A DNA stretch of 64,000 bases from Burkholderiales bacterium (lineage in GTDB: Bacteria; Pseudomonadota; Gammaproteobacteria; Burkholderiales; Burkholderiaceae_C), in contig CANFPU010000002.1 of assembly GCA_947448955.1 (NCBI GenBank), positions 25,349 through 89,348 on the forward strand. The letters are read 5' to 3'. Positions 1 to 64,000 of this stretch are shown here, in pieces (positions within the stretch are counted from its first letter, which is position 1; the number at the start of each line of letters is the position of its first letter). Made by a program: the position numbers and the translations under genes. The notes under the pieces are model-generated. The model was not told the origin of the DNA, did no database searches, and worked only from the letters and a program-made list of their open reading frames with translations.

Positions 1-699
1 CAGCAGCAGGATGCGGTCGGCCAGAAATACCGCATCCTCTAGGTCGTGCGAGACGATGACCATCGTGGTGCCGGTGGCCAGGTGAGCCTCTTGCAACTTG
101 GCACGGATGAACAAGGTCATCTCGAAATCCAGCGCCGAAAACGGTTCGTCGAGGAACAGCACTTCGGGCCGGGTGGCCATCGACCGCATGATGCACACGG
201 TCTGCATCTGCCCCCCCGACAGCTCGTACGGGTAGCGCTGCAGGTCAAAGCGAATCTCGAACAGTGCCACCAGTTCCTCAACCCGCGCCTTCACTGCGGC
301 AGGCTTCATCCCTTGACGCTTGAGCGGGTAGGCGATGTTGTCCCAAGCGGTGAGCCACGGGAACAACGCGTCGCGGTAGTTCTGGAACACGTAGCCAATC
401 TGCGTGTCCTTGAGCGACTTGCCGTCGAACAGGATCTCACCGGTATCCGGCGGCAACAGCCCGGCGATCATGTTCATCAAGGTCGACTTGCCGCAGCCGT
501 TGGGGCCAAAGATCGACACGATCTTGCTACGCGGCAGGTCGAGGCTGAAGTTGGTGTACAGCGGCGTACCGGCAAAGCTTTTGCTCAAGCCCCGCACGGT
601 CACATGGGTCCCCGGCGCCGCCGGCAACGTGAGGACCGTGTCTGCCGCACCGGCGGCCAGCGCGGGCGCCGCGTGCAGACTCGGCATCGCGCCGGTCAT
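1..699 (-). CDS. ABC transporter ATP-binding protein, nitrate/sulfonate/taurine type (SsuB/TauB-like), truncated by window edge
   Basis: Minus-strand reading gives MTGAMPSL...IFGPNGCGKSTLMNMIAGLLPPDTG...YELSGGQMQTVCIMRSMATRPEVLFLDEPFSALD: Walker A, signature and Walker B motifs. Not in the ORF track because it runs off the edge. ATG overlaps the permease TGA (ATGA). Confidence 0.9.
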   Translation of the reverse strand, partial: MTGAMPSLHAAPALAAGAADTVLTLPAAPGTHVTVRGLSKSFAGTPLYTNFSLDLPRSKIVSIFGPNGCGKSTLMNMIAGLLPPDTGEILFDGKSLKDTQIGYVFQNYRDALFPWLTAWDNIAYPLKRQGMKPAAVKARVEELVALFEIRFDLQRYPYELSGGQMQTVCIMRSMATRPEVLFLDEPFSALDFEMTLFIRAKLQEAHLATGTTMVIVSHDLEDAVFLADRILLL

Positions 700-1601
700 G
701 CTTTGCCGCTCCAATGGATCAACCGTTTTTCAGCCAACAGGAAAAGCAGGTTCAGGCCGTAGCCCAGCGCGCCGGTCACCAGGATGGAGCAATACATCTC
801 CTTGACGTTGAAAACCTGCTGCGCGTCGATGATGCGGTGGCCCAGACCTGTCTCGCTGCCGATGAACATCTCGGCGACGATCACGATCACCAACGCCATG
901 CTCACCGCGCTGCGCAGGCCGACGAAGGTCTGCGGCAGGCTCTCCATCAGCATCACGTCCTTGAAGACATGCCACTTCGACACGCCCATGATCTGTGCGG
1001 CCATCACCCGGGTCTTCTTCGCATTCATCACACCGTAAGCGCTGTTGAACAGCACGATCAGCATCGAGCCGAAGCTGGCGATCGCGATCTTGTTGATGTC
1101 GGTAATGCCGAAGATCAGTAGGAACAGCGGGATCAACGCTGAACTCGGCGTCGAGCGGAAGAAGTCGATCAAGAACTCAACGCTTCGGTAGGCGCCTTCG
1201 GCGCTGCCCAGCATCACGCCCAGCGGCACACCGACGGCCACGGCGATCGCGAACGAGGCCAGCGTGCGGTAGACCGTGGATCCCAGGTCGGCAAAGATGG
1301 CGCCGCTGGAAAACACGTCCACCAGATGCAGTAGCGTGGCGCCAGGCGGCGGCAGCAGCACCGCCTTGACCCAATGGGCCGAGATCATCAACTGCCATAG
1401 CGCGATCAGCAGCACCGGGCCGATCAGCGGCAGCCATCGCTTGTCGAGGTAGCGAGACATGTCAGCGGCCCATCGCGCCGCAGCGCTCGCCATGGCAGCG
1501 GCGCGGGCCTCGGCCCCTGACGGCTGCGGCTGGACCGGGCCGCTGGGGTCGGCCCTGCAAAGGGTCAGTGGCGAAGATGCTGCAAGCGTGGGCCATGTCA
1601 A
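696..1601 (-). CDS. ABC transporter permease, SsuC/TauC-like
   Basis: Multiple hydrophobic segments; motif FFRSTPSSALIPLFLLIFGITDINKIAIASFGSMLIVLFNS typical of the family. True start may lie inside the ORF. Confidence 0.88.
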   Translation of the reverse strand: MTWPTLAASSPLTLCRADPSGPVQPQPSGAEARAAAMASAAARWAADMSRYLDKRWLPLIGPVLLIALWQLMISAHWVKAVLLPPPGATLLHLVDVFSSGAIFADLGSTVYRTLASFAIAVAVGVPLGVMLGSAEGAYRSVEFLIDFFRSTPSSALIPLFLLIFGITDINKIAIASFGSMLIVLFNSAYGVMNAKKTRVMAAQIMGVSKWHVFKDVMLMESLPQTFVGLRSAVSMALVIVIVAEMFIGSETGLGHRIIDAQQVFNVKEMYCSILVTGALGYGLNLLFLLAEKRLIHWSGKA

Positions 1602-2587
1602 CCCGTGTACAGCAAGGACTTCACGTCGACCTTTTTGGGGAAGATCTTGCGGTCGGTGAAGATGTCGAAGAACTTCTGAAAATGCTCGATGTCGTCTGGC
1701 TTGAACTCGTTGTACAGCGTGAAACCGGGCAGCGGCACCTCTTTGACCAGCGACTCGTCGATCGCGGTGAAACCATCGAGGTGGGTGCGCGATTCGGCAG
1801 GGTACTTGCGCACCCAGTCGACCGACTTGGCGTAGGCGGCGATGTAGCGCTTCGCCAGCTCAGGCTTGTCCTTCAGGAAAGCGGTGGTCACGCTGGCCGT
1901 GCCACCGAACCAAGGTGCGTCGGGATTGCCCAGCACGTATTTCGAGATCACGCCGACCTCCAGCACGCGGGTCAGACCTTTCAGCCGGCCAGCCGTGCCG
2001 GTGGGCTCCAGCGTGTAGACCGCATCGACCTGACCTGCCGCCAGCGCGGGCACATGCTGGCCAACTGGCAACTCGGTCACCGTTGGGTTGGCAATGCCGT
2101 TCTTCTCCAGAATGATCTTGGCCAGTGTCACGTTTTGAATGCCAGGACCGCAGGCCACCTTCTTGCCCGCCAGTTCGGCGATGGCCTTGACCGTCGACTC
2201 CTTGGGCACCAGGATCTGGTCGAGCACCAGCTTGCGGTTGCTCGGGTTGCTGCAGATGATCTTGAACAGGTTGGGGCTGGTGAGCTCAGCCAGCGCCAAC
2301 GCCGCTGATGCGGTGCCATTGCCTGACCCGTGGATTCGACCGGCGATCATCGCCTCGGCCACCTGTTGCGCGCTGGCGAACTTGGCGCCCTCCACAGTCA
2401 GGCCAGCCTCCTTGAAGATGCCGCGCTCGAGCCCGACGTACAGCGGCAGGCCGGCCGCGATCGGCCAGTAGCCGATCAGGATCTTGTCGTCTGCCGCGAG
2501 CGACTTGCGCGACAGGCCGATCAGCGCGGCTGAGCCCAGGCTGGCTTGCAGCAGGCGGCGGCGGGCACGGAAGTTCAAGGTGGTCAT
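1598..2587 (-). CDS. ABC transporter substrate-binding protein, NMT1/THI5 / SsuA-like
   Basis: N-terminal signal-like RARRRLLQASLGSAALIGLS then ILIGYWPIAAGLPLYVGLERGIFKEAGLTVE; adjacent to cognate permease and ATPase. Confidence 0.88.
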   Translation of the reverse strand: MTTLNFRARRRLLQASLGSAALIGLSRKSLAADDKILIGYWPIAAGLPLYVGLERGIFKEAGLTVEGAKFASAQQVAEAMIAGRIHGSGNGTASAALALAELTSPNLFKIICSNPSNRKLVLDQILVPKESTVKAIAELAGKKVACGPGIQNVTLAKIILEKNGIANPTVTELPVGQHVPALAAGQVDAVYTLEPTGTAGRLKGLTRVLEVGVISKYVLGNPDAPWFGGTASVTTAFLKDKPELAKRYIAAYAKSVDWVRKYPAESRTHLDGFTAIDESLVKEVPLPGFTLYNEFKPDDIEHFQKFFDIFTDRKIFPKKVDVKSLLYTG

Positions 2588-2647
2588 GGCGGCTTTCTAG
2601 AGGAGATCAATGGGTAGGCTGGCTTGGGGAAACTTGGCCTTGCGGCA

Positions 2648-3340
2648 TCAGAGCGCCTGCAAGGCGCTGACCACAGCGGCTGACTCAGCCACGGCACCGA
2701 AGACACCGCCTTGCATCTGGATCATCTTCAGTGCGGCCGCATGGTTGCCGGCATCGGTGGCACCGGTGCAATCGGCAAGCAGCACGCACTCATAGCCACG
2801 GTCATTGGCGTCGCGCATCGTCGTGTGGACGCACACATCGGTCGTGATGCCGGTGAGGATCAGGTTTCGCACGCCCCGGGTGCGCAACACCAGGTCCAGG
2901 TCGGTGGCGTAGAAGCTGCCCTTGCCGGGCTTGTCGATGATGGTCTCGCCGGCGATCGGGTAGAGCTCAGGAATGATGTCCCAGCCCGACTCACCGCGCA
3001 CCAGGATGCGGCCGCAGGGACCGACGTCGCCGATGCCGATGCCGGCCTCACCGATCTGCCTAGAACGCCAACGCTTGTTGGCCGGCAGGTCCGACAGGTC
3101 GGGCCGATGCCCTTCACGGGTGTGGATCACGTGCAGGCCAACGCGACGGGCTTCGGCCAGCAAACGCTGCAGCGGCGCAATCGGGGCGCGGGTCATCGAC
3201 AGGTCGTAGCCCATCTTGTCGACATAACCGCCGACGCCGCAGAAATCGGTCTGCATGTCGATGATCAGCAGCGCGGTGTTGGCCGGCGTGAACTGGCCGT
3301 CGTAGGGCCAGGCGTAAGGAACGGAGGCAATCGTCGTCAT
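2648..3340 (-). CDS. Isochorismatase-like cysteine hydrolase, probable biuret (or triuret) amidohydrolase
   Basis: [102 protein letters not shown]. Closely matches my recollection of Rhizobium BiuH. Asp28/Lys137/Cys170 form the expected triad. Confidence 0.8.
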
Positions 3341-3372
3341 GGTCTGCTCACTTTCTTCAGCACGGAGCGGGC

Positions 3373-4401
3373 TCAGGCACCAGGGTCAGGCACCACCGGA
3401 TTGGGCTCGGCGCCGACATACTCGCGGGTGGGGGGCGCGAAGCCGCAGGGGCTGCCGTCGGTCACCTGCACCTGGTCCTCCCAGGGCCAGCGCAAGCTGC
3501 CGGCCACCATGTCGTGCATGAAGGTGTACGGGCAGTCCATCGCGCCGCCGGCCACTGCCACATAGCCGCGATGGCCAAGCTGGTAGGGGTTGTTCTCGAC
3601 GCCCCAGCCGACGCGCGCCTCGCGCACCAGATCGGGCCGAAGCTCGGCGCTGATGATCTCGTCAATGCGGCCGCCGCCCTGGGCGATGATGGTGCCGTCA
3701 AAGTTGCAAAACATCGCTTCGCCCATCGAGTCGACACTGCCGTCTGACCCGCACATGCAGACGCTGGCGGTGATCGCAAGATTCTGAAACGCATTCGCCT
3801 GGTTGGTGATCTGCCAGGCATGACGGATTGGCGCGGTGTAGCCGGCCGTGCGCAAGATGATCTCGGCGCCCCGGTAAGCGGCCTCGCGCGCCATCTCGGG
3901 GAACATGCCGTCATGACAGATGATCAGCCCCAGCTTGACGCCACGCGGTCCGACGCACACCGGCACGCCCAGGTTGCCCGGCTCCCAAGGTTCGACCGGC
4001 ACCCAAGGGTGCAACTTGCGGTAATAGAGCGCGATCTCGCCCTGGTCGTCGATGATCAGGCCGCTGTTGTAAGGGTTGCCGCCTGGGTTCGTCTCCATGA
4101 TCGAGAAACAGCCCCAGATGCGGTGCTGCACGCAGGCGGCCTTGAACGCCGCCACCTCGGGGCCGTCCAGCGTGACCATCAGCTCCGGCGCCGTGCGCAT
4201 GCTCAAGCCGTGCAACGCATATTCGGGGAACACCACCAAGTCCATCGTGGACAGATTGCGTCGCGCCTTGCCGACCATCTGGCAAATTCGCTGCGTCTGC
4301 GCCGCCAGTTGTGACGGCGTCTCGACCAGCGGCAGTTGCATCTGCACCAGGCCCACCACCACACCGTTCGGCGACTTGTTCAAACCACCCAATCCGCTCA
4401 T
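3373..4401 (-). CDS. Formamidase / aliphatic amidase, nitrilase superfamily (AmiF-like)
   Basis: [11 protein letters not shown] (Glu), [24 protein letters not shown] (Lys), [23 protein letters not shown] (Cys), [16 protein letters not shown]. Start chosen at ATG 4401, overlapping the upstream permease TGA (ATGA). Confidence 0.85.
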
Positions 4402-5318
4402 GTCGAAACTCCCAATTCCATAGGTGCGCCTTTGATGGCGCGCTGAGGTGAGCAAGTGGCCACCAAGATGGCCAGCGTCAGTGCGTAAGGCACTGCATTG
4501 AACAGGTAATAGCCCCCGCTGATGCCCACCGATTGCAGGGCCGGACCGATCGCACCGGCACCACCGAACAGCAGCGCCGCGCCCAGGCAGCGCCAGGGAC
4601 TCCAGCGCGCGAAGATCACCAGTGCGACCGCGATCAGTCCCTGGCCACTGGACAAGCCTTCGTTCCAGCTTCCAGGGTAGTAGAGCGACAGTGATGCGCC
4701 GCCCAGTCCCGCGATGAAGCCCCCAGCGGTGGTGGCGGCAATGCGGACGCCGTTGACCGAGTAACCCAGCGCACGGGCGGCATCGCTGCTGTCACCCGCC
4801 ATGCGCACCACCAAGCCCCAACGGGTGTTGGCCAGGCCCCAAGCCAACAAACCCGCCAGCGCGACACCGACCGGGAACAGCGCGTTGATCGCGAGCGCGC
4901 TCTGCACGCCGGGTGAAGCAGCCCAGGCCCCCAGTGCGATCGACGGGATCTGTGGCGCCTGCGGCTGGATCAGCGGCTTGCCAAGGTAGAAGGCCAGGCC
5001 GGCGCCGAGCAGCATCAACGCAATGCCGGTGGCGATGTCCGAGACCCGCTTCAGCGAGCACAGCAAGCCGTGCATCAGCGCCAACGCAGCGCCACTCAAA
5101 CCCGCCAGCAGCACACCGACCCAGGGAGAGCCGCTGAGATAAGCACCACCGAAACCAGCCATCGCCGAGAACACCAGTACGCCCTCTAACCCCAGATTGA
5201 TACGGCCGGATTTTTCGGTCAGGCATTCGCCCAGGCTGACAAACAGGAAAGGTGTGCCCACCCGCACCGCGCCGCCGACGATGGCCAACAACAGATCGAG
5301 CCACAGGTCGGCGTTCAC
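4398..5318 (-). CDS. ABC transporter permease (BMP/nucleoside-type, NupQ/YufQ-like)
   Basis: VNADLWLDLLLAIVGGAVRVGTPFLFVSLGECLTEKSGRINLGLEGVLVFSAMAGF is typical of the family; GTG start overlaps the TGA of the preceding permease (GTGA). The longer ORF start at 5534 overlaps that gene and is unlikely. Confidence 0.88.
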   Translation of the reverse strand: MNADLWLDLLLAIVGGAVRVGTPFLFVSLGECLTEKSGRINLGLEGVLVFSAMAGFGGAYLSGSPWVGVLLAGLSGAALALMHGLLCSLKRVSDIATGIALMLLGAGLAFYLGKPLIQPQAPQIPSIALGAWAASPGVQSALAINALFPVGVALAGLLAWGLANTRWGLVVRMAGDSSDAARALGYSVNGVRIAATTAGGFIAGLGGASLSLYYPGSWNEGLSSGQGLIAVALVIFARWSPWRCLGAALLFGGAGAIGPALQSVGISGGYYLFNAVPYALTLAILVATCSPQRAIKGAPMELGVST

Positions 5319-6424
5319 GCAGCAAGCTCTCTGGGCACCGGCCGCCACCGGGTCAGGTGCGGCAGCGGCCACTGAAAGAGCCGGCCGCGCAAGGCCTCGG
5401 CCGCCAGGATGAAGACGAACGCGAAACCCTGCAGCACCAGCACCGACGCATCGGGCAAGCCCATGCGCCGCTGCAGCAGGCTGCCGGCTGCGGCAAATCC
5501 GCCGAACAGCAGCGCCACCGGCGGGATCGCCCACGGGTTATGGCGTGCCACGAAGGACACCAAGATGCCCGTGTAGCCCAGCCCGACGATCACTGATGCG
5601 TTGGCCGCCTGGTGCACTGCCGCGACCTCCACCGCACCGGCCAGGCCCGAACAAGCGCCGCCCAGCGCGCAGGCTAGCAGCACCAGGCGGTCGGTGGGCA
5701 GGCCCACCAGCCTGGCCGTCCGCGCATTGCCGCCGACGACCCTGAGCGCGAAGCCCGAAGCGGTGAAACTCAGCCACAGCCCAGCCGCCACGCACAGCAC
5801 CAGACCGATGACCAGACCCCAGTGCACATCGCCGAGCAAGCTGTCACCGTTGGCGAAGATGGGCCCAATACGCAGGCTCTCGACCAGCGGTCGGGTGCTC
5901 GGTTTGTTCAAGCTGGACGGGTCGCGCAGCGAACCCTCAACCCAGTGCTTGAACAGCGCGATCGCGATGTAGCCCAACAGCAAACTGGAAATGGTCTCAT
6001 TGACACCGCGCCACTGACGCAGCGCGCCGGCCAGCGCGATCCAGCCTGCGCCCAGCAAGGCCCCAGCCGCCAACACGGCGACGCTGCCGCCCGTGCCACT
6101 CAAACCGGGCCACCAGTAGGGCAGTCCAGCGCAGCCCAAAGCGCCCAGCACCAGAGCGCCCTCCCCACCGATCACTGTCAACCCGGCGCGCGCCGGCAGC
6201 GCCACCGCCAAAGCGGTCAACATCAATGGCGCGGCGCGTTGCAACGAGTTCTGCCAGGAGAACGCATCGCCAAACGCACCCTGAAACAACAGCAGCCAGG
6301 CTTGAACAGGACTGTGCCCACCGCACCAGACGAAGCCACCAAACAGCACGAGCGCCGCAACCAACGCGCCGGCAGGCAACAGCAGGGCTTCGGCTGGGGC
6401 GTGCCATGGGCGAGGGAAGGCCAT
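5315..6424 (-). CDS. ABC transporter permease (BMP/nucleoside-type, NupP/YufP-like)
   Basis: FGDAFSWQNSLQRAAPLMLTALAVALPARAGLTVIGGEGALVLGAL, VNETISSLLLGYIAIALF; paired with the second permease. Confidence 0.88.
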   Translation of the reverse strand: MAFPRPWHAPAEALLLPAGALVAALVLFGGFVWCGGHSPVQAWLLLFQGAFGDAFSWQNSLQRAAPLMLTALAVALPARAGLTVIGGEGALVLGALGCAGLPYWWPGLSGTGGSVAVLAAGALLGAGWIALAGALRQWRGVNETISSLLLGYIAIALFKHWVEGSLRDPSSLNKPSTRPLVESLRIGPIFANGDSLLGDVHWGLVIGLVLCVAAGLWLSFTASGFALRVVGGNARTARLVGLPTDRLVLLACALGGACSGLAGAVEVAAVHQAANASVIVGLGYTGILVSFVARHNPWAIPPVALLFGGFAAAGSLLQRRMGLPDASVLVLQGFAFVFILAAEALRGRLFQWPLPHLTRWRPVPRELAA

Positions 6425-6562
6425 GTCGATGAGTCCCGATGAATTAACGAACCGACTTGCGCAGGAGACCGGACCCCCAGCAGACGCCGCGGAACCGGCT
6501 GGGCCGGGCCGCTAGCGGCGCCCCCTGAGAAGGAGGCGACCGCGGTTCGCTGCGGGGATGGG

Positions 6563-7669
6563 TCACACTTTTCCGATCACGCCTTCCACCAGGTAGTTCA
6601 TGCTTTCGAGTTCAAGGTCGGTCTGCTTGAACGACTTGCCCTTGGGGATCACCACCTTGCCGGTGTTGTCCTTCAATTCGCCGGCGAAGATGTCGAAGCT
6701 GCCGGCGATCATCTTGGCGCGGATCCCGTCGGCGTTCTTGCGAGCGCCCTCGGCAACCATCGAACCATAGGGCGAGCTCTTGACGAAGCCTTCTTTCAAG
6801 CCGCCGCGCACGAAGTTGGGGTGCGGCTTGCCGGTCTGGGCAGCATCGATGATCTGCTTGTACGCCGTCAGCCAGTTCCATTCAGCACCGGTCAGATAGG
6901 CGTTAGGCGCCAGCTTGGCCTGGGAGGCGTGATAACCGCAGACGAACTTGCCGCGCTTGGCAGCGGTCTCGACGATCACCTTGGGTCCGTCCACGTGCAT
7001 CGTGAACACGTCGATGGCTTGGTCGGCCAGGCTGTTGGTGGCCTCGGCCTCCTTGACAGGCAGGCTCCAGTCGCCGGTGAAGATGACGGTCGTGGTGATG
7101 GTCGGGTCGACCGAGCGCGCACCGAGCGTGAAAGCGTTGATGTTGCGCAGTACCTGCGGAATCGGCTTGGCGGCGATGAAGCCCAGTTTCTTGCTCTTGC
7201 TGGCATGACCAGCGATCACGCCGTTGAGGTACTGGGCTTCGTCGATATAACCAAAGAAACTGCCGGTGTTCTTCGGGTGCTTGGCCGCGTCCCACAACCC
7301 GCCGCAATGGGCAAAACGCACCGCCGGATTCTTGGCCGCCACCGCCAACAAGTGCGGGTCGAAATAGCCGTAAGACGTGGGGAACAGCAGCGTGGCGCCG
7401 TCCTGCGCGATCATGCCCTGCATCGCCTTTTGAACCGCATTGGTCTCCGGTACGTTCTCCTCGTCGACCACCTTGATGCCTGGCATCTTCTTGACCATCG
7501 CCACGCTCTCGGCCTGGGCTTGGTTGTAGCCGTAGTCGTCGCGCGGGCCGACATAAATGAAGCCGACGGTCAAGGGTTTCTGCGCCATGGCGGCGGGGCC
7601 GATGCCCACCGCGGCCAGCGCGCCAGCGCTCTTGATCCAGTCACGACGATTCCAGATGGCTTGCGACAT
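6563..7669 (-). CDS. BMP-family ABC transporter substrate-binding protein
   Basis: LTVGFIYVGPRDDYGYNQAQAESVAMVKKMPGIKVVDEENVPET; SYGYFDPHLLAVAAKNPAVRFAHCGG; Tat-like NRRDWIKSAGALAAVG N-terminus. Confidence 0.88.
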   Translation of the reverse strand: MSQAIWNRRDWIKSAGALAAVGIGPAAMAQKPLTVGFIYVGPRDDYGYNQAQAESVAMVKKMPGIKVVDEENVPETNAVQKAMQGMIAQDGATLLFPTSYGYFDPHLLAVAAKNPAVRFAHCGGLWDAAKHPKNTGSFFGYIDEAQYLNGVIAGHASKSKKLGFIAAKPIPQVLRNINAFTLGARSVDPTITTTVIFTGDWSLPVKEAEATNSLADQAIDVFTMHVDGPKVIVETAAKRGKFVCGYHASQAKLAPNAYLTGAEWNWLTAYKQIIDAAQTGKPHPNFVRGGLKEGFVKSSPYGSMVAEGARKNADGIRAKMIAGSFDIFAGELKDNTGKVVIPKGKSFKQTDLELESMNYLVEGVIGKV

Positions 7670-7946
7670 TGATGCTCACTCCTGAGGTTAGGCCGACTGA
7701 GGCCGGTTGAGGACCGACCCGACAGCCGGTGTTCTGCCCGGTATACAAGCAACTTGCAGGCCAGGGTGATTGGCCGAGGGATCCGGGCTGAAATCAGACC
7801 AGGCACTGGTACAGCGCGCCGTCGGTCGACGCACCGAAGCTGTGCAAATGGGCCAGTCCGCGCGGGCTGGATCAGGCCCGGAAGCACCAAGGTGGCGCAG
7901 TCCTCTGGGTCAGAGCCGCACGCCTTCGCGCATCAGGGCATGCGCG

Positions 7947-8001
7947 CCCAATCGCCGCCCAATCGCCGCCCAATCGCCACCCAATCGCCACCCAATCGCC
8001 G
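7947..8001. repeat. Tandem repeat, 11-bp unit (cccaatcgccg/a), about 5 copies
   Basis: cccaatc recurs at 7947, 7958, 7969, 7980 and 7991 with constant 11-bp spacing. Confidence 0.9.
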
Positions 8002-8072
8002 ACCGCTTGCCGACCGCTCGACATCCCGCAGCGCAAGGGCCGCAACGGCGGCCGCCTGTGGTCAGCGCCGGT

Positions 8073-9593
8073 TCAGAGCTTCGGTGCGGCCAATGGACCG
8101 AGCAAGGCTTCGATCGACATGCCGATGGCCAGCAGGTCCTGATCGCTGCCCAGGGGACCGTCGAGCTCCAGTCCGACCGGCAGGCCGTCGCGCGTCAAGC
8201 CAGCTGGAATGGACAGGCCTGGCAGCCCTGCGTTGCTGCAGGGGTCGGTGTTGCGTATCACGGTGGTGAAAGTGTCTGCCTCGTCGCCCCCATTGACCCG
8301 CAAGGTGGACGAGCCCTTCAACGCATCGATGGTTGGCGCGGTCAGGATCGTGGTCGGGAACAGCACCGCGTCGAGTTGGTTGGCCGCAAAGTACTTGGCA
8401 TAGAGGTCCTGCATGGCCGGTCGGTGGACCTTGATGGCGGCGTCGTATTGACCGATAAAAGCGTCGGCCAAGATGGCGCCGAATGCGCCCTTGACATCCG
8501 GGCTGCTCAAGCCGGCTTCGATCTCATTCAATCCAAGCGCCATGCCATTGGCCAGCAAGTAGCTCGGGATGTCGGTCTTGGGCTCGGTCAAAGCAATTTG
8601 GAAAGAGACCTGATCATTCAAGGCCATCAAGCCGATTAGGTCGACAGTCACCAGAACCACCCCGCTGTCGGCCAGCTTCCTGCAGGCCTCCTCGCAGACC
8701 GCCTGGACCTGACGATCCAGCCCGACCCAGAACGAGGCCGGAAGCCCCAGACGCAACCCGTTCAGCGGCTTGGGCTTGGGGCTTGATGTGCCGGTGATGA
8801 CCGCGTCGAGCAGCGCCAGATCGGCCACCGTTCTGGCCATCGGCCCGACCGTGTCCCGGGTCCGGCTGATCGGCACCACGGCGTTCTCGTCGTGGTACCG
8901 GCGCTGCGCGCCGCCATTGCCCACCGAGGGCCGAAATCCAGCGATACCGCACAAGGCCGCAGGCACCCGGGTCGAGCCGCCGGTGTCTGTGCCCAGCCCA
9001 GCAGGCGAGAAGCGCGCGGCGATCGCCACCGCCGTGCCGCCCGATGAACCGCCGGGAATGCGGGTCCTGTCGTACGGGTTCCTGCAGGGATGGTTGCACG
9101 CGCCATCGTCGCCCGTTCCGAGGAAGAAGTTGGTGCTGGTGATGCCGAATGCCATCTCATGCAGATTGGACTTCCCCAACAGCACCGCACCCGCGTCCAG
9201 CAGTTTCTGCAATGACGGCGCATGGCGCGTGGGAACGAATCCCGCCAAGGCCTGGGTGCCGCCGGTGGTCTTCAAAGCTTGGCTGTGGATGTTGTCCTTG
9301 ACGACGATGACCAACCCCGCCAACGCGCCCAAGGGCTTGCCGGCCAATCGGTCCGCATCGATGCGCTGCGCGGCCGACAGCGCGCCCGCCTCATCAAGCG
9401 TGATCATCGCGTTCAGATCACTCAAGGCCTTGGCACGGTCGACCATCGCAGCCAGGTAATCCTGTGCGCTGACGACGCCGTCTTTGATGGCGGCCACGGC
9501 CTCGATCGCAGTCCAGGCTTGCATCTGAGCGCCGGTGACGGCCATGGTCGATTCGGGGGTCTCTGAGCGGCCTGATGGGTTCGGCGTTTGCAT
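8073..9593 (-). CDS. Amidase-signature family hydrolase (mandelamide/indoleacetamide hydrolase-like)
   Basis: VVKDNIHSQALKTTGGTQAL (Lys), IPGGSSGGTAVAIAARF (Ser), GLGTDTGGSTRVPAALCGIAGFRPS (Ser nucleophile). Start uncertain (9593 or 9545). Confidence 0.85.
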   Translation of the reverse strand: MQTPNPSGRSETPESTMAVTGAQMQAWTAIEAVAAIKDGVVSAQDYLAAMVDRAKALSDLNAMITLDEAGALSAAQRIDADRLAGKPLGALAGLVIVVKDNIHSQALKTTGGTQALAGFVPTRHAPSLQKLLDAGAVLLGKSNLHEMAFGITSTNFFLGTGDDGACNHPCRNPYDRTRIPGGSSGGTAVAIAARFSPAGLGTDTGGSTRVPAALCGIAGFRPSVGNGGAQRRYHDENAVVPISRTRDTVGPMARTVADLALLDAVITGTSSPKPKPLNGLRLGLPASFWVGLDRQVQAVCEEACRKLADSGVVLVTVDLIGLMALNDQVSFQIALTEPKTDIPSYLLANGMALGLNEIEAGLSSPDVKGAFGAILADAFIGQYDAAIKVHRPAMQDLYAKYFAANQLDAVLFPTTILTAPTIDALKGSSTLRVNGGDEADTFTTVIRNTDPCSNAGLPGLSIPAGLTRDGLPVGLELDGPLGSDQDLLAIGMSIEALLGPLAAPKL

Positions 9594-9934
9594 GCGCTTT
9601 CCTTGCCAATGGATCGAGTCAGACGCCATCATGCCAGCGGCCGGGCAGCCCCCGTGATCCAAGATGCCACGCCACAACTGCGAGTGATGTAGCGCGTCAG
9701 GCCGGCGTGGCCACGTTTCAGCTGTGTGCTCACCATCACGCGCGGGATGTCTCGGAGCGTCAGCACGCTGGCCGAGCTCCGAGGGTTAACACCCAAATTC
9801 AGACCCTGCCGTTTTGGCATCATCGAACCCGATGCGCAAGCCCGCTTCAGGTGCACTCAACGCGCCATCTCGGTGCGAAACCGTCGTCCAAACGACGATC
9901 GCAGCGGGTACATTGTTTGCTTAGGGTCTACGCC

Positions 9935-10792
9935 ATGGAAGACGCTGTCAGACTTGCCTTCGACCTGCTGGGGTTCACCTCGGTGATCGTCTTGATCGTG
10001 CTCGGCTTGGGCGTGATCGCCAGCATGATGGGTATCTTCAATTTCGCGCACGGCGAGTTCGTGCTGTTGGGCGCCTACACGCTGTATCTGTTCCAGACGT
10101 TCCACCTGCCGCTGTGGGCCGGTCTGATTGCCGCACCCATTGTGGTGGCGCTGGTCGGCCTGTTGCTGGAGCGGCTCATCATCCGACGCTTCTACAGCGC
10201 GCCCATCATTGCCATGCTGGGCACGTTCGCGATCGGGTTGGTGATACGAGAGGTGGTGCGCGGCCTGCTGGGCGGGCACTACAAGACGATCGAAGAGCCG
10301 CTGGCCGGTGCGGTCACCATCGCCGGCCTGGAGTTCTCGATCTGGCGAGCCGTGATCATTGTCACGACCCTGGTGGTGATCGGCGCGAGCTGGGCGTTCC
10401 TGACCCGGACGACGATGGGTCTGCGCATCCGCGGCTCGCTAGAGAACCCCATGCTGGCCCGTGCTTGCGGCATCTCCACCACCAGCCTCTATGCGCTGAC
10501 CTTCGCCTTCGGTTCGGCGCTCGCCGGCTTGGCGGGTGCGCTGATCGTTCCTCTGTATCAATTGTCGGCCGACATCGGAATTCGCTTCCTGGTGCAGGCC
10601 TTTCTGTCGGTGATGCTCGGCGGCGTCGGCACTTTTGTCGGCCCGGTACTGGGCGCTTCCGTGGTGGGGGGCATGGCTTCAGGGTTGCCCTGGATCGTGC
10701 CGCCTGTGTTTGCTGATCCGTTCGTGTTCCTGATTGCGCTCGCAATCGTCAAATTTAGGCCGCAAGGCTTTATTGCCCAAGGGAGACTCTGA
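9935..10792 (+). CDS. Branched-chain amino acid/urea/amide-type ABC permease (LivH/UrtB-like)
   Basis: MEDAVRLAFDLLGFTSVIVLIVLGLGVIASMMGIFNFAHGEFVLLGAYT; first gene of a five-gene co-directional transporter set. Confidence 0.87.
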   Translation: MEDAVRLAFDLLGFTSVIVLIVLGLGVIASMMGIFNFAHGEFVLLGAYTLYLFQTFHLPLWAGLIAAPIVVALVGLLLERLIIRRFYSAPIIAMLGTFAIGLVIREVVRGLLGGHYKTIEEPLAGAVTIAGLEFSIWRAVIIVTTLVVIGASWAFLTRTTMGLRIRGSLENPMLARACGISTTSLYALTFAFGSALAGLAGALIVPLYQLSADIGIRFLVQAFLSVMLGGVGTFVGPVLGASVVGGMASGLPWIVPPVFADPFVFLIALAIVKFRPQGFIAQGRL

Positions 10793-10793
10793 C

Positions 10794-12068
10794 ATGTCTG
10801 ATTCCAAGATCTTCAATCAAAACGCCGAGGCCACTCCTGGCGAACCGGTGGTAGACAGTCGTCGCCGACTGCTCACAGGCGCCGGTGCGCTGGCCGCCTC
10901 GGGCTGGATGGCGGGCGTCGCGGGGGGCTGGTTGCTCAAGCCCGAATTCGCGCATGCCGCAGGTCCGATCAAGATGGGCATCGCCACGGACATCACCGGC
11001 GCGATAGCGCCTTCAGGCAACGCCAATTGGCAGGTCGCGCAGTTCGCGGTCGAACAGATCAACAAAGGCGGCGGCATTCTCGGACGCCCAATTGAGTTGT
11101 TCCTGGAAGACACCGCGTCAGATCCGAAGATCGCCGTGGGCAATGTGCGCAAGCTGATACAGGACCGCAAAGTCGATGTGGTACTCGGCGGCATCACCAG
11201 CGCGATGCGACAGGCGATCAAGGACCCGATCGTCAACCGCGGCAAGACGCTCTACATCTACCCGCAGCTCTATGAAGGCCAGGAGTGCACCAAGGGCCTG
11301 TTCAACACCGGCCCGACCCCCGCGCAGCAATGCGACGAACTGATCCCGTACCTGATCAAAACACTGGGCAAGAAGCGCTTCGCACTGCCTTCGGCCAACT
11401 ATGTCTGGCCGCAATTGCTGAACAAGTATGCGCGCAAAGTCATCGAAGCCAATGGCGGCACGGTGGTCTTTGAGGAGTACTACCCGATGGATCAGGCCGA
11501 GTACTCGGCGACGATCGGAAAGATCCGCGACGGCAAGGTCGACTGCGTCTTCAACACCATCATCCCGCCGGGTCTGCAGCCCTTCGTCAAACAGCTCTAC
11601 GAGAGCGGTTTCCAGAAAAACGGCGGCATCGTCAGCTGCGTGTACTACGACGAAAACCTGCTGAACTACCACCCAGCGGCTGAAATGGAAGGGCTGGTGA
11701 GTTGCCTAGACTACTTCCAAGCCGTCGACGACCCGTTCAGCAAGAAGCTGCAAGAAGACTACGCGAAAAAGTTTCCGGACACCAAGTACTTGTTCACTGC
11801 GGGCAGTGCGTCAACCGGCATGTACCGCGGGGTCAAGTTCTACGAGGCGGCGGTCAAAGCCACCAAGGGCGACCTGTCGCGCGATGCCGTCGCGGCCGCG
11901 CTGGACAAGGCCAAGCTCTCGGAAGGCCCTGGTGGCGGCGCCGAAATGGTCCCGGGCAAGATGCACTGCAAGATGAACATGTACATCGCGGTGTGCAAAG
12001 TCGTCGGCGGCAAGACACGCTACGAGATCGTCAAGAAATCGACGATGGTCGATCCTAAGGAATGCTAG
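10794..12068 (+). CDS. Urea/amide-type ABC substrate-binding protein (UrtA/AmiC-like), Tat signal
   Basis: DSRRRLLTGAGALAASG twin-arginine motif; IKMGIATDITGAIAPSGNANWQVAQFAVEQINKGGGILGRPIELFLEDTASDPKIAVGNVRKLI. Confidence 0.86.
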   Translation: MSDSKIFNQNAEATPGEPVVDSRRRLLTGAGALAASGWMAGVAGGWLLKPEFAHAAGPIKMGIATDITGAIAPSGNANWQVAQFAVEQINKGGGILGRPIELFLEDTASDPKIAVGNVRKLIQDRKVDVVLGGITSAMRQAIKDPIVNRGKTLYIYPQLYEGQECTKGLFNTGPTPAQQCDELIPYLIKTLGKKRFALPSANYVWPQLLNKYARKVIEANGGTVVFEEYYPMDQAEYSATIGKIRDGKVDCVFNTIIPPGLQPFVKQLYESGFQKNGGIVSCVYYDENLLNYHPAAEMEGLVSCLDYFQAVDDPFSKKLQEDYAKKFPDTKYLFTAGSASTGMYRGVKFYEAAVKATKGDLSRDAVAAALDKAKLSEGPGGGAEMVPGKMHCKMNMYIAVCKVVGGKTRYEIVKKSTMVDPKEC

Positions 12069-12104
12069 CCAACCCGCCAGCCTGACGACGGTGTAAGGAC
12101 CCGG

Positions 12105-13145
12105 ATGAACGCAAGCTCGACCCAAGGCCCGACAGGTGGCAGCACTGCATTGCGGGTGCTGCCCATTGTCGAGGCCGTGATGCTGGGAGCGCTGCTGATC
12201 GCACCGTTCGCGCTCAGTGCCTTCCCACAGCTGATCACGCTATTCACCAATATCCTGATCCTGTCGATCCTCGCCCTGAGCTTCGACTTGTGCTGGGGTT
12301 ACTCCGGCATCATGAGCTTCGGACAGGCCTTGTTCTTCGGCGTGCCAGCCTATGTGATCGCGCTGGTCGGGCGTGATCTGGGTTTCAGTGAGATCTGGGG
12401 AACGCTGCCGCTGGCGATGTTGATCGGCCTGCTGCTGTCGTTTGCGTTTGCGATGTTCTTGCTGCTCGGCCGCAAAACGCCGACCTCGATCTTCATTGCT
12501 CTCGGCACACTAACCGGTGCCTATGCCTCCGAGCGTCTGGTGTCGGGCTGGCAGTATGTGGGTGCTGGCAACGGGCTGTCATCGATCAAACTGCTCAAAC
12601 TCGGGTCGTATGAGTTCGTCGAGGGTATTGAGTTCTACTTCCTGGCGTTTGGCTGCCTGCTGGCTGTCTACTGGGTCAGCCGTTACCTGATCCGTTCGCA
12701 GATGGGGCTGGTGCTGGCGGGTATGCGCCAGAACGAAGAGCGGCTGGCCTTCTTCGGTTACCGCGTGCAGTTGTACAAGGCGGTGGTGTTTTCGTTCGCC
12801 GGCATGATCGCCGGTCTCGCAGGTGCGCTGTACAGCTACCACCAGGGTTTCATTGGGCCAGGCAACATGGGCCCGGGCTTGTCGACGATGGCGGTGATCT
12901 ATTGTCTGTTCGGTGGCTCGGGCACGCTGATCGGCGCGGTCCTGGGCACCGTTTCGATCGAGGCCATCAGCTACGTGCTGGCCGACATCGACATCATCAA
13001 GCGCTTCTGGCCAGTGATCCTTGGACTGGTGCTGCTGCTGGTGGTGGCCTTCCAGCCCAGCGGCATCCTGGGCTTGTTCGTCACCAACCGCGAGCGCTTT
13101 TTCTCGTACGGTTGGCGGCCGGGCAAAGGTCGGGCGGAGCGCTGA
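12105..13145 (+). CDS. Branched-chain amino acid/urea/amide-type ABC permease (LivM/UrtC-like)
   Basis: LSILALSFDLCWGYSGIMSFGQALFFGVPAYVIAL; family-typical. Confidence 0.88.
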   Translation: MNASSTQGPTGGSTALRVLPIVEAVMLGALLIAPFALSAFPQLITLFTNILILSILALSFDLCWGYSGIMSFGQALFFGVPAYVIALVGRDLGFSEIWGTLPLAMLIGLLLSFAFAMFLLLGRKTPTSIFIALGTLTGAYASERLVSGWQYVGAGNGLSSIKLLKLGSYEFVEGIEFYFLAFGCLLAVYWVSRYLIRSQMGLVLAGMRQNEERLAFFGYRVQLYKAVVFSFAGMIAGLAGALYSYHQGFIGPGNMGPGLSTMAVIYCLFGGSGTLIGAVLGTVSIEAISYVLADIDIIKRFWPVILGLVLLLVVAFQPSGILGLFVTNRERFFSYGWRPGKGRAER

Positions 13146-13149
13146 AGCC

Positions 13150-13884
13150 ATGGCACTGCTTGAAGTCAAAGGCGTGACCAAAGTATTCGGCGCGCTGCAA
13201 GCATTGGGCGGCGTTGACCTGTCGGTACAGGCGGGCACTTTTCATGGGCTGATCGGACCGAACGGCTCGGGCAAGAGCACGCTGCTCAAAGCCATCGCGG
13301 GCGCCCACTTTCCAAGCACCGGGGCCATCACCTTTGACGGCGTCGACGTCACCACCGCGCTGCCGTTCGAGCGCGCGCGCGTAGGCCTGAGCCTGAAGTT
13401 CCAGATCACCGCGGTCCTGCCCGAGCTCTCGGTCTACGACAACGTGCTGCTCGCACTGCAGGCAGGGCAGAGTCTGTGGTCGCTGATCCGATCGAAAACC
13501 CGGCGCGCGATGCACGACGACGTGCTCGGCTCGCTCGCCAGGTTCCGGCTGGACGGGCGTGCTGACGACCTCGCGGGCGAGCTCAGCCACGGCGAGCAGC
13601 AATGGCTGGAGATCGCGATGGCGCTGGCGCCTAGACCGAAACTGCTGCTGCTCGACGAGCCGACCGGTGGCATGAGCCCGGAAGAGCGTCGCGTCACTGG
13701 CGAGTTACTGCTGCCGATCAAGTCCGAATGTGCGCTGGTGATCGTCGAGCACGACCTGGACTTCATCAAGAACATCTGCGACCACCTGACCGTGCTCGAC
13801 CAGGGCAAGGTGCTGGACAGCGGCACTGTCGACCAGATCGAACGATCGGCCAAAGTTCAAGAGGTCTACACCAGCCGTGTCTGA
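13150..13884 (+). CDS. ABC transporter ATP-binding protein (LivG/UrtD-like)
   Basis: GLIGPNGSGKSTLLKAIAGAHFPSTG; GELSHGEQQWLEIAMALAPRPKLLLLDEPTGGMSPEE. Start ATG 13150 chosen over the upstream ORF start that overlaps the permease. Confidence 0.9.
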   Translation: MALLEVKGVTKVFGALQALGGVDLSVQAGTFHGLIGPNGSGKSTLLKAIAGAHFPSTGAITFDGVDVTTALPFERARVGLSLKFQITAVLPELSVYDNVLLALQAGQSLWSLIRSKTRRAMHDDVLGSLARFRLDGRADDLAGELSHGEQQWLEIAMALAPRPKLLLLDEPTGGMSPEERRVTGELLLPIKSECALVIVEHDLDFIKNICDHLTVLDQGKVLDSGTVDQIERSAKVQEVYTSRV

Positions 13885-14581
13885 GTTCCCAAACATGTTG
13901 GAGGTCCACAAGCTCAATGCGGGCTACGGACGAAGCCAGGTGCTGTTCGACCTCGAGATCCGGGCTGCCGCCAAAGGGATGGTCGCCATCCTGGGCCGCA
14001 ACGGTGCGGGCAAGACGACCTTGCTCAAAGCGCTGGCCGGCGAATTGCCAGTGATGTCGGGCGCGATCCGCTTCGACGGCCAGGAGACGGTCGGCGAACC
14101 AACCGAGCGGCGTGCGCGCCGTGGCATGGGCTATGTACCGCAGGAGCATGCAATCTTCGGCAAGCTGACGGTGCGTGAAAACCTCGAACTCGGCGCGATC
14201 CGGCAAGGCCGGTCTGCGCGCATCGACGAGGTGCTGGACTTTTTCCCCAAGCTGTCGGTACGATTGGCCCAGACCGCCGCCACGCTGTCAGGCGGCGAAC
14301 GCAAGATGCTCGCCATCGGCCGGGCCTTGCTCGGCAAACCCAAATTGCTGCTGCTAGACGAGCCCACCGAAGGCGTCTGGATTGGCGTGATCGAAGAAAT
14401 TGCCGATCGCTTGATCCTGTTGTCGAAGGAAATCAGCCTGATCCTGGTCGAGCAGCATGTCGAACTCGCGCTGCGGGTGGCTGACCACGTCTATGTGATG
14501 GACCGTGGAGCGGTCGCGCTCGAAGGCACCGCCGCGCAGGTCAGAGACGACCCTCGGTTGCTGCGCTATTTAGCGCCGTGA
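13877..14581 (+). CDS. ABC transporter ATP-binding protein (LivF/UrtE-like)
   Basis: AILGRNGAGKTTLLKALAGELPVMSG; ATLSGGERKMLAIGRALLGKPKLLLLDEPTEGV; GTG start, 8-bp overlap with the preceding ATPase gene. Confidence 0.9.
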   Translation: MSEFPNMLEVHKLNAGYGRSQVLFDLEIRAAAKGMVAILGRNGAGKTTLLKALAGELPVMSGAIRFDGQETVGEPTERRARRGMGYVPQEHAIFGKLTVRENLELGAIRQGRSARIDEVLDFFPKLSVRLAQTAATLSGGERKMLAIGRALLGKPKLLLLDEPTEGVWIGVIEEIADRLILLSKEISLILVEQHVELALRVADHVYVMDRGAVALEGTAAQVRDDPRLLRYLAP

Positions 14582-14705
14582 GGGCGTCAAGGGCAGTGTC
14601 CATCGTTCGCTCGCTCGCCGCTGTTGTTCGTTAGAACCCTTCCAACGGTCTTGTTTCAACGGGGCGGTCAAATCTGTCCCGCAACCGTCTTCAAAGGACT
14701 CTGTC

Positions 14706-14906
14706 ATGTTGACACCACGTTGCCCCACTGATCCGGCCTTGCTCGAAGCCGCCGCCCGATTGGCCAACCTGCCTTTGACGCCAGCGCGTGCCGCCGAGCT
14801 GGTGCCGTCGATGGATGGCGTCTTTCAATTGCTCGACGCGCTGAATCAAGCCGCGTTGGGCGAGACGCCGCCTGCGTTTGCTTTCCGTGCCAACTGGGAG
14901 CGCTGA
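14706..14906 (+). CDS. Small AtzG-like protein (DUF4089-type), likely partner subunit of the downstream amidase
   Basis: 66 aa, LLEAAARLANLPLTPARAAELVPSMDGVFQLLDALNQAALGETPPAFAFRANWER; GatC-like character; ends 1 nt before the amidase ATG. Confidence 0.75.
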   Translation: MLTPRCPTDPALLEAAARLANLPLTPARAAELVPSMDGVFQLLDALNQAALGETPPAFAFRANWER

Positions 14907-14907
14907 C

Positions 14908-16317
14908 ATGACCAGCAACGACATCGCTGCGCCCTTGAAGCTGAGCTTGCGCGGCGCCGCCGCGGCACTGCGCAAGCGAGAGGTCTCGCCGGTCGAGCTC
15001 ACCCGCCTGGCACTGGCACAGATCGAAGCCGACGAGCCCAGGCTGAACGCCTATGTTCGGCTGACCGCCGACCAGGCTTTGGCGTCTGCGCATCAAGCCG
15101 AGCGCGAAATGGCTGCCGGCATAGACCGCGGCGAACTGCACGGCGTGCCGGTGGCGGTCAAAGACCTCTACGACATGGCCGGCCTGCCGACGACCTGCAG
15201 CTCGCAGGTGCGCCATGACCACTTGGCCAGCGTGAACGCTGCTTGTGTCGATCGGCTGTTGCAAGCCGGCGCGGTCATTGTCGGCAAAACGCACACCCAC
15301 GAGTTCGCCTACGGCATCGTCACCCCGACGACCGCCAATCCTTGGAACATTGCCCATATCCCTGGCGGGTCCAGCGGTGGCTCGGGCGCAACGGTCGCCG
15401 CGCGAGGTTGCTTCATGGGGATGGGGACGGACACGGGGGGCTCGATCCGAATTCCAGCCGCGGTCTGCGGCACCGTTGGCCTGAAGCCGACCTACGGACG
15501 TGTCAGCCGATTTGGTATTGCATCGCTCAGCTGGTCGCTTGATCATGCCGGCCCACTAACCCGCACTGTCGGCGACGCTGCGGTCACGCTAGGCGCTCTG
15601 GCCGGCTACGACCCAAGAGATCCCGGCAGCGCCGACGTGCCCGTGGGTGACTACCTGGCCGAACTCGAGCTCGGCGTCAAAGGTTTACGGATTGGCGTGC
15701 CGCGCAACTATTTCTTCGACAACGTCGATCCCGAAGTTGCCCGCGACGTGCGCGACGCGATGGAGCGCTTGGCCCGCGAGGGCGCGGTGCTGGTCGACGT
15801 CGACATCCCGATGGCTGGGCAGATCATGCCGGTCGAGTTTGGACTGTGCATGCCGGAAGCTTCCGCCTACCACCAGAAGGCGCTACGCGAGCGCCGCGAT
15901 CTGTACCAAGAGGACGTCCGCGCGATGCTCGAGACCGGCGAGATGATTCCCGCGGTCGATTACATCGCGGCGCTGCGCGTTCGCCATGACATGCAAACGG
16001 CATGGCGAAAGATGTTCGATGGCCTGGACGCGCTGATCGGGCCCTCGGTGCCTTGTGGTGCGACGCGCCGCGACCAGCTCACCGTGCGTTGGCCCGATGG
16101 CAGCGATGAGCCCGTTTCGTCGGTGTTTGTCCGCTTGTCGGCACCGGCCAATGTCATGGGGCTGCCCTCGGTGGCCGTGCCTTGCGGCTTCACCGGCAGC
16201 GGTCTGCCGACGAGCTTCCAGGTCATCGGCAAGCCGTTCCAGGAGGCCCGGATCCTGCGTATCGCGCGGGCCTACGAACGCACTGCCGACTGGTCGACCC
16301 GACGACCCCCCGGTTAA
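14908..16317 (+). CDS. AtzE-like amidase-signature hydrolase (1-carboxybiuret hydrolase subunit-like)
   Basis: GVPVAVKDLYDMAGLPTTCSS (Lys), IPGGSSGGSGATVAARG (Ser), GMGTDTGGSIRIPAAVCGTVGLKPTYGRVSRFG (Ser nucleophile); tandem with AtzG-like gene. Confidence 0.8.
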   Translation: MTSNDIAAPLKLSLRGAAAALRKREVSPVELTRLALAQIEADEPRLNAYVRLTADQALASAHQAEREMAAGIDRGELHGVPVAVKDLYDMAGLPTTCSSQVRHDHLASVNAACVDRLLQAGAVIVGKTHTHEFAYGIVTPTTANPWNIAHIPGGSSGGSGATVAARGCFMGMGTDTGGSIRIPAAVCGTVGLKPTYGRVSRFGIASLSWSLDHAGPLTRTVGDAAVTLGALAGYDPRDPGSADVPVGDYLAELELGVKGLRIGVPRNYFFDNVDPEVARDVRDAMERLAREGAVLVDVDIPMAGQIMPVEFGLCMPEASAYHQKALRERRDLYQEDVRAMLETGEMIPAVDYIAALRVRHDMQTAWRKMFDGLDALIGPSVPCGATRRDQLTVRWPDGSDEPVSSVFVRLSAPANVMGLPSVAVPCGFTGSGLPTSFQVIGKPFQEARILRIARAYERTADWSTRRPPG

Positions 16318-16343
16318 CCCGTTCAGGTCGCCCGCGTCAGGCG

Positions 16344-17498
16344 TTAAGCATCCGGCTCACACCAGTCGGTGATCAGGTCGCCGAACAAAGCTGTGGCCTC
16401 GTGAATGCGATCGACCTGGCAGTACTCGTCAGTCTGGTGCGCCATCTCGGGCTCGCCCGGCCCGAGGATCACCACGGGCGGTTCACCCAGAGGCCGGCGC
16501 AGCGCCGCCGCATCGGTGAAGTACGACACCGTGCGCGGCGCGATCACCTGGCCATTGCGCGCGCTGCAAATCCTGAAAACGCGCTGCATCCACGGGTCCT
16601 CGGGCGGGGTGTACACACTGCCCACATCGAGCAGCGCGCGCAGGCCGATCTGCGGCCCGAGCAAGCGGCAAAGGCATTGCAGCAAGGCCCCGTGGTCCTG
16701 GCCGGCGACGCTGCGAATGTCGATGCTCATCTCGGCGGCATCCGGCACCGAATTGATGTTCAGGCCGCCTCGCACGGTGCCCACGTTGAGCGTGGGCATG
16801 CCCATCAGCGGGTGAGGGCCCGTCTCAAAGCTGAATTTCTCCAGCGCCGAAGCGGCCTTGGCGATCTTGTAAATCGCGTTGTCACCGCGCTCTGGCATCG
16901 CGCCGTGCGCCGTCACCCCTCGGGCCTCGGCCGCCAACCAGAACGCCCCCTTGTGGCCGAGCAGTGGCAGGTTGGCGGTGGGCTCGGCAACGACCAAGGC
17001 GCCGGCACTGCCCAGCAGCGCGGCACCATCCGGTGAGGCGGCCATCGCGAACGCGCCTTCGCAGCCGGTCTCTTCGCCCGCTGTGATGATCAGATTCAGG
17101 CCGGGGCCCTGACGCAAACGCGCAGCCTGGTCGATTGCAGCACAGACGAAGGCGGCAATGCCGCTCTTCATGTCGCTGGCGCCGCGGCCGTAGAGTCTGC
17201 CGTCGACGATCTCAGCACCAAAAGGGTCGTGCTGCCACTTGGCCTGGCCCAGCGGCACCACATCGACATGGCCGGTGAAGGCCAATGGCGCCCGGCCAAC
17301 ACCGGGCTCGGCATGACCGCCGATACGCGCCACCAGACTGGTGCGGCGCGGTGCGAATTCATGCGTCCGGCAAGCAAACCCGGCGGCCGACAGCAGGTCG
17401 GCCAGCAGCTCCACGCATCGGTCTTCGTTGCCTGGCGGGTTGACGGTGTTGATGCGCAACAGGGCTTGGGTCAGCGCGACGGGATCGGTAGCGGGCAT
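16344..17498 (-). CDS. M20-family metallopeptidase (ArgE/DapE-like deacylase)
   Basis: LAFTGHVDVVPLGQAKWQHDPFGAEIVDGRLYGRGASDMKSGIAAF and AGEETGCEGA metal-binding motifs. Confidence 0.88.
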   Translation of the reverse strand: MPATDPVALTQALLRINTVNPPGNEDRCVELLADLLSAAGFACRTHEFAPRRTSLVARIGGHAEPGVGRAPLAFTGHVDVVPLGQAKWQHDPFGAEIVDGRLYGRGASDMKSGIAAFVCAAIDQAARLRQGPGLNLIITAGEETGCEGAFAMAASPDGAALLGSAGALVVAEPTANLPLLGHKGAFWLAAEARGVTAHGAMPERGDNAIYKIAKAASALEKFSFETGPHPLMGMPTLNVGTVRGGLNINSVPDAAEMSIDIRSVAGQDHGALLQCLCRLLGPQIGLRALLDVGSVYTPPEDPWMQRVFRICSARNGQVIAPRTVSYFTDAAALRRPLGEPPVVILGPGEPEMAHQTDEYCQVDRIHEATALFGDLITDWCEPDA

Positions 17499-17520
17499 GG
17501 GCGCCTCGGTTGGGTCAGGT

Positions 17521-18396
17521 TCAAGCGCGGTCGTTGCGGTCTTGCACGTAAGCCTCAGGGCGACGGTCACGCAGCACCTGGTTGAAATCGTTCCAGCGCC
17601 GGGCCCGTCGAGCCAAGGCCAGATCCAGATCTGCGTAGATGATCTGCTCTTCGGTGGCCGACGCCGGCCCGCCCAATGGCCAGCCGGCATAGCTGGTGAT
17701 CAGGCTTTGGCCGACAAAGGGCTGGCCACGCTCGGTCCCTACGCGGTCGGCTGCGGCAATGTAGATCGAATTGGTGTGCGCCGCGGCCATCGTCAGGATG
17801 TTGGCCATCGCTTCACGGGTCGGGTCCTGGCCGGGAATCGGCACCCAGTTGGTCGGCACGCAAACCAATTCAGCGCCCTGGAGCGCGCAGCTGCGGTAGA
17901 ACTCCGGAAACCAACCGTCGTAGCAGATGCCCACGCCCAAGGTTCCATGCTCGGTCGCGAACACCGGGAAGCCCAGGTTGCCCGGCGCGAAGAACAGGTT
18001 CTCGTCCGACCACAGGTGCACTTTGCGGAACACGCCCAAGCGGCCGGCCGGACCGATCACCGCCGCAGCGTTGTACAAGGTCGAACCCGCGCGCTCGGCA
18101 AAACCGGCAACGATGTGCAGGCCCAGGTCGCGCGCCAGGCCCGCCCACAGCGTGGTCGAAGCACCGTCATCGAACGCGTCCGCCAGCGAGAGCGCCTCGG
18201 ATCTGCTGTCGAACACATACCCCGAACTGCACAGTTCAGGCAGCACGACGATGCGCGCGCCGCCCTTGGCCGCGCGCTCGATGAAATCGGCCGTCTTGGC
18301 CAGATTGCTGGCCTTGTGGCCGACCTGGGGCTCGATCTGGCAGCAAGCGACGCGCACCGGCGCAATGCCTGGGACTGAGGAAGTGGGGCTCATCAA
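17521..18396 (-). CDS. Carbon-nitrogen hydrolase (nitrilase superfamily)
   Basis: RIVVLPELCSSGYVF (Glu), FRKVHLWSDENLFFAPG (Lys), LGVGICYDGWFPEFYRSCALQGAELVCVPTNW (Cys). Confidence 0.87.
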   Translation of the reverse strand: MMSPTSSVPGIAPVRVACCQIEPQVGHKASNLAKTADFIERAAKGGARIVVLPELCSSGYVFDSRSEALSLADAFDDGASTTLWAGLARDLGLHIVAGFAERAGSTLYNAAAVIGPAGRLGVFRKVHLWSDENLFFAPGNLGFPVFATEHGTLGVGICYDGWFPEFYRSCALQGAELVCVPTNWVPIPGQDPTREAMANILTMAAAHTNSIYIAAADRVGTERGQPFVGQSLITSYAGWPLGGPASATEEQIIYADLDLALARRARRWNDFNQVLRDRRPEAYVQDRNDRA

Positions 18397-18654
18397 ATCA
18401 CCTCGGTTGAGTTAAGCGATACCCTGAACAATAAACCAGTTTCGTGCGCTTGACAGATCCATGAGACGCTGCACCAACGCGTTATCGACGAACGCCACGA
18501 GCAGACCCTGGCCGATGGAGGCCTTCCGCGGCCGATGGTCGGGCCCGTCGACCTGGGTTGTCCTCGACCCGGCCACCTAAAATCAGCGTTTTCTTGTGGT
18601 GGGCCGGCGCTGGCGCGTCGAGGGCCGCCCTCTCCTTTGAAACGCCGCTGTCCG

Positions 18655-20031
18655 ATGCCTGATTCGACCCTGTCCGCCTTGTCCGCCCTGTCGCCGCTGG
18701 ACGGTCGCTATGCCTCGCGCGTGGCCGCGCTACGCCCTTTGCTGAGCGAATTCGGCCTGATGCAGCGCAGGGTGCAGGTCGAGGTCGAGTGGTTCATCGC
18801 GCTGTCGGACGCTGGCTTTGCCGAGTTCAAGCCGCTGGCCTTAGCCTCGCGCAGCCATTTGCGCGCGCTGGTGGCGCAGTTTTCTGAAACCGATGCACAG
18901 GCCATCAAGAACATCGAGCGCAGAACCAACCACGATGTCAAAGCGGTCGAGTACTGGATCAAGGACGCTTTCAAGGGCCATGCCGAACTCGAGGCAGCGG
19001 GCGAGTTTGTCCACTTCGCCTGCACCAGCGAGGACATCAACAACACCAGCCACGCGCTGATGCTGCAGGCCGCGCGCGAACAGGTGCTGCTGCCGGCGAT
19101 CGACCGCATCCTGGCCAAGCTGCGGGCGATGGCGCAAGCCATGGCCGAGCTGCCAATGCTGTCGCGCACCCACGGCCAGACCGCCAGCCCGACCACTGTT
19201 GGCAAGGAAGTGGCCAATGTGTTGGCACGGCTGGCCACCGCCCGCTCACGCATCGCTGCGGTGCCGCTGCTCGCCAAGATGAACGGCGCAGTGGGCAACT
19301 ACAACGCCCACCTCGCGGCCTACCCCGACCACGACTGGCAGGGCTTCAGCCGGCAGGTTGTCGAGCAGGGGCTGGGCCTGAACTTCAACCCGCACACGAC
19401 CCAGATCGAGCCGCACGACTGCATGGCCGAGCTGTTCGACGCGGTCGTTCGCTGCGACACCATCCTGATCGACTGGTGCCGCGATGTCTGGGGCTATGTC
19501 TCGCTGGGTTACTTCAAGCAGCGGCTCAAGGACGGCGAAGTCGGGTCGTCGACGATGCCGCACAAGGTCAACCCGATCGACTTCGAGAATGCCGAAGGCA
19601 ACTTCGGTCTGGCCAACGCGCTGCTGACCTACTTGAGCCAGAAGCTGCCGATCAGCCGCTGGCAGCGCGACCTGACCGACAGCACCGTGCTGCGCAACAT
19701 GGGTGTGGCGCTGGGCTACGCAGTGCTGGCGCTGGATTCGCTGGCGCGTGGCCTCGAAAAGCTCGAGATCAACAGCGCTGCGCTGGCCGCCGACCTGGAC
19801 GGCGCCTGGGAGGTGATGGCCGAAGCAGTGCAGACGGTCATGCGCCGCCACGGCTTGCCCGAACCCTACGAACAACTCAAGGCCTTCACCCGCGGCCAAC
19901 CGATGACGCGCGAACTGATGCTCGGCTTCGTCCAAGCGCTAGCCCTGCCGGCCGATGACAAGGCGCGGCTGATGGCGATGACACCTGCGAGCTACACCGG
20001 TCTGGCGGCGGCACTGGCGCGCACGGCCTGA
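18655..20031 (+). CDS. purB: Adenylosuccinate lyase
   Basis: LSPLDGRYASRVAALRPLLSEFGLMQRRVQVEVEWFIAL; GEVGSSTMPHKVNPIDFENAEGN signature. Confidence 0.96.
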   Translation: MPDSTLSALSALSPLDGRYASRVAALRPLLSEFGLMQRRVQVEVEWFIALSDAGFAEFKPLALASRSHLRALVAQFSETDAQAIKNIERRTNHDVKAVEYWIKDAFKGHAELEAAGEFVHFACTSEDINNTSHALMLQAAREQVLLPAIDRILAKLRAMAQAMAELPMLSRTHGQTASPTTVGKEVANVLARLATARSRIAAVPLLAKMNGAVGNYNAHLAAYPDHDWQGFSRQVVEQGLGLNFNPHTTQIEPHDCMAELFDAVVRCDTILIDWCRDVWGYVSLGYFKQRLKDGEVGSSTMPHKVNPIDFENAEGNFGLANALLTYLSQKLPISRWQRDLTDSTVLRNMGVALGYAVLALDSLARGLEKLEINSAALAADLDGAWEVMAEAVQTVMRRHGLPEPYEQLKAFTRGQPMTRELMLGFVQALALPADDKARLMAMTPASYTGLAAALARTA

Positions 20032-20043
20032 GCGGCAACCGCC

Positions 20044-20910
20044 ATGGAATTCACCGAGCAACTGCGGGCCGCAGAAAAGCGCCACGACTCGATGCTGTGC
20101 GTCGGGCTCGACCCAGAGCCCAGCAAGTTCCCCGGCGACTGGGCCGGCGACGCCTCGCGCATCTTCGAATTCTGCGCAGCAATCGTCGACGCGACCCATG
20201 ACCTGGCGATCGCGTTCAAACCGCAGATCGCCTATTTCGCCGCCCACCGCGCCGAGGACCAACTCGAGCGCCTGATGGCCCACATCCGCCAGGTTGCACC
20301 CGATGTGCCGGTGATCCTGGACGCCAAGCGCGGCGACATCGGCAGCACCGCCGAGCAGTACGCCCGCGAGGCTTTCGAGCGCTACCGGGCCGATGCGGTG
20401 ACGCTGTCGCCCTTCATGGGCTTCGACTCGATCGAGCCTTACCTTCGTTGGCAAGGCAAAGGCCTGATCCTGCTGTGCCGCACCAGCAATCCCGGCGGCA
20501 GCGACCTGCAGGCCCAGACCTTGCGCAACGGCGACCTGCTCTACGAGCACATCGCCAAACTCGCCGCAGGGCCGTGGAACCGCGGCGGCCAGCTCGGTCT
20601 GGTCGTGGGCGCCACCTTCCCGGCCGAGATCGAGCGGGTTCGCGCACTCGCGCCGACGCTGCCGCTGCTGATCCCGGGTGTGGGCGCGCAAGGCGGTGAC
20701 ACGCTGGCCACGGTTCGCGCAGGCTGGCGCGGTGCGGCGGGTGGCCCGGCAAATGGCAAGAACGCCGGGCCGACCACGGGGCCGATCATCGTCAACAGCT
20801 CGCGCGCGGTGCTCTACGCCTCATCCGAACCCGACTTCGCCAGCGCGGCCAGGGCGGCGGCAGACGCCACGCGGCGCGCACTGAACGCCGCACGACCCGG
20901 CGGCGCTTGA
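20044..20910 (+). CDS. pyrF: Orotidine-5'-phosphate decarboxylase (type 2)
   Basis: [52 protein letters not shown]. Confidence 0.95.
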
Positions 20911-20914
20911 GCGG

Positions 20915-22024
20915 CTAGGCGCGGCGTCCGCGTTGCACGCGCGAGACGAGAAAGTGGGTCACCACCTCACCGATGCCCTTGCAGTCAACAGTGCCGGCGG
21001 CCTCCATCACAAAACTGTCTTTCAGCGCGGCATGGGTGCTCGGCGAAACCTGGGCCCGGCCGTGCTGTGAGGTGGACTCCATGCGGCTGGCGGTGTTGAC
21101 GGTGTTGCCCCAGAGGTCGTAAGAGAACTTCGTGAATCCGATCACACCGGCCACCACCGGGCCAGAGTTGATGCCTATCCTCATGTTCAAGGACTTGCCG
21201 TTTTCCCGGTTGAAGTTGTCCAGGTCTTCAAACATGCCCAGCGCCATGTCGGCGCACAGGTCAGCATGGTCAGGCCGGGGAATGGGCAAACCACCGACCG
21301 CCATGTAGGCATCGCCGATCGTCTTGATCTTCTCCAAGCCCAGCGCTTCGGCCCGCTTGTCAAAGCGGGTGAACAAGTCGTTGAGAAGCTTCACCAGTTC
21401 GGTGGCATTGATCTGGGACGACATCTTGGTGAAACCGACCAGGTCGCTGAACAAGATGCTCACGTCGGGGTAACTGCCCGAAATGTTTTTCTCGCCACGC
21501 TTCAATCGCTCGGCAATCGGCCGGGGCAAGATGTTAAGCATCAGCTTCTCGGTCTTCATCTGCTCGACTTCGAGCAGCTGCTTCTCCAGGTTCAAAGCCG
21601 CCAGGCGCTCGCGCTCCAGATCGCGCAAGCGCTTTTTCTCGAACGATGAAAATATCCTGGCCTTGAGCAGCACCGGATTGAAGGGCTTGGGCAGGTAGTC
21701 CTCGGCGCCGATCTCTATGCATTTGACGGTCTTCTCTAGCGCGTCGGCACCCGAAATCACGATGACCGACAGCGACTGCAGACCATCCTCGGCCTTGAGC
21801 AACTCCAGCACCTCCAGGCCGTCGAGTTCGGGCATCTCCATATCGAGCAGCATCAGGTCGATTTCGTTGCTCTTCAGAACTTCCAGCGCTTCGCCGCCAT
21901 CGGCCGCCTGCACCACATTTTCTATGCCCAGCGACTTGAGCTCCTGCAACAAGATCCTGCGCAGCGTCCGGCTGTCGTCCACCACCAGCACCCGGAAATT
22001 GGAAAAATCGGTGGCCGAGGCCAT
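20915..22024 (-). CDS. Response regulator with class III adenylate cyclase output domain
   Basis: REC: FRVLVVDDSRTLRRIL, LMLLDMEMPELDGLEVL, KPFNPVLLKARI. Cyclase: VSILFSDLVGFTKMSSQ, LEKIKTIGDAYMAVGGLP, DLWGNTVNTASRMES; Lys and Asp substrate-specifying positions suggest adenylate rather than guanylate cyclase. Confidence 0.9.
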   Translation of the reverse strand: MASATDFSNFRVLVVDDSRTLRRILLQELKSLGIENVVQAADGGEALEVLKSNEIDLMLLDMEMPELDGLEVLELLKAEDGLQSLSVIVISGADALEKTVKCIEIGAEDYLPKPFNPVLLKARIFSSFEKKRLRDLERERLAALNLEKQLLEVEQMKTEKLMLNILPRPIAERLKRGEKNISGSYPDVSILFSDLVGFTKMSSQINATELVKLLNDLFTRFDKRAEALGLEKIKTIGDAYMAVGGLPIPRPDHADLCADMALGMFEDLDNFNRENGKSLNMRIGINSGPVVAGVIGFTKFSYDLWGNTVNTASRMESTSQHGRAQVSPSTHAALKDSFVMEAAGTVDCKGIGEVVTHFLVSRVQRGRRA

Positions 22025-22064
22025 CGTATTGAATAAGGTCACTTTGATGCCGCTTTATGGGAAG

Positions 22065-22880
22065 TCAGATTGGCGTGTAACATGAGATCTTTCCATGCTG
22101 TTCCAGCTTGTAGCTGGCGCTGCCGAGAATTGATTCGGTCGCGCCCAACACCAGTAAGCCGTCGGTCGGGCTGAGCTGCCTGTAAATATGCCCCAGGACT
22201 TTTTCCTTGGTCGCTGGCCCAAAATAGATCAGGACATTTCTCAGCAGGATCAGATCGAATTTCGGGTAAGCCGGCGATGGGTCCAGGAGATTGCCTCGCA
22301 AGAAGCTGACGCAATCCCTGATGACGGGGTTGATCTGGTATTTCCCGGCGCTGGTCAGGGTCAGATACTTGTTGATCAGGTAACTGTCGAGTCCGCGCTC
22401 GATTTCGGTTCTGGTGTAGAGGCCGGCCCGCGCCCTGTGCAGCGCGCGCTCGGACAAGTCGGTGGCCTGGATATAGACATCCCAGCTCTTGAGCTCAGGG
22501 AAGTTTTCTTTCAACGCGATCGCAATGCTATAGGCTTCCTGCCCGGTCGAGACGGCGGCGCAAGAAATCCTGATCGCGCGCTCGCTTTTCCTCCGTACGA
22601 TGATCTCCGGGATAATGCTCTGGACCAGCGCATCGAAAAACTGGCGGTCCCTGAAAAACATCGTCTCATTGGTTACCAAGGCCTCGAAGACCTGCCAATG
22701 CAGGTCGCCGACCGAGGTGCTGGTCAAGGCCTTGAGGAATTCGGTAATACTGGGTTGATCGTGCGCTTTGCAGATTTCTGCCAAACGCGATTCGATCAGG
22801 TAATTCTTGGTCGAATCCAGACTGATGCCGGTCTTTTGCTCGAGCAAGCGGTAGAATCTGGCAAATATTTCATCAGTCAT
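22065..22880 (-). CDS. cheR: Chemotaxis protein methyltransferase CheR
   Basis: MTDEIFARFYRLLEQKTGISLDSTKNYLIESRL; RISCAAVSTGQEAYSIAI; FDLILLRNVLIYF. Start 22880 gives an 8-bp overlap with cheB. Confidence 0.92.
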   Translation of the reverse strand: MTDEIFARFYRLLEQKTGISLDSTKNYLIESRLAEICKAHDQPSITEFLKALTSTSVGDLHWQVFEALVTNETMFFRDRQFFDALVQSIIPEIIVRRKSERAIRISCAAVSTGQEAYSIAIALKENFPELKSWDVYIQATDLSERALHRARAGLYTRTEIERGLDSYLINKYLTLTSAGKYQINPVIRDCVSFLRGNLLDPSPAYPKFDLILLRNVLIYFGPATKEKVLGHIYRQLSPTDGLLVLGATESILGSASYKLEQHGKISCYTPI

Positions 22881-24015
22881 TGCCGGTGCGTTTGGACGCC
22901 ATTGGGCGGGTGCGAAAAACCAGTTCATCCGCCATCTTGGCCAGCGGCAGCACCATCTCTGCCAGATTGGCTTGGACGACAGCGCCCGGCATCCCCCAGA
23001 TCACGCTGGACTCCTCATCCTGCGCCAGCACCGCGCCACCCTTGGCTTTGACCTCGTGACTGCCCTTCAGGCCGTCGTAGCCCATGCCGGTGAGCATCAC
23101 CGCCAACAGTGAACTGCCGTAGACCTCGGCCGCCGTTCGAAAAAGAACGTCTACCGCCGGGCGACAAGAGTTCTCCGGCGGCTCCAGCGACAGCTGTATC
23201 GACAGCTTGCCGCCGACACGGGCCAGCGACATGTGCTGGCCACCGGGCGCCAGATAGGCGGTGCCGGCTTCAGGAATTTCACCGTGCTCGGGCTCCTTGA
23301 AGGTCGTGACGCTGGAGGCCGTCAGTCGGGCTGATAGCAGGGTCGTGAACGCCGCCGGCATGTGCTGCACGATGAACACCGGCACCGGAAGCGGCGACGA
23401 GAGATCGCTGAAGATCTGCTTCAAAGCCATCGGTCCGCCAGTCGACACACCGATCACGACCGCTGCAGCAGAGCTTAGCCGGCGGCTCGCCGTCGCTGGT
23501 GCAGCCGGTGCCGCAGCGACAACAGGCTTGTGCTGGTCGGCCTGCGCTGGCTTGTGGTCGCTGGCAAGCTCGGTCTCGCGTCGGCGTATTCGCTGGGCCA
23601 GGCCAAAGATCTTGGGGATCAGTTCGGTCTCGAGGACCTTGAAGGCCTCGTCCATGCTGCCCGCCGATGCGGTGGGCTTGCCGACGTAATCCGTCGCGCC
23701 AGCGGTCAGCGCCATCACCGCAGCCTGTGCGCCGCGGTGCGTCATCGTGCTGAACATGATGATGGGCAGTCGCTTGTGCTCTTTCCGAATCTCGCGCAGC
23801 GCTGTCAGCCCGTCCATCTCGGGCATTTCGATGTCCAGCGTGACGATGTCGGGCTGCAACTGCCGCACCGCCTCGATGGCCTGCAGGCCATTGACGGCAA
23901 ACCCCGCCACCTCGATCTGCGGGTGCTTGCCCAAGGCGGTCGCGATGATGCGCCGCATCACTGACGAGTCATCCACCACCAAGACCCGGATCGGCGCAGC
24001 TGCTGGGTTAGGCAT
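22873..24015 (-). CDS. cheB: Protein-glutamate methylesterase CheB
   Basis: REC VLVVDDSSVMRRIIATAL + C-terminal VIGVSTGGPMALKQIFSDL, VFIVQHMPAAFTTLLSARL, LTGMGYDGLKG. Confidence 0.95.
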   Translation of the reverse strand: MPNPAAAPIRVLVVDDSSVMRRIIATALGKHPQIEVAGFAVNGLQAIEAVRQLQPDIVTLDIEMPEMDGLTALREIRKEHKRLPIIMFSTMTHRGAQAAVMALTAGATDYVGKPTASAGSMDEAFKVLETELIPKIFGLAQRIRRRETELASDHKPAQADQHKPVVAAAPAAPATASRRLSSAAAVVIGVSTGGPMALKQIFSDLSSPLPVPVFIVQHMPAAFTTLLSARLTASSVTTFKEPEHGEIPEAGTAYLAPGGQHMSLARVGGKLSIQLSLEPPENSCRPAVDVLFRTAAEVYGSSLLAVMLTGMGYDGLKGSHEVKAKGGAVLAQDEESSVIWGMPGAVVQANLAEMVLPLAKMADELVFRTRPMASKRTGND

Positions 24016-24038
24016 GCTAGGTGCTCGCGTTGAAATTC

Positions 24039-24476
24039 TTATTCGGCAAGGCAGCCAGAGATCAGCTTGTCTGCATCCAGGATGAAGAGCAGCTTGCCGG
24101 CCAGCTTGTGGAAACCGATGATCAGTTCATAAGCGGTGGCGGGCATGTTGCTGGGCGGCGGTTCGAGGTCGGCATCTTCGAGCTCCAGGATATCGCTGAC
24201 CTTGTCGGTCGACAGACCGAAGAGCACGCCGTTGTTGCGAATGAAGACGGTGATGATGCTGTCCGCGCTCGGGTTGGGCGTGAATTTCAAGCGCTTGCGC
24301 ATGTCGATTGCGGTGACGATCTGGCCGCGAAGGTTGATCAATCCCGAGACGGCATAAGGCGCCAACGGTACCGGCGTGACCTCGGTGCCTTTGGTGAGCT
24401 CGACGACATTCGAGGTCAGGATGCCGAAATACAAATCGTCGACATAAAACGTCGCATAAGACTGGGTCGAGCTCAC
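24039..24476 (-). CDS. cheW: Chemotaxis coupling protein CheW
   Basis: YFGILTSNVVELTKGTEVTPVPLAPYAVSGLINLRGQIVTAIDMRKRL; GTG start overlapping the cheA stop (GTGA). Confidence 0.92.
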   Translation of the reverse strand: MSSTQSYATFYVDDLYFGILTSNVVELTKGTEVTPVPLAPYAVSGLINLRGQIVTAIDMRKRLKFTPNPSADSIITVFIRNNGVLFGLSTDKVSDILELEDADLEPPPSNMPATAYELIIGFHKLAGKLLFILDADKLISGCLAE

Positions 24477-26803
24477 TTGGCAGTCTCCAGCATTCGAGCA
24501 TCTTCGTAATCCAGCGCGGCTGAAGAGTTCAGCTTTTCCGCCGCCTGGCTCAGGTGGTTGAGCTGCAGGATTTCCTGGACATTCAGGATACTGACAACAC
24601 TGTCGCCGAGGATCGAACTGCCCATGATCCCGGGCTGTGGCGGCGATATCAGGATGATTTCGGAGCTGATCGCGACAATGTCGTGGATCACTTTGACCAC
24701 AAAACCCAGCGGCTGGCCATTGTGGTAATGCACGATCACGTTGATGGCGTCCGTCGGGTGGGCGTCGGCGCTGCCAGCCCCCTCGACGAAGTCCGACAAC
24801 CAGATCAGCTTCATGATCTGGTCGCCATAGATGATCACGCTGTGGTTGCCGCGCCGCTCGACCCTGCTGATGGCGAACATTTCCAGGCGGTCAACGTAGT
24901 CCAGTGGGATCGCAATGCGCTTGACGCTGTGCAGGTCGAACAAGAGCATCGACTGCGTCTTCGTGTCCTCGACCGGCGGCTCCGGGATATCGGCCTTGAA
25001 GTCCTTGTCGAGCAGCTTGGAGATCAGCCCTGAACGCACCGCGATGCCGCCGATGTCGAAGATCATCGCTACCCGGCCGTCCCCGAGGATGGTCGCGCCG
25101 CTGTAGATGGTGGTGCCCTTGAGCAAGGTGCCGACAGACTTGACCACCACCTCCTGCATGAACAAGACCTTGTCGACGACCAGGCCGAAGCACAAGGCAG
25201 CGGCCTGGACCACGACGATGTTGAGCGAATCCTGTTCGACCTCGTCGGCATCGCCCAGACCCAATTCGTTTCGCAGGTAGATGATAGGAATCAGCTTGTT
25301 GCGCAGGCGGAAGACCGGCACGCCATAGAAATTTTCCAGCCCTTGATGGGTCCCGTTCTTCTCGTAACGGATCATCTCGAAGAGATTGCTTTGCGGAATC
25401 GCGAAGCGCTGGCCGCCGCACTGCACGAAGACTGCCGGCATGATGGCCAAGGTCAGCGGAATGCGCAGCCGCAGGTTCGTGCCCCGCTCCGATGTCGCGA
25501 TGTCGACCGAGCCACCGATCTGCTGCACATTGGTTCGCACCACGTCCATCCCGACGCCGCGTCCGGACAAGGTGGTCACGGCCGCCTTGGTGGAGAAACC
25601 CGGCAGGTAGATGAAGTCGATGATTTCCCGGTCCGCCATCCTGGCGACACGCTCGGCCGTGACCAGGCCTTTTTGAACCGCCATCTTGGCCACCAGCGGG
25701 ATGTCGATGCCACCGCCATCGTCGGCGATCTCGATCACGACCATGCCGCTTTCATGCATCGAGCGCAGCGTGATCGACCCGGTTTCCTTCTTGCCCTTGG
25801 CCCGCCGCACCTCGGGGGTCTCGATGCCATGGTCGACGCTGTTGCGGATGATGTGGATCAGCGGGTCCCGGATGCCCTCCAGCAGCGTTCGATCGAGCTC
25901 GGTTTCGGCGCCGATCTGGATCAGTTCGACCTTCTTGCCGCATTCGTTCGAGATGTCGCGCACCAGTCGTGGGAACTTGGCCCACACATTGCTAACGGGC
26001 TGCATGCGCGTCTCCATCATGCGCTCCTGCAGCTCCAGCGTGATGATGTCGATCGTGTGCACCGTGCTGGTGAAATTGATGTCCCCGCTGTTGGTCGCAA
26101 AAGACACCAGCCGGTTGCGGGCCAGCACCATCTCGCTGACCAGGTTCATCAGCTTGTCAAGCAGTTCGACATTGATCTTGACCGGGGCGGTCAACTCGGT
26201 GTGCTTGACGCCCTCCCGTGCCGGGATGTCGGCAGTTGGTGCTGAATCCGCTGCCTGGACTTCGCTTGCCGCAACGATCGCGGCGCTCGACGGCTCGACG
26301 ACGGCTACAGCTGCAGGTTCACGCGGCGGCGCTGCAGCGGGCTCGGCAGCGGCCGGTGGTGCGACCGGTGGTGCGACCGGTGCCGCTGTGGATTCGGTCG
26401 CTGGCGCCGGCGCGCTTTCACCCGCCGCAAGCGCCTTGAGGGTGGCGATCAAGCCTGAGTCATCGCCCGTCACCTCATGGCGCTGATCGGCGATGCCGCC
26501 GACGATGTCGCGCAGCCGGTCTAGCGAGGCGAGCAAGACGTTGGTCTTCTCCTCGTCGATGCGCAGCGTGCCCTCGCGAACCTTGGACAACAGCGATTCG
26601 CCCGCATGCGCGACCTTCTCGAGTCGGTGAAAGCCGAAGAATCCGCTGCTGCCCTTGAGCGTGTGCATCGCCCGGAAGATGCTGCCCAGCAGCTTCTTGT
26701 CCTCGGGCGTCTGCTCGAGCTGCACCAGGTCGAGGTCGAGCTGGTCAAAGATCTCCTGAGCTTCCAGCAGGAATTCATCGAGGATCTGGTCGTTGTTTTC
26801 CAT
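24473..26803 (-). CDS. cheA: Chemotaxis histidine kinase CheA (Hpt, Ala/Pro-rich linker, dimerization, HATPase, two CheW-like regions)
   Basis: IFRAMHTLKGSSGFFGF (Hpt), LIHIIRNSVDHGIE, VIEIADDGGGID, LSGRGVGMDVVRTNV; C-terminus contains two CheW-like segments. Confidence 0.93.
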   Translation of the reverse strand: MENNDQILDEFLLEAQEIFDQLDLDLVQLEQTPEDKKLLGSIFRAMHTLKGSSGFFGFHRLEKVAHAGESLLSKVREGTLRIDEEKTNVLLASLDRLRDIVGGIADQRHEVTGDDSGLIATLKALAAGESAPAPATESTAAPVAPPVAPPAAAEPAAAPPREPAAVAVVEPSSAAIVAASEVQAADSAPTADIPAREGVKHTELTAPVKINVELLDKLMNLVSEMVLARNRLVSFATNSGDINFTSTVHTIDIITLELQERMMETRMQPVSNVWAKFPRLVRDISNECGKKVELIQIGAETELDRTLLEGIRDPLIHIIRNSVDHGIETPEVRRAKGKKETGSITLRSMHESGMVVIEIADDGGGIDIPLVAKMAVQKGLVTAERVARMADREIIDFIYLPGFSTKAAVTTLSGRGVGMDVVRTNVQQIGGSVDIATSERGTNLRLRIPLTLAIMPAVFVQCGGQRFAIPQSNLFEMIRYEKNGTHQGLENFYGVPVFRLRNKLIPIIYLRNELGLGDADEVEQDSLNIVVVQAAALCFGLVVDKVLFMQEVVVKSVGTLLKGTTIYSGATILGDGRVAMIFDIGGIAVRSGLISKLLDKDFKADIPEPPVEDTKTQSMLLFDLHSVKRIAIPLDYVDRLEMFAISRVERRGNHSVIIYGDQIMKLIWLSDFVEGAGSADAHPTDAINVIVHYHNGQPLGFVVKVIHDIVAISSEIILISPPQPGIMGSSILGDSVVSILNVQEILQLNHLSQAAEKLNSSAALDYEDARMLETAK

Positions 26804-26857
26804 GGCTTGAGCCCAGCGTCGATCAGGCGTTGAATGAAGCGCAGCGGCGTCTGGTGA

Positions 26858-28660
26858 TCAGATCTTGAAGCGGCCGACCAGCGTCTGCAGTTCACCCGCC
26901 ATCTTGGTGAGGTTGGCGGCGGCTTTTTGCGAGTTGTTCGCGCCCTGGGTGGTGTCCCTCGAAACCTTGGAGACCGAGTCGACATTGCGGGCGATCTCGA
27001 CGCTGCCGCTGGCCGCATTGCCGACCGCTTTGCCGATCTCGTTGGCGGTCGCCGCCTGCTCCTCGACAGCGCTGGCGATCACGCTGGAGATGTCGTTGAT
27101 CTTCTTGATGATCTCGGAAATCGTGCCGATCGACAGGATCGCGCCTTTGACGTCGGTCTGGATGTTCGAGATGTTCTGGCTGATTTCCTCGGTGGCACGC
27201 GAGGTCTGGCGCGCTAGTTCCTTGACCTCGTTGGCGACCACCGCGAAGCCCTTGCCGAGCTCACCGGCCCGCGCTGCTTCGATGGTGGCGTTCAAGGCCA
27301 GCAAGTTGGTCTGCTCGGCGATCGATGAGATGACCTTGAGCACGCTGCCGATTTCCTGGCTGCTGACACCGAGCTTGGCCATCGTCGTGTTGGTGGCCTT
27401 GGCCTCGGCCACGGCATGGGTCGCCACCGAGGACGCCTCCATCGCATTGGCCGATATCTCGCGGATGCTCACGCTGAGTTGCTCCACACCGGTGGCCACA
27501 CTCTGCATGCTGCCGCTGACCTGGGTCGCCGCAGCCGCTGCCGAGCCGGCCTGCGCGGTGGTTTCCTCAGCGTTCGAGCTCATCTGGATGCTGACCGCCG
27601 ACAGGTCTTCGGCCGCGAAAGACAGGTTGCCGGCATTCGTCGAAATCGCCTTGAAGGCATGGCGCGAAGTTTCGATCAGCTTGTTGACCTGGCTGGAGAT
27701 GTCCAGGAAGAAACCTTCCTTGCCTTCGAGCTTCACCGCCGCAGTGAAATCGCCGCCGGCCGCTGCAGAGATGATCTCGCCAATCTCCCGGGTGGTTTGC
27801 TGGGCGATCTTGTTGTTTTCCTGGTCGGCTTTCGCGAGCTTGTCGGCCGCTTGCAGGCTGAGCTTGAGCGTCGCCACCGCCCTGGCCATCTCGCCAATCT
27901 CATTGGGGTAGTCGGTGTTGTTGACCGGCGTGTCGAGTTTGGCGTCGGCCAGATCGCGCAGCGACCGGTTCAGGTCGGCAATCGGCTCGCTCAGCGACTT
28001 GTTCACCAAATAGATGGTCAGCAGCGAAAAGACCGCCGTGCCAGCGAGCAAAGCGATGATCAGACGCAGCAGCGATGCGGCCTTTTCTTCTGCGGCGGCC
28101 ATGTTCTTTGCTGCGCCTTCAGCCTTCATTTCCGAGACTTCCTTGACCAACGCGGTCAGCGTGCCAATCGCGGCCTGAAAGTCCTTCGAGCTGATCAGCT
28201 TGTAGGCCAGGTTGACGCCATCGGGCCCTTTGGCCACAGCGACGATCTTGTCCTCCTCGGCGAAGAAATCATCGAACATCTTGGCGAGTTGGTCGAGCTT
28301 GGCTTTGAGTTCGGGCTGAATGATCGTCGACTTCGACTTCTCGTAGTTCTGCAGCAGTGTTCTCTTGGCCTCGGCGATGGTTGCCGCGGCCTTGTCCACG
28401 CTTGCATCGTCGCCGGCATTGACCGCGAGCACCAAGCGGTTGGCGCTGCGGGCAATCAGGTTGACGTCGCGGTTGAACTGACGAACCAGCGAAATGCCGA
28501 TCAAATCTTTTTCATACATAACCTTGGTGGCATCGCTCAGCGCGGTCATGCCCTGGTAGGCGGTCGCGCTGATGCCACCAGCGAGCAAGAAGACAAATGA
28601 GAAGCCGAGAACCAGTTTGGTCTTGACCTTCAACTTGGCAAACGCATTGAACAGACTCAT
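26858..28660 (-). CDS. Methyl-accepting chemotaxis protein
   Basis: TM + periplasmic helical domain + HAMP; hairpin tip [51 protein letters not shown]. Start 28660 ([29 protein letters not shown]). Confidence 0.95.
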
Positions 28661-29062
28661 TTCTATTCCCCGTCTAAAGGTGTGGATGAGAGAAAGCAGA
28701 ACAGTTGCTTGCCGGAATACAGCGACGGCGTGACTGGCCATCAAGAGCCAACCTGCTTGCGGCGGTTTGACCGAGCGCTGCAGCGAAGCTATTGCGCGGC
28801 CGAATAAACCCAGCGCCAGCAAGAATCAAGCCGCCAGAAAGCGCTGCACTACAAAGGTATAGACCCCAGCAGCACACGATATGATCTTTAGCACTTTAAC
28901 AGGTATGACCATAAAATTGGGATGATTGCCCTTGGTCTTGCGGCGCAGGTATTTGCGGTGGTGCGGACGGTGGTGCGGGGGCGGGTCGACGCCATCGGCA
29001 AGGGCTGAAACAGCAGGCAAACCTCATCCGCTGTTGCACCGCTTTTTCCTGCAACAGCGGCG

Positions 29063-30136
29063 CTAATCGCCCCGCCTGTCGATCAGCATCGCATCGCCAT
29101 AGCTGAAAAAGCGATATCCCGATTCGATCGCGTGTCGATATAGCGCGAGCATGTGCTGGTGGCCAACGAAAGCCGATACCAACATCAACAGCGTGCTCTT
29201 GGGCAGGTGGAAGTTGGTGATCAACCGATCGACCACGCGAAACTCGAAACCCGGTGTGATGAAAATCTCGGTCTCTCGCGCGCCGGCGGCCAACAAGCCC
29301 CCGCTGTTGACGGCCGCATGCAGCGCTGCGGATTCGAGCGCACGCAGGCTGGTGGTGCCTGCCGCGACGATGCGCCCGCCGGCGGCGCGGGTGCGTTCGA
29401 TCGCCGCCACCGTGTCGGGCCCGATGTCGTACCACTCGCTGTGCATTTTGTGGTCCGCCAGGTGCTGGGAGCGGACCGGCTGAAAGGTGCCGGCGCCCAC
29501 ATGCAGCGTCAAGCGCGCGCTGGCCACGCCGCGATCGGCAAGCGCGGCGAGCAGCGGCGGGTCGAAGTGCAGCGACGCGGTCGGTGCGGCCACCGCACCC
29601 GGCCGGCTGGCGAACACGGTCTGGTAACGGGTCTCGTCATCGGCAGCGTCGGCATGGGTGATGTAGGGCGGCAGCGGCACATGGCCAAAGGCCTCAAGCA
29701 GCGGCAGCGGATCGGCAGGCATCCGGTCGCGATAGAGACGCAGGTGGAACAGGCCGCCGTCAGGCCCGCCTCGGCCCAACACCTCGGCCTCGAAAGCGCC
29801 GTCGGCAAAACTGACCCGGGTGCCCGGGCGCGGCGACTTGCTGGCGCGCAGATGCGCCAGCACCTCCTGGTTGGGCAGCACGCGCTCGACCAGCGCTTCG
29901 ACCGCGCCACCGGTGGATTTTTCGCCGAACAGCCTGGCCTTGATCACGCGGGTGTCGTTGAAAACCAGCAGGTCGCCAGGTTCGAGCAATGCCGGCAGAT
30001 CGCGAAACACCCGGTCGACCGGCGGGTCAGCGCGGCCGTCCAGCAAGCGAGAAGCGCTGCGCTCGGCCGCTGGATGCTGGGCGACCAGCGCCGGTGGCAG
30101 GTCGAAATCGAAATCGGCAAGGCTGTAATGGGACAT
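29063..30136 (-). CDS. queA: S-adenosylmethionine:tRNA ribosyltransferase-isomerase
   Basis: [69 protein letters not shown]. Confidence 0.96.
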
Positions 30137-30258
30137 GAGGTTCGGGCTGTACCGGCCTGAAGCAGGGCACCGAGGGCTGGTGGCAGTGGCGGGCAGCGGC
30201 GGGGCCGGGGGGCGACCCCTCATTGTGCGCACGCCAGGCCTTGGCTAGCATCGCCACG

Positions 30259-31380
30259 ATGAACCTGACCGAACTCGACACCCCCGCGGCGCTGATCGAC
30301 GCGGCGCAGATGGACCGCAACATCGCGCGGATGCAGTCGCGAATGAACGCGCTGGGCGTGCGCTTGCGCCCGCATGTCAAGACCAGCAAATGCCTGGCGG
30401 TGGCGCAGCGCCAACGCGAGGCGGGCGCTCAGGGCATCACGGTGTCGACGCTGAAAGAAGCCGCGCAATTTTTTGACGCCGGCTTCGACGACATCCTGTA
30501 CGCGGTGGGGATCGCCGCGGCCAAACTGGGGCCCGTGCGCGCATTGCGGGAGCGGGGCTGCCAGCTGACCATCGTCGTCGACTCGATGGCCGCGGCGCAA
30601 GCGGTGGTGGCCGACGGCTACCACTTCGAGGTGATGATCGAGATCGACACCGACGGCCACCGCGCCGGGGTGCGCCCTGACGAAGACCGGCTGATCACGA
30701 TCGGCCGCACGCTGCACGATGGCGGCGCGGTGCTCAAAGGCGTGATGACGCATGCTGGCGCGTCTTACGAACTGAACACAACCCAGGCGCTGGAGGCGAT
30801 GGCCGAGCAGGAGCGCTCGCGCTGCGTGCATGCGGCCGAGCGGCTGCGCGCGGCCGGACTGCCTTGTCCGGAAGTCAGCGTGGGCTCGACGCCAACCGCT
30901 TTGTCAGCACGCCAACTCGACGGCGTGACCGAGGTGCGCGCCGGCGTCTACGTCTTCAACGACCTGGTGATGGCCAACGTCGGCGTCTGTGGCCTTGACG
31001 AGATTGCGCTGTCGGTGCTGGCCACCGTGATCGGTCACCAGACCGAGAAAGGCTGGGCACTGACCGACGCCGGCTGGATGGCGATGAGCCGAGACCGCGG
31101 CACCCAAGCGCAGGCGCTGGACTACGGCTATGGCGCCGTCTGCGATGCCAGCGGTGCGCCGATCGACGGCTTCATCGTCAGCAGCGCCAACCAGGAGCAT
31201 GGCATCGTCTCCTGGCGCGATGGCGCCGTCTGCCCCGACATCGCACAGCGGCTGCCGATAGGATCGCAGCTGCGCATCCTGCCCAACCATGCCTGCGCGA
31301 CGGCGGCGCAATTCCCCACCTACGCGGTGTTCGACGCCAACGGTGGCGTCACACCCTGGGAGCGCTTTTATGGCTGGTGA
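30259..31380 (+). CDS. D-threonine aldolase / D-serine dehydratase-like PLP enzyme (fold type III)
   Basis: LDTPAALIDAAQMDRNIARMQSRMNALGVRLRPHVKTSKC (PLP lysine); VSVGSTPTALSARQLDGVTEVRAGVYVFNDL; PNHACATAAQF. Confidence 0.88.
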   Translation: MNLTELDTPAALIDAAQMDRNIARMQSRMNALGVRLRPHVKTSKCLAVAQRQREAGAQGITVSTLKEAAQFFDAGFDDILYAVGIAAAKLGPVRALRERGCQLTIVVDSMAAAQAVVADGYHFEVMIEIDTDGHRAGVRPDEDRLITIGRTLHDGGAVLKGVMTHAGASYELNTTQALEAMAEQERSRCVHAAERLRAAGLPCPEVSVGSTPTALSARQLDGVTEVRAGVYVFNDLVMANVGVCGLDEIALSVLATVIGHQTEKGWALTDAGWMAMSRDRGTQAQALDYGYGAVCDASGAPIDGFIVSSANQEHGIVSWRDGAVCPDIAQRLPIGSQLRILPNHACATAAQFPTYAVFDANGGVTPWERFYGW

Positions 31381-31500
31381 TCGCTGCGAGCGCAGGCCAG
31401 AGACCATGGCCCGCCGCGGCGGGCATGACAGCCTCGCGGTGGTTGGCGGCGGTCTGCTGTTCGTCGCCGGGCAGCTGCCCATCGCACCCGACGTTCGCCG
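31377..31500 (+). pseudogene. Possible truncated RidA/YjgF-family N-terminal remnant
   Basis: The frame carrying ORF 31289..31588 reads ARRGGHDSLAVVGGGLLFVAGQLPIAPD, resembling RidA beta-strands (VVxGxLLFVxGQLPxxP), then loses similarity. Confidence 0.35.
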
Positions 31501-31649
31501 GCCCAACAATGCCTCGTTCGAGAGACGTCAGGTTGCTATGTCCGATGATTACTTTTCAAGCGCTGTTCGCGAGAGGCCAACATGCTGATGCGTGATCCGA
31601 CGCCCTAGCGCAGTCATTCCCCGCGGCTGGCGCTGGTCTGAACGCCGGG

Positions 31650-33965
31650 TCAGCGCGCCGCGGCCGAGGCTGCGGCGGCAGGTAGCTCCGGCTCGATGCC
31701 GATGGTCAGCACCGACCCACCGTCGGCCCATTCGCTGTAAATCCAATCGCCACCGCTGTGCACCAACCTTTCGGGCACCGGCGGTGGCGAGGCGACCGCC
31801 ACCCCCTTGAGCGCCTGCGCCATGAAGTCGATCCAGATCGGCAACGCCAGACCGCCACCCGATTCACGAACGCCCAGGCTGAGGGGCTGGTCATAGCCCA
31901 TCCAGGCCACCGCCACCAGACCCGGCTGAAAGCCGGCGAACCATGCATCCACGGCGTCGTTGGTCGTGCCCGTCTTGCCGTAGAGGTCGCTGCGCTGCAG
32001 TTGTTGCTGCGCCCGCGCCGCGGTACCGACCCGCGTGACGTCATTGAGCAAGCTGTTGGTGACGTAGACGTTGCGCGCCGGTAGCGCACGGCTGTCCTCC
32101 TCCTGCGGCGGCGCCGTCGGCGCCTCGAAAAGCAGCTTGCCAGCGGCATCGGTGATGCGTTCAATCACCACCGGTGTCACCGCCCAGCCACCGTTGGCCA
32201 GCACCGCATAGGCCTGGGCCAACCGCATTGGTGTGGTGCTGCCCGCGCCCAGCGCGAGCGTCAGGTTGTCGGGCTGCTTGTCGGGTTCGAAACCGTAGCG
32301 CGCCAACCAGTCTCGCGCGGCTGGCAACCCGATCTGGCGCAGCACCCGGATGCTGACCAGATTCCTGGAGCGCGCCAAGGCCTGACGCAGCGTCATCGGC
32401 CCCTCAAACTGGCCGTCGGCATTTTGCGGCGCCCAGCCATCGGCGGTCTCGATCGCGGCGTCGTTGACGACCGTGGCCGGCATCACCCCGCCCTCAAGCG
32501 CCGCTGAATACAGAAAGGGCTTGATGCTCGATCCTGGTTGGCGCCAAGCCTGGGTGACATGGTTGAAAGGTTGGCGCGCGAAGTCGAAACCGCCGACCAG
32601 CGCACGCACGCGTCCGCTGACTGGGTCCAGCGCGACGAAGGCCGCTTGCACATCGGGCCACTGCGTCACCGCCCAGGCGCCTGCCTCGCCACCCGGCTTG
32701 GCCGACTGCCAGACCCGCAGGATGTCGCCGCGCCCGATCGCCAGTTCAGCCGGCGCCTTGGGTACCAGCCCGGGCTGGGCCACCCGCAAACCCTCGCCGC
32801 TGATGCGCAGCGCCTCGCCCGAGGCCAGCTGCAGCCGCAGCTCGTTCGGGCTGGCCGACAGCACGATGGCCACCCGCAGTTGCTCGTCGTCGAGGTGGTC
32901 CTTGAGCGCCTGCGCGGCGGCACGCTCAATGTCGGGCGTGCCTGGGGGCGGCAGGTCTTCGTGGTCCTCGGGGCCACGCCAGGGTTGACGCGCATCGAAT
33001 CCCAGCACGCTGCGCCGCAGCGCAGCCCAGGCGGCAAGCTGGTCAGCTGCCCGCAGCGTGGTGAAGACCTTGATGCCTTGCGAATAGGCCTCGGTGCCCA
33101 GGCGATCGACCACCGCCCGGCGCGCCATCTCGGCCACATGCTCGGCATGTAGCGGCACTTGCAGCACGCTGCGGATCGCCAGTTTCTCGGCGCTGGCCGC
33201 CTGTCGCTGAGCCTCGCTGATGACGCCGGCGGTCAGCATGCGCCGCAACACCAGTTGCTGACGTTGGGTCGCGCGAGCCAGGTTGGTCACCGGGTTGGCG
33301 TAGGCCGGGTTTTGCGGCAAGCCGGCCAGCATGGCGCATTCGGCGATCGACAGCGCCGACAGCGGCTTGCCGAAATAGGCTTCGGCCGCGGCCGCAAATC
33401 CGTAGGCTCGCTGGCCGAGGTAAATCTGGTTCATGTACAGCTCAAGGATCTGGTCCTTGCTGAGCTGGCGCTCGATCTTCAGCGCGAGCAACGCCTCTTT
33501 GAGCTTGCGCTCAGGGGTCAGGCGCGACGACAGGAAGAAGGTCCGGGCGACCTGCTGGGTGATCGTCGATGCACCCTGACGCATGCCACCGGTGACCACG
33601 GCCACCAGCGCCCGCAGCACACCTTTGGGGTCGATGCCGCTGTGCTCGCGGAAGCGCTTGTCCTCGACCGCGACGACCGCCTGCTGCAGCAGCAACGGGA
33701 TCTGCGCGATCGGCACGAACTGCCGCCGCTCGGCGCCGAACTGTGCGATCTCGACGCCATCCGCGGTGTAGACCTGCAAAGGTTGGCGCGGTTGATAGGT
33801 GGTGACGCGGTCGAGCGGCGGCAGTTGCGGTGCAAACCAGGCCACCGCGCCGGCCAGCACGGCACAGGCCAGCAGCAGCGCTGCGAGCAAGGCCCACAGC
33901 GCCAAAACCCACGGACGCGGCAGGCGGCGAAAAAGGATGGCGGCAGCGCCGCTGAGATTCAACAT
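31650..33965 (-). CDS. Penicillin-binding protein 1A (bifunctional transglycosylase/transpeptidase)
   Basis: VAVEDKRFREHSGIDPKGVLRA, GASTITQQVARTFFLS, QPGSSIKPFLYSAALE, YGKTGTTNDAVDAWFAGF. Start ATG 33965. Confidence 0.94.
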   Translation of the reverse strand: MLNLSGAAAILFRRLPRPWVLALWALLAALLLACAVLAGAVAWFAPQLPPLDRVTTYQPRQPLQVYTADGVEIAQFGAERRQFVPIAQIPLLLQQAVVAVEDKRFREHSGIDPKGVLRALVAVVTGGMRQGASTITQQVARTFFLSSRLTPERKLKEALLALKIERQLSKDQILELYMNQIYLGQRAYGFAAAAEAYFGKPLSALSIAECAMLAGLPQNPAYANPVTNLARATQRQQLVLRRMLTAGVISEAQRQAASAEKLAIRSVLQVPLHAEHVAEMARRAVVDRLGTEAYSQGIKVFTTLRAADQLAAWAALRRSVLGFDARQPWRGPEDHEDLPPPGTPDIERAAAQALKDHLDDEQLRVAIVLSASPNELRLQLASGEALRISGEGLRVAQPGLVPKAPAELAIGRGDILRVWQSAKPGGEAGAWAVTQWPDVQAAFVALDPVSGRVRALVGGFDFARQPFNHVTQAWRQPGSSIKPFLYSAALEGGVMPATVVNDAAIETADGWAPQNADGQFEGPMTLRQALARSRNLVSIRVLRQIGLPAARDWLARYGFEPDKQPDNLTLALGAGSTTPMRLAQAYAVLANGGWAVTPVVIERITDAAGKLLFEAPTAPPQEEDSRALPARNVYVTNSLLNDVTRVGTAARAQQQLQRSDLYGKTGTTNDAVDAWFAGFQPGLVAVAWMGYDQPLSLGVRESGGGLALPIWIDFMAQALKGVAVASPPPVPERLVHSGGDWIYSEWADGGSVLTIGIEPELPAAAASAAAR

Positions 33966-34075
33966 GAGGACTTCGGTTGCGCAGGCCGCAGCGAGCCCGC
34001 TGGCGGGCGCGATTATCGGCAGCTCGCGGGCACCCTCTCGCAGCGCCGCACCGCAGCACGGCAGAATCGACCACC

Positions 34076-36199
34076 ATGCCCGACGCGCCGCGCGAACCCA
34101 GCCCTGCTCGACGGGCCAAGACCGGCGAGAAGTCCGGCCCGCAGAGGGCCCTGGAAAAGCTTGGGCTTCGCCGCGACATCGACTTGGCGCTGCACCTGCC
34201 ATTGCGCTACGAGGACGAGACCCGCGTCACCGCCATCGCCGATGCGCCCGACGGCGAGCCGGTGCAGGTCGAAGGCATCGTGCGGGAGTGCCGCATCGAG
34301 CTGCGCAGTCGCCGACAACTGCTGGTGCGCATCGAGGACGACAGCGACGACTTGCTGCTGCGCTTTCTAAACTTCTACCCGAGTCACCAGAAGACCTTGG
34401 CCGTGGGCGCGCGGGTGCGGGTTCGCGGCGAGGCCCATGCCGGCTTCTTCGGCCGCGAGATGGTCCACCCGCAGTTCAAAGCGGTCGACGAGAACAGCCC
34501 CCTGGCCACGGCGCTGACCCCCGTCTACCCCACCAGTGCCCAACTGCCGCAGGCCTATTTGCGCAAGGTGGTGGCTGCGGCGCTGCGGCGCGCGGCGCTT
34601 GACGAGGTCCTGCCGCCGGGCACCGTGCCGACCGGACTGCCCAGCCTGCGCGAAGCACTGCACAGCCTGCACCACCCACCCGCCGGCGCAGCGATGAGCG
34701 TGCTGGAGGACCGCAGCCGACCGGCCTGGCAGCGGCTGAAGTTCGAAGAGCTGCTGGCCCAGCAGCTGTCGCAGCTGGCGTCCCAGCGCGAACGGGCGAG
34801 GCTGCGCGCGCCGCTGCTGCGCGCAGAAACAGGGGGCCTGCACGAGCGGCTGTTGGCGGCACTGCCGTTCCAGCTCACCGCCGCCCAGCGCCGCGTCGCC
34901 GAAGAGATCGCGAGCGACCTGATGCGTCCGCCCGAGGCCGGCGCTACCGGCGACGGCGCAGTGCCAATGCACCGCTTGCTGCAGGGCGATGTGGGTTCGG
35001 GCAAGACCGTGGTCGCCGCGCTCGCTGCGACCGTGGCGATCGACTCGGGCTGGCAATGCGCGCTGATGGCACCGACCGAATTGCTGGCCGAGCAACATTT
35101 CCGCAAACTGGTGCAGTGGCTGGAGCCGCTGGGCGTGGGCATCGCCTGGCTCACGGGCAGCCGAAAAGGCCGTGGCAGACGCCAGATGGTCGAACGCGTG
35201 GCCTCGGGTGAGGCCGGGCTGGTGGTCGGCACCCAGGCGGTGATCCAGGAAGATGTGCACTTCGCCAAGCTGGGGCTGGCGATCATCGATGAGCAGCACC
35301 GCTTCGGCGTGGCGCAGCGGCTGGAGCTGCGACGCAAGCTGGCGCCCACCGACACCACAAGCCTCAGGCCAGCACTGGAGCCGCACCTGCTGATGATGAG
35401 TGCCACGCCCATACCGCGAACGCTGGCGATGACTTACTTCGCCGACCTCGACGTCAGCACCATCGACGAGTTGCCGCCAGGCCGCACGCCCATCGTGACC
35501 AAGGTGTTTGCCGACAACCGGCGCGACCAGGTCATCGCCCGCATCGCCGACGAGGTCGGGCGAGGCCGCCAGGTGTACTGGGTCTGTCCGTTGATCGACG
35601 AGAGCGAGACGCTGGATCTGCAAAACGCCACCGAAGCCCACGCACAGCTCAGCGCTGCGCTGCCAGGCCATGCCGTCGGGCTGCTGCACGGCAGGATGCG
35701 CCCAGCCGACAAAGCCACGGTGATGGCTCAGTTCATCAGTGGCGAGCTCAAGCTGCTGGTGGCCACGACCGTGATCGAGGTGGGCGTCGATGTGCCCAAC
35801 GCCAGCCTGATGGTGATCGAACATGCCGAGCGTTTCGGGCTGAGCCAGTTGCACCAACTGCGCGGCCGGGTCGGCCGAGGCGCGGTGGCCAGCGTCTGTG
35901 TGCTGCTCTACCAGGGACCGCTGTCGGCCACCGGCAAGGACAGGCTGCGGGCGATGGCCGAGACCAACGATGGCTTCGAGATCGCCCGGCGCGACCTCGA
36001 GATCCGCGGCCCTGGCGAATTCATGGGTGCGCGCCAGAGCGGCGATGCCCTGCTGCGGTTTGCCGATCTGGACGACGATGCGCCGTTGCTGCAACAAGCC
36101 CGAAGTCTGGCGCCCGAGCTGTTGTCCAAGCACGCGGTGGCGGCACGCGCGCATGTGGCACGCTGGCTAGACACCCGAGCCGATTTCCTGAAAGCCTGA
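34076..36199 (+). CDS. recG: ATP-dependent DNA helicase RecG
   Basis: RLLQGDVGSGKTVVAALAA, LAIIDEQHRFGVAQR, MSATPIPRTLAMTYFADLDVSTIDELPPGRTPI, HQLRGRVGRG. Confidence 0.96.
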   Translation: MPDAPREPSPARRAKTGEKSGPQRALEKLGLRRDIDLALHLPLRYEDETRVTAIADAPDGEPVQVEGIVRECRIELRSRRQLLVRIEDDSDDLLLRFLNFYPSHQKTLAVGARVRVRGEAHAGFFGREMVHPQFKAVDENSPLATALTPVYPTSAQLPQAYLRKVVAAALRRAALDEVLPPGTVPTGLPSLREALHSLHHPPAGAAMSVLEDRSRPAWQRLKFEELLAQQLSQLASQRERARLRAPLLRAETGGLHERLLAALPFQLTAAQRRVAEEIASDLMRPPEAGATGDGAVPMHRLLQGDVGSGKTVVAALAATVAIDSGWQCALMAPTELLAEQHFRKLVQWLEPLGVGIAWLTGSRKGRGRRQMVERVASGEAGLVVGTQAVIQEDVHFAKLGLAIIDEQHRFGVAQRLELRRKLAPTDTTSLRPALEPHLLMMSATPIPRTLAMTYFADLDVSTIDELPPGRTPIVTKVFADNRRDQVIARIADEVGRGRQVYWVCPLIDESETLDLQNATEAHAQLSAALPGHAVGLLHGRMRPADKATVMAQFISGELKLLVATTVIEVGVDVPNASLMVIEHAERFGLSQLHQLRGRVGRGAVASVCVLLYQGPLSATGKDRLRAMAETNDGFEIARRDLEIRGPGEFMGARQSGDALLRFADLDDDAPLLQQARSLAPELLSKHAVAARAHVARWLDTRADFLKA

Positions 36200-36402
36200 G
36201 CTGGACGTCAGGGCCTGCCTGCGCAGGGCCTGACGCCTGCGAAGGGGTGGTGCGTCTCGCGCCGCGCGGGCTGCAAGCCTGAGCTGGACGTCAGGGCCTG
36301 CCTGCGCAGGGCCTGACGCCTGCGAATGGGTGGTGCGTCTCGCGCCACGCGGGCTGCAAGCCTGAGCTGGACGTCAGGGCCTGCCTGCGCAGGGCCTGAC
36401 GC
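36194..36402. repeat. 83-bp direct tandem repeat (2 full units plus 43-bp third partial), each copy containing a 28-nt near-perfect hairpin
   Basis: gcctgagctggacgtcagggcctgcctgcgcagggcctgacgc starts at 36194, 36277 and 36360 (period 83). Hairpin gtcagg-g-cctgc-ctgc-gcagg-g-cctgac at 36207, 36290 and 36373. Confidence 0.95.
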
Positions 36403-36424
36403 AGCACAACTCGATAATCCAAGG

Positions 36425-37357
36425 ATGACCCTCACCGAACTCCGCTACATCGTTGCCGTCGCCCGCGAGAAGCACTTCGGCCGGGCGGCTGAGGCCTGCT
36501 TTGTGTCACAGCCCACGCTGAGCGTGGCGATCAAGAAGCTCGAGGAAGAACTCGAGGTCAGGCTGTTCGAGCGCGGCACCACCGAGGTCAGCGTCACGCT
36601 GCTGGGCGAGGCCATCGTGCAGCAGGCGCAGACCGTGCTGGAACAAGCCGCCGGGATCAAAGAGATCGCCAAGCGCGGCAAAGACCCGCTGTCGGGGGCG
36701 CTTCGGCTCGGGCTGATCTACACCATCGGACCCTACCTGCTGCCCGAGTTGGTGCGCAACACGATCGAACGGACCCCGCAGATGCCGCTGATGCTGCAAG
36801 AGAACTTCACCGTGCGGCTGCTGGAAATGCTGCGCAGCGGTGAGCTCGACTGCGCGATCATGGCCGAGCCCTTTCCGGACACCGGGCTAGCGGTCGCGCC
36901 GCTTTACGACGAGCCCTTTCTGGTGGCTGTGCCGAGCGGCCACTCGCTGGCCAAACGCGATCGCATCACCGCCGAAGAGTTGAAGCAAGAAACCATGCTG
37001 CTGCTGGGCACCGGCCACTGCTTCCGTGACCATGTGCTCGAGGTCTGCCCCGAGTTCGCTCGCTTTGCGAGCGATGCCGAGGGCATCCAGAAGAGCTTCG
37101 AGGGCTCATCGCTCGAGACCATCCGGTACATGGTGGCCTCAGGCATGGGCATCACCGTGGTGCCGCAGCTCAGCGTCCGCGCGTTCGAGCGTTCCAGCGG
37201 CAGCGACCATGTGCGCTACATCCCGTTCGAGACGCCAGTGCCGAGCCGGCGCGTGGTGCTGGCCTGGCGACGCAGCTTCACCCGCTACGAAGCGATCGCC
37301 GCGCTGCGCAATGCGGTCTATGCCTGCGAGCTCGAGGGGGTGGTGCGGCTGTCCTGA
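36425..37357 (+). CDS. oxyR: LysR-family hydrogen peroxide sensor OxyR
   Basis: MTLTELRYIVAVAREKHFGRAAEACFVSQPTLSVAIKKLEEELEV; redox Cys pair LLLGTGHCFRDHVLEVC with 8 residues between Cys; adjacent to recG. Confidence 0.93.
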   Translation: MTLTELRYIVAVAREKHFGRAAEACFVSQPTLSVAIKKLEEELEVRLFERGTTEVSVTLLGEAIVQQAQTVLEQAAGIKEIAKRGKDPLSGALRLGLIYTIGPYLLPELVRNTIERTPQMPLMLQENFTVRLLEMLRSGELDCAIMAEPFPDTGLAVAPLYDEPFLVAVPSGHSLAKRDRITAEELKQETMLLLGTGHCFRDHVLEVCPEFARFASDAEGIQKSFEGSSLETIRYMVASGMGITVVPQLSVRAFERSSGSDHVRYIPFETPVPSRRVVLAWRRSFTRYEAIAALRNAVYACELEGVVRLS

Positions 37358-37445
37358 GTAGATGGCGCCCGCGCTGCACAGGCGTGTAGGGACTTGCAGC
37401 AACGAGCATCCCGGTGGCAACGAATCCAGGCATAGTTTTGACCCG

Positions 37446-38240
37446 ATGCCCCAGACCCAAACCCCGCCGCTGATCTCGCTGCACCAGGTCGACAAGCGCT
37501 TTGCCGATGGTCTGCAGGCACTGGACCGTGTGTCGTTGAGCGTGAGCGCCGGCGAGTTCGTCGCACTGCTCGGGCCCTCGGGTTGCGGCAAGAGCACCGT
37601 GATGAGGCTGGCCGCCGGCCTCGAGACCGCCAGCGGCGGCGAGCTCAGCGCACCCGCGCTGCTGCCAGGTCCTGATGGCCAGACCGCCTGCGTGTTCCAG
37701 GAGCCCACGCTGATGCCCTGGGCGAGCGTGTTCGACAACGTCTGGCTGCCGCTGAGGCTGCAGGGCCGATCGCGCGCCGACGCCGCACCCGAGGTGCGCC
37801 AGGTACTGGCCAGCGTCGGCCTGAGCGACTTCGCGCAAGCCTACCCTGCCGCACTGTCGGGCGGCATGAAGATGCGGGCCTCGATCGCACGTGCGCTGGT
37901 AACCCGGCCACGCGTGCTGCTGATGGACGAGCCCTTCGCCGCACTCGATGACATCACGCGCCAGAAACTCAACGCCGACCTGCTGGCCTGGTGGCATGGT
38001 CGGGCGATGGCCGCGCTGTTCGTCACCCACAGTGTGGCGGAGGCGGTGTTCCTGAGCCAGCGCGTGCTGGTGATGGCAGCCCGTCCGGGCCGGGTCGTGT
38101 TCGAGCTGTCGATAGACCAGCCATACCCGCGCCAACCCGACTTTCGCCATTCGCCGAGCTTTGCTGAGGCCTGCCGCCAACTGGGCGCAGCGCTGGCCGA
38201 TGCGCATGAATCGATTCGACCACCCGCCGGGGAGAAATGA
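37446..38240 (+). CDS. ABC transporter ATP-binding protein (nitrate/sulfonate/HMP type)
   Basis: LLGPSGCGKSTVMRLAAGLE; LSGGMKMRASIARALVTRPRVLLMDEPFAALDDITRQ. Confidence 0.9.
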   Translation: MPQTQTPPLISLHQVDKRFADGLQALDRVSLSVSAGEFVALLGPSGCGKSTVMRLAAGLETASGGELSAPALLPGPDGQTACVFQEPTLMPWASVFDNVWLPLRLQGRSRADAAPEVRQVLASVGLSDFAQAYPAALSGGMKMRASIARALVTRPRVLLMDEPFAALDDITRQKLNADLLAWWHGRAMAALFVTHSVAEAVFLSQRVLVMAARPGRVVFELSIDQPYPRQPDFRHSPSFAEACRQLGAALADAHESIRPPAGEK

Positions 38241-39025
38241 TGAAACCGTCCTGGCGCGAAAACGGCTTGCCAATGGCGGTGATGCTCGGCCTGATCGCCG
38301 CCTGGGAGTTGCTGGTTCGCGCCGCCGACATCCCCGCCTACACGCTGCCCGCGCCGTCGCTGGTGGCCCAGACGCTGGTGGCGAATTTCGGCTCGCTGGC
38401 CAGCAGCTGGTGGGTCACGCTGAAGATCACTTTCGGCGCGCTGGCGCTGGCCTGCGCGGGTGGCGCGCTGATCGCCGCGGTGTTCGCGCTATCGCCCACG
38501 CTCGAGCGGGCACTGTTCCCGGTCGCGGTGGTGCTGCAGGTCACGCCGATCGTCGCGGTCGCGCCGCTGATCCTGATCTACGTCGAGAGCACCAACGCAG
38601 CACTGCTGCTGTGCGCCTGGATCGTCGCGTTCTTCCCGGTCCTGTCCAACACCGTGGTCGGCCTGCGCGCGGCAGACCCACAGCTGCGCAGCCTGTTCCG
38701 CCTGTACCGCGCCACGCCCTGGCAACGGCTCAGGCTGCTGCGCATGCCCGCAGCCCTGCCCTACTTCATCGCAGGCCTGAAGATCTCGGGCGGCCTGAGT
38801 CTGATCGGCGCCGTCACCGCCGAGATGGTCGCCGGCGCAGCAGGCCGCGAGACCGGCTTGGCCTCGCGCATTTTGGAGGCGAGCTTTCGCACCGAAACCC
38901 CGAAAATGTTCGCTGCGCTGAGCCTGCTGGTCGCCACCGGCGTGATGATTTTCTGGTTGTTCAACGCGCTGTCGCGCCGGCTGCTGGGGCCCTGGCATGC
39001 ATCAGAATCGGCCCGCCAGCTTTGA
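38237..39025 (+). CDS. ABC transporter permease (SsuC/ThiX-like)
   Basis: VVLQVTPIVAVAPLILIYVESTNAALLLCAWIVAFFPVLSNTVVGL; 4-bp overlap with the ATPase gene. Confidence 0.88.
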   Translation: MMKPSWRENGLPMAVMLGLIAAWELLVRAADIPAYTLPAPSLVAQTLVANFGSLASSWWVTLKITFGALALACAGGALIAAVFALSPTLERALFPVAVVLQVTPIVAVAPLILIYVESTNAALLLCAWIVAFFPVLSNTVVGLRAADPQLRSLFRLYRATPWQRLRLLRMPAALPYFIAGLKISGGLSLIGAVTAEMVAGAAGRETGLASRILEASFRTETPKMFAALSLLVATGVMIFWLFNALSRRLLGPWHASESARQL

Positions 39026-39050
39026 TGAAATCCTAGACATGACAAAGGAG

Positions 39051-40073
39051 ATGCCCATGCGGCTCTGTTGGTCCTTCTGCCTCACCGCCACACTGCTGGC
39101 CGCCAACGCCCAGGCCCAGGCCCTGGACAAAGTGGTCTTCGCCACCAACTGGAAAGCCCAGGCTGCGCACGGCGGTTTCTACCAGGCCTTGGCCGACGGC
39201 ACGTACAAGAAGTACGGCCTGGACGTCACGATCCAGCCAGGCGGTCCGCAGGTCAACAACCGGCCCCTGCTGCCGGCAGGACGGATCGACTTTCTGATGA
39301 CGGGCAACCTGCTGCACAGCTTCGACAACGTCAAGAACAAGGTGCCCACCGTGGTGGTCGCCGCGATGTTCCAGAAAGATCCTCAAGCGCTATTGGCCCA
39401 CCCTGGCCAAGGCCACGAGAAATTTGAGGCGCTCAAAGACGCCCCGCTGGCGTTGATCGCCAAGGACGGCCAGTTCAGCTGGTGGCAATGGCTGAAAGTC
39501 ACGCATGGCTTCCGCGACGAAGCGCTCAAGCCCTACAACTACAACCTCGGCCCTTTCCTGGCCAATCCCAAGTCGATCCAACAAGGCTACTCGGTGGCAG
39601 AACCGATCTACATCGAGAACCAGGGCAAGTTCAAGCCGGTGGTCCATCTGCTGGCCGACCATGGCTTTTCAACTTACAGCACGCTGATCGAGGCCCGCAC
39701 TGAGGTGGTCAAGAGCCGGCCGGATCTGGTTCAACGCTTTGTCGACGCATCGGCGATCGGTTGGGTGAACTACCTCTACGGCAACCGAAAAGCGGCCGCC
39801 GACCTGATGACCCGCGACAACCCCGAAATGAGCAACACCGAGATGGAGGCCTCGGTGGCGCTGATGAAGTCGCAGGGCATCGTCGACTCGGGCGAGGCCG
39901 CGACCCAAGGCATCGGCGCGATGAACGCGCCGCGCATCGCTGACTTCTATGCCCAGATGGTCAAAGCCGGGCTGTACAAGCCCGGCGAGGTCGATCTGTC
40001 CAAGGTCGCCACACTGCAGTTCGTCAACAAAGGCATTGGCCAGGATATCAAGGCCAAGCTGACCGGCAAGTGA
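39051..40073 (+). CDS. ABC transporter substrate-binding protein, NMT1/THI5 (ThiY-like)
   Basis: Signal peptide; LDKVVFATNWKAQAAHGGFYQALADGTYKKYGLDVTIQPGGPQVNNRPLLPAGRIDFLMTG. Alternative starts at 39039 and 39057. Confidence 0.85.
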   Translation: MPMRLCWSFCLTATLLAANAQAQALDKVVFATNWKAQAAHGGFYQALADGTYKKYGLDVTIQPGGPQVNNRPLLPAGRIDFLMTGNLLHSFDNVKNKVPTVVVAAMFQKDPQALLAHPGQGHEKFEALKDAPLALIAKDGQFSWWQWLKVTHGFRDEALKPYNYNLGPFLANPKSIQQGYSVAEPIYIENQGKFKPVVHLLADHGFSTYSTLIEARTEVVKSRPDLVQRFVDASAIGWVNYLYGNRKAAADLMTRDNPEMSNTEMEASVALMKSQGIVDSGEAATQGIGAMNAPRIADFYAQMVKAGLYKPGEVDLSKVATLQFVNKGIGQDIKAKLTGK

Positions 40074-40082
40074 GCGCAAAGA

Positions 40083-40102
40083 CCGGCGCCAGCAGGCGCC
40101 GG
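40083..40102 (+). terminator. Perfect 8-bp stem, 4-nt loop hairpin downstream of the ABC SBP gene (no U-tract)
   Basis: ccggcgcc-agca-ggcgccgg. Confidence 0.4.
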
Positions 40103-40271
40103 ACTAGTGCTGGGACCCGGAAGGATCGAAACAAGATGAAAGCGATGGATTCGGCCCGATGGCTAGGCGCAAACCGCAGCGATACCCGAGGTATCGCGAG
40201 GATTTGCAACGACGCCACCGGGTCGAAGGCGCGCTTTCATGTTTCGATATCTCCGGGGTGCAGCAATGGGG

Positions 40272-41141
40272 TCAGAAGTGGTACTCGGCCCGCAGCATCG
40301 GGGTCCTGGCAGTGGCGCCCTTGCCAGCAGCGCCGGCGGTGTCGTTGCCGAACTTGTTCTTCCAGTACTGGTATTCCAGGCCGATCTTGAACTTGCCTTT
40401 GGACCCAGTCAGCGCCGCCATGTCGTACATGATCTGGGCATCGATGTTGGTCTCGGGCGCGGTGGCGACACCGAATTCGTTCTTGCCCTTGGAAGCGATC
40501 AGGTTGGCAAAGCCTTCGAACGAGAAGCCTGTGTCCTTGCCCAGCGGGATGCCCCAGGACGCCGACAACATCGGGTGCGTGTCGTAGCTGTAGCGCGGTG
40601 TGCTGACACCGGTGAAGGTGCTGTAAGGCGCATTGCTTTCCCACAACCCGAGCAGGCTGACATTCAAGAAGCCAGGCACATCCATCATCAGCGTCGGGCC
40701 GGCAACGACCATGCGCTTCTTCGAGTTGTAACCCGCATCGGTCTTGGTGTTGAAATCGAAGCCGGCGGTCAGACCGACGCCACGCACCGGGCCAAACTTA
40801 AAGGCCGAACCGGTGGCTTTCTCCAAATCCAGCGTGTGGCGGTAGACCACATAGACCTCTTGGGCGCCGTTGGTCGAACCCTTGCCGGCCGGGTCGATCT
40901 TGTCTGACAGCAGCAGATCAGCGTTGAAGAAGTTGGAGCCGTACTTGTAGCCGCTGGCGTGGTTCAGGTTGACGATGTTCTTGGCGATGTCCTTGCCGTT
41001 GAAGGGCTCGGCGTACTTGCTGCCGGTGCGATAACCAATCGAGGTGTCGCTCCAATCGGCGGCCTGCGCCGGGGCGGCCAAGCCACCCGCCAGCAACGCG
41101 GCGGCAGCGATCAAAGAAAGAGGGCGGTGAAGACCATGCAT
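40272..41141 (-). CDS. Outer-membrane channel protein, nucleoside-specific Tsx-like family
   Basis: Signal peptide LIAAAALLAGGLAAPAQA; ADWSDTSIGYRTGSKYAEPFNGKDIAKNIVNLNHASGYKYGSNFFNADLL; C-terminal aromatic LRAEYHF typical of OM beta-barrels. Confidence 0.7.
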   Translation of the reverse strand: MHGLHRPLSLIAAAALLAGGLAAPAQAADWSDTSIGYRTGSKYAEPFNGKDIAKNIVNLNHASGYKYGSNFFNADLLLSDKIDPAGKGSTNGAQEVYVVYRHTLDLEKATGSAFKFGPVRGVGLTAGFDFNTKTDAGYNSKKRMVVAGPTLMMDVPGFLNVSLLGLWESNAPYSTFTGVSTPRYSYDTHPMLSASWGIPLGKDTGFSFEGFANLIASKGKNEFGVATAPETNIDAQIMYDMAALTGSKGKFKIGLEYQYWKNKFGNDTAGAAGKGATARTPMLRAEYHF

Positions 41142-41440
41142 GGCGGATCCTAGTAGTTTGGAAAGAAAGATTATCTGACCACAGCCATAGCACTTGGCAT
41201 GCCAGGCGGCCAAAATGTTCTGCCGCCCGCTGATGCACCGCCCCGTGCGCTGACCCGGCTCACCGGTGGTCGGGTCGTCAGCGGTTGAGCGCACCAAAAC
41301 GGCGCCACTCCGCACCAGCGTGACGAACGCAAAGGGGGCGTGCCGGCGGCGATAATCGACTGCCGACACCGTCGACGCACATCGTGTGTCGCTCCCGCCC
41401 AAGGCCCGAACCCGGGCCAGGCCGCCTGCAAAGGGCATCC

Positions 41441-43078
<1,638 letters not shown>

Positions 43079-43111
43079 ACGCGCCGCGGGTTGGCCGACG
43101 CGCCCATCGGC

Positions 43112-44044
43112 TCAATCAGGCCGGCCGCCCTCAGCAAGTGCCCGCGCCACGTTCGCCGCCAGCCGCGCGTTGTTGAGCACCAGCGCGATGTTGGCCGACA
43201 GGCTCAAGCCGCCGGTCAGCGCATTGACGCGGTCGAGCAGAAAGGGCGTCAGCGCCTTGCCGGCAACACCCCGCAGGGTCGCATCGACCAAGGCCTGCGC
43301 AATGGCGCTGTCGATCAGTTGGCGCGGCAGCGCGAACTCAGCCGGGATCGGGTTGGCGATCAGCAACCCACCCCCCAGGCCAAGTGCCTGTTTGGCCTGC
43401 ATCACGCGGGCGATCTCGGCCGGCGTATCCAGTCGGACATCGACGCCGAAACCGCTGTCGCGGGTGAAGAATGCCGGCAGTTCGTCGGTGCCATAGCCGA
43501 TCACCGGCACGCCGTGGGTCTCCAGGTACTCCAGCGTCAGCCCCAGGTCGAGGATGGACTTCGGCCCGGCGCAAACGACCGCGACCTCGGTGCGTGCGAG
43601 CTCCTGCAGGTCGGCCGAGACATCGAAGCTGGTCGCCGCACCGCGGTGGACACCGCCGATGCCGCCGGTCGCAAACACCTTGATGCCGGCCAGCGCCGAG
43701 ACGATCATCGTCGCCGCGACGGTGGTCGCACCGGTGGCGCCGCTGGCGACCAGAAAAGGCAAGTCGCGCCGGCTGGTCTTGATGGCTTGCTGACCCGTCC
43801 GGCCCAGGCTTTCGATCTCGGCCCGACTCAGCCCGGCCTTCAAGCGACCGGCGATCACTGCCATCGTGGCAGGCACCGCACCCTGCGCACGAACCTCGGC
43901 CTCGACCGCCAACGCTGTCTCCGCATTCTGCGGCCAGGGCATGCCGTGGCTGATGATCGTCGACTCCAGCGCCACCACGGGCCGACCATGCTCCAGCGCG
44001 GCCGCCACCTCGGGATGCAGGTCGAGAAACGGATGGGTTGGCAT
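43112..44044 (-). CDS. psuG: Pseudouridine-5'-phosphate glycosidase
   Basis: [63 protein letters not shown]. Confidence 0.95.
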
Positions 44045-44114
44045 GGGCTGTCCTTGGAGCAGGCCGGCATTATCGGGCGGCCAGGCGCCGTCCGAATGCC
44101 ACAATCCGGCCCCG

Positions 44115-45017
44115 ATGCAACAGCGCCTGACGCTTTACCTGCAACTGATCCGCTGGGACCGTCCCGCCGGCTGGCTGCTGTTGCTGTGGCCGACGTTGAG
44201 CGCGCTGTGGATCGCCGCCGAAGGCTTTCCGGGCTGGCACTTGCTGCTGGTGTTCAGCTTGGGCACGGTGTTGATGCGCAGCGCCGGGTGCTGCATCAAC
44301 GACGTCGCCGATCGAGACTTCGACCGCCATGTCAAGCGCACTGCACAGCGCCCGGTCACCAGCGGCGCGCTGTCATCCATCGAGGCCTTGATGCTGGGCG
44401 CCTTGCTGGCCGCGGCCGCCTTCGCGCTGGTGCTGAGCACGAACCAGCCGACCATCACCCTGTCATTCGCTGCGCTGGCGATCGCGATCGCCTACCCCTA
44501 CGCCAAGCGCGTGCTGGCGATCCCGCAGGCGGTGCTGGGCCTGGCCTTCAGCTTCGGCATCCCGATGGCGTTCTCAGCAGTGCACGGGGGCCGAGAAGGC
44601 GGGTTGCAGGCGGTCAGCGCAGCCGTGCCGTCGCAGGCCTGGTGGCTGCTGCTGGGCAACCTGTGCTGGGTACTGGCCTACGACACCGAGTATGCGATGG
44701 TCGACCGCGACGATGACCTGGTCATCGGCATCCAGACCTCAGCGATCACGCTGGGACGATGGGACGTTGCGGCGGTGATGCTGTGCTACGGCGCCTACCT
44801 GGCGTCTTGGGCCACTTTGGGCTGGTCGCTGGGACTGGGCCGGATCTTTTTGCTAGGCATCGCGGCCGCGGCAGCCCAGGCAGTCTGGCACTTTGGCCTG
44901 ATCCGCCAGCGCAGCCGCGAGGGCTGTTTCAAGGCTTTCAGGTTCAACCACTGGGTCGGCGCAGCGGTGTTCGCCGGTGTGGCGCTGGATCTGGCGCTGC
45001 GTCGTCCGTCGGGCTGA
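44115..45017 (+). CDS. ubiA: 4-hydroxybenzoate polyprenyltransferase
   Basis: [70 protein letters not shown]. Confidence 0.95.
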
Positions 45018-45036
45018 GCGCCCGGCACGCCGCGGA

Positions 45037-45873
45037 TCAGCCGCCGAACTCGTCCCCCAATGCCTTGGCCCGCTGCTGGGCTGCACGCACCGCGCGCACC
45101 AGCGCCGGCCCGACGCCATCGCCGCGCAGGGACTCCAGCGCCGCGTGAGTGGTGCCGCCTTTGCTGGTCACGCGCTCGCGCAGCACGGCCGGTGATTCGT
45201 CGGACTGCGCGGCCAGCGCGGTCGCACCATCAAAGGTGGCCAGCGCTAGCTGCTTGCCCTGCGCTGGCGACAAACCCATCTCGCTGGCGGCATCCATCAT
45301 CGCCTCGAGAAAATAGAACACATAGGCCGGGCCGGAACCCGACAACGCGGTCACCGCATCGAGATCGGCCTCGCGATCTACCCAGACCAGCGAGCCGGTC
45401 GGCATGAGCACCTGCTCGACTAACGCACGCTCGGCAACGCTAACAGCCGGCCGGGCATAGAGGCCGGCAATGCCGCGGCCAATCAGCGCAGGCGTGTTGG
45501 GCATGCTGCGGACAATTCGGGCGCGGTCGAGCACCTGCCCCAGCGCTTGGGCCATCGTTTCGCTGCGGATGCCCGCCATCACGCTGAGCTGCAGCGCGCC
45601 CGCCACGAAAGGCTTGCACGGCGCGGCGGCTGGCGCGAACAACTGCGGCTTGACGGCCCAGACCACCAGCGCGGCGTCGGCCAGCGTTGGATCGGCAGCC
45701 GCCAGACAACGCAGGCCGAAATCGGCTTGAAGCTTGTCGCGCTGAGCCTCGAAGGGCTCGACGACCAGCAGGTCGGCGGGCGAGCGGCCAGCGCGGATCA
45801 GCCCGCCGATCAAGGCGCTGGCCATGTTGCCGCCGCCGATGAAGGCGATCGTGGATTGGGGCTTGACGTTCAT
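45037..45873 (-). CDS. proC: Pyrroline-5-carboxylate reductase
   Basis: [63 protein letters not shown]. Confidence 0.95.
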
Positions 45874-45932
45874 CAGGCCAGTGTATCGATCACCACCGGA
45901 GACTTGGCCCAATTTCCAGCCGAGGTGCCCGC

Positions 45933-47201
45933 ATGACGCTTTCCTATGTCCACCCCAGCCCCGACAGCCCCTGGGGGACTTACCTGACGCAGATCGACCG
46001 GGTGATCCCACACCTGGGGCCGCTGGCGCGCTGGGCCGAAACGCTCAAAAGGCCCAAGCGGGTGCTGATCGTCGATGTGCCGATCGAGATGGACGACGGC
46101 CGCATCGCCCACCACGAAGGCTACAGGGTGCAGCACAGCCTGACGCGCGGCCCAGGCAAAGGAGGCGTGCGTTACCACCCCGAGGTCACGCTCGAAGAGG
46201 TGATGGCGCTGGCGGCCTGGATGAGCGTGAAAAACGCCGCGGTCAACCTGCCTTTCGGCGGCGCCAAGGGAGGTATCCGGGTCGATCCTCAGCAGTTGTC
46301 GCGCAAGGAGCTGGAGCGGCTGACGCGGCGCTACACCAGCGAGATCGGCATCGTCATCGGGCCGCAGCAGGACATTCTGGCGCCGGATGTCAACACCAAC
46401 CCGCAAGTGATGGCCTGGATGATGGACACCTACTCGATGAACACCGGCGCCACCGCCACCGGCGTGGTCACCGGCAAACCCATCCACCTGGGCGGCAGCA
46501 TGGGCCGGATCAAAGCGACCGGGCGCGGTGTGTTTGTGACCGGGCGCGAGGCAGCACGCCGCATCGGCCTGGACCTGCAAGGCGCCCGGTTGGCGGTGCA
46601 AGGTTTCGGCAATGTCGGCTCGGCAGCGGCGGAATTGTTCGGCCAGGCCGGATCGCTGGTCATCGCAGTGCAGGACCACAGTGGCAGCATCTTCAACGGC
46701 GCGGGCCTGGATTTGTCTCGGCTGGTCCCCCATGTCCAGGCCAGCGGCGGCGTGGCTGGTTTCAGCAGCGCCGAGGTGATCGACGCCGAGGCGTTTTGGG
46801 ACGTGGACTGCAACGTGATGATCCCAGCCGCGTTGGAGAACCAGATCACCGCGGCGCGCGCCCAGCGCCTCCAGGCCAGGCTGGTGCTGGAAGGCGCCAA
46901 CGGCCCGACCGGATCGGCGGCAGACGACATCCTGGCCGAACGTGGCGTGCTGGTCGTGCCCGACGTGATCTGCAACGCCGGCGGCGTGACGGTGAGCTAT
47001 TTCGAATGGGTGCAGGACTTCTCGTCCTTCTTTTGGACCGAGGAGGAGATCAATGTCAAGCTCGACCAGATCCTGGTCGGCGCGCTCGGGAAGATCTGGG
47101 ATCAGGCCGACCGGCACCACATCAGCTTGCGCACTGCCGCCTTCGCGGTGGCCTGCGAGCGCATCCTGACCGCGCGCCAAGAGCGCGGTCTGTACCCTTA
47201 G
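45933..47201 (+). CDS. Glu/Leu/Phe/Val dehydrogenase (glutamate dehydrogenase)
   Basis: [67 protein letters not shown]. Confidence 0.94.
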
Positions 47202-47231
47202 CGGCTGACGGTCGGTGCCCGGCCGCGCAGC

Positions 47232-47828
47232 TCACTCGTCGTCGTCCTTGTACTCCTTGGGCAGGTGGTGGGCGATGCCCTTGTGGCAGTCGATACAGGT
47301 CCTGCCGGCGTCTTTCGCAGCCATGTGCTTCTTGTAAACGCTCTGCTTCTGGATCTGGCCGCTCATCGCGTCGAAGCTGTGGCAGTTGCGGCATTCCTGC
47401 GAGCCATTGGCCTTCATCCGCTCCCATTCATGGGTGGCGAGCGTCATGCGCTTGGCCTCGAACTTCTCGCGGGTGTCGATCGAGCCCGTCAGCTTGCCCC
47501 AGACTTCCAAAGCCGCCTTGGCCTTTCGCACCATCTTGGGCCCCCATGCGTGCGGCACGTGGCAGTCCGAGCAGATCGCCCGCACGCCGGCCCGGTTGCT
47601 GTAGTGGATGGTCTCGCGGTACTCGACGTAGACGTTGTCGCGCATTTCATGGCAAGAGATGCAGAACTCCATCGTGTTGGTCGCTTCCAGCCCGGTGTGG
47701 AAACCGCCCCAGAAAAGAATGCCCCCACCAAAGCCGACGACCAGCAAAACCAGCATGGACCACTTCGCGCTGGGTCGGCGCAGGGCCGTCCAGCAGCGGT
47801 GGATGAATCCGGGGGTATCCAGGCGCAT
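47232..47828 (-). CDS. NapC/NirT-family tetraheme cytochrome c (CymA-like quinone-linked)
   Basis: N-terminal TM SMLVLLVVGFGGGILFWGGF; four CXXCH: CISCH, CSDCH, CRNCH, CIDCH. Confidence 0.92.
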   Translation of the reverse strand: MRLDTPGFIHRCWTALRRPSAKWSMLVLLVVGFGGGILFWGGFHTGLEATNTMEFCISCHEMRDNVYVEYRETIHYSNRAGVRAICSDCHVPHAWGPKMVRKAKAALEVWGKLTGSIDTREKFEAKRMTLATHEWERMKANGSQECRNCHSFDAMSGQIQKQSVYKKHMAAKDAGRTCIDCHKGIAHHLPKEYKDDDE

Positions 47829-47865
47829 AGAGTTCTCGTTCTGGTCGGTTCGCCGGCGCGAGGGT

Positions 47866-50535
47866 TCAGCGCCAGCTGTACTGGTAGGACACTACCAAGG
47901 TGTGCACGTTGTAGGTCGGCAGCTTCTCGTTGGTGGGCAGCACCCCGCTCAAGCCGCCGACCTGAAGACCGTCATAGGCCCAGTCCTGCGCTGAGAGGTG
48001 TTGCCAGCTGTAGCCGATGCGCACCGCTTGCTCCTTGGTCAGCGTGTAGCGACCGCTCAAGCGCAAGGCCGTGATGTCGGTCTTGACCGTGGGCAGCGCC
48101 GTGGCCGGGATGTAATAGGCCGCGATAGTCCCTGCTGCTGCGCCTGCCACCGCCAAGGGGTTGTTGGCATAGTTGCCGCCGTTCATGCCGATGTCCGAGC
48201 GCGCCTGGCTGTAGCTGATACCACCTTGCAAGTCGAGCTTGCCGCCGACCAGGTTTTTGCGCGCAAGACTCAAGCCCAGCGTGTCGACGCGGTCACGCAT
48301 GTCGGCCTGCCAGTCCAGGCAGGGATCGACCTTGTTGCTCGCATTGCGCAGCGCGACGGTGGCGTAACAACCGCCGGAGATTGCCGTGAACCCACCCACG
48401 TTGGCCGTCGTGCTGTTGGCGGTATAGCTGTTGCCAGCGCTGCGCGAGCGCTGGTCTTCGGACGTCGCATACAGCGTCAGCGCGGTGTAGTCGTCGGGGT
48501 TCCAGGTGCCGTCAAGGTTGATGGCCAGGCTGCGGGCGCTGGTCAGGCCATAGCTCGAATGGCTGTAGCGGTCGGCACTGATGTCGGCTGCGGCCTGCAG
48601 CGACAGCGTCTCGCTGGCCTGCCATTGCAGACTGCTGCGCAGCTTGTCGCGGTTGCGGTCGGCCAGGTTGAAGCGGCGCATCCCGGGCAATTCGCTGATG
48701 CGGTTCTGGTTGCCGTACAGCGAGTTGGCCAGCGCGTTGTTGTTGGCAAAGAAGAAGGCCTGCGCCGACCCGGCAGTCGGCAGCGGGTTCAGGCCCAGCC
48801 AAGGGCCGTAGCCCGTCAGGCCCAGCGCGGTCAGCGTGCCATAGGCCGTCGACCCGCCGGGCGCACCAGCAGGCGACAGATTGGCCGCTGGCACCAAGGC
48901 CAGGAAGGCGTTCTCGTTGTAGTCGACGCTGCGGTGCGCGCGGGACAAACCGATTCGCACGCCCAGGTTTTCCAGCGCGTTCAGACGCCACTCCGCCCGC
49001 AGCGTGGCCTCGCTGCTGTTGTTGGCATCGACACAGGCAATCCAGGTGCCGCTGCAATAGCGGTCCATTTTCTGCAGTTCGGCAGCCGCCTTGAAGGCCT
49101 GGCCACGGGCCAGCGCGTAGTCGGCGTCCAGGTTGAATTGGTTCAGTCGCTTGCTGTAAGGACGGTTGGCATTGAGATTGGCATTGCTACCCAGGCCAGG
49201 GAAATTGGCCGCAAACACCGAGTTGCCGCTCTTGAGTTCGCCCGCGTCGTAGTAGCCGAAGGTGTTGACGGGCGTGCGGTTGTCACGCTCGTCAAACTTG
49301 TAGGCCGCGGCCAGGGTCAGGCCTTTGATCGGCCGGCTCACCAGCTTGAGGTTCAGCCCTTGGCTGACGACCAAGCCCTGCGCCGAGGACACCGGCACCA
49401 ACGGCGTGCTGGCGTCGGTCAGCAGCGTGGCATCCTGGGTGCTGCGTCCATAAGAGGCATTGGCTGTCAGGCGCGTGGTGCTGTCCAGCAGGTAGCTGCC
49501 GGTGAGGCTGAGCTGATGAAACTGGTTGTTCGGCGCGCTGCTCATGGTCTGCAGATTGCTCGGGAAAGCCCAGTTGGCCCAACTCATCGACGTCACGTTG
49601 TTGACGAATAACGTGCCGTAGTAGGCGGCGTTGACCGTCAGCTTCTGGCCGGCGTAGGTCACGCCGAGGTTCAACTGCTCGGTGGTCTGATCGATCAGGT
49701 CAGGGATGATGGCCGACATGTCACCGTTGGTGTAGCGCGTGACGGTGCCCATGGCCTTCAGGCCCGACTTGTCCTCATGGTTGTAGCTGGCGGCCAGCTG
49801 CCAGCGCGGGTCAAGCTCGTAGGTGATGCCGAGGCCGTAGCGGGTACGCTTGGTCGACAGGTTGACCGACTGGAACAAAGGCAAGTCGGCCGCCTGAAGA
49901 CCCGCCGCGGTGGCGCCCTGGGCCAGGGTCGGCGCAGTGAGCACGCCGCTGATCAGCGCTCTCGAAGCCGTCACGTCCGGGGACAAGCCCCTCGCGTTGG
50001 CACCTCCGGACGTGCTGGCAGCAGGCGCCACCACACTGAGCCGCGGCACCAGCGGCACCAGCCAGGTCGAAGGCAGGGTCAGGCTGTTGGTGCCCGCGCC
50101 CAGAAACGGCGTCTGGTAAGTGTCGGATTTGTCGCGGCGCAACTCGTCGTAGCCGAACTCCAGGCGGAAGCGGCCCTGCACACCATACTCGGCCGACACG
50201 CTGCGTCGCTCAAGCCCCAGGTCGCGGACATTCAGTCGGTAGCGGGTCGCGTCTTCGCTGTCATAGGCGGCACCGCCGCGCAGATCGAGGTTGAACACGC
50301 CGAACGGCCCTTTGCCGCGCTGGCCGCTGAACTCATTGGCCTTGGCCGAGGCGGCGCTGGCCGTGCCGGCGCCGATCTCGACCGCGTTGGCGGGTGTCGT
50401 GAGCTCGGCCGCCGTGGGCTGGGCATCGGCGGCCATCGCCTCGACGCAAGTCGTCGACAGCAGCATCGCAGCCAGGGCCGCCCGCACCGCCAGGACCGAG
50501 GCGCGCAGTGGCAGGTTGATCGTGTGTACAGGCAT
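47866..50535 (-). CDS. MtrB/PioB/MtoB-family decaheme-associated outer-membrane beta-barrel protein
   Basis: 889 aa, signal peptide, alternating beta-barrel pattern throughout (GVFNLDLRGGAAYDSEDATRYRLNVRDLGLERRSVSAEYG...), C-terminal VVSYQYSWR; adjacent to decaheme cytochrome. Confidence 0.88.
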   Translation of the reverse strand: MPVHTINLPLRASVLAVRAALAAMLLSTTCVEAMAADAQPTAAELTTPANAVEIGAGTASAASAKANEFSGQRGKGPFGVFNLDLRGGAAYDSEDATRYRLNVRDLGLERRSVSAEYGVQGRFRLEFGYDELRRDKSDTYQTPFLGAGTNSLTLPSTWLVPLVPRLSVVAPAASTSGGANARGLSPDVTASRALISGVLTAPTLAQGATAAGLQAADLPLFQSVNLSTKRTRYGLGITYELDPRWQLAASYNHEDKSGLKAMGTVTRYTNGDMSAIIPDLIDQTTEQLNLGVTYAGQKLTVNAAYYGTLFVNNVTSMSWANWAFPSNLQTMSSAPNNQFHQLSLTGSYLLDSTTRLTANASYGRSTQDATLLTDASTPLVPVSSAQGLVVSQGLNLKLVSRPIKGLTLAAAYKFDERDNRTPVNTFGYYDAGELKSGNSVFAANFPGLGSNANLNANRPYSKRLNQFNLDADYALARGQAFKAAAELQKMDRYCSGTWIACVDANNSSEATLRAEWRLNALENLGVRIGLSRAHRSVDYNENAFLALVPAANLSPAGAPGGSTAYGTLTALGLTGYGPWLGLNPLPTAGSAQAFFFANNNALANSLYGNQNRISELPGMRRFNLADRNRDKLRSSLQWQASETLSLQAAADISADRYSHSSYGLTSARSLAINLDGTWNPDDYTALTLYATSEDQRSRSAGNSYTANSTTANVGGFTAISGGCYATVALRNASNKVDPCLDWQADMRDRVDTLGLSLARKNLVGGKLDLQGGISYSQARSDIGMNGGNYANNPLAVAGAAAGTIAAYYIPATALPTVKTDITALRLSGRYTLTKEQAVRIGYSWQHLSAQDWAYDGLQVGGLSGVLPTNEKLPTYNVHTLVVSYQYSWR

Positions 50536-50562
50536 GACTTGCTCCTGATAGATTGAGTCGCG

Positions 50563-51579
50563 TCAGCGTTGGAACTTCGCCCCGGCCGGGTGGTTGGAGC
50601 CGTGCACCAGCACGTGGCAGTTCAGACAGGCGCGGGCACCGAGCTGGGCCCTTGCTGCAGCATTGGCCAGCGGGTTGATGCCGTTGACCGTGGTGACCGC
50701 GCCGCCACCGAGGTTGGCGCCGCTGTTGACTTGCGCACCGTGGTCACCGCTGTGGCAGGCCTGGCACAAGAAGGGCGGTCGGGCCTTCAGCAGGGCGGTG
50801 TTGACCGAGCCATGCGGGGTGTGGCAGTTGCTGCAGTCGTCGCTGACCGGTTGATGCTCCCAGAGGAACGGGCCGCGCTTTTCGGCATGGCAGGTCGCGC
50901 AGGTCTCGTTGACCGAGTTCTTCACCAACAGCTTGGGGCCGACCGAGCCATGCGGGTTGTGGCAATCGGTGCAGGCCATCTTGCCGGCGTCGATCGGGTG
51001 TGTCGACAGACGGTGGGTCTGGGCGCGTTCGGTCTTGTGACAGGCAAAGCAGACCTCGGCTTGCGTGGCCTTGGCCAGCACGGGATCGTGCTTGACGTGC
51101 ACCGAGTGGCAGGCTGCGCAGGGCAGATCCTGCCCTTGGTGCTGGCTGGCGTCCCAGTGCAGGCGCTTGCCGCCCTTGTGGCAGGCCATACAGGTGTCGG
51201 ACTGCACCAGTGCAGCGCTGGCCGGGTTGACGGCGCTGCGCGTCTTGAACACCACCTCGGGCGCAGGTCGGCTGGCGTTGCCAGTCCCCTTGCCGCCCGC
51301 CACGTGCTGGCCGCTGGCGCCGTGGCAACTCTGGCAACTTGGGGTGCGTGAATCTGCCTTGACACCGTGCCGAGTCTGGTAGATCGACAGCAGCGGCTTG
51401 GTTTCACTCTCGTCATGGCAGCGGGTGCAGACCGCATCCTTGTTGAGTGCCGCACTGACCGCTACCGTCACCGCCGGCGCGCTCGCTGAAGCCTCGTTGG
51501 CAGCGATGGCAGGGCCGGCGAGGGCGAGCAGAACGCCTAGCGCAAGCCGTGCGCGCCAGTGGGCGAAGAATGTGTTCAT
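50563..51579 (-). CDS. DmsE/MtrA/MtoA-family decaheme c-type cytochrome
   Basis: Ten CXXCH counted: CTRCH, CQSCH, CMACH, CAACH, CFACH, CTDCH, CATCH, CSNCH, CQACH, CLNCH; signal peptide. Confidence 0.94.
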   Translation of the reverse strand: MNTFFAHWRARLALGVLLALAGPAIAANEASASAPAVTVAVSAALNKDAVCTRCHDESETKPLLSIYQTRHGVKADSRTPSCQSCHGASGQHVAGGKGTGNASRPAPEVVFKTRSAVNPASAALVQSDTCMACHKGGKRLHWDASQHQGQDLPCAACHSVHVKHDPVLAKATQAEVCFACHKTERAQTHRLSTHPIDAGKMACTDCHNPHGSVGPKLLVKNSVNETCATCHAEKRGPFLWEHQPVSDDCSNCHTPHGSVNTALLKARPPFLCQACHSGDHGAQVNSGANLGGGAVTTVNGINPLANAAARAQLGARACLNCHVLVHGSNHPAGAKFQR

Positions 51580-51659
51580 GTCGATGCCTCCTCAGACCAT
51601 GGGGCCCTGCACGAGACGCCTCTTGACCGAGGGCGTCGGAATGCGACAGCGCTGCGTTG

Positions 51660-52007
51660 TTACTGGGCCAGAATCCAGTCGACGAGGTTCTTGACCTCGG
51701 CGGCGTCCTTGGCCTTGATCACCTTGTGTTCCTCCTCATGACCATCGGGGAACTTGGCTTTCTCACCGGTGGTCAGGTGCTTGACCAGCCGGTCGGGGGC
51801 TTCGGGCTTGCCTTTGTATTTGGCGGCCACTTCTTTGTAGGCCGGGCCATCCTTTTTCTTGTCGACGCTGTGACACTTGAAGCAGTTGTTCTGCCGCGCC
51901 AGTGCCTGGGCTGTATCGGCATCCATCGCCCCACTCACACCCGGCAGGGTCAAGACGGCCAGCATCGTGGCCACAGCGAAATAAGGACGAGGGCGTGGGT
52001 GCAACAT
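51660..52007 (-). CDS. Monoheme class I c-type cytochrome (MtoD-like position)
   Basis: Signal peptide, single CFKCH motif in AQALARQNNCFKCHSVDKKKDGPAYKEVAAKY; C-terminal VKNLVDWILAQ. Confidence 0.88.
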   Translation of the reverse strand: MLHPRPRPYFAVATMLAVLTLPGVSGAMDADTAQALARQNNCFKCHSVDKKKDGPAYKEVAAKYKGKPEAPDRLVKHLTTGEKAKFPDGHEEEHKVIKAKDAAEVKNLVDWILAQ

Positions 52008-52268
52008 AGATGACCTTCGATCTGACGGCTGTTTTTCGACCGGGTCCTGACGCCTCGCCAGGCCGCTGGAGTGATTCGCTCGCTGCGTTTTCGACCCCTT
52101 GGATATGAGGCTATGCGCTGCAGCGAGGGCGGGGCTTGACCTGCCGCAAGGCGGAGAGTTTCACTGTCGTGGCGGCGCAACGCCGGCTCAAGCGCAGGTC
52201 TTCGGGACCGATCCGCGCCCGCTTGGGGAGGGCGACGTCAGGCCAGCGACCCGGTAGCATGTTGACCC

Positions 52269-53255
52269 ATGAAAGCCCGTCAAACCTCACTTCATCGCCG
52301 GCTGCTGCTGGCCCTGGCGGGCATGGCGCTAGCCCCCACCGCCTCAGCGCAGGCCTGGCCCAGCCACCCGGTCAAGATCGTCGTGCCAGCCCCGGCCGGC
52401 AGCTCGCTAGACATCATCGCCAGGCTGTTGGCCGAGAAACTGAAAGACCGCTGGGGCCAGCCGGTGCTGGTCGACAACAAGCCAGGCGCCGGCGGCATGT
52501 TGGGGGTCGACCTCGCAGCCAAGGCGCCGCCCGACGGCCACACGCTGGCGTTGGGCTTCAACGGGCCCATCGCGTTCGCGCCGTTTCTCTACAAGAAGAT
52601 GCCTTACGACCCGGCGCGTGACCTGCTGCCGGTGGTGATGACCACCTCGCAACCCAATGTGCTGGCCATCAACGCCAACCTGCCGGTCAAGACCGTCAAG
52701 GACTTCGTGGCCTGGGCCAAGGCCCGCGATGGCAAGCTGAACTATTCGTCGCTGGGCCAGGGCAGCTCGGCGCACCTGACGATGGCGTTGATGATGGGCG
52801 AAGCCGGTTTTGCGGCCACCCATGTGCCGTTCAACGGCTCGCCACCCGCCGCGTTTGCGGTCGCCCAAGGCGAGGCTGACGCGACGTTCATGACCGCGCC
52901 GGCGCTGCTGCCGCATGTCAAGTCGGGCAAGGTCAGGATGCTCGCGACCAGCGCTGCCCAGCGGCCCGACAGCCTGAAAGAGCTGCCCACGCTGGCCGAA
53001 GCCGGTTATCCGCAGATCGAGTCGCTGGCCTGGAACGGCTTGTTCACTGCCGCCGGCACACCGAAGGCCGTGATCGACAAGATCAACGCCGACGTCAACA
53101 CCGCCTTGAACGACGCGGCCATCAAAGCGGCGTTCGACAGCCAAGGTTTGACCGCAGTCGGCGGCAGCGCAGAGGATTTCAAACGCCTCCTAGACGCCGA
53201 CGCGAAGCGCTGGGGTGCCATCATCCAGAAGGCCGGGATCAAACTCGACCAGTGA
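52269..53255 (+). CDS. Tripartite tricarboxylate transporter substrate-binding protein (Bug family)
   Basis: AWPSHPVKIVVPAPAGSSLDIIARLLAEKLKDRWGQPVLVDNKPGAGGMLGVDLAAKAPPDGHTLALG. Confidence 0.93.
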   Translation: MKARQTSLHRRLLLALAGMALAPTASAQAWPSHPVKIVVPAPAGSSLDIIARLLAEKLKDRWGQPVLVDNKPGAGGMLGVDLAAKAPPDGHTLALGFNGPIAFAPFLYKKMPYDPARDLLPVVMTTSQPNVLAINANLPVKTVKDFVAWAKARDGKLNYSSLGQGSSAHLTMALMMGEAGFAATHVPFNGSPPAAFAVAQGEADATFMTAPALLPHVKSGKVRMLATSAAQRPDSLKELPTLAEAGYPQIESLAWNGLFTAAGTPKAVIDKINADVNTALNDAAIKAAFDSQGLTAVGGSAEDFKRLLDADAKRWGAIIQKAGIKLDQ

Positions 53256-53277
53256 GCGGTCGGCTCGCAGCGGCCCG

Positions 53278-53976
53278 TCAAGCAGGCAAGCCGCGCCCGC
53301 CGAAGACCGCCGTCCCCACCCGCACGATGGTCGCACCTTCCGCCACTGCGGCTTCGAGGTCAGCGCTCATGCCCATCGACAAGGTGTCGAGTTCCAGCCC
53401 ACGGTCGTTGAGCCCGCCCATCAACTCGCGCAACTCGCGGTGCGGTGCGCGCTGCGCTTCGAAGTCACCGTTGGGCTCTGGGATCGCCATCAGCCCGCGC
53501 AGCGTGAGCCGAGGCAGCGCCGCCACGGCCAGCGCCACCGCCAGCACTTCTGCCGGCATCAGCCCGCTCTTGCTGGCCTCGGCGCTGATGTTGACCTGCA
53601 AGCAAACTTGCAGCGGCGGCAATTCGGGCGGCCGCTGCTCGGACAGACGCTGCGCGATCTTGAGCCGGTCGACCGACTGCACCCAGTCAAACGCTGCAGC
53701 CACCGGCCGGGTCTTGTTGCTCTGCAGCGGACCGATCAGATGCCACTCGATCTGCGATCGCAGGTCCGCTGTGGCGGCGATTTTGTCCAGCGCCTCCTGC
53801 ACATAGTTTTCGCCAAAAGCGCGCTGGCCGGCGGCAAAGGCATCGCGCACCGCAGCGTCCGGCTGGGTCTTGCTCACCGCCAGCAGCGTGACGCCCGACA
53901 CAGGTCGGCCCGCCGCGACGCAGGCGGCCTCGATCCGGCTACGGACCCGCTCCAGCTTGCCGATAACAGTGTTCAT
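53278..53976 (-). CDS. YggS-family pyridoxal phosphate-binding protein
   Basis: VTLLAVSKTQPDAAVRDAFAAGQRAFGENYVQEALDKI; IEWHLIGPLQSNKTR; LDTLSMGMSADLEAAVAEGATIVRVGTAVFG. Confidence 0.95.
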   Translation of the reverse strand: MNTVIGKLERVRSRIEAACVAAGRPVSGVTLLAVSKTQPDAAVRDAFAAGQRAFGENYVQEALDKIAATADLRSQIEWHLIGPLQSNKTRPVAAAFDWVQSVDRLKIAQRLSEQRPPELPPLQVCLQVNISAEASKSGLMPAEVLAVALAVAALPRLTLRGLMAIPEPNGDFEAQRAPHRELRELMGGLNDRGLELDTLSMGMSADLEAAVAEGATIVRVGTAVFGGRGLPA

Positions 53977-54002
53977 AATGGAAAGAGCCTACCTCAAGCC
54001 CG

Positions 54003-55046
54003 ATGGACATCGCCCAACTGCTCGCGTTCTCGGTCAAAAACAAGGCCTCTGACCTGCACCTGTCGGCCGGTCTGCCACCGATGATTCGGGTCAACGGCGA
54101 TGTGCGCCGAATCAACGTCGACGCGCTGGACCACCAGGCGGTGCATGCGATGGTCTACGACATCATGAACGACGCCCAGCGCAAGGTCTACGAGGAGACG
54201 CTGGAGTGCGATTTCTCGTTCGAGATCCAAGGGCTGGCGCGCTTCCGCGTCAATGCCTTCAACCAGAACCGTGGCGCCGGGGCAGTGCTGCGAACCATCC
54301 CGAGCAAGATCCTTTCGCTCGAACAACTGGGTGCGCCCAAGATCTTCGGTGAACTGGCCTTGCGTCCGCGCGGCATGGTGCTGGTGACCGGTCCCACCGG
54401 GTCGGGCAAGAGCACGACGCTGGCCGCGATGGTCAACCACTTGAACGAAAGCGAATATGGCCATGTGTTGACGGTCGAGGATCCGATCGAGTTTGTGCAC
54501 GAGAGCAAGAAGTGTCTGATCAACCAGCGCGAGGTCGGGCCGCACACGATGAGCTTTGCCAATGCACTGCGCTCGGCGCTGCGCGAGGACCCGGACGCCG
54601 TGCTGGTCGGCGAGATGCGTGACCTGGAGACGATCCGGTTGGCGCTGACCGCCGCCGAAACTGGCCACCTGGTCTTTGGTACCTTGCACACCAGCAGCGC
54701 GGCCAAGACGGTGGACCGGGTGGTCGACGTCTTCCCGGCTGCCGAGAAAGAGATGGTGCGCGCGATGCTGAGCGAGTCGCTGGTAGCGGTGGTGTCGCAG
54801 ACGCTGTGCAAGCTCAAGGACGGCAGCGGCCGGGTCGCAGCCCACGAGATCATGATCGGCAGCCCTGCCATCCGCAACCTGATCCGCGAGAACAAGGTGG
54901 CGCAGATGTACTCGTCGATCCAGACCGGTCAGAACCTGGGCATGCAGACGCTGGACCAGAACCTGGCCGACTTGGTGCGGCGCCACCTGATCTCGCCATC
55001 CGAGGCGCGTTCCAAGGCCAAGATCCCAGAAAACTTTCCCGGCTGA
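54003..55046 (+). CDS. pilT: Type IV pilus retraction ATPase PilT
   Basis: MDIAQLLAFSVKNKASDLHLSAGLPPMIRVNGDVRRI; VTGPTGSGKSTTLAAMV; LVGEMRDLETIRLALTAAETGHLVFGTLHTSSAAKTVDRVVDVFP. Confidence 0.97.
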   Translation: MDIAQLLAFSVKNKASDLHLSAGLPPMIRVNGDVRRINVDALDHQAVHAMVYDIMNDAQRKVYEETLECDFSFEIQGLARFRVNAFNQNRGAGAVLRTIPSKILSLEQLGAPKIFGELALRPRGMVLVTGPTGSGKSTTLAAMVNHLNESEYGHVLTVEDPIEFVHESKKCLINQREVGPHTMSFANALRSALREDPDAVLVGEMRDLETIRLALTAAETGHLVFGTLHTSSAAKTVDRVVDVFPAAEKEMVRAMLSESLVAVVSQTLCKLKDGSGRVAAHEIMIGSPAIRNLIRENKVAQMYSSIQTGQNLGMQTLDQNLADLVRRHLISPSEARSKAKIPENFPG

Positions 55047-55102
55047 GCGAGAGGCTGCCGGCCAGGCCGGCGCCAACGCTTCAACACAGAGTGGGCGACG
55101 TC

Positions 55103-56239
55103 ATGGAACAGGGGCAGGCTGCCAAGTTCATCAACGATCTGCTGCGGCTGATGGGCAGCCGCGGCGGATCAGACCTGTTCTTGACCGTCGATTTCCCGCC
55201 GGCGATCAAGATTGACGGCAAAGTCACGCGGATCTCTGCGCAGGCGCTGACCGGGCAGCAGACGCTGGCGCTGGCCCGGTCGGTGATGAATGCGCGCCAG
55301 GCCAGCGAATTCGAGCGCAGCAAGGAGTGCAACTTCGCGATCTCGACGCAGGGCCTGGGCCGATTCCGCGTCAATGCATTCATGCAACAGGGCCATGTCG
55401 GCATGGTGCTGCGGACCATCCCGCAAGTCCTGCCCACCATCGACGGCCAGGGCCTGCCCCAAGTGCTGAAGCAGATCAGTCTGGAACAGCGCGGCCTGGT
55501 GATCGTGGTCGGCGCCACAGGCTCGGGCAAGAGCAGTTCGCTCGCCGCCATGATCGACCACCGCAACACCCACAGCCATGGCCACATCATCACGATTGAG
55601 GACCCGGTGGAGTTCGTCCACCCACACAAGAATTGCATCATCACGCAGCGCGAGGTCGGCGTCGACACCGAGGGTTGGGAGCCCGCGCTGAAGAACACGC
55701 TGCGCCAGGCACCCGACGTGATCCTGATGGGCGAGATCCGTGACCGCGAGACCATGGACCACGCGGTCGCCTTCGCCGAGACCGGCCACCTGTGCATCAC
55801 CACCTTGCATGCCAACAGCGCCAACCAGGCGCTGGACCGCATCATCAACCTGTTCCCCGAAGAGCGGCGTCAACAACTGTTGATGGACCTGTCGCTCAAC
55901 CTCAAAGCCATCGTCTCGCAGCGACTGCTGCCGCGCGAGCAGGGCCAGGGTCGGATCGCTGCGGTCGAGGTCCTGCTCAATACGCCGCTGATCGCCGACC
56001 TGATCTTCCGGGGCGAGGTCGCCGAGATCAAGGAATTGATGAAACGTTCGCGCGAGCTTGGCATGCAGACCTTCGATCAGGCGCTGTTCGACCTCTATGA
56101 TCGCCAGGACATCAGCTACGAGGACGCGCTTCGAAACGCCGATTCGGTCAACGACCTGCGGCTGCAGATCAAGCTCAACAGCCAGCGTGCGCAGCACCGC
56201 GACCTGTCGGAAGGCACCGATCACCTGGCCATCCTGTAG
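55103..56239 (+). CDS. pilU: Type IV pilus ATPase PilU
   Basis: SDLFLTVDFPPAIKIDGKVTRISAQ; VVGATGSGKSSSLAAMIDHRN; MGEIRDRETMDHAVAFAETGHLCITTLHANSANQALDRIINLFPEERR; directly downstream of pilT. Confidence 0.96.
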   Translation: MEQGQAAKFINDLLRLMGSRGGSDLFLTVDFPPAIKIDGKVTRISAQALTGQQTLALARSVMNARQASEFERSKECNFAISTQGLGRFRVNAFMQQGHVGMVLRTIPQVLPTIDGQGLPQVLKQISLEQRGLVIVVGATGSGKSSSLAAMIDHRNTHSHGHIITIEDPVEFVHPHKNCIITQREVGVDTEGWEPALKNTLRQAPDVILMGEIRDRETMDHAVAFAETGHLCITTLHANSANQALDRIINLFPEERRQQLLMDLSLNLKAIVSQRLLPREQGQGRIAAVEVLLNTPLIADLIFRGEVAEIKELMKRSRELGMQTFDQALFDLYDRQDISYEDALRNADSVNDLRLQIKLNSQRAQHRDLSEGTDHLAIL

Positions 56240-56269
56240 TCCTCGGCAGCCACCGATACACTGCGCGCC

Positions 56270-57157
56270 ATGAAAACCTACGACTCCACTCCGGCTCGCC
56301 GCGTCGCCTTTCTCGGCCTGGGCGTGATGGGCTATCCGATGGCTGGCCACTTGGCAGGCGCCGGCCACCATGTCACCGTCTACAACCGCAGCACCGCCAA
56401 GGCCCAAGCCTGGGTCACCGAGCACGGCGGCAAGTCTGCACCGACGCCGCGCGAAGCGGCCGCAGGCGCCGAGTTCGTCTTCGCCTGCGTCGGCAATGAC
56501 GACGACCTGCGGTCCATCGTCCTCGGCGCCGACGGCGCACTGGCTGGAATGACCCAGGGCGCGGTGTTGGTCGACCACACGACGGCGTCAGCCGAAGTGG
56601 CGCGCGAGCTCTGCGGCGCGGCCCGCACGCTGGGCCTGTGCTTTGTCGACGCACCGGTGTCTGGCGGCCAGGCCGGCGCGGTCAATGGCGCACTGACGGT
56701 GATGTGCGGCGGCGACGAAGCGCCTTTCGAAGCCATGAAGCCGGTGGCGATGGCTTTCTCGAAAGCCGTCACGCTGGTCGGCGGCAGCGGTGCGGGTCAA
56801 TTGGCCAAGATGGTCAACCAGGTCTGCATCGCCGGTTTGGTGCAGGCGCTGTCCGAGGGCATCGCGTTTGGCACCAAAGCCGGTCTCGACATGAAGCAAG
56901 TGCTCGAGGTCATCGGCAAGGGTGCGGCCCAGAGTTGGCAAATGGACAACCGCGGCAAAACCATGGTCGATGACCAGTTCGATTTCGGCTTTGCGGTCGA
57001 CTGGATGCGCAAGGACCTCGGCCTGGTGCTCGACGAGGCCCGGCGCAACGGTGCCCGCCTGCCGGTCACTGCCTTGGTCGACCAGTTCTACGCCGATGTA
57101 CAGGCGCTGGGCGGTCGGCGCTGGGACACCTCCAGCCTATTACGGCGGCTGAAATAG
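56270..57157 (+). CDS. NAD(P)-dependent 3-hydroxyisobutyrate dehydrogenase-family oxidoreductase
   Basis: RVAFLGLGVMGYPMAGHLAGAGHHVTVYNRS; FVDAPVSGGQAGAVNGALTVMCGG; GSGAGQLAKMVNQ. Confidence 0.92.
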   Translation: MKTYDSTPARRVAFLGLGVMGYPMAGHLAGAGHHVTVYNRSTAKAQAWVTEHGGKSAPTPREAAAGAEFVFACVGNDDDLRSIVLGADGALAGMTQGAVLVDHTTASAEVARELCGAARTLGLCFVDAPVSGGQAGAVNGALTVMCGGDEAPFEAMKPVAMAFSKAVTLVGGSGAGQLAKMVNQVCIAGLVQALSEGIAFGTKAGLDMKQVLEVIGKGAAQSWQMDNRGKTMVDDQFDFGFAVDWMRKDLGLVLDEARRNGARLPVTALVDQFYADVQALGGRRWDTSSLLRRLK

Positions 57158-57176
57158 TCCGGTCGGCGCTGCGTGC

Positions 57177-57815
57177 TTATTTCGAAGCCGGCGGCTGTAT
57201 CCGGGCCAACTCGGCCTCGGTGATCACTTCAAACACGCGAACCACCTTGGTGACGCCGCTGAAACCACGCGCCAATTCAGTGGCGCGGGCGGCTTCGCGC
57301 TCGGTCACCCGTCCCATCAAAAAGATCGTCCCGCGTTCGGCGACAACCTTGATGGCGTTGAACTGCAAGTCCTTGGCCTCGAAGTAGGCGGCCTTGACCT
57401 TGCTGGTCAGGATGAGGTCGTTGCTGCGCGAGGTCAGCGAGGTGTTGCCAGCGACCGCCAATTCGTTGACTGTGGCGCGAATGTTCTCGATCCGACTGAC
57501 AATTTGCTCGGCCGCCGCACGATCAGCCTCGTTCGGCACTTCGCCAGTGATCAGCGCCATGCGGTTGAAGCTGGTGACGTTGACATGGCCACGATCGCCC
57601 AGCGCTTCGCGCACACGGGCGCCGGCCTTGAACTCGATCGCCTCGTCCTCGACCTGCGCGCCCGAGGTTCGGCGGTCGGTGAAGGACATCGCCCCACCCA
57701 CCATCGCACCGCCCACCACCAGCGGCGCGCAAGCGCTCAGCAGCGTGGTGGCGCCCAACAAAGCGGCCAGCGGTGCGGCGCGGCGCGCCCAAAGAATGCT
57801 TTTCAAAAGGTTCAT
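57177..57815 (-). CDS. BON-domain lipoprotein (DolP/YraP-like)
   Basis: Lipobox LLSACAPLVVGGAMVGG; two BON repeats (VNVTSFNRMALITGEVPNEADRAAAEQIV; FNAIKVVAERGTIFLMGRVTEREAARATELARGFSGVTKVVRVFE). Confidence 0.92.
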   Translation of the reverse strand: MNLLKSILWARRAAPLAALLGATTLLSACAPLVVGGAMVGGAMSFTDRRTSGAQVEDEAIEFKAGARVREALGDRGHVNVTSFNRMALITGEVPNEADRAAAEQIVSRIENIRATVNELAVAGNTSLTSRSNDLILTSKVKAAYFEAKDLQFNAIKVVAERGTIFLMGRVTEREAARATELARGFSGVTKVVRVFEVITEAELARIQPPASK

Positions 57816-58417
57816 GGTGGATCCTGTTCGCCCAGCAGTTGCAGATCAATCGCGTCACAAAGGCAATGCAGTACCAGCAGATGCGTTTCCAGAACGCGAA
57901 TCCTGCGCTCATGCGGCACCGCCACCAGCACATCAGTTTCGGTCAACAGCGCTCGAAGTGCGCCGCCACTGCGCCCAGTGAGCGCGATCACGGTCATGTC
58001 CTTGGCCTGTGCGGCCTGCGCGGCAGCCAGCAACGCGGGATGGTCGCCTTCGCAGTCGATCAACAACAACAGGTCTCCGGGTTGGCCCAATGTCTCCACC
58101 TGGCGCGCCAGCACTTGGTCGAGCGCACCGACCGCCGGCAAGGCGAGCAATGCCGCCAACACGGTGGTTTCGTTGCCCAACGCCAGCGCGGCCAGTCCGG
58201 GGCGCTCACGCTCAAGGCCACCGAGCAGCGCGCTGACCAACATCTGCGCCAAATTGGCCGATGCGCCCAGCCCCGCGACCAACACGCGGCCTCCGGCCGT
58301 GAGCCCACCGACCAGCGCCATCGCCGCGTCCTCAATTGGACGGCTCAGCACCTCGGCCGACTGGTACTTGAGATCGGCGCTTTCGAAAAAATGCTGCTGA
58401 AGACGTTGCTCAAACAT
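57812..58417 (-). CDS. SIS-domain protein (DiaA/GmhA-related)
   Basis: Overall SIS layout and synteny (dolP-SIS-yraN-rsmI); VLVAGLGASANLAQMLVSALL in place of the usual GNGGSA. Confidence 0.82.
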   Translation of the reverse strand: MFEQRLQQHFFESADLKYQSAEVLSRPIEDAAMALVGGLTAGGRVLVAGLGASANLAQMLVSALLGGLERERPGLAALALGNETTVLAALLALPAVGALDQVLARQVETLGQPGDLLLLIDCEGDHPALLAAAQAAQAKDMTVIALTGRSGGALRALLTETDVLVAVPHERRIRVLETHLLVLHCLCDAIDLQLLGEQDPP

Positions 58418-58464
58418 GGACCTGCATGATAAGTCAGCCCCTTTGCAGCGAGAAGTGATCGGGT

Positions 58465-58878
58465 TCAGCTGTCAAAGGCGGCGCGCAGCCATTGCAATGC
58501 ATCACCATCGATTGCCACCACATCGAAGCGGCAAGCCGGCAGCACGGTCAGCCCCAGCAGGTAATGCTGGGCGGCGCGAACGATGCGCCGGCGCTTGGCC
58601 AACGACACGCTGCCCGCGGCACCGCCATGGTGACCGTCGCGCCTCGCGCGGACCTCGACAAACACCAGGGTACCGTCGGGCTCGAGCAGGATCAAATCGA
58701 TCTCGGCGCCAGGCTGGTGCGGTCCGCCGGCCAGTCGATAATTGCGGCACAGCAGGCGCAGGCCTTGCTGCTGCAGATGCGCCAGCGCCGAATCCTCGGC
58801 GCTGTCACCAACCTTCTTGGTGTTGAGGCCTCGCGGCTTCGCAAGCTGCCGAACGCCACGGTCCCAACCCTTGAACAT
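58465..58878 (-). CDS. YraN-family (UPF0102) putative endonuclease
   Basis: GDSAEDSALAHLQQQGLRLLCRNYRLAGGPHQPGAEIDLILLEPDGTLVFVEVRARRDGHHGGAAGSVSLAKRRRI. Confidence 0.93.
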   Translation of the reverse strand: MFKGWDRGVRQLAKPRGLNTKKVGDSAEDSALAHLQQQGLRLLCRNYRLAGGPHQPGAEIDLILLEPDGTLVFVEVRARRDGHHGGAAGSVSLAKRRRIVRAAQHYLLGLTVLPACRFDVVAIDGDALQWLRAAFDS

Positions 58879-58894
58879 CGCCCCCTCCCTGCTG

Positions 58895-59800
58895 ATGCAA
58901 GCAGCTGATGCTGCCGCCGGCGGCCAGCATCACCCGACGGGCACACTGTACGTGCTGGCCACGCCCATCGGCAACCTCGCCGACCTCACGCTGCGGGCCG
59001 TGCATCTGCTGGGCTTGGTCGACGCGCTGGCCTGCGAGGACACCCGCGTCTCGGGGCAGTTGCTGCGCCACCTCGGGTTGGACAAGCCGCTGCTCGCGCT
59101 GCACCAGCACAACGAAGCAGGCGCGGCACAAAGCGTGATCGCACGCTTGGCGCAAGGCCAGCGCGTGGCCTATGTCAGCGACGCCGGTACGCCAGCGATC
59201 TCGGACCCAGGCGCTTTGCTGGTGGCTGCGGTCGTGGCCGCCGGTCACCGGGTGATGCCGATCCCAGGCGTCAGCAGCGCCGTGACCGCCCTCAGCGTGG
59301 CCGGCGACACGCTGGCCCAAGGCTTTGTGTTCGTGGGCTTCCTGCCCGGCAAGGGCCAGGACCGGCGCAATGCGCTGCAGGCAGCCGCAGCGGCACCAAG
59401 CTGCCAGGTGCTGTTCGAAGCGCCGCACCGCATCGAATCGCTGGTCGCTGGATTGGCCGAGGCCGCGCCCGAGCGACGCATCACGCTGTGCCGCGAATTG
59501 ACCAAGCAGTTCGAGACCATCGTCACGCACCGTGCCTGCGAACTGCCCGCCTGGCTGGCGGCAGACGCCAACCGTGGCCGCGGCGAGTTCGTGCTGGTGC
59601 TGCATGCGCTGCCGTCGCTAGCCGCGGCAACGGGCGCGGCCGGCCTGCCGGCCGAGGCCGAGCGCCTGCTGTTGCCATTGCTGCGCGAGTTGCCGCTCAA
59701 ACAGGCGGTCGCACTGGCAGCCGAGCTGAGCGGTGCGCCGCGAAACGCCTTGTACGAGCGTGCGCTGGCGCTGCGGCGCGACGCTGACGGCGCGCCGTGA
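58895..59800 (+). CDS. rsmI: 16S rRNA (cytidine-2'-O-)-methyltransferase
   Basis: GTLYVLATPIGNLADLTLRAVHLLGLVDALACEDTRVSGQLL; VSDAGTPAISDPGALLV; IPGVSSAVTALSVAG. Confidence 0.95.
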   Translation: MQAADAAAGGQHHPTGTLYVLATPIGNLADLTLRAVHLLGLVDALACEDTRVSGQLLRHLGLDKPLLALHQHNEAGAAQSVIARLAQGQRVAYVSDAGTPAISDPGALLVAAVVAAGHRVMPIPGVSSAVTALSVAGDTLAQGFVFVGFLPGKGQDRRNALQAAAAAPSCQVLFEAPHRIESLVAGLAEAAPERRITLCRELTKQFETIVTHRACELPAWLAADANRGRGEFVLVLHALPSLAAATGAAGLPAEAERLLLPLLRELPLKQAVALAAELSGAPRNALYERALALRRDADGAP

Positions 59801-59827
59801 TGTGACGTGACGTGACATGACGTGACG
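59798..59827. repeat. 5-bp tandem repeat (tgacg-like), 6 copies, overlapping the rsmI stop codon
   Basis: tgatg-tgacg-tgacg-tgaca-tgacg-tgacg. Confidence 0.85.
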
Positions 59828-59929
59828 TAAGTGCTGACCACAGCCTCGACTGACCCCCGAGTGGACGGGCTGCGGCGCAACGTGAAACCTGGCGCTGCAA
59901 AGCCGGCGTGCGACTCCTACAATCCGCCG

Positions 59930-61393
59930 ATGATCTCGCGCGAACCCACCCTCGAACGCCTAGCCATCGCCCAGCAACTGCTGATCGACCCCTTCGGTCT
60001 GGACGAGGCCAAGCTCGCTGCGGCGCTCGGCGTGATCGGCGAACACCGCATCGACGATGCCGACCTGTACTTCCAGATCACCCGCCACGAGGGCTGGAGC
60101 CTGGAAGAAGGCATTGTCAAGAGCGGCAGCTTTTCGATCGACCAAGGCGTTGGCGTTCGAGCGGTGGCCGGCGAGAAGACAGCTTTTGCCTATTCTGACG
60201 ACATCTCCGAGGCCGCGCTGCTCGACGCAGCGCGCACGGTTCGCAGCATTGCTGCGGCGGGCCAGAACCGGCGCGTCAAGCTCGCGCGCCAGCCCAGGAT
60301 CGCGACCAGCCGCGCGCTCTACCTGCCCACCGACCCGATCGGCACGCTGGACAGCACCCAGAAGGTCGCGCTGCTCGAGAAGATCGAAAAAATGGCGCGC
60401 GCCCGCGACCCGCGCGTCGTGCAGGTGATGGCGGGTGTGGCCGCCGAGTACGACGTCGTGATGGTCGCTCGTGCCGACGGCACCCGTGCCGCCGACGTGC
60501 GGCCACTGGTCCGACTGTCGATCACCGTGATCGCTGAATCCAACGGCCGACGGGAGGTCGGCTCGGGCGGCGGCGGTGGTCGCTTCGGCCTGGGTTACTT
60601 CCAGGACGAGCAGCTCACGCTCTATGTCGACCAAGCGGTCAACGCCGCGCTGACCAACCTCGATTCGCGCCCGGCGCCGGCCGGCGTGATGACCGTCGTG
60701 CTGGGCCCGGGCTGGCCCGGCGTGCTGCTGCACGAAGCCATTGGCCACGGCCTGGAAGGCGATTTCAACCGCAAGGGCTCGTCGGCATTCGCCGGGAGAA
60801 TCGGCCAGCGCGTGGCGGCCAAGGGCGTAACGGTGCTCGACGACGGCACTTTGCCCGACCGCCGCGGCTCGCTCAATGTCGACGACGAAGGCTGCGCGTC
60901 GCAGCGCAACGTGTTGATCGAAGACGGCATCCTCAAGGGCTACATTCAGGACTCGATGAATGCCAGGCTGATGGGCGTCAAGCCCACTGGGAACGGTCGG
61001 CGCGAGAGCTATGCCCATGTGCCGATGCCGCGAATGACCAACACCTACATGCTCAACGGCGACAAGACCAAGGACGAAATCGTCGGGTCGATCAAACGCG
61101 GGCTGTACGCGACCAACTTCGGCGGCGGCCAGGTCGACATCACCAGCGGCAAGTTCGTGTTCTCTGCCAGCGAGGCGTATTGGGTCGAGAACGGCAAGAT
61201 CCTCTACCCGGTCAAGGGCGCGACGATCATCGGCAATGGCCCGGATGCACTGACCCGCGTGAAGATGATCGGCAACGATCTGGCGCTCGATTCGGGCGTC
61301 GGCGTTTGCGGCAAGGAAGGCCAGAGCGTGCCGGTCGGTGTCGGCCAGCCGACGCTGCGAATTGACGGGCTGACCGTCGGCGGTACGGCCTGA
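59930..61393 (+). CDS. tldD: Metalloprotease TldD
   Basis: GPGWPGVLLHEAIGHGLEGDFNRKGSSAFAGRIGQRVA (HExxxH), LPDRRGSLNVDDEG, GGGQVDITSGKFVFSASEAYWVENGKI. Confidence 0.96.
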   Translation: MISREPTLERLAIAQQLLIDPFGLDEAKLAAALGVIGEHRIDDADLYFQITRHEGWSLEEGIVKSGSFSIDQGVGVRAVAGEKTAFAYSDDISEAALLDAARTVRSIAAAGQNRRVKLARQPRIATSRALYLPTDPIGTLDSTQKVALLEKIEKMARARDPRVVQVMAGVAAEYDVVMVARADGTRAADVRPLVRLSITVIAESNGRREVGSGGGGGRFGLGYFQDEQLTLYVDQAVNAALTNLDSRPAPAGVMTVVLGPGWPGVLLHEAIGHGLEGDFNRKGSSAFAGRIGQRVAAKGVTVLDDGTLPDRRGSLNVDDEGCASQRNVLIEDGILKGYIQDSMNARLMGVKPTGNGRRESYAHVPMPRMTNTYMLNGDKTKDEIVGSIKRGLYATNFGGGQVDITSGKFVFSASEAYWVENGKILYPVKGATIIGNGPDALTRVKMIGNDLALDSGVGVCGKEGQSVPVGVGQPTLRIDGLTVGGTA

Positions 61394-61441
61394 TCTCGCC
61401 GCCTCACCGAGCGCCGTCCTGTCCGTGCTACATTTCATCTT

Positions 61442-61513
61442 ATGCGCACCGCACGATTTTCGTACTTTTGGTTCTCGCCCCTGACCGGCGGCTTGAGAGG
61501 CGATCGCGCGTAA
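61442..61513 (+). CDS. Putative aromatic-rich leader peptide (23 aa: MRTARFSYFWFSPLTGGLRGDRA) of a DAHP synthase attenuator
   Basis: ATG 61442 to TAA 61511-61513; Phe-Ser-Tyr-Phe-Trp-Phe run; precedes an intrinsic terminator located upstream of the DAHP synthase gene. No strong Shine-Dalgarno seen. Confidence 0.65.
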   Translation: MRTARFSYFWFSPLTGGLRGDRA

Positions 61514-61544
61514 ACCAAGCGACCCGAACAAACCAACCGCCGGT
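61484..61544 (+). promoter_or_regulatory. Candidate antiterminator pairing (61484-61491 with 61537-61544), mutually exclusive with the terminator
   Basis: accggcgg at 61484-61491 is the exact reverse complement of ccgccggt at 61537-61544, which holds the 5' arm of the terminator. Confidence 0.6.
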
Positions 61545-61564
61545 ACACCCGGCGGTTTTTTTTT
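61535..61564 (+). terminator. Intrinsic (attenuator-type) terminator in the DAHP synthase leader
   Basis: aaccgccgg-tacac-ccggcggtt 9-bp perfect stem followed by a T9 run, 34 nt upstream of the ATG at 61598. Confidence 0.9.
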
Positions 61565-61597
61565 GCACCGACGATCTCACCGCAACAGGAACCCATC

Positions 61598-62734
61598 ATG
61601 GCGCCGAAGTCCCACCACCACCCCGAGACCAGCGAACCGATGCACAGCTATTCGCTGAGCGAGAAGACCAGTGAAACCGACGACCTGCGCATCGAGGAAA
61701 TCACCCCATTGCCCCCTCCCGAGCATCTGATCCGTTTCTTTCCAATTGCCGGCACGCCGGTCGAAAAACTCGTCGGCGACACCCGGCGCAGCGTTCGCCG
61801 CATCCTCGACAGCAAGGACGACCGACTGCTGGTGGTGATCGGCCCTTGCTCAATCCATGACCCAGCCGCCGCACTGGATTACGCTCGCCAGCTCAAAGCC
61901 CAACGAACGAAGTACGCGAACACGCTGGAGATCGTGATGCGGGTCTATTTCGAAAAACCCCGCACCACCGTCGGTTGGAAAGGCTTGATCAACGATCCCT
62001 ACCTCGACGAAAGCTACCGCATTCACGAGGGCCTGCGCATCGCTCGCCAGTTGCTCGTTGACATCAACCGGCTGGGTATGCCGGCGGGCAGCGAGTTCCT
62101 CGACGTGATCAGCCCGCAGTACATCGGCGACTTGATCAGCTGGGGCGCGATCGGCGCACGGACCACCGAGTCCCAGGTACACCGCGAACTCGCATCAGGC
62201 CTGTCTGCGCCCATCGGCTTCAAGAACGGTACTGATGGCAACCTCAAGATCGCGACCGATGCGATCCAGGCCGCATCACGGCCGCACCATTTCCTGTCTG
62301 TCCACAAGAACGGTCAGGTCGCGATCGTCCAGACCAAGGGCAACAAAGACTGCCACGTGATCCTGCGTGGCGGCAAGGCACCGAACTACGACGCCGCCAG
62401 CGTCGCCGCCGCTTGCCAGGAATTGGTGGCTGCCAAGCTGGCGCCGCAGTTGATGGTCGACTGCAGCCACGCCAATAGCAACAAACAACACCAGCGTCAG
62501 ATCGAGGTGGCCCGAGACATCGGCACGCAGTTGGCCGCCGGCCAACGCCACATCATCGGCGTGATGGTCGAGAGCCACCTGCTGGCCGGCGCGCAGAAAT
62601 TCAGCGCCGGCAAGGACGATCCCGCCAAGCTGACCTATGGCCAGAGCATCACCGACGCCTGCATCGGCTGGGACGATTCACTGACCGTGCTGCAGGTCTT
62701 GAGCGATGCGGTCGCGGCGCGACGCAAGCTCTGA
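61598..62734 (+). CDS. aroG: 3-deoxy-7-phosphoheptulonate (DAHP) synthase, class I, AroG/AroF type
   Basis: LLVVIGPCSIHDPAAALDYARQLK; MRVYFEKPRTTVGWKGLINDPYLDESYRIHEGLRIARQLL; GFKNGTDGNLKIATDAIQAAS; VDCSHANSNK. Confidence 0.95.
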   Translation: MAPKSHHHPETSEPMHSYSLSEKTSETDDLRIEEITPLPPPEHLIRFFPIAGTPVEKLVGDTRRSVRRILDSKDDRLLVVIGPCSIHDPAAALDYARQLKAQRTKYANTLEIVMRVYFEKPRTTVGWKGLINDPYLDESYRIHEGLRIARQLLVDINRLGMPAGSEFLDVISPQYIGDLISWGAIGARTTESQVHRELASGLSAPIGFKNGTDGNLKIATDAIQAASRPHHFLSVHKNGQVAIVQTKGNKDCHVILRGGKAPNYDAASVAAACQELVAAKLAPQLMVDCSHANSNKQHQRQIEVARDIGTQLAAGQRHIIGVMVESHLLAGAQKFSAGKDDPAKLTYGQSITDACIGWDDSLTVLQVLSDAVAARRKL

Positions 62735-62820
62735 CCCAGCGGCGAGACTGCGTCCTGGGACGAGGAGCAGGTGCTGGTGCTGGGCGGCCCGAAGGTTCGG
62801 ATGGGCGGCGGCACGATCAG

Positions 62821-63447
62821 CTACTGAGCAGCCGTTGGCGGCGATGAGGCTGACGGTTCGTCGGCTGATGCGGGTTCGGTCTGCGCTGCCAGACGCTCGC
62901 TGCGCCAGTACACATCGTCGCCACCGAGGCCGTCGAGGTTGGCACGGTTGAGCACCCGCGCCAGCACGAACAGCAGATCTGACAACCGGTTGAGGTATTG
63001 ACGTGGTGCGTCGTTGACGCTGGCCTCGGTGCTGAGCGCGACCACCGCACGCTCGGCACGCCGTGCCACCGTGCGGCTGACATGGGCCAGCGCGGCGCTG
63101 CGTGTGCCTGCCGGCAAGATGAACTCGGCAAGCCGCGGCAAGACCGCATTGTGATGCGCCAGCGCGGCATCGAGCCGGACCACCGCCTCGGGCTTGAGCA
63201 AGGTGTACCCAGGGATCGACAGCTCGCCGCCCAGGTTGAACAGCTCGTGCTGGATCACGACCAGCAGTTCGCGCACATCGGCCGGCAGCGGCTCGGCCAA
63301 CAGCACGCCCAGGCCCGAATTGAGCTCATCGACATCGCCCATGGCCTGCACCCGCAGGTGGTCTTTGGGCACGCGCGTGCCGTCGCCCAAGCCGGTCGAG
63401 CCGTCGTCTCCGGTGCGCGTGGCAATCTGGGTCAGGCGGTGGGCCAT
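62821..63447 (-). CDS. ATP:cob(I)alamin adenosyltransferase (PduO type)
   Basis: MAHRLTQIATRTGDDGSTGLGDGTRVPKDHLRVQAMGDVDELNSGLG; LPRLAEFILPAGTRSAALAHVSRTVARRAER; YLNRLSDLLFVLARVLN. Confidence 0.93.
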   Translation of the reverse strand: MAHRLTQIATRTGDDGSTGLGDGTRVPKDHLRVQAMGDVDELNSGLGVLLAEPLPADVRELLVVIQHELFNLGGELSIPGYTLLKPEAVVRLDAALAHHNAVLPRLAEFILPAGTRSAALAHVSRTVARRAERAVVALSTEASVNDAPRQYLNRLSDLLFVLARVLNRANLDGLGGDDVYWRSERLAAQTEPASADEPSASSPPTAAQ

Positions 63448-63608
63448 CAGGTGTTCTCCGGGAAAATGTTGGGGCGAAACCGCGATCTTGCCCCAACATC
63501 GCCGCACGGCCAGTGCAGGGCCTCGCAACAACCCCGGCAGCGCCGCCGGCAAACGTCATACCATCCCGGTCTGACACCCTGAACGCCACTGAAGCCGGAG
63601 ATCCAGCG

Positions 63609-64000
63609 ATGAACGCCACCCTGCCTGCCCACCTGTTGACGATCGAGCGCCGCGCGGTGCCTGCCGAGATGATCGCTGCGCTGAAAGCACGCTTCGGCGA
63701 CCGTTGCTCGACCGCCCAAGCGGTGTGCGAGCAGCATGGCCGCGATGAATCACCGTTCGAGGTGCCGCCGCCAGACGCCGTGGTGTTTGCCGAAAGCACC
63801 GAGGAAGTGGCGGACGCGGTGGCGCTGGCAGACCGCTACGAGGTGCCCGTGATCGCCTTCGGTACCGGCTCGTCGCTGGAAGGCCATCTGCTCGCGGTGC
63901 AAGGGGGCATCAGCATCGATGTCGCGCGGATGAACAAGGTGCTGCGCATCAACAGTGAAGACTTGACGGTGACCGTGCAGCCTGGCGTCACCCGTAACCA
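63609..64000 (+). CDS. FAD-binding oxidase (GlcD / D-lactate dehydrogenase family), truncated by window edge
   Basis: MNATLPAHLLTIERRAVPAEMIAALKARFGDRCST...PPPDAVVFAESTEEVADAVALADRYEVPVIAFGTGSSLEGHLLAVQGGISIDVARMNKVL. Open to the end of the window. Confidence 0.88.
   Translation, partial: MNATLPAHLLTIERRAVPAEMIAALKARFGDRCSTAQAVCEQHGRDESPFEVPPPDAVVFAESTEEVADAVALADRYEVPVIAFGTGSSLEGHLLAVQGGISIDVARMNKVLRINSEDLTVTVQPGVTRN

Follow-up and report, generated by a model that had tools for sequence, protein, structure and literature searches.

What does the hairpin between tldD and aroG do: does it simply end tldD transcription, or does it belong to a switch that controls aroG? The locus lies in a 64,000-nt stretch of a Burkholderiales bacterium genome (hereafter the window). 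There, aroG (61598..62734, + strand) encodes a 378-aa AroG-type class I alpha DAHP synthase (Pfam PF00793, 7.6e-93; NCBIfam TIGR00034), the gene that would be regulated; the solved chains closest to its product are AroG-type DAHP synthases, some of them Phe-sensitive. The upstream neighbour, tldD (59930..61393, + strand; NCBIfam PRK10735, TldD equivalog), is outside the element described here. Between tldD and the gene upstream of it, at 59800-59830, the window also carries a short near-tandem run of TGACG repeats (gatgtgacgtgacgtgacatgacgtgacg).

Parts of the aroG leader and their predicted folding

All parts of the element lie on the + strand between the two genes. Separated from the end of tldD (61393) by 48 nt is a leader peptide ORF of 23 codons (MRTARFSYFWFSPLTGGLRGDRA-TAA, 61442..61513), which is not preceded by a Shine-Dalgarno sequence and contains the putative control codons F6, Y8, F9, W10 and F11. 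An extended −10 promoter-like element, TGC-TACATT (61426..61434), stands 7 nt 5' of the leader ATG. Within the ORF, segment 2 (ACCGGCGG, 61484..61491, core GGCGG), the 5' strand of the candidate antiterminator, is the exact 8-bp complement of segment 3 (CCGCCGGT, 61537..61544), which serves both as the antiterminator 3' strand and as part of the terminator 5' arm. Segments 3 and 4 form an intrinsic terminator (AACCGCCGG-TACAC-CCGGCGGTT with its T run, 61535..61566), with a perfect 9-bp stem and a 5-nt loop at 61535-61557 and a T9 run at 61556-61564. A preliminary description had placed the leader, the hairpin, the T9 run and the 8-nt complement on the window, and re-reading of the sequence found its coordinates correct to the base.

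The locus contains an ORF with aromatic codons, an intrinsic terminator ahead of aroG, and an antiterminator that lies past the control codons and uses the terminator's 5' arm. We consider it very probable, judging from the sequence comparisons below, that the element is a ribosome-mediated transcription attenuator of aroG.

RNAfold predicted three states for the window leader. The free, nascent leader sequesters segment 2 in a 1:2 (protector) hairpin (TTCTCGCCCC...GGCGGCTTGAGAG, 61472..61499), the 5' arm of which overlaps the F11-S12-P13 codons. When segment 1 is covered and the transcript has only just extended past segment 3, the 2:3 antiterminator is formed (−22.9 kcal/mol for 61482-61546), and the complete leader folds into the 3:4 terminator. 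Since equilibrium folding of the full transcript prefers the terminator, the switch must be kinetic, as is common to all such attenuators.

The 1:2 hairpin is the weakest part of the proposed switch, and the folding models favour it modestly. Across 81 loci, GGCGG pairs with upstream sequence at a mean probability of 0.77, compared with 0.68 when the upstream sequence was shuffled. Pairs in the TCTC/GAGA part of the hairpin are conserved, with covariation not above shuffles, and on the same grounds we rejected the idea that the TTCTC/GAGAG helix is conserved independently. For Burkholderia the prediction is different, with segment 2 paired to a CCGCC near the start codon. Leaders of Burkholderia, Caballeronia and Paraburkholderia (L073-L087) start ATGTCCGCCAAG, and their CCGCC near the start is the predicted partner of segment 2. 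In one of them (L079) the codons differ (SFAS), yet a CGCCAGC complementary to GCTGGCG is retained, so that the predicted 1:2 pairing is built differently.

Conservation of the leader, its pairing and its place before aroG

We examined 110 aroG-like loci, drawn from relatives and named GTDB genomes, and called a leader wherever a terminator followed a short ORF in which 7 codons included at least 4 aromatic residues. This combination was found at 84 of the 110 loci but in none of the 300 dinucleotide shuffles made of these regions, and is far beyond chance. Among the 26 loci scored as lacking the element, three (L008, L021, L064) are contig ends and two (L041, L082) have leaders outside the terminator window; the element is apparently truly absent, within this set, from Polynucleobacter (e.g. 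L061-L063), two Cupriavidus copies, Rhodocyclales and some gammaproteobacteria.

The leader peptides themselves vary, from RFFFAYFWFSPLTGG in close relatives and FYFYFWFSVPGGREA in Comamonadaceae to MSAKFYFYFFWHLKPLADREG in Burkholderia and Caballeronia and FFFTTYFYFSDSNLEAVE in an Oxalobacteraceae record. The tails that follow the aromatic run differ by family (TGG, PGG, LAD/LADREG, AVE). The leader GGCGG lies in frame 0 in 48 loci, in frame 2 in 34 and in frame 1 in 2. GGCGG and CCGCC thus stay across loci that differ in frame, in peptide tail and in the gene upstream. Because the frames and the peptide tails differ among loci, the leader GGCGG is selected as RNA and not for the peptide. At two loci of family f44 (L156, G315:C33; L157, G344:C2), GGCGG and the terminator stand before aroG and most aromatic codons of the leader have been lost (MHASPRPLRFCRPRSTAVGRQ); perhaps attenuation has decayed there or been re-targeted.

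The pairing was examined in an alignment of 57 leaders, in which changes on both sides of a pair were tested against 500 shuffles. The terminator CCGCC (5' arm) and its GGCGG were invariant in all 57, and the leader GGCGG was found in 55, the remaining two differing by one substitution each. In the antiterminator, 93.7% of cells were paired, with 13 both-side changes in the flanking pairs; for the terminator the values were 96.1% and 17, and in neither case did any of the 500 shuffles reach the observed number. These shuffles ignore relatedness; slid controls, which correct for it, gave far lower values. Leaders also pair better with their own terminators than with swapped ones (−17.2 compared with −16.2 kcal/mol; Wilcoxon p 0.0005). 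In Burkholderia and its relatives, a 9-bp antiterminator (CGCTGGCGG with CCGCCAGCG) reaches past the part of segment 3 that is used by the terminator stem. The leader and the pairing near aroG are therefore kept together across dozens of genera, with both-side changes beyond all 500 shuffles, and the attenuator reading of the preliminary description is borne out by the joint conservation of leader, antiterminator segment and terminator while frame and peptide change.

A different explanation would be that the hairpin is a plain tldD terminator, that the aromatic ORF is incidental and that the aroG promoter lies after the hairpin, an outcome that the preliminary description had named as fatal to its proposal. 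The short distance to tldD in the window speaks for it, and among the 83 loci with enough upstream sequence tldD lies within about 220 nt in 37 (further away in 14). However, 32 of these 83 loci have no tldD upstream, a conserved promoter-like motif sits 5' of the leader, and the ORF with its aromatic run is conserved together with aroG, as is the GGCGG/CCGCC pairing. We therefore rejected the hairpin as a terminator of tldD only, and hold this explanation to be extremely improbable.

Attenuation of aroG is also in keeping with the genomic distribution of the element. A covariance model found a single full-length copy in the genome of the window, upstream of aroG (93 bits, E 1.7e-21), and no copy at the second DAHP synthase gene of the same genome in a genome-wide search. 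Across the order, 104 of 400 genomes have a strong full-length match (E about 1e-8 or better); weak matches spanning only model positions about 100-136 resemble plain terminators and were left uncounted. All 29 strong matches that were fetched adjoin aroG, as do 13 of 19 further, mostly weaker loci. A class-wide search returned two members of another family, f63, which we suspect to be Xanthomonadaceae. Full-length matches occur in 26 of 100 genomes of this family, and in the 11 loci read, leaders such as MNANRARFYFWYYGFPMPLAEEGLRSP lie directly 5' of aroG. As far as these genomes tell, the element travels with aroG.

A few loci have similar leaders before other genes. At two of them (L145, G141:C20:48230-48373, − strand; L146, G277:C1:1711110-1711258, + strand), an aromatic leader (MVTFSVVYNVYFYWYRSSGGAKGC and MITFSAVFNAYFYWYRSS..., respectively) with a terminator precedes a gene of about 200 aa (MNEVSDARQIARES...), uncharacterised and with no Pfam or NCBIfam match. 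This is possibly a second aromatic attenuator, on a gene of unknown function; three further genomes (G216, G307, G392) gave similar covariance-model scores. What looks like a Leu attenuator, made up of a leucine-run leader (MELFIAALLSLLLLSRLKDRAGSRARVKATQR) and a terminator, precedes an apparent LeuA-coding region at another locus (L147, G332:C1:274402-274547, − strand).

Predicted transcript start, candidate signal amino acids and the proposed switch

A motif of the form TGnTAnAnT (mostly TGCTACATT) was found 6-9 nt 5' of the leader ATG in 56 of the 84 loci, at a spacing of 6 nt (10 loci), 7 nt (21), 8 nt (24) or 9 nt (1). A consensus scan of 61300-61620 gave no two-hexamer sigma-70 promoter, so the candidate promoter in the window is an extended −10 element without a good −35. 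Leaders of E. coli carry a Shine-Dalgarno sequence; in our set, SD-like 4-mers occur 5' of none of the 84 leaders, compared with 60 of the 84 aroG starts. The position of the motif together with the lack of SD-like 4-mers suggests that in this lineage the leader mRNA probably lacks a 5' UTR, with a predicted start at the ATG or within 1-2 nt of it, which would give a leaderless leader RNA of ~125 nt. In Burkholderia and Oxalobacteraceae relatives, TATAAA or TATAGT mostly stands about 25-47 nt 5' of the leader ATG, again with no SD, and for these a short 5' UTR is predicted.

As to the amino acids sensed, the aromatic run is mostly 5-9 codons long, usually with Tyr and Trp, and the leaders contain on average 4.4 Phe, 1.7 Tyr and 0.9 Trp. 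Phe, Tyr and Trp codons occur together in 65 of the 84 leaders, Phe and Tyr in 17, Phe and Trp in 1 and Phe only in 1. The suggestion that one leader senses all three residues is the weaker part of the preliminary description: Phe codons occur in every leader and Tyr codons in nearly all, but 18 of the 84 leaders have no Trp codon. To judge by codon content, the main signal is most likely Phe, with Tyr next; sensing of Trp is possible but would not be general.

From the observed parts, with their conservation and covariation, we infer where transcription starts, how the ribosome stalls and what follows for aroG. Transcription would start at or beside the leader ATG, and ribosomes would load on the leaderless end. 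When charged Phe- and Tyr-tRNA (and Trp-tRNA, where Trp codons are present) are plentiful, the ribosome would pass the aromatic codons and cover segment 2; with segment 2 covered, or held in the 1:2 hairpin, the 3:4 terminator would form and transcription would end before aroG. A ribosome stalled at F6-F11 would instead cover segment 1 and leave segment 2 free. With W10 in its A site, a ribosome of standard footprint would reach to about 61481 and leave free segment 2, which begins at 61484. Free segment 2 would pair with segment 3 and block the terminator, and aroG would be transcribed. The pathway would thus probably be switched on when ribosomes run short of aromatic amino acids.

The geometry of the leaders bears on this scheme. 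Segment 2 begins 5-17 nt 3' of the last aromatic codon in the loci scanned, and the leader stop codon lies 4 to 31 nt past segment 2. Since the stop varies in position, a ribosome terminating there cannot mask segment 2 in the same way in every species. In some leaders the stop falls well short of, or well beyond, the place required for such masking, which would fit a model in which the leader regulates aroG through coupled translation initiation, Rho or mRNA stability and the hairpin is secondary. Against this model, every one of the 57 aligned loci has a strong intrinsic terminator with a T run, the antiterminator is aimed exactly at the terminator's 5' arm, and at 60 of the 84 loci aroG is preceded by an SD-like motif of its own; we regard this model as very improbable.

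Known attenuators and meaning for Burkholderiales

Attenuation at a DAHP synthase gene has a precedent. In Corynebacterium glutamicum, aroR-aroF is described as a ribosome-mediated attenuator with a Phe-Tyr-Phe leader (Neshat et al. 2014, as cited in PMC11802643; also PMC4046766) that responds to Phe limitation and not to Tyr (PMC11802643). Mechanism and target are the same as proposed here, a likeness drawn from the papers; C. glutamicum, however, is an actinobacterium, and its aromatic run is shorter than that of the Burkholderiales leaders. The E. coli pheA/pheL and pheST leaders (Rfam Phe_leader) are likewise Phe-rich, with mutually exclusive antiterminator and terminator (PMC11802643), but they control different genes, and the aroG element has neither an Rfam match nor a Shine-Dalgarno sequence. 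In enterobacteria, the same enzymatic step responds to aromatic amino acids through TyrR and TrpR, which control aroF, aroG and aroH (PMC5343134). These are protein regulators acting at DNA, with regulons described in gammaproteobacteria (PMC5343134), whereas the aroG element is an RNA leader.

The predicted leaderless start is shared with trpL of Sinorhizobium meliloti (rnTrpL/peTrpL), the RNA of which begins with the leader ORF ATG and is therefore a leaderless mini-mRNA (PMC7298713), although trpL senses Trp and controls trpE(G). By analogy with rnTrpL/peTrpL, the attenuator might work as proposed and, in addition, its terminated leader RNA or peptide might act in trans. The common architecture and the predicted short leaderless RNA would agree with such a role, but the peptide tail is family-specific (PGG, LADREG, AVE), which points to constraint on the aromatic run only, and we find the additional role unlikely. 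We likewise find unlikely a wider scenario, in which an ancestral leaderless multi-aromatic switch at the entry to the shikimate pathway, shared by Burkholderiales and one other family, would have a terminated RNA or a peptide that also acts in trans on other aromatic genes.

No Rfam family covers the element: 15 related loci gave no match at the gathering threshold, the best matches in the window were below it, and those to sroD and BcKCsr7, likewise below gathering, were rejected as terminator look-alikes. A published list of putative attenuators from the Merino database, restricted to tyrA operons, omits the aroG element (PMC1173090). We found no description of the Burkholderiales aroG leader in the open literature searched; an earlier account in the subscription literature is possible. 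The proposed mechanism is that of textbook attenuation, already known at a C. glutamicum DAHP synthase, and we hold with high confidence that the Burkholderiales element is real.

For many Burkholderiales, in which the TyrR/TrpR scheme is undescribed, these results give a concrete and testable account of how the first step in making aromatic amino acids is controlled, and they suggest that an unrelated lineage has arrived at the same solution as Corynebacterium. They also predict that leaderless small ORFs are numerous and likely to be absent from genome annotations. For the engineering of aromatic products in Burkholderiales, deleting the leader should free aroG from this control.
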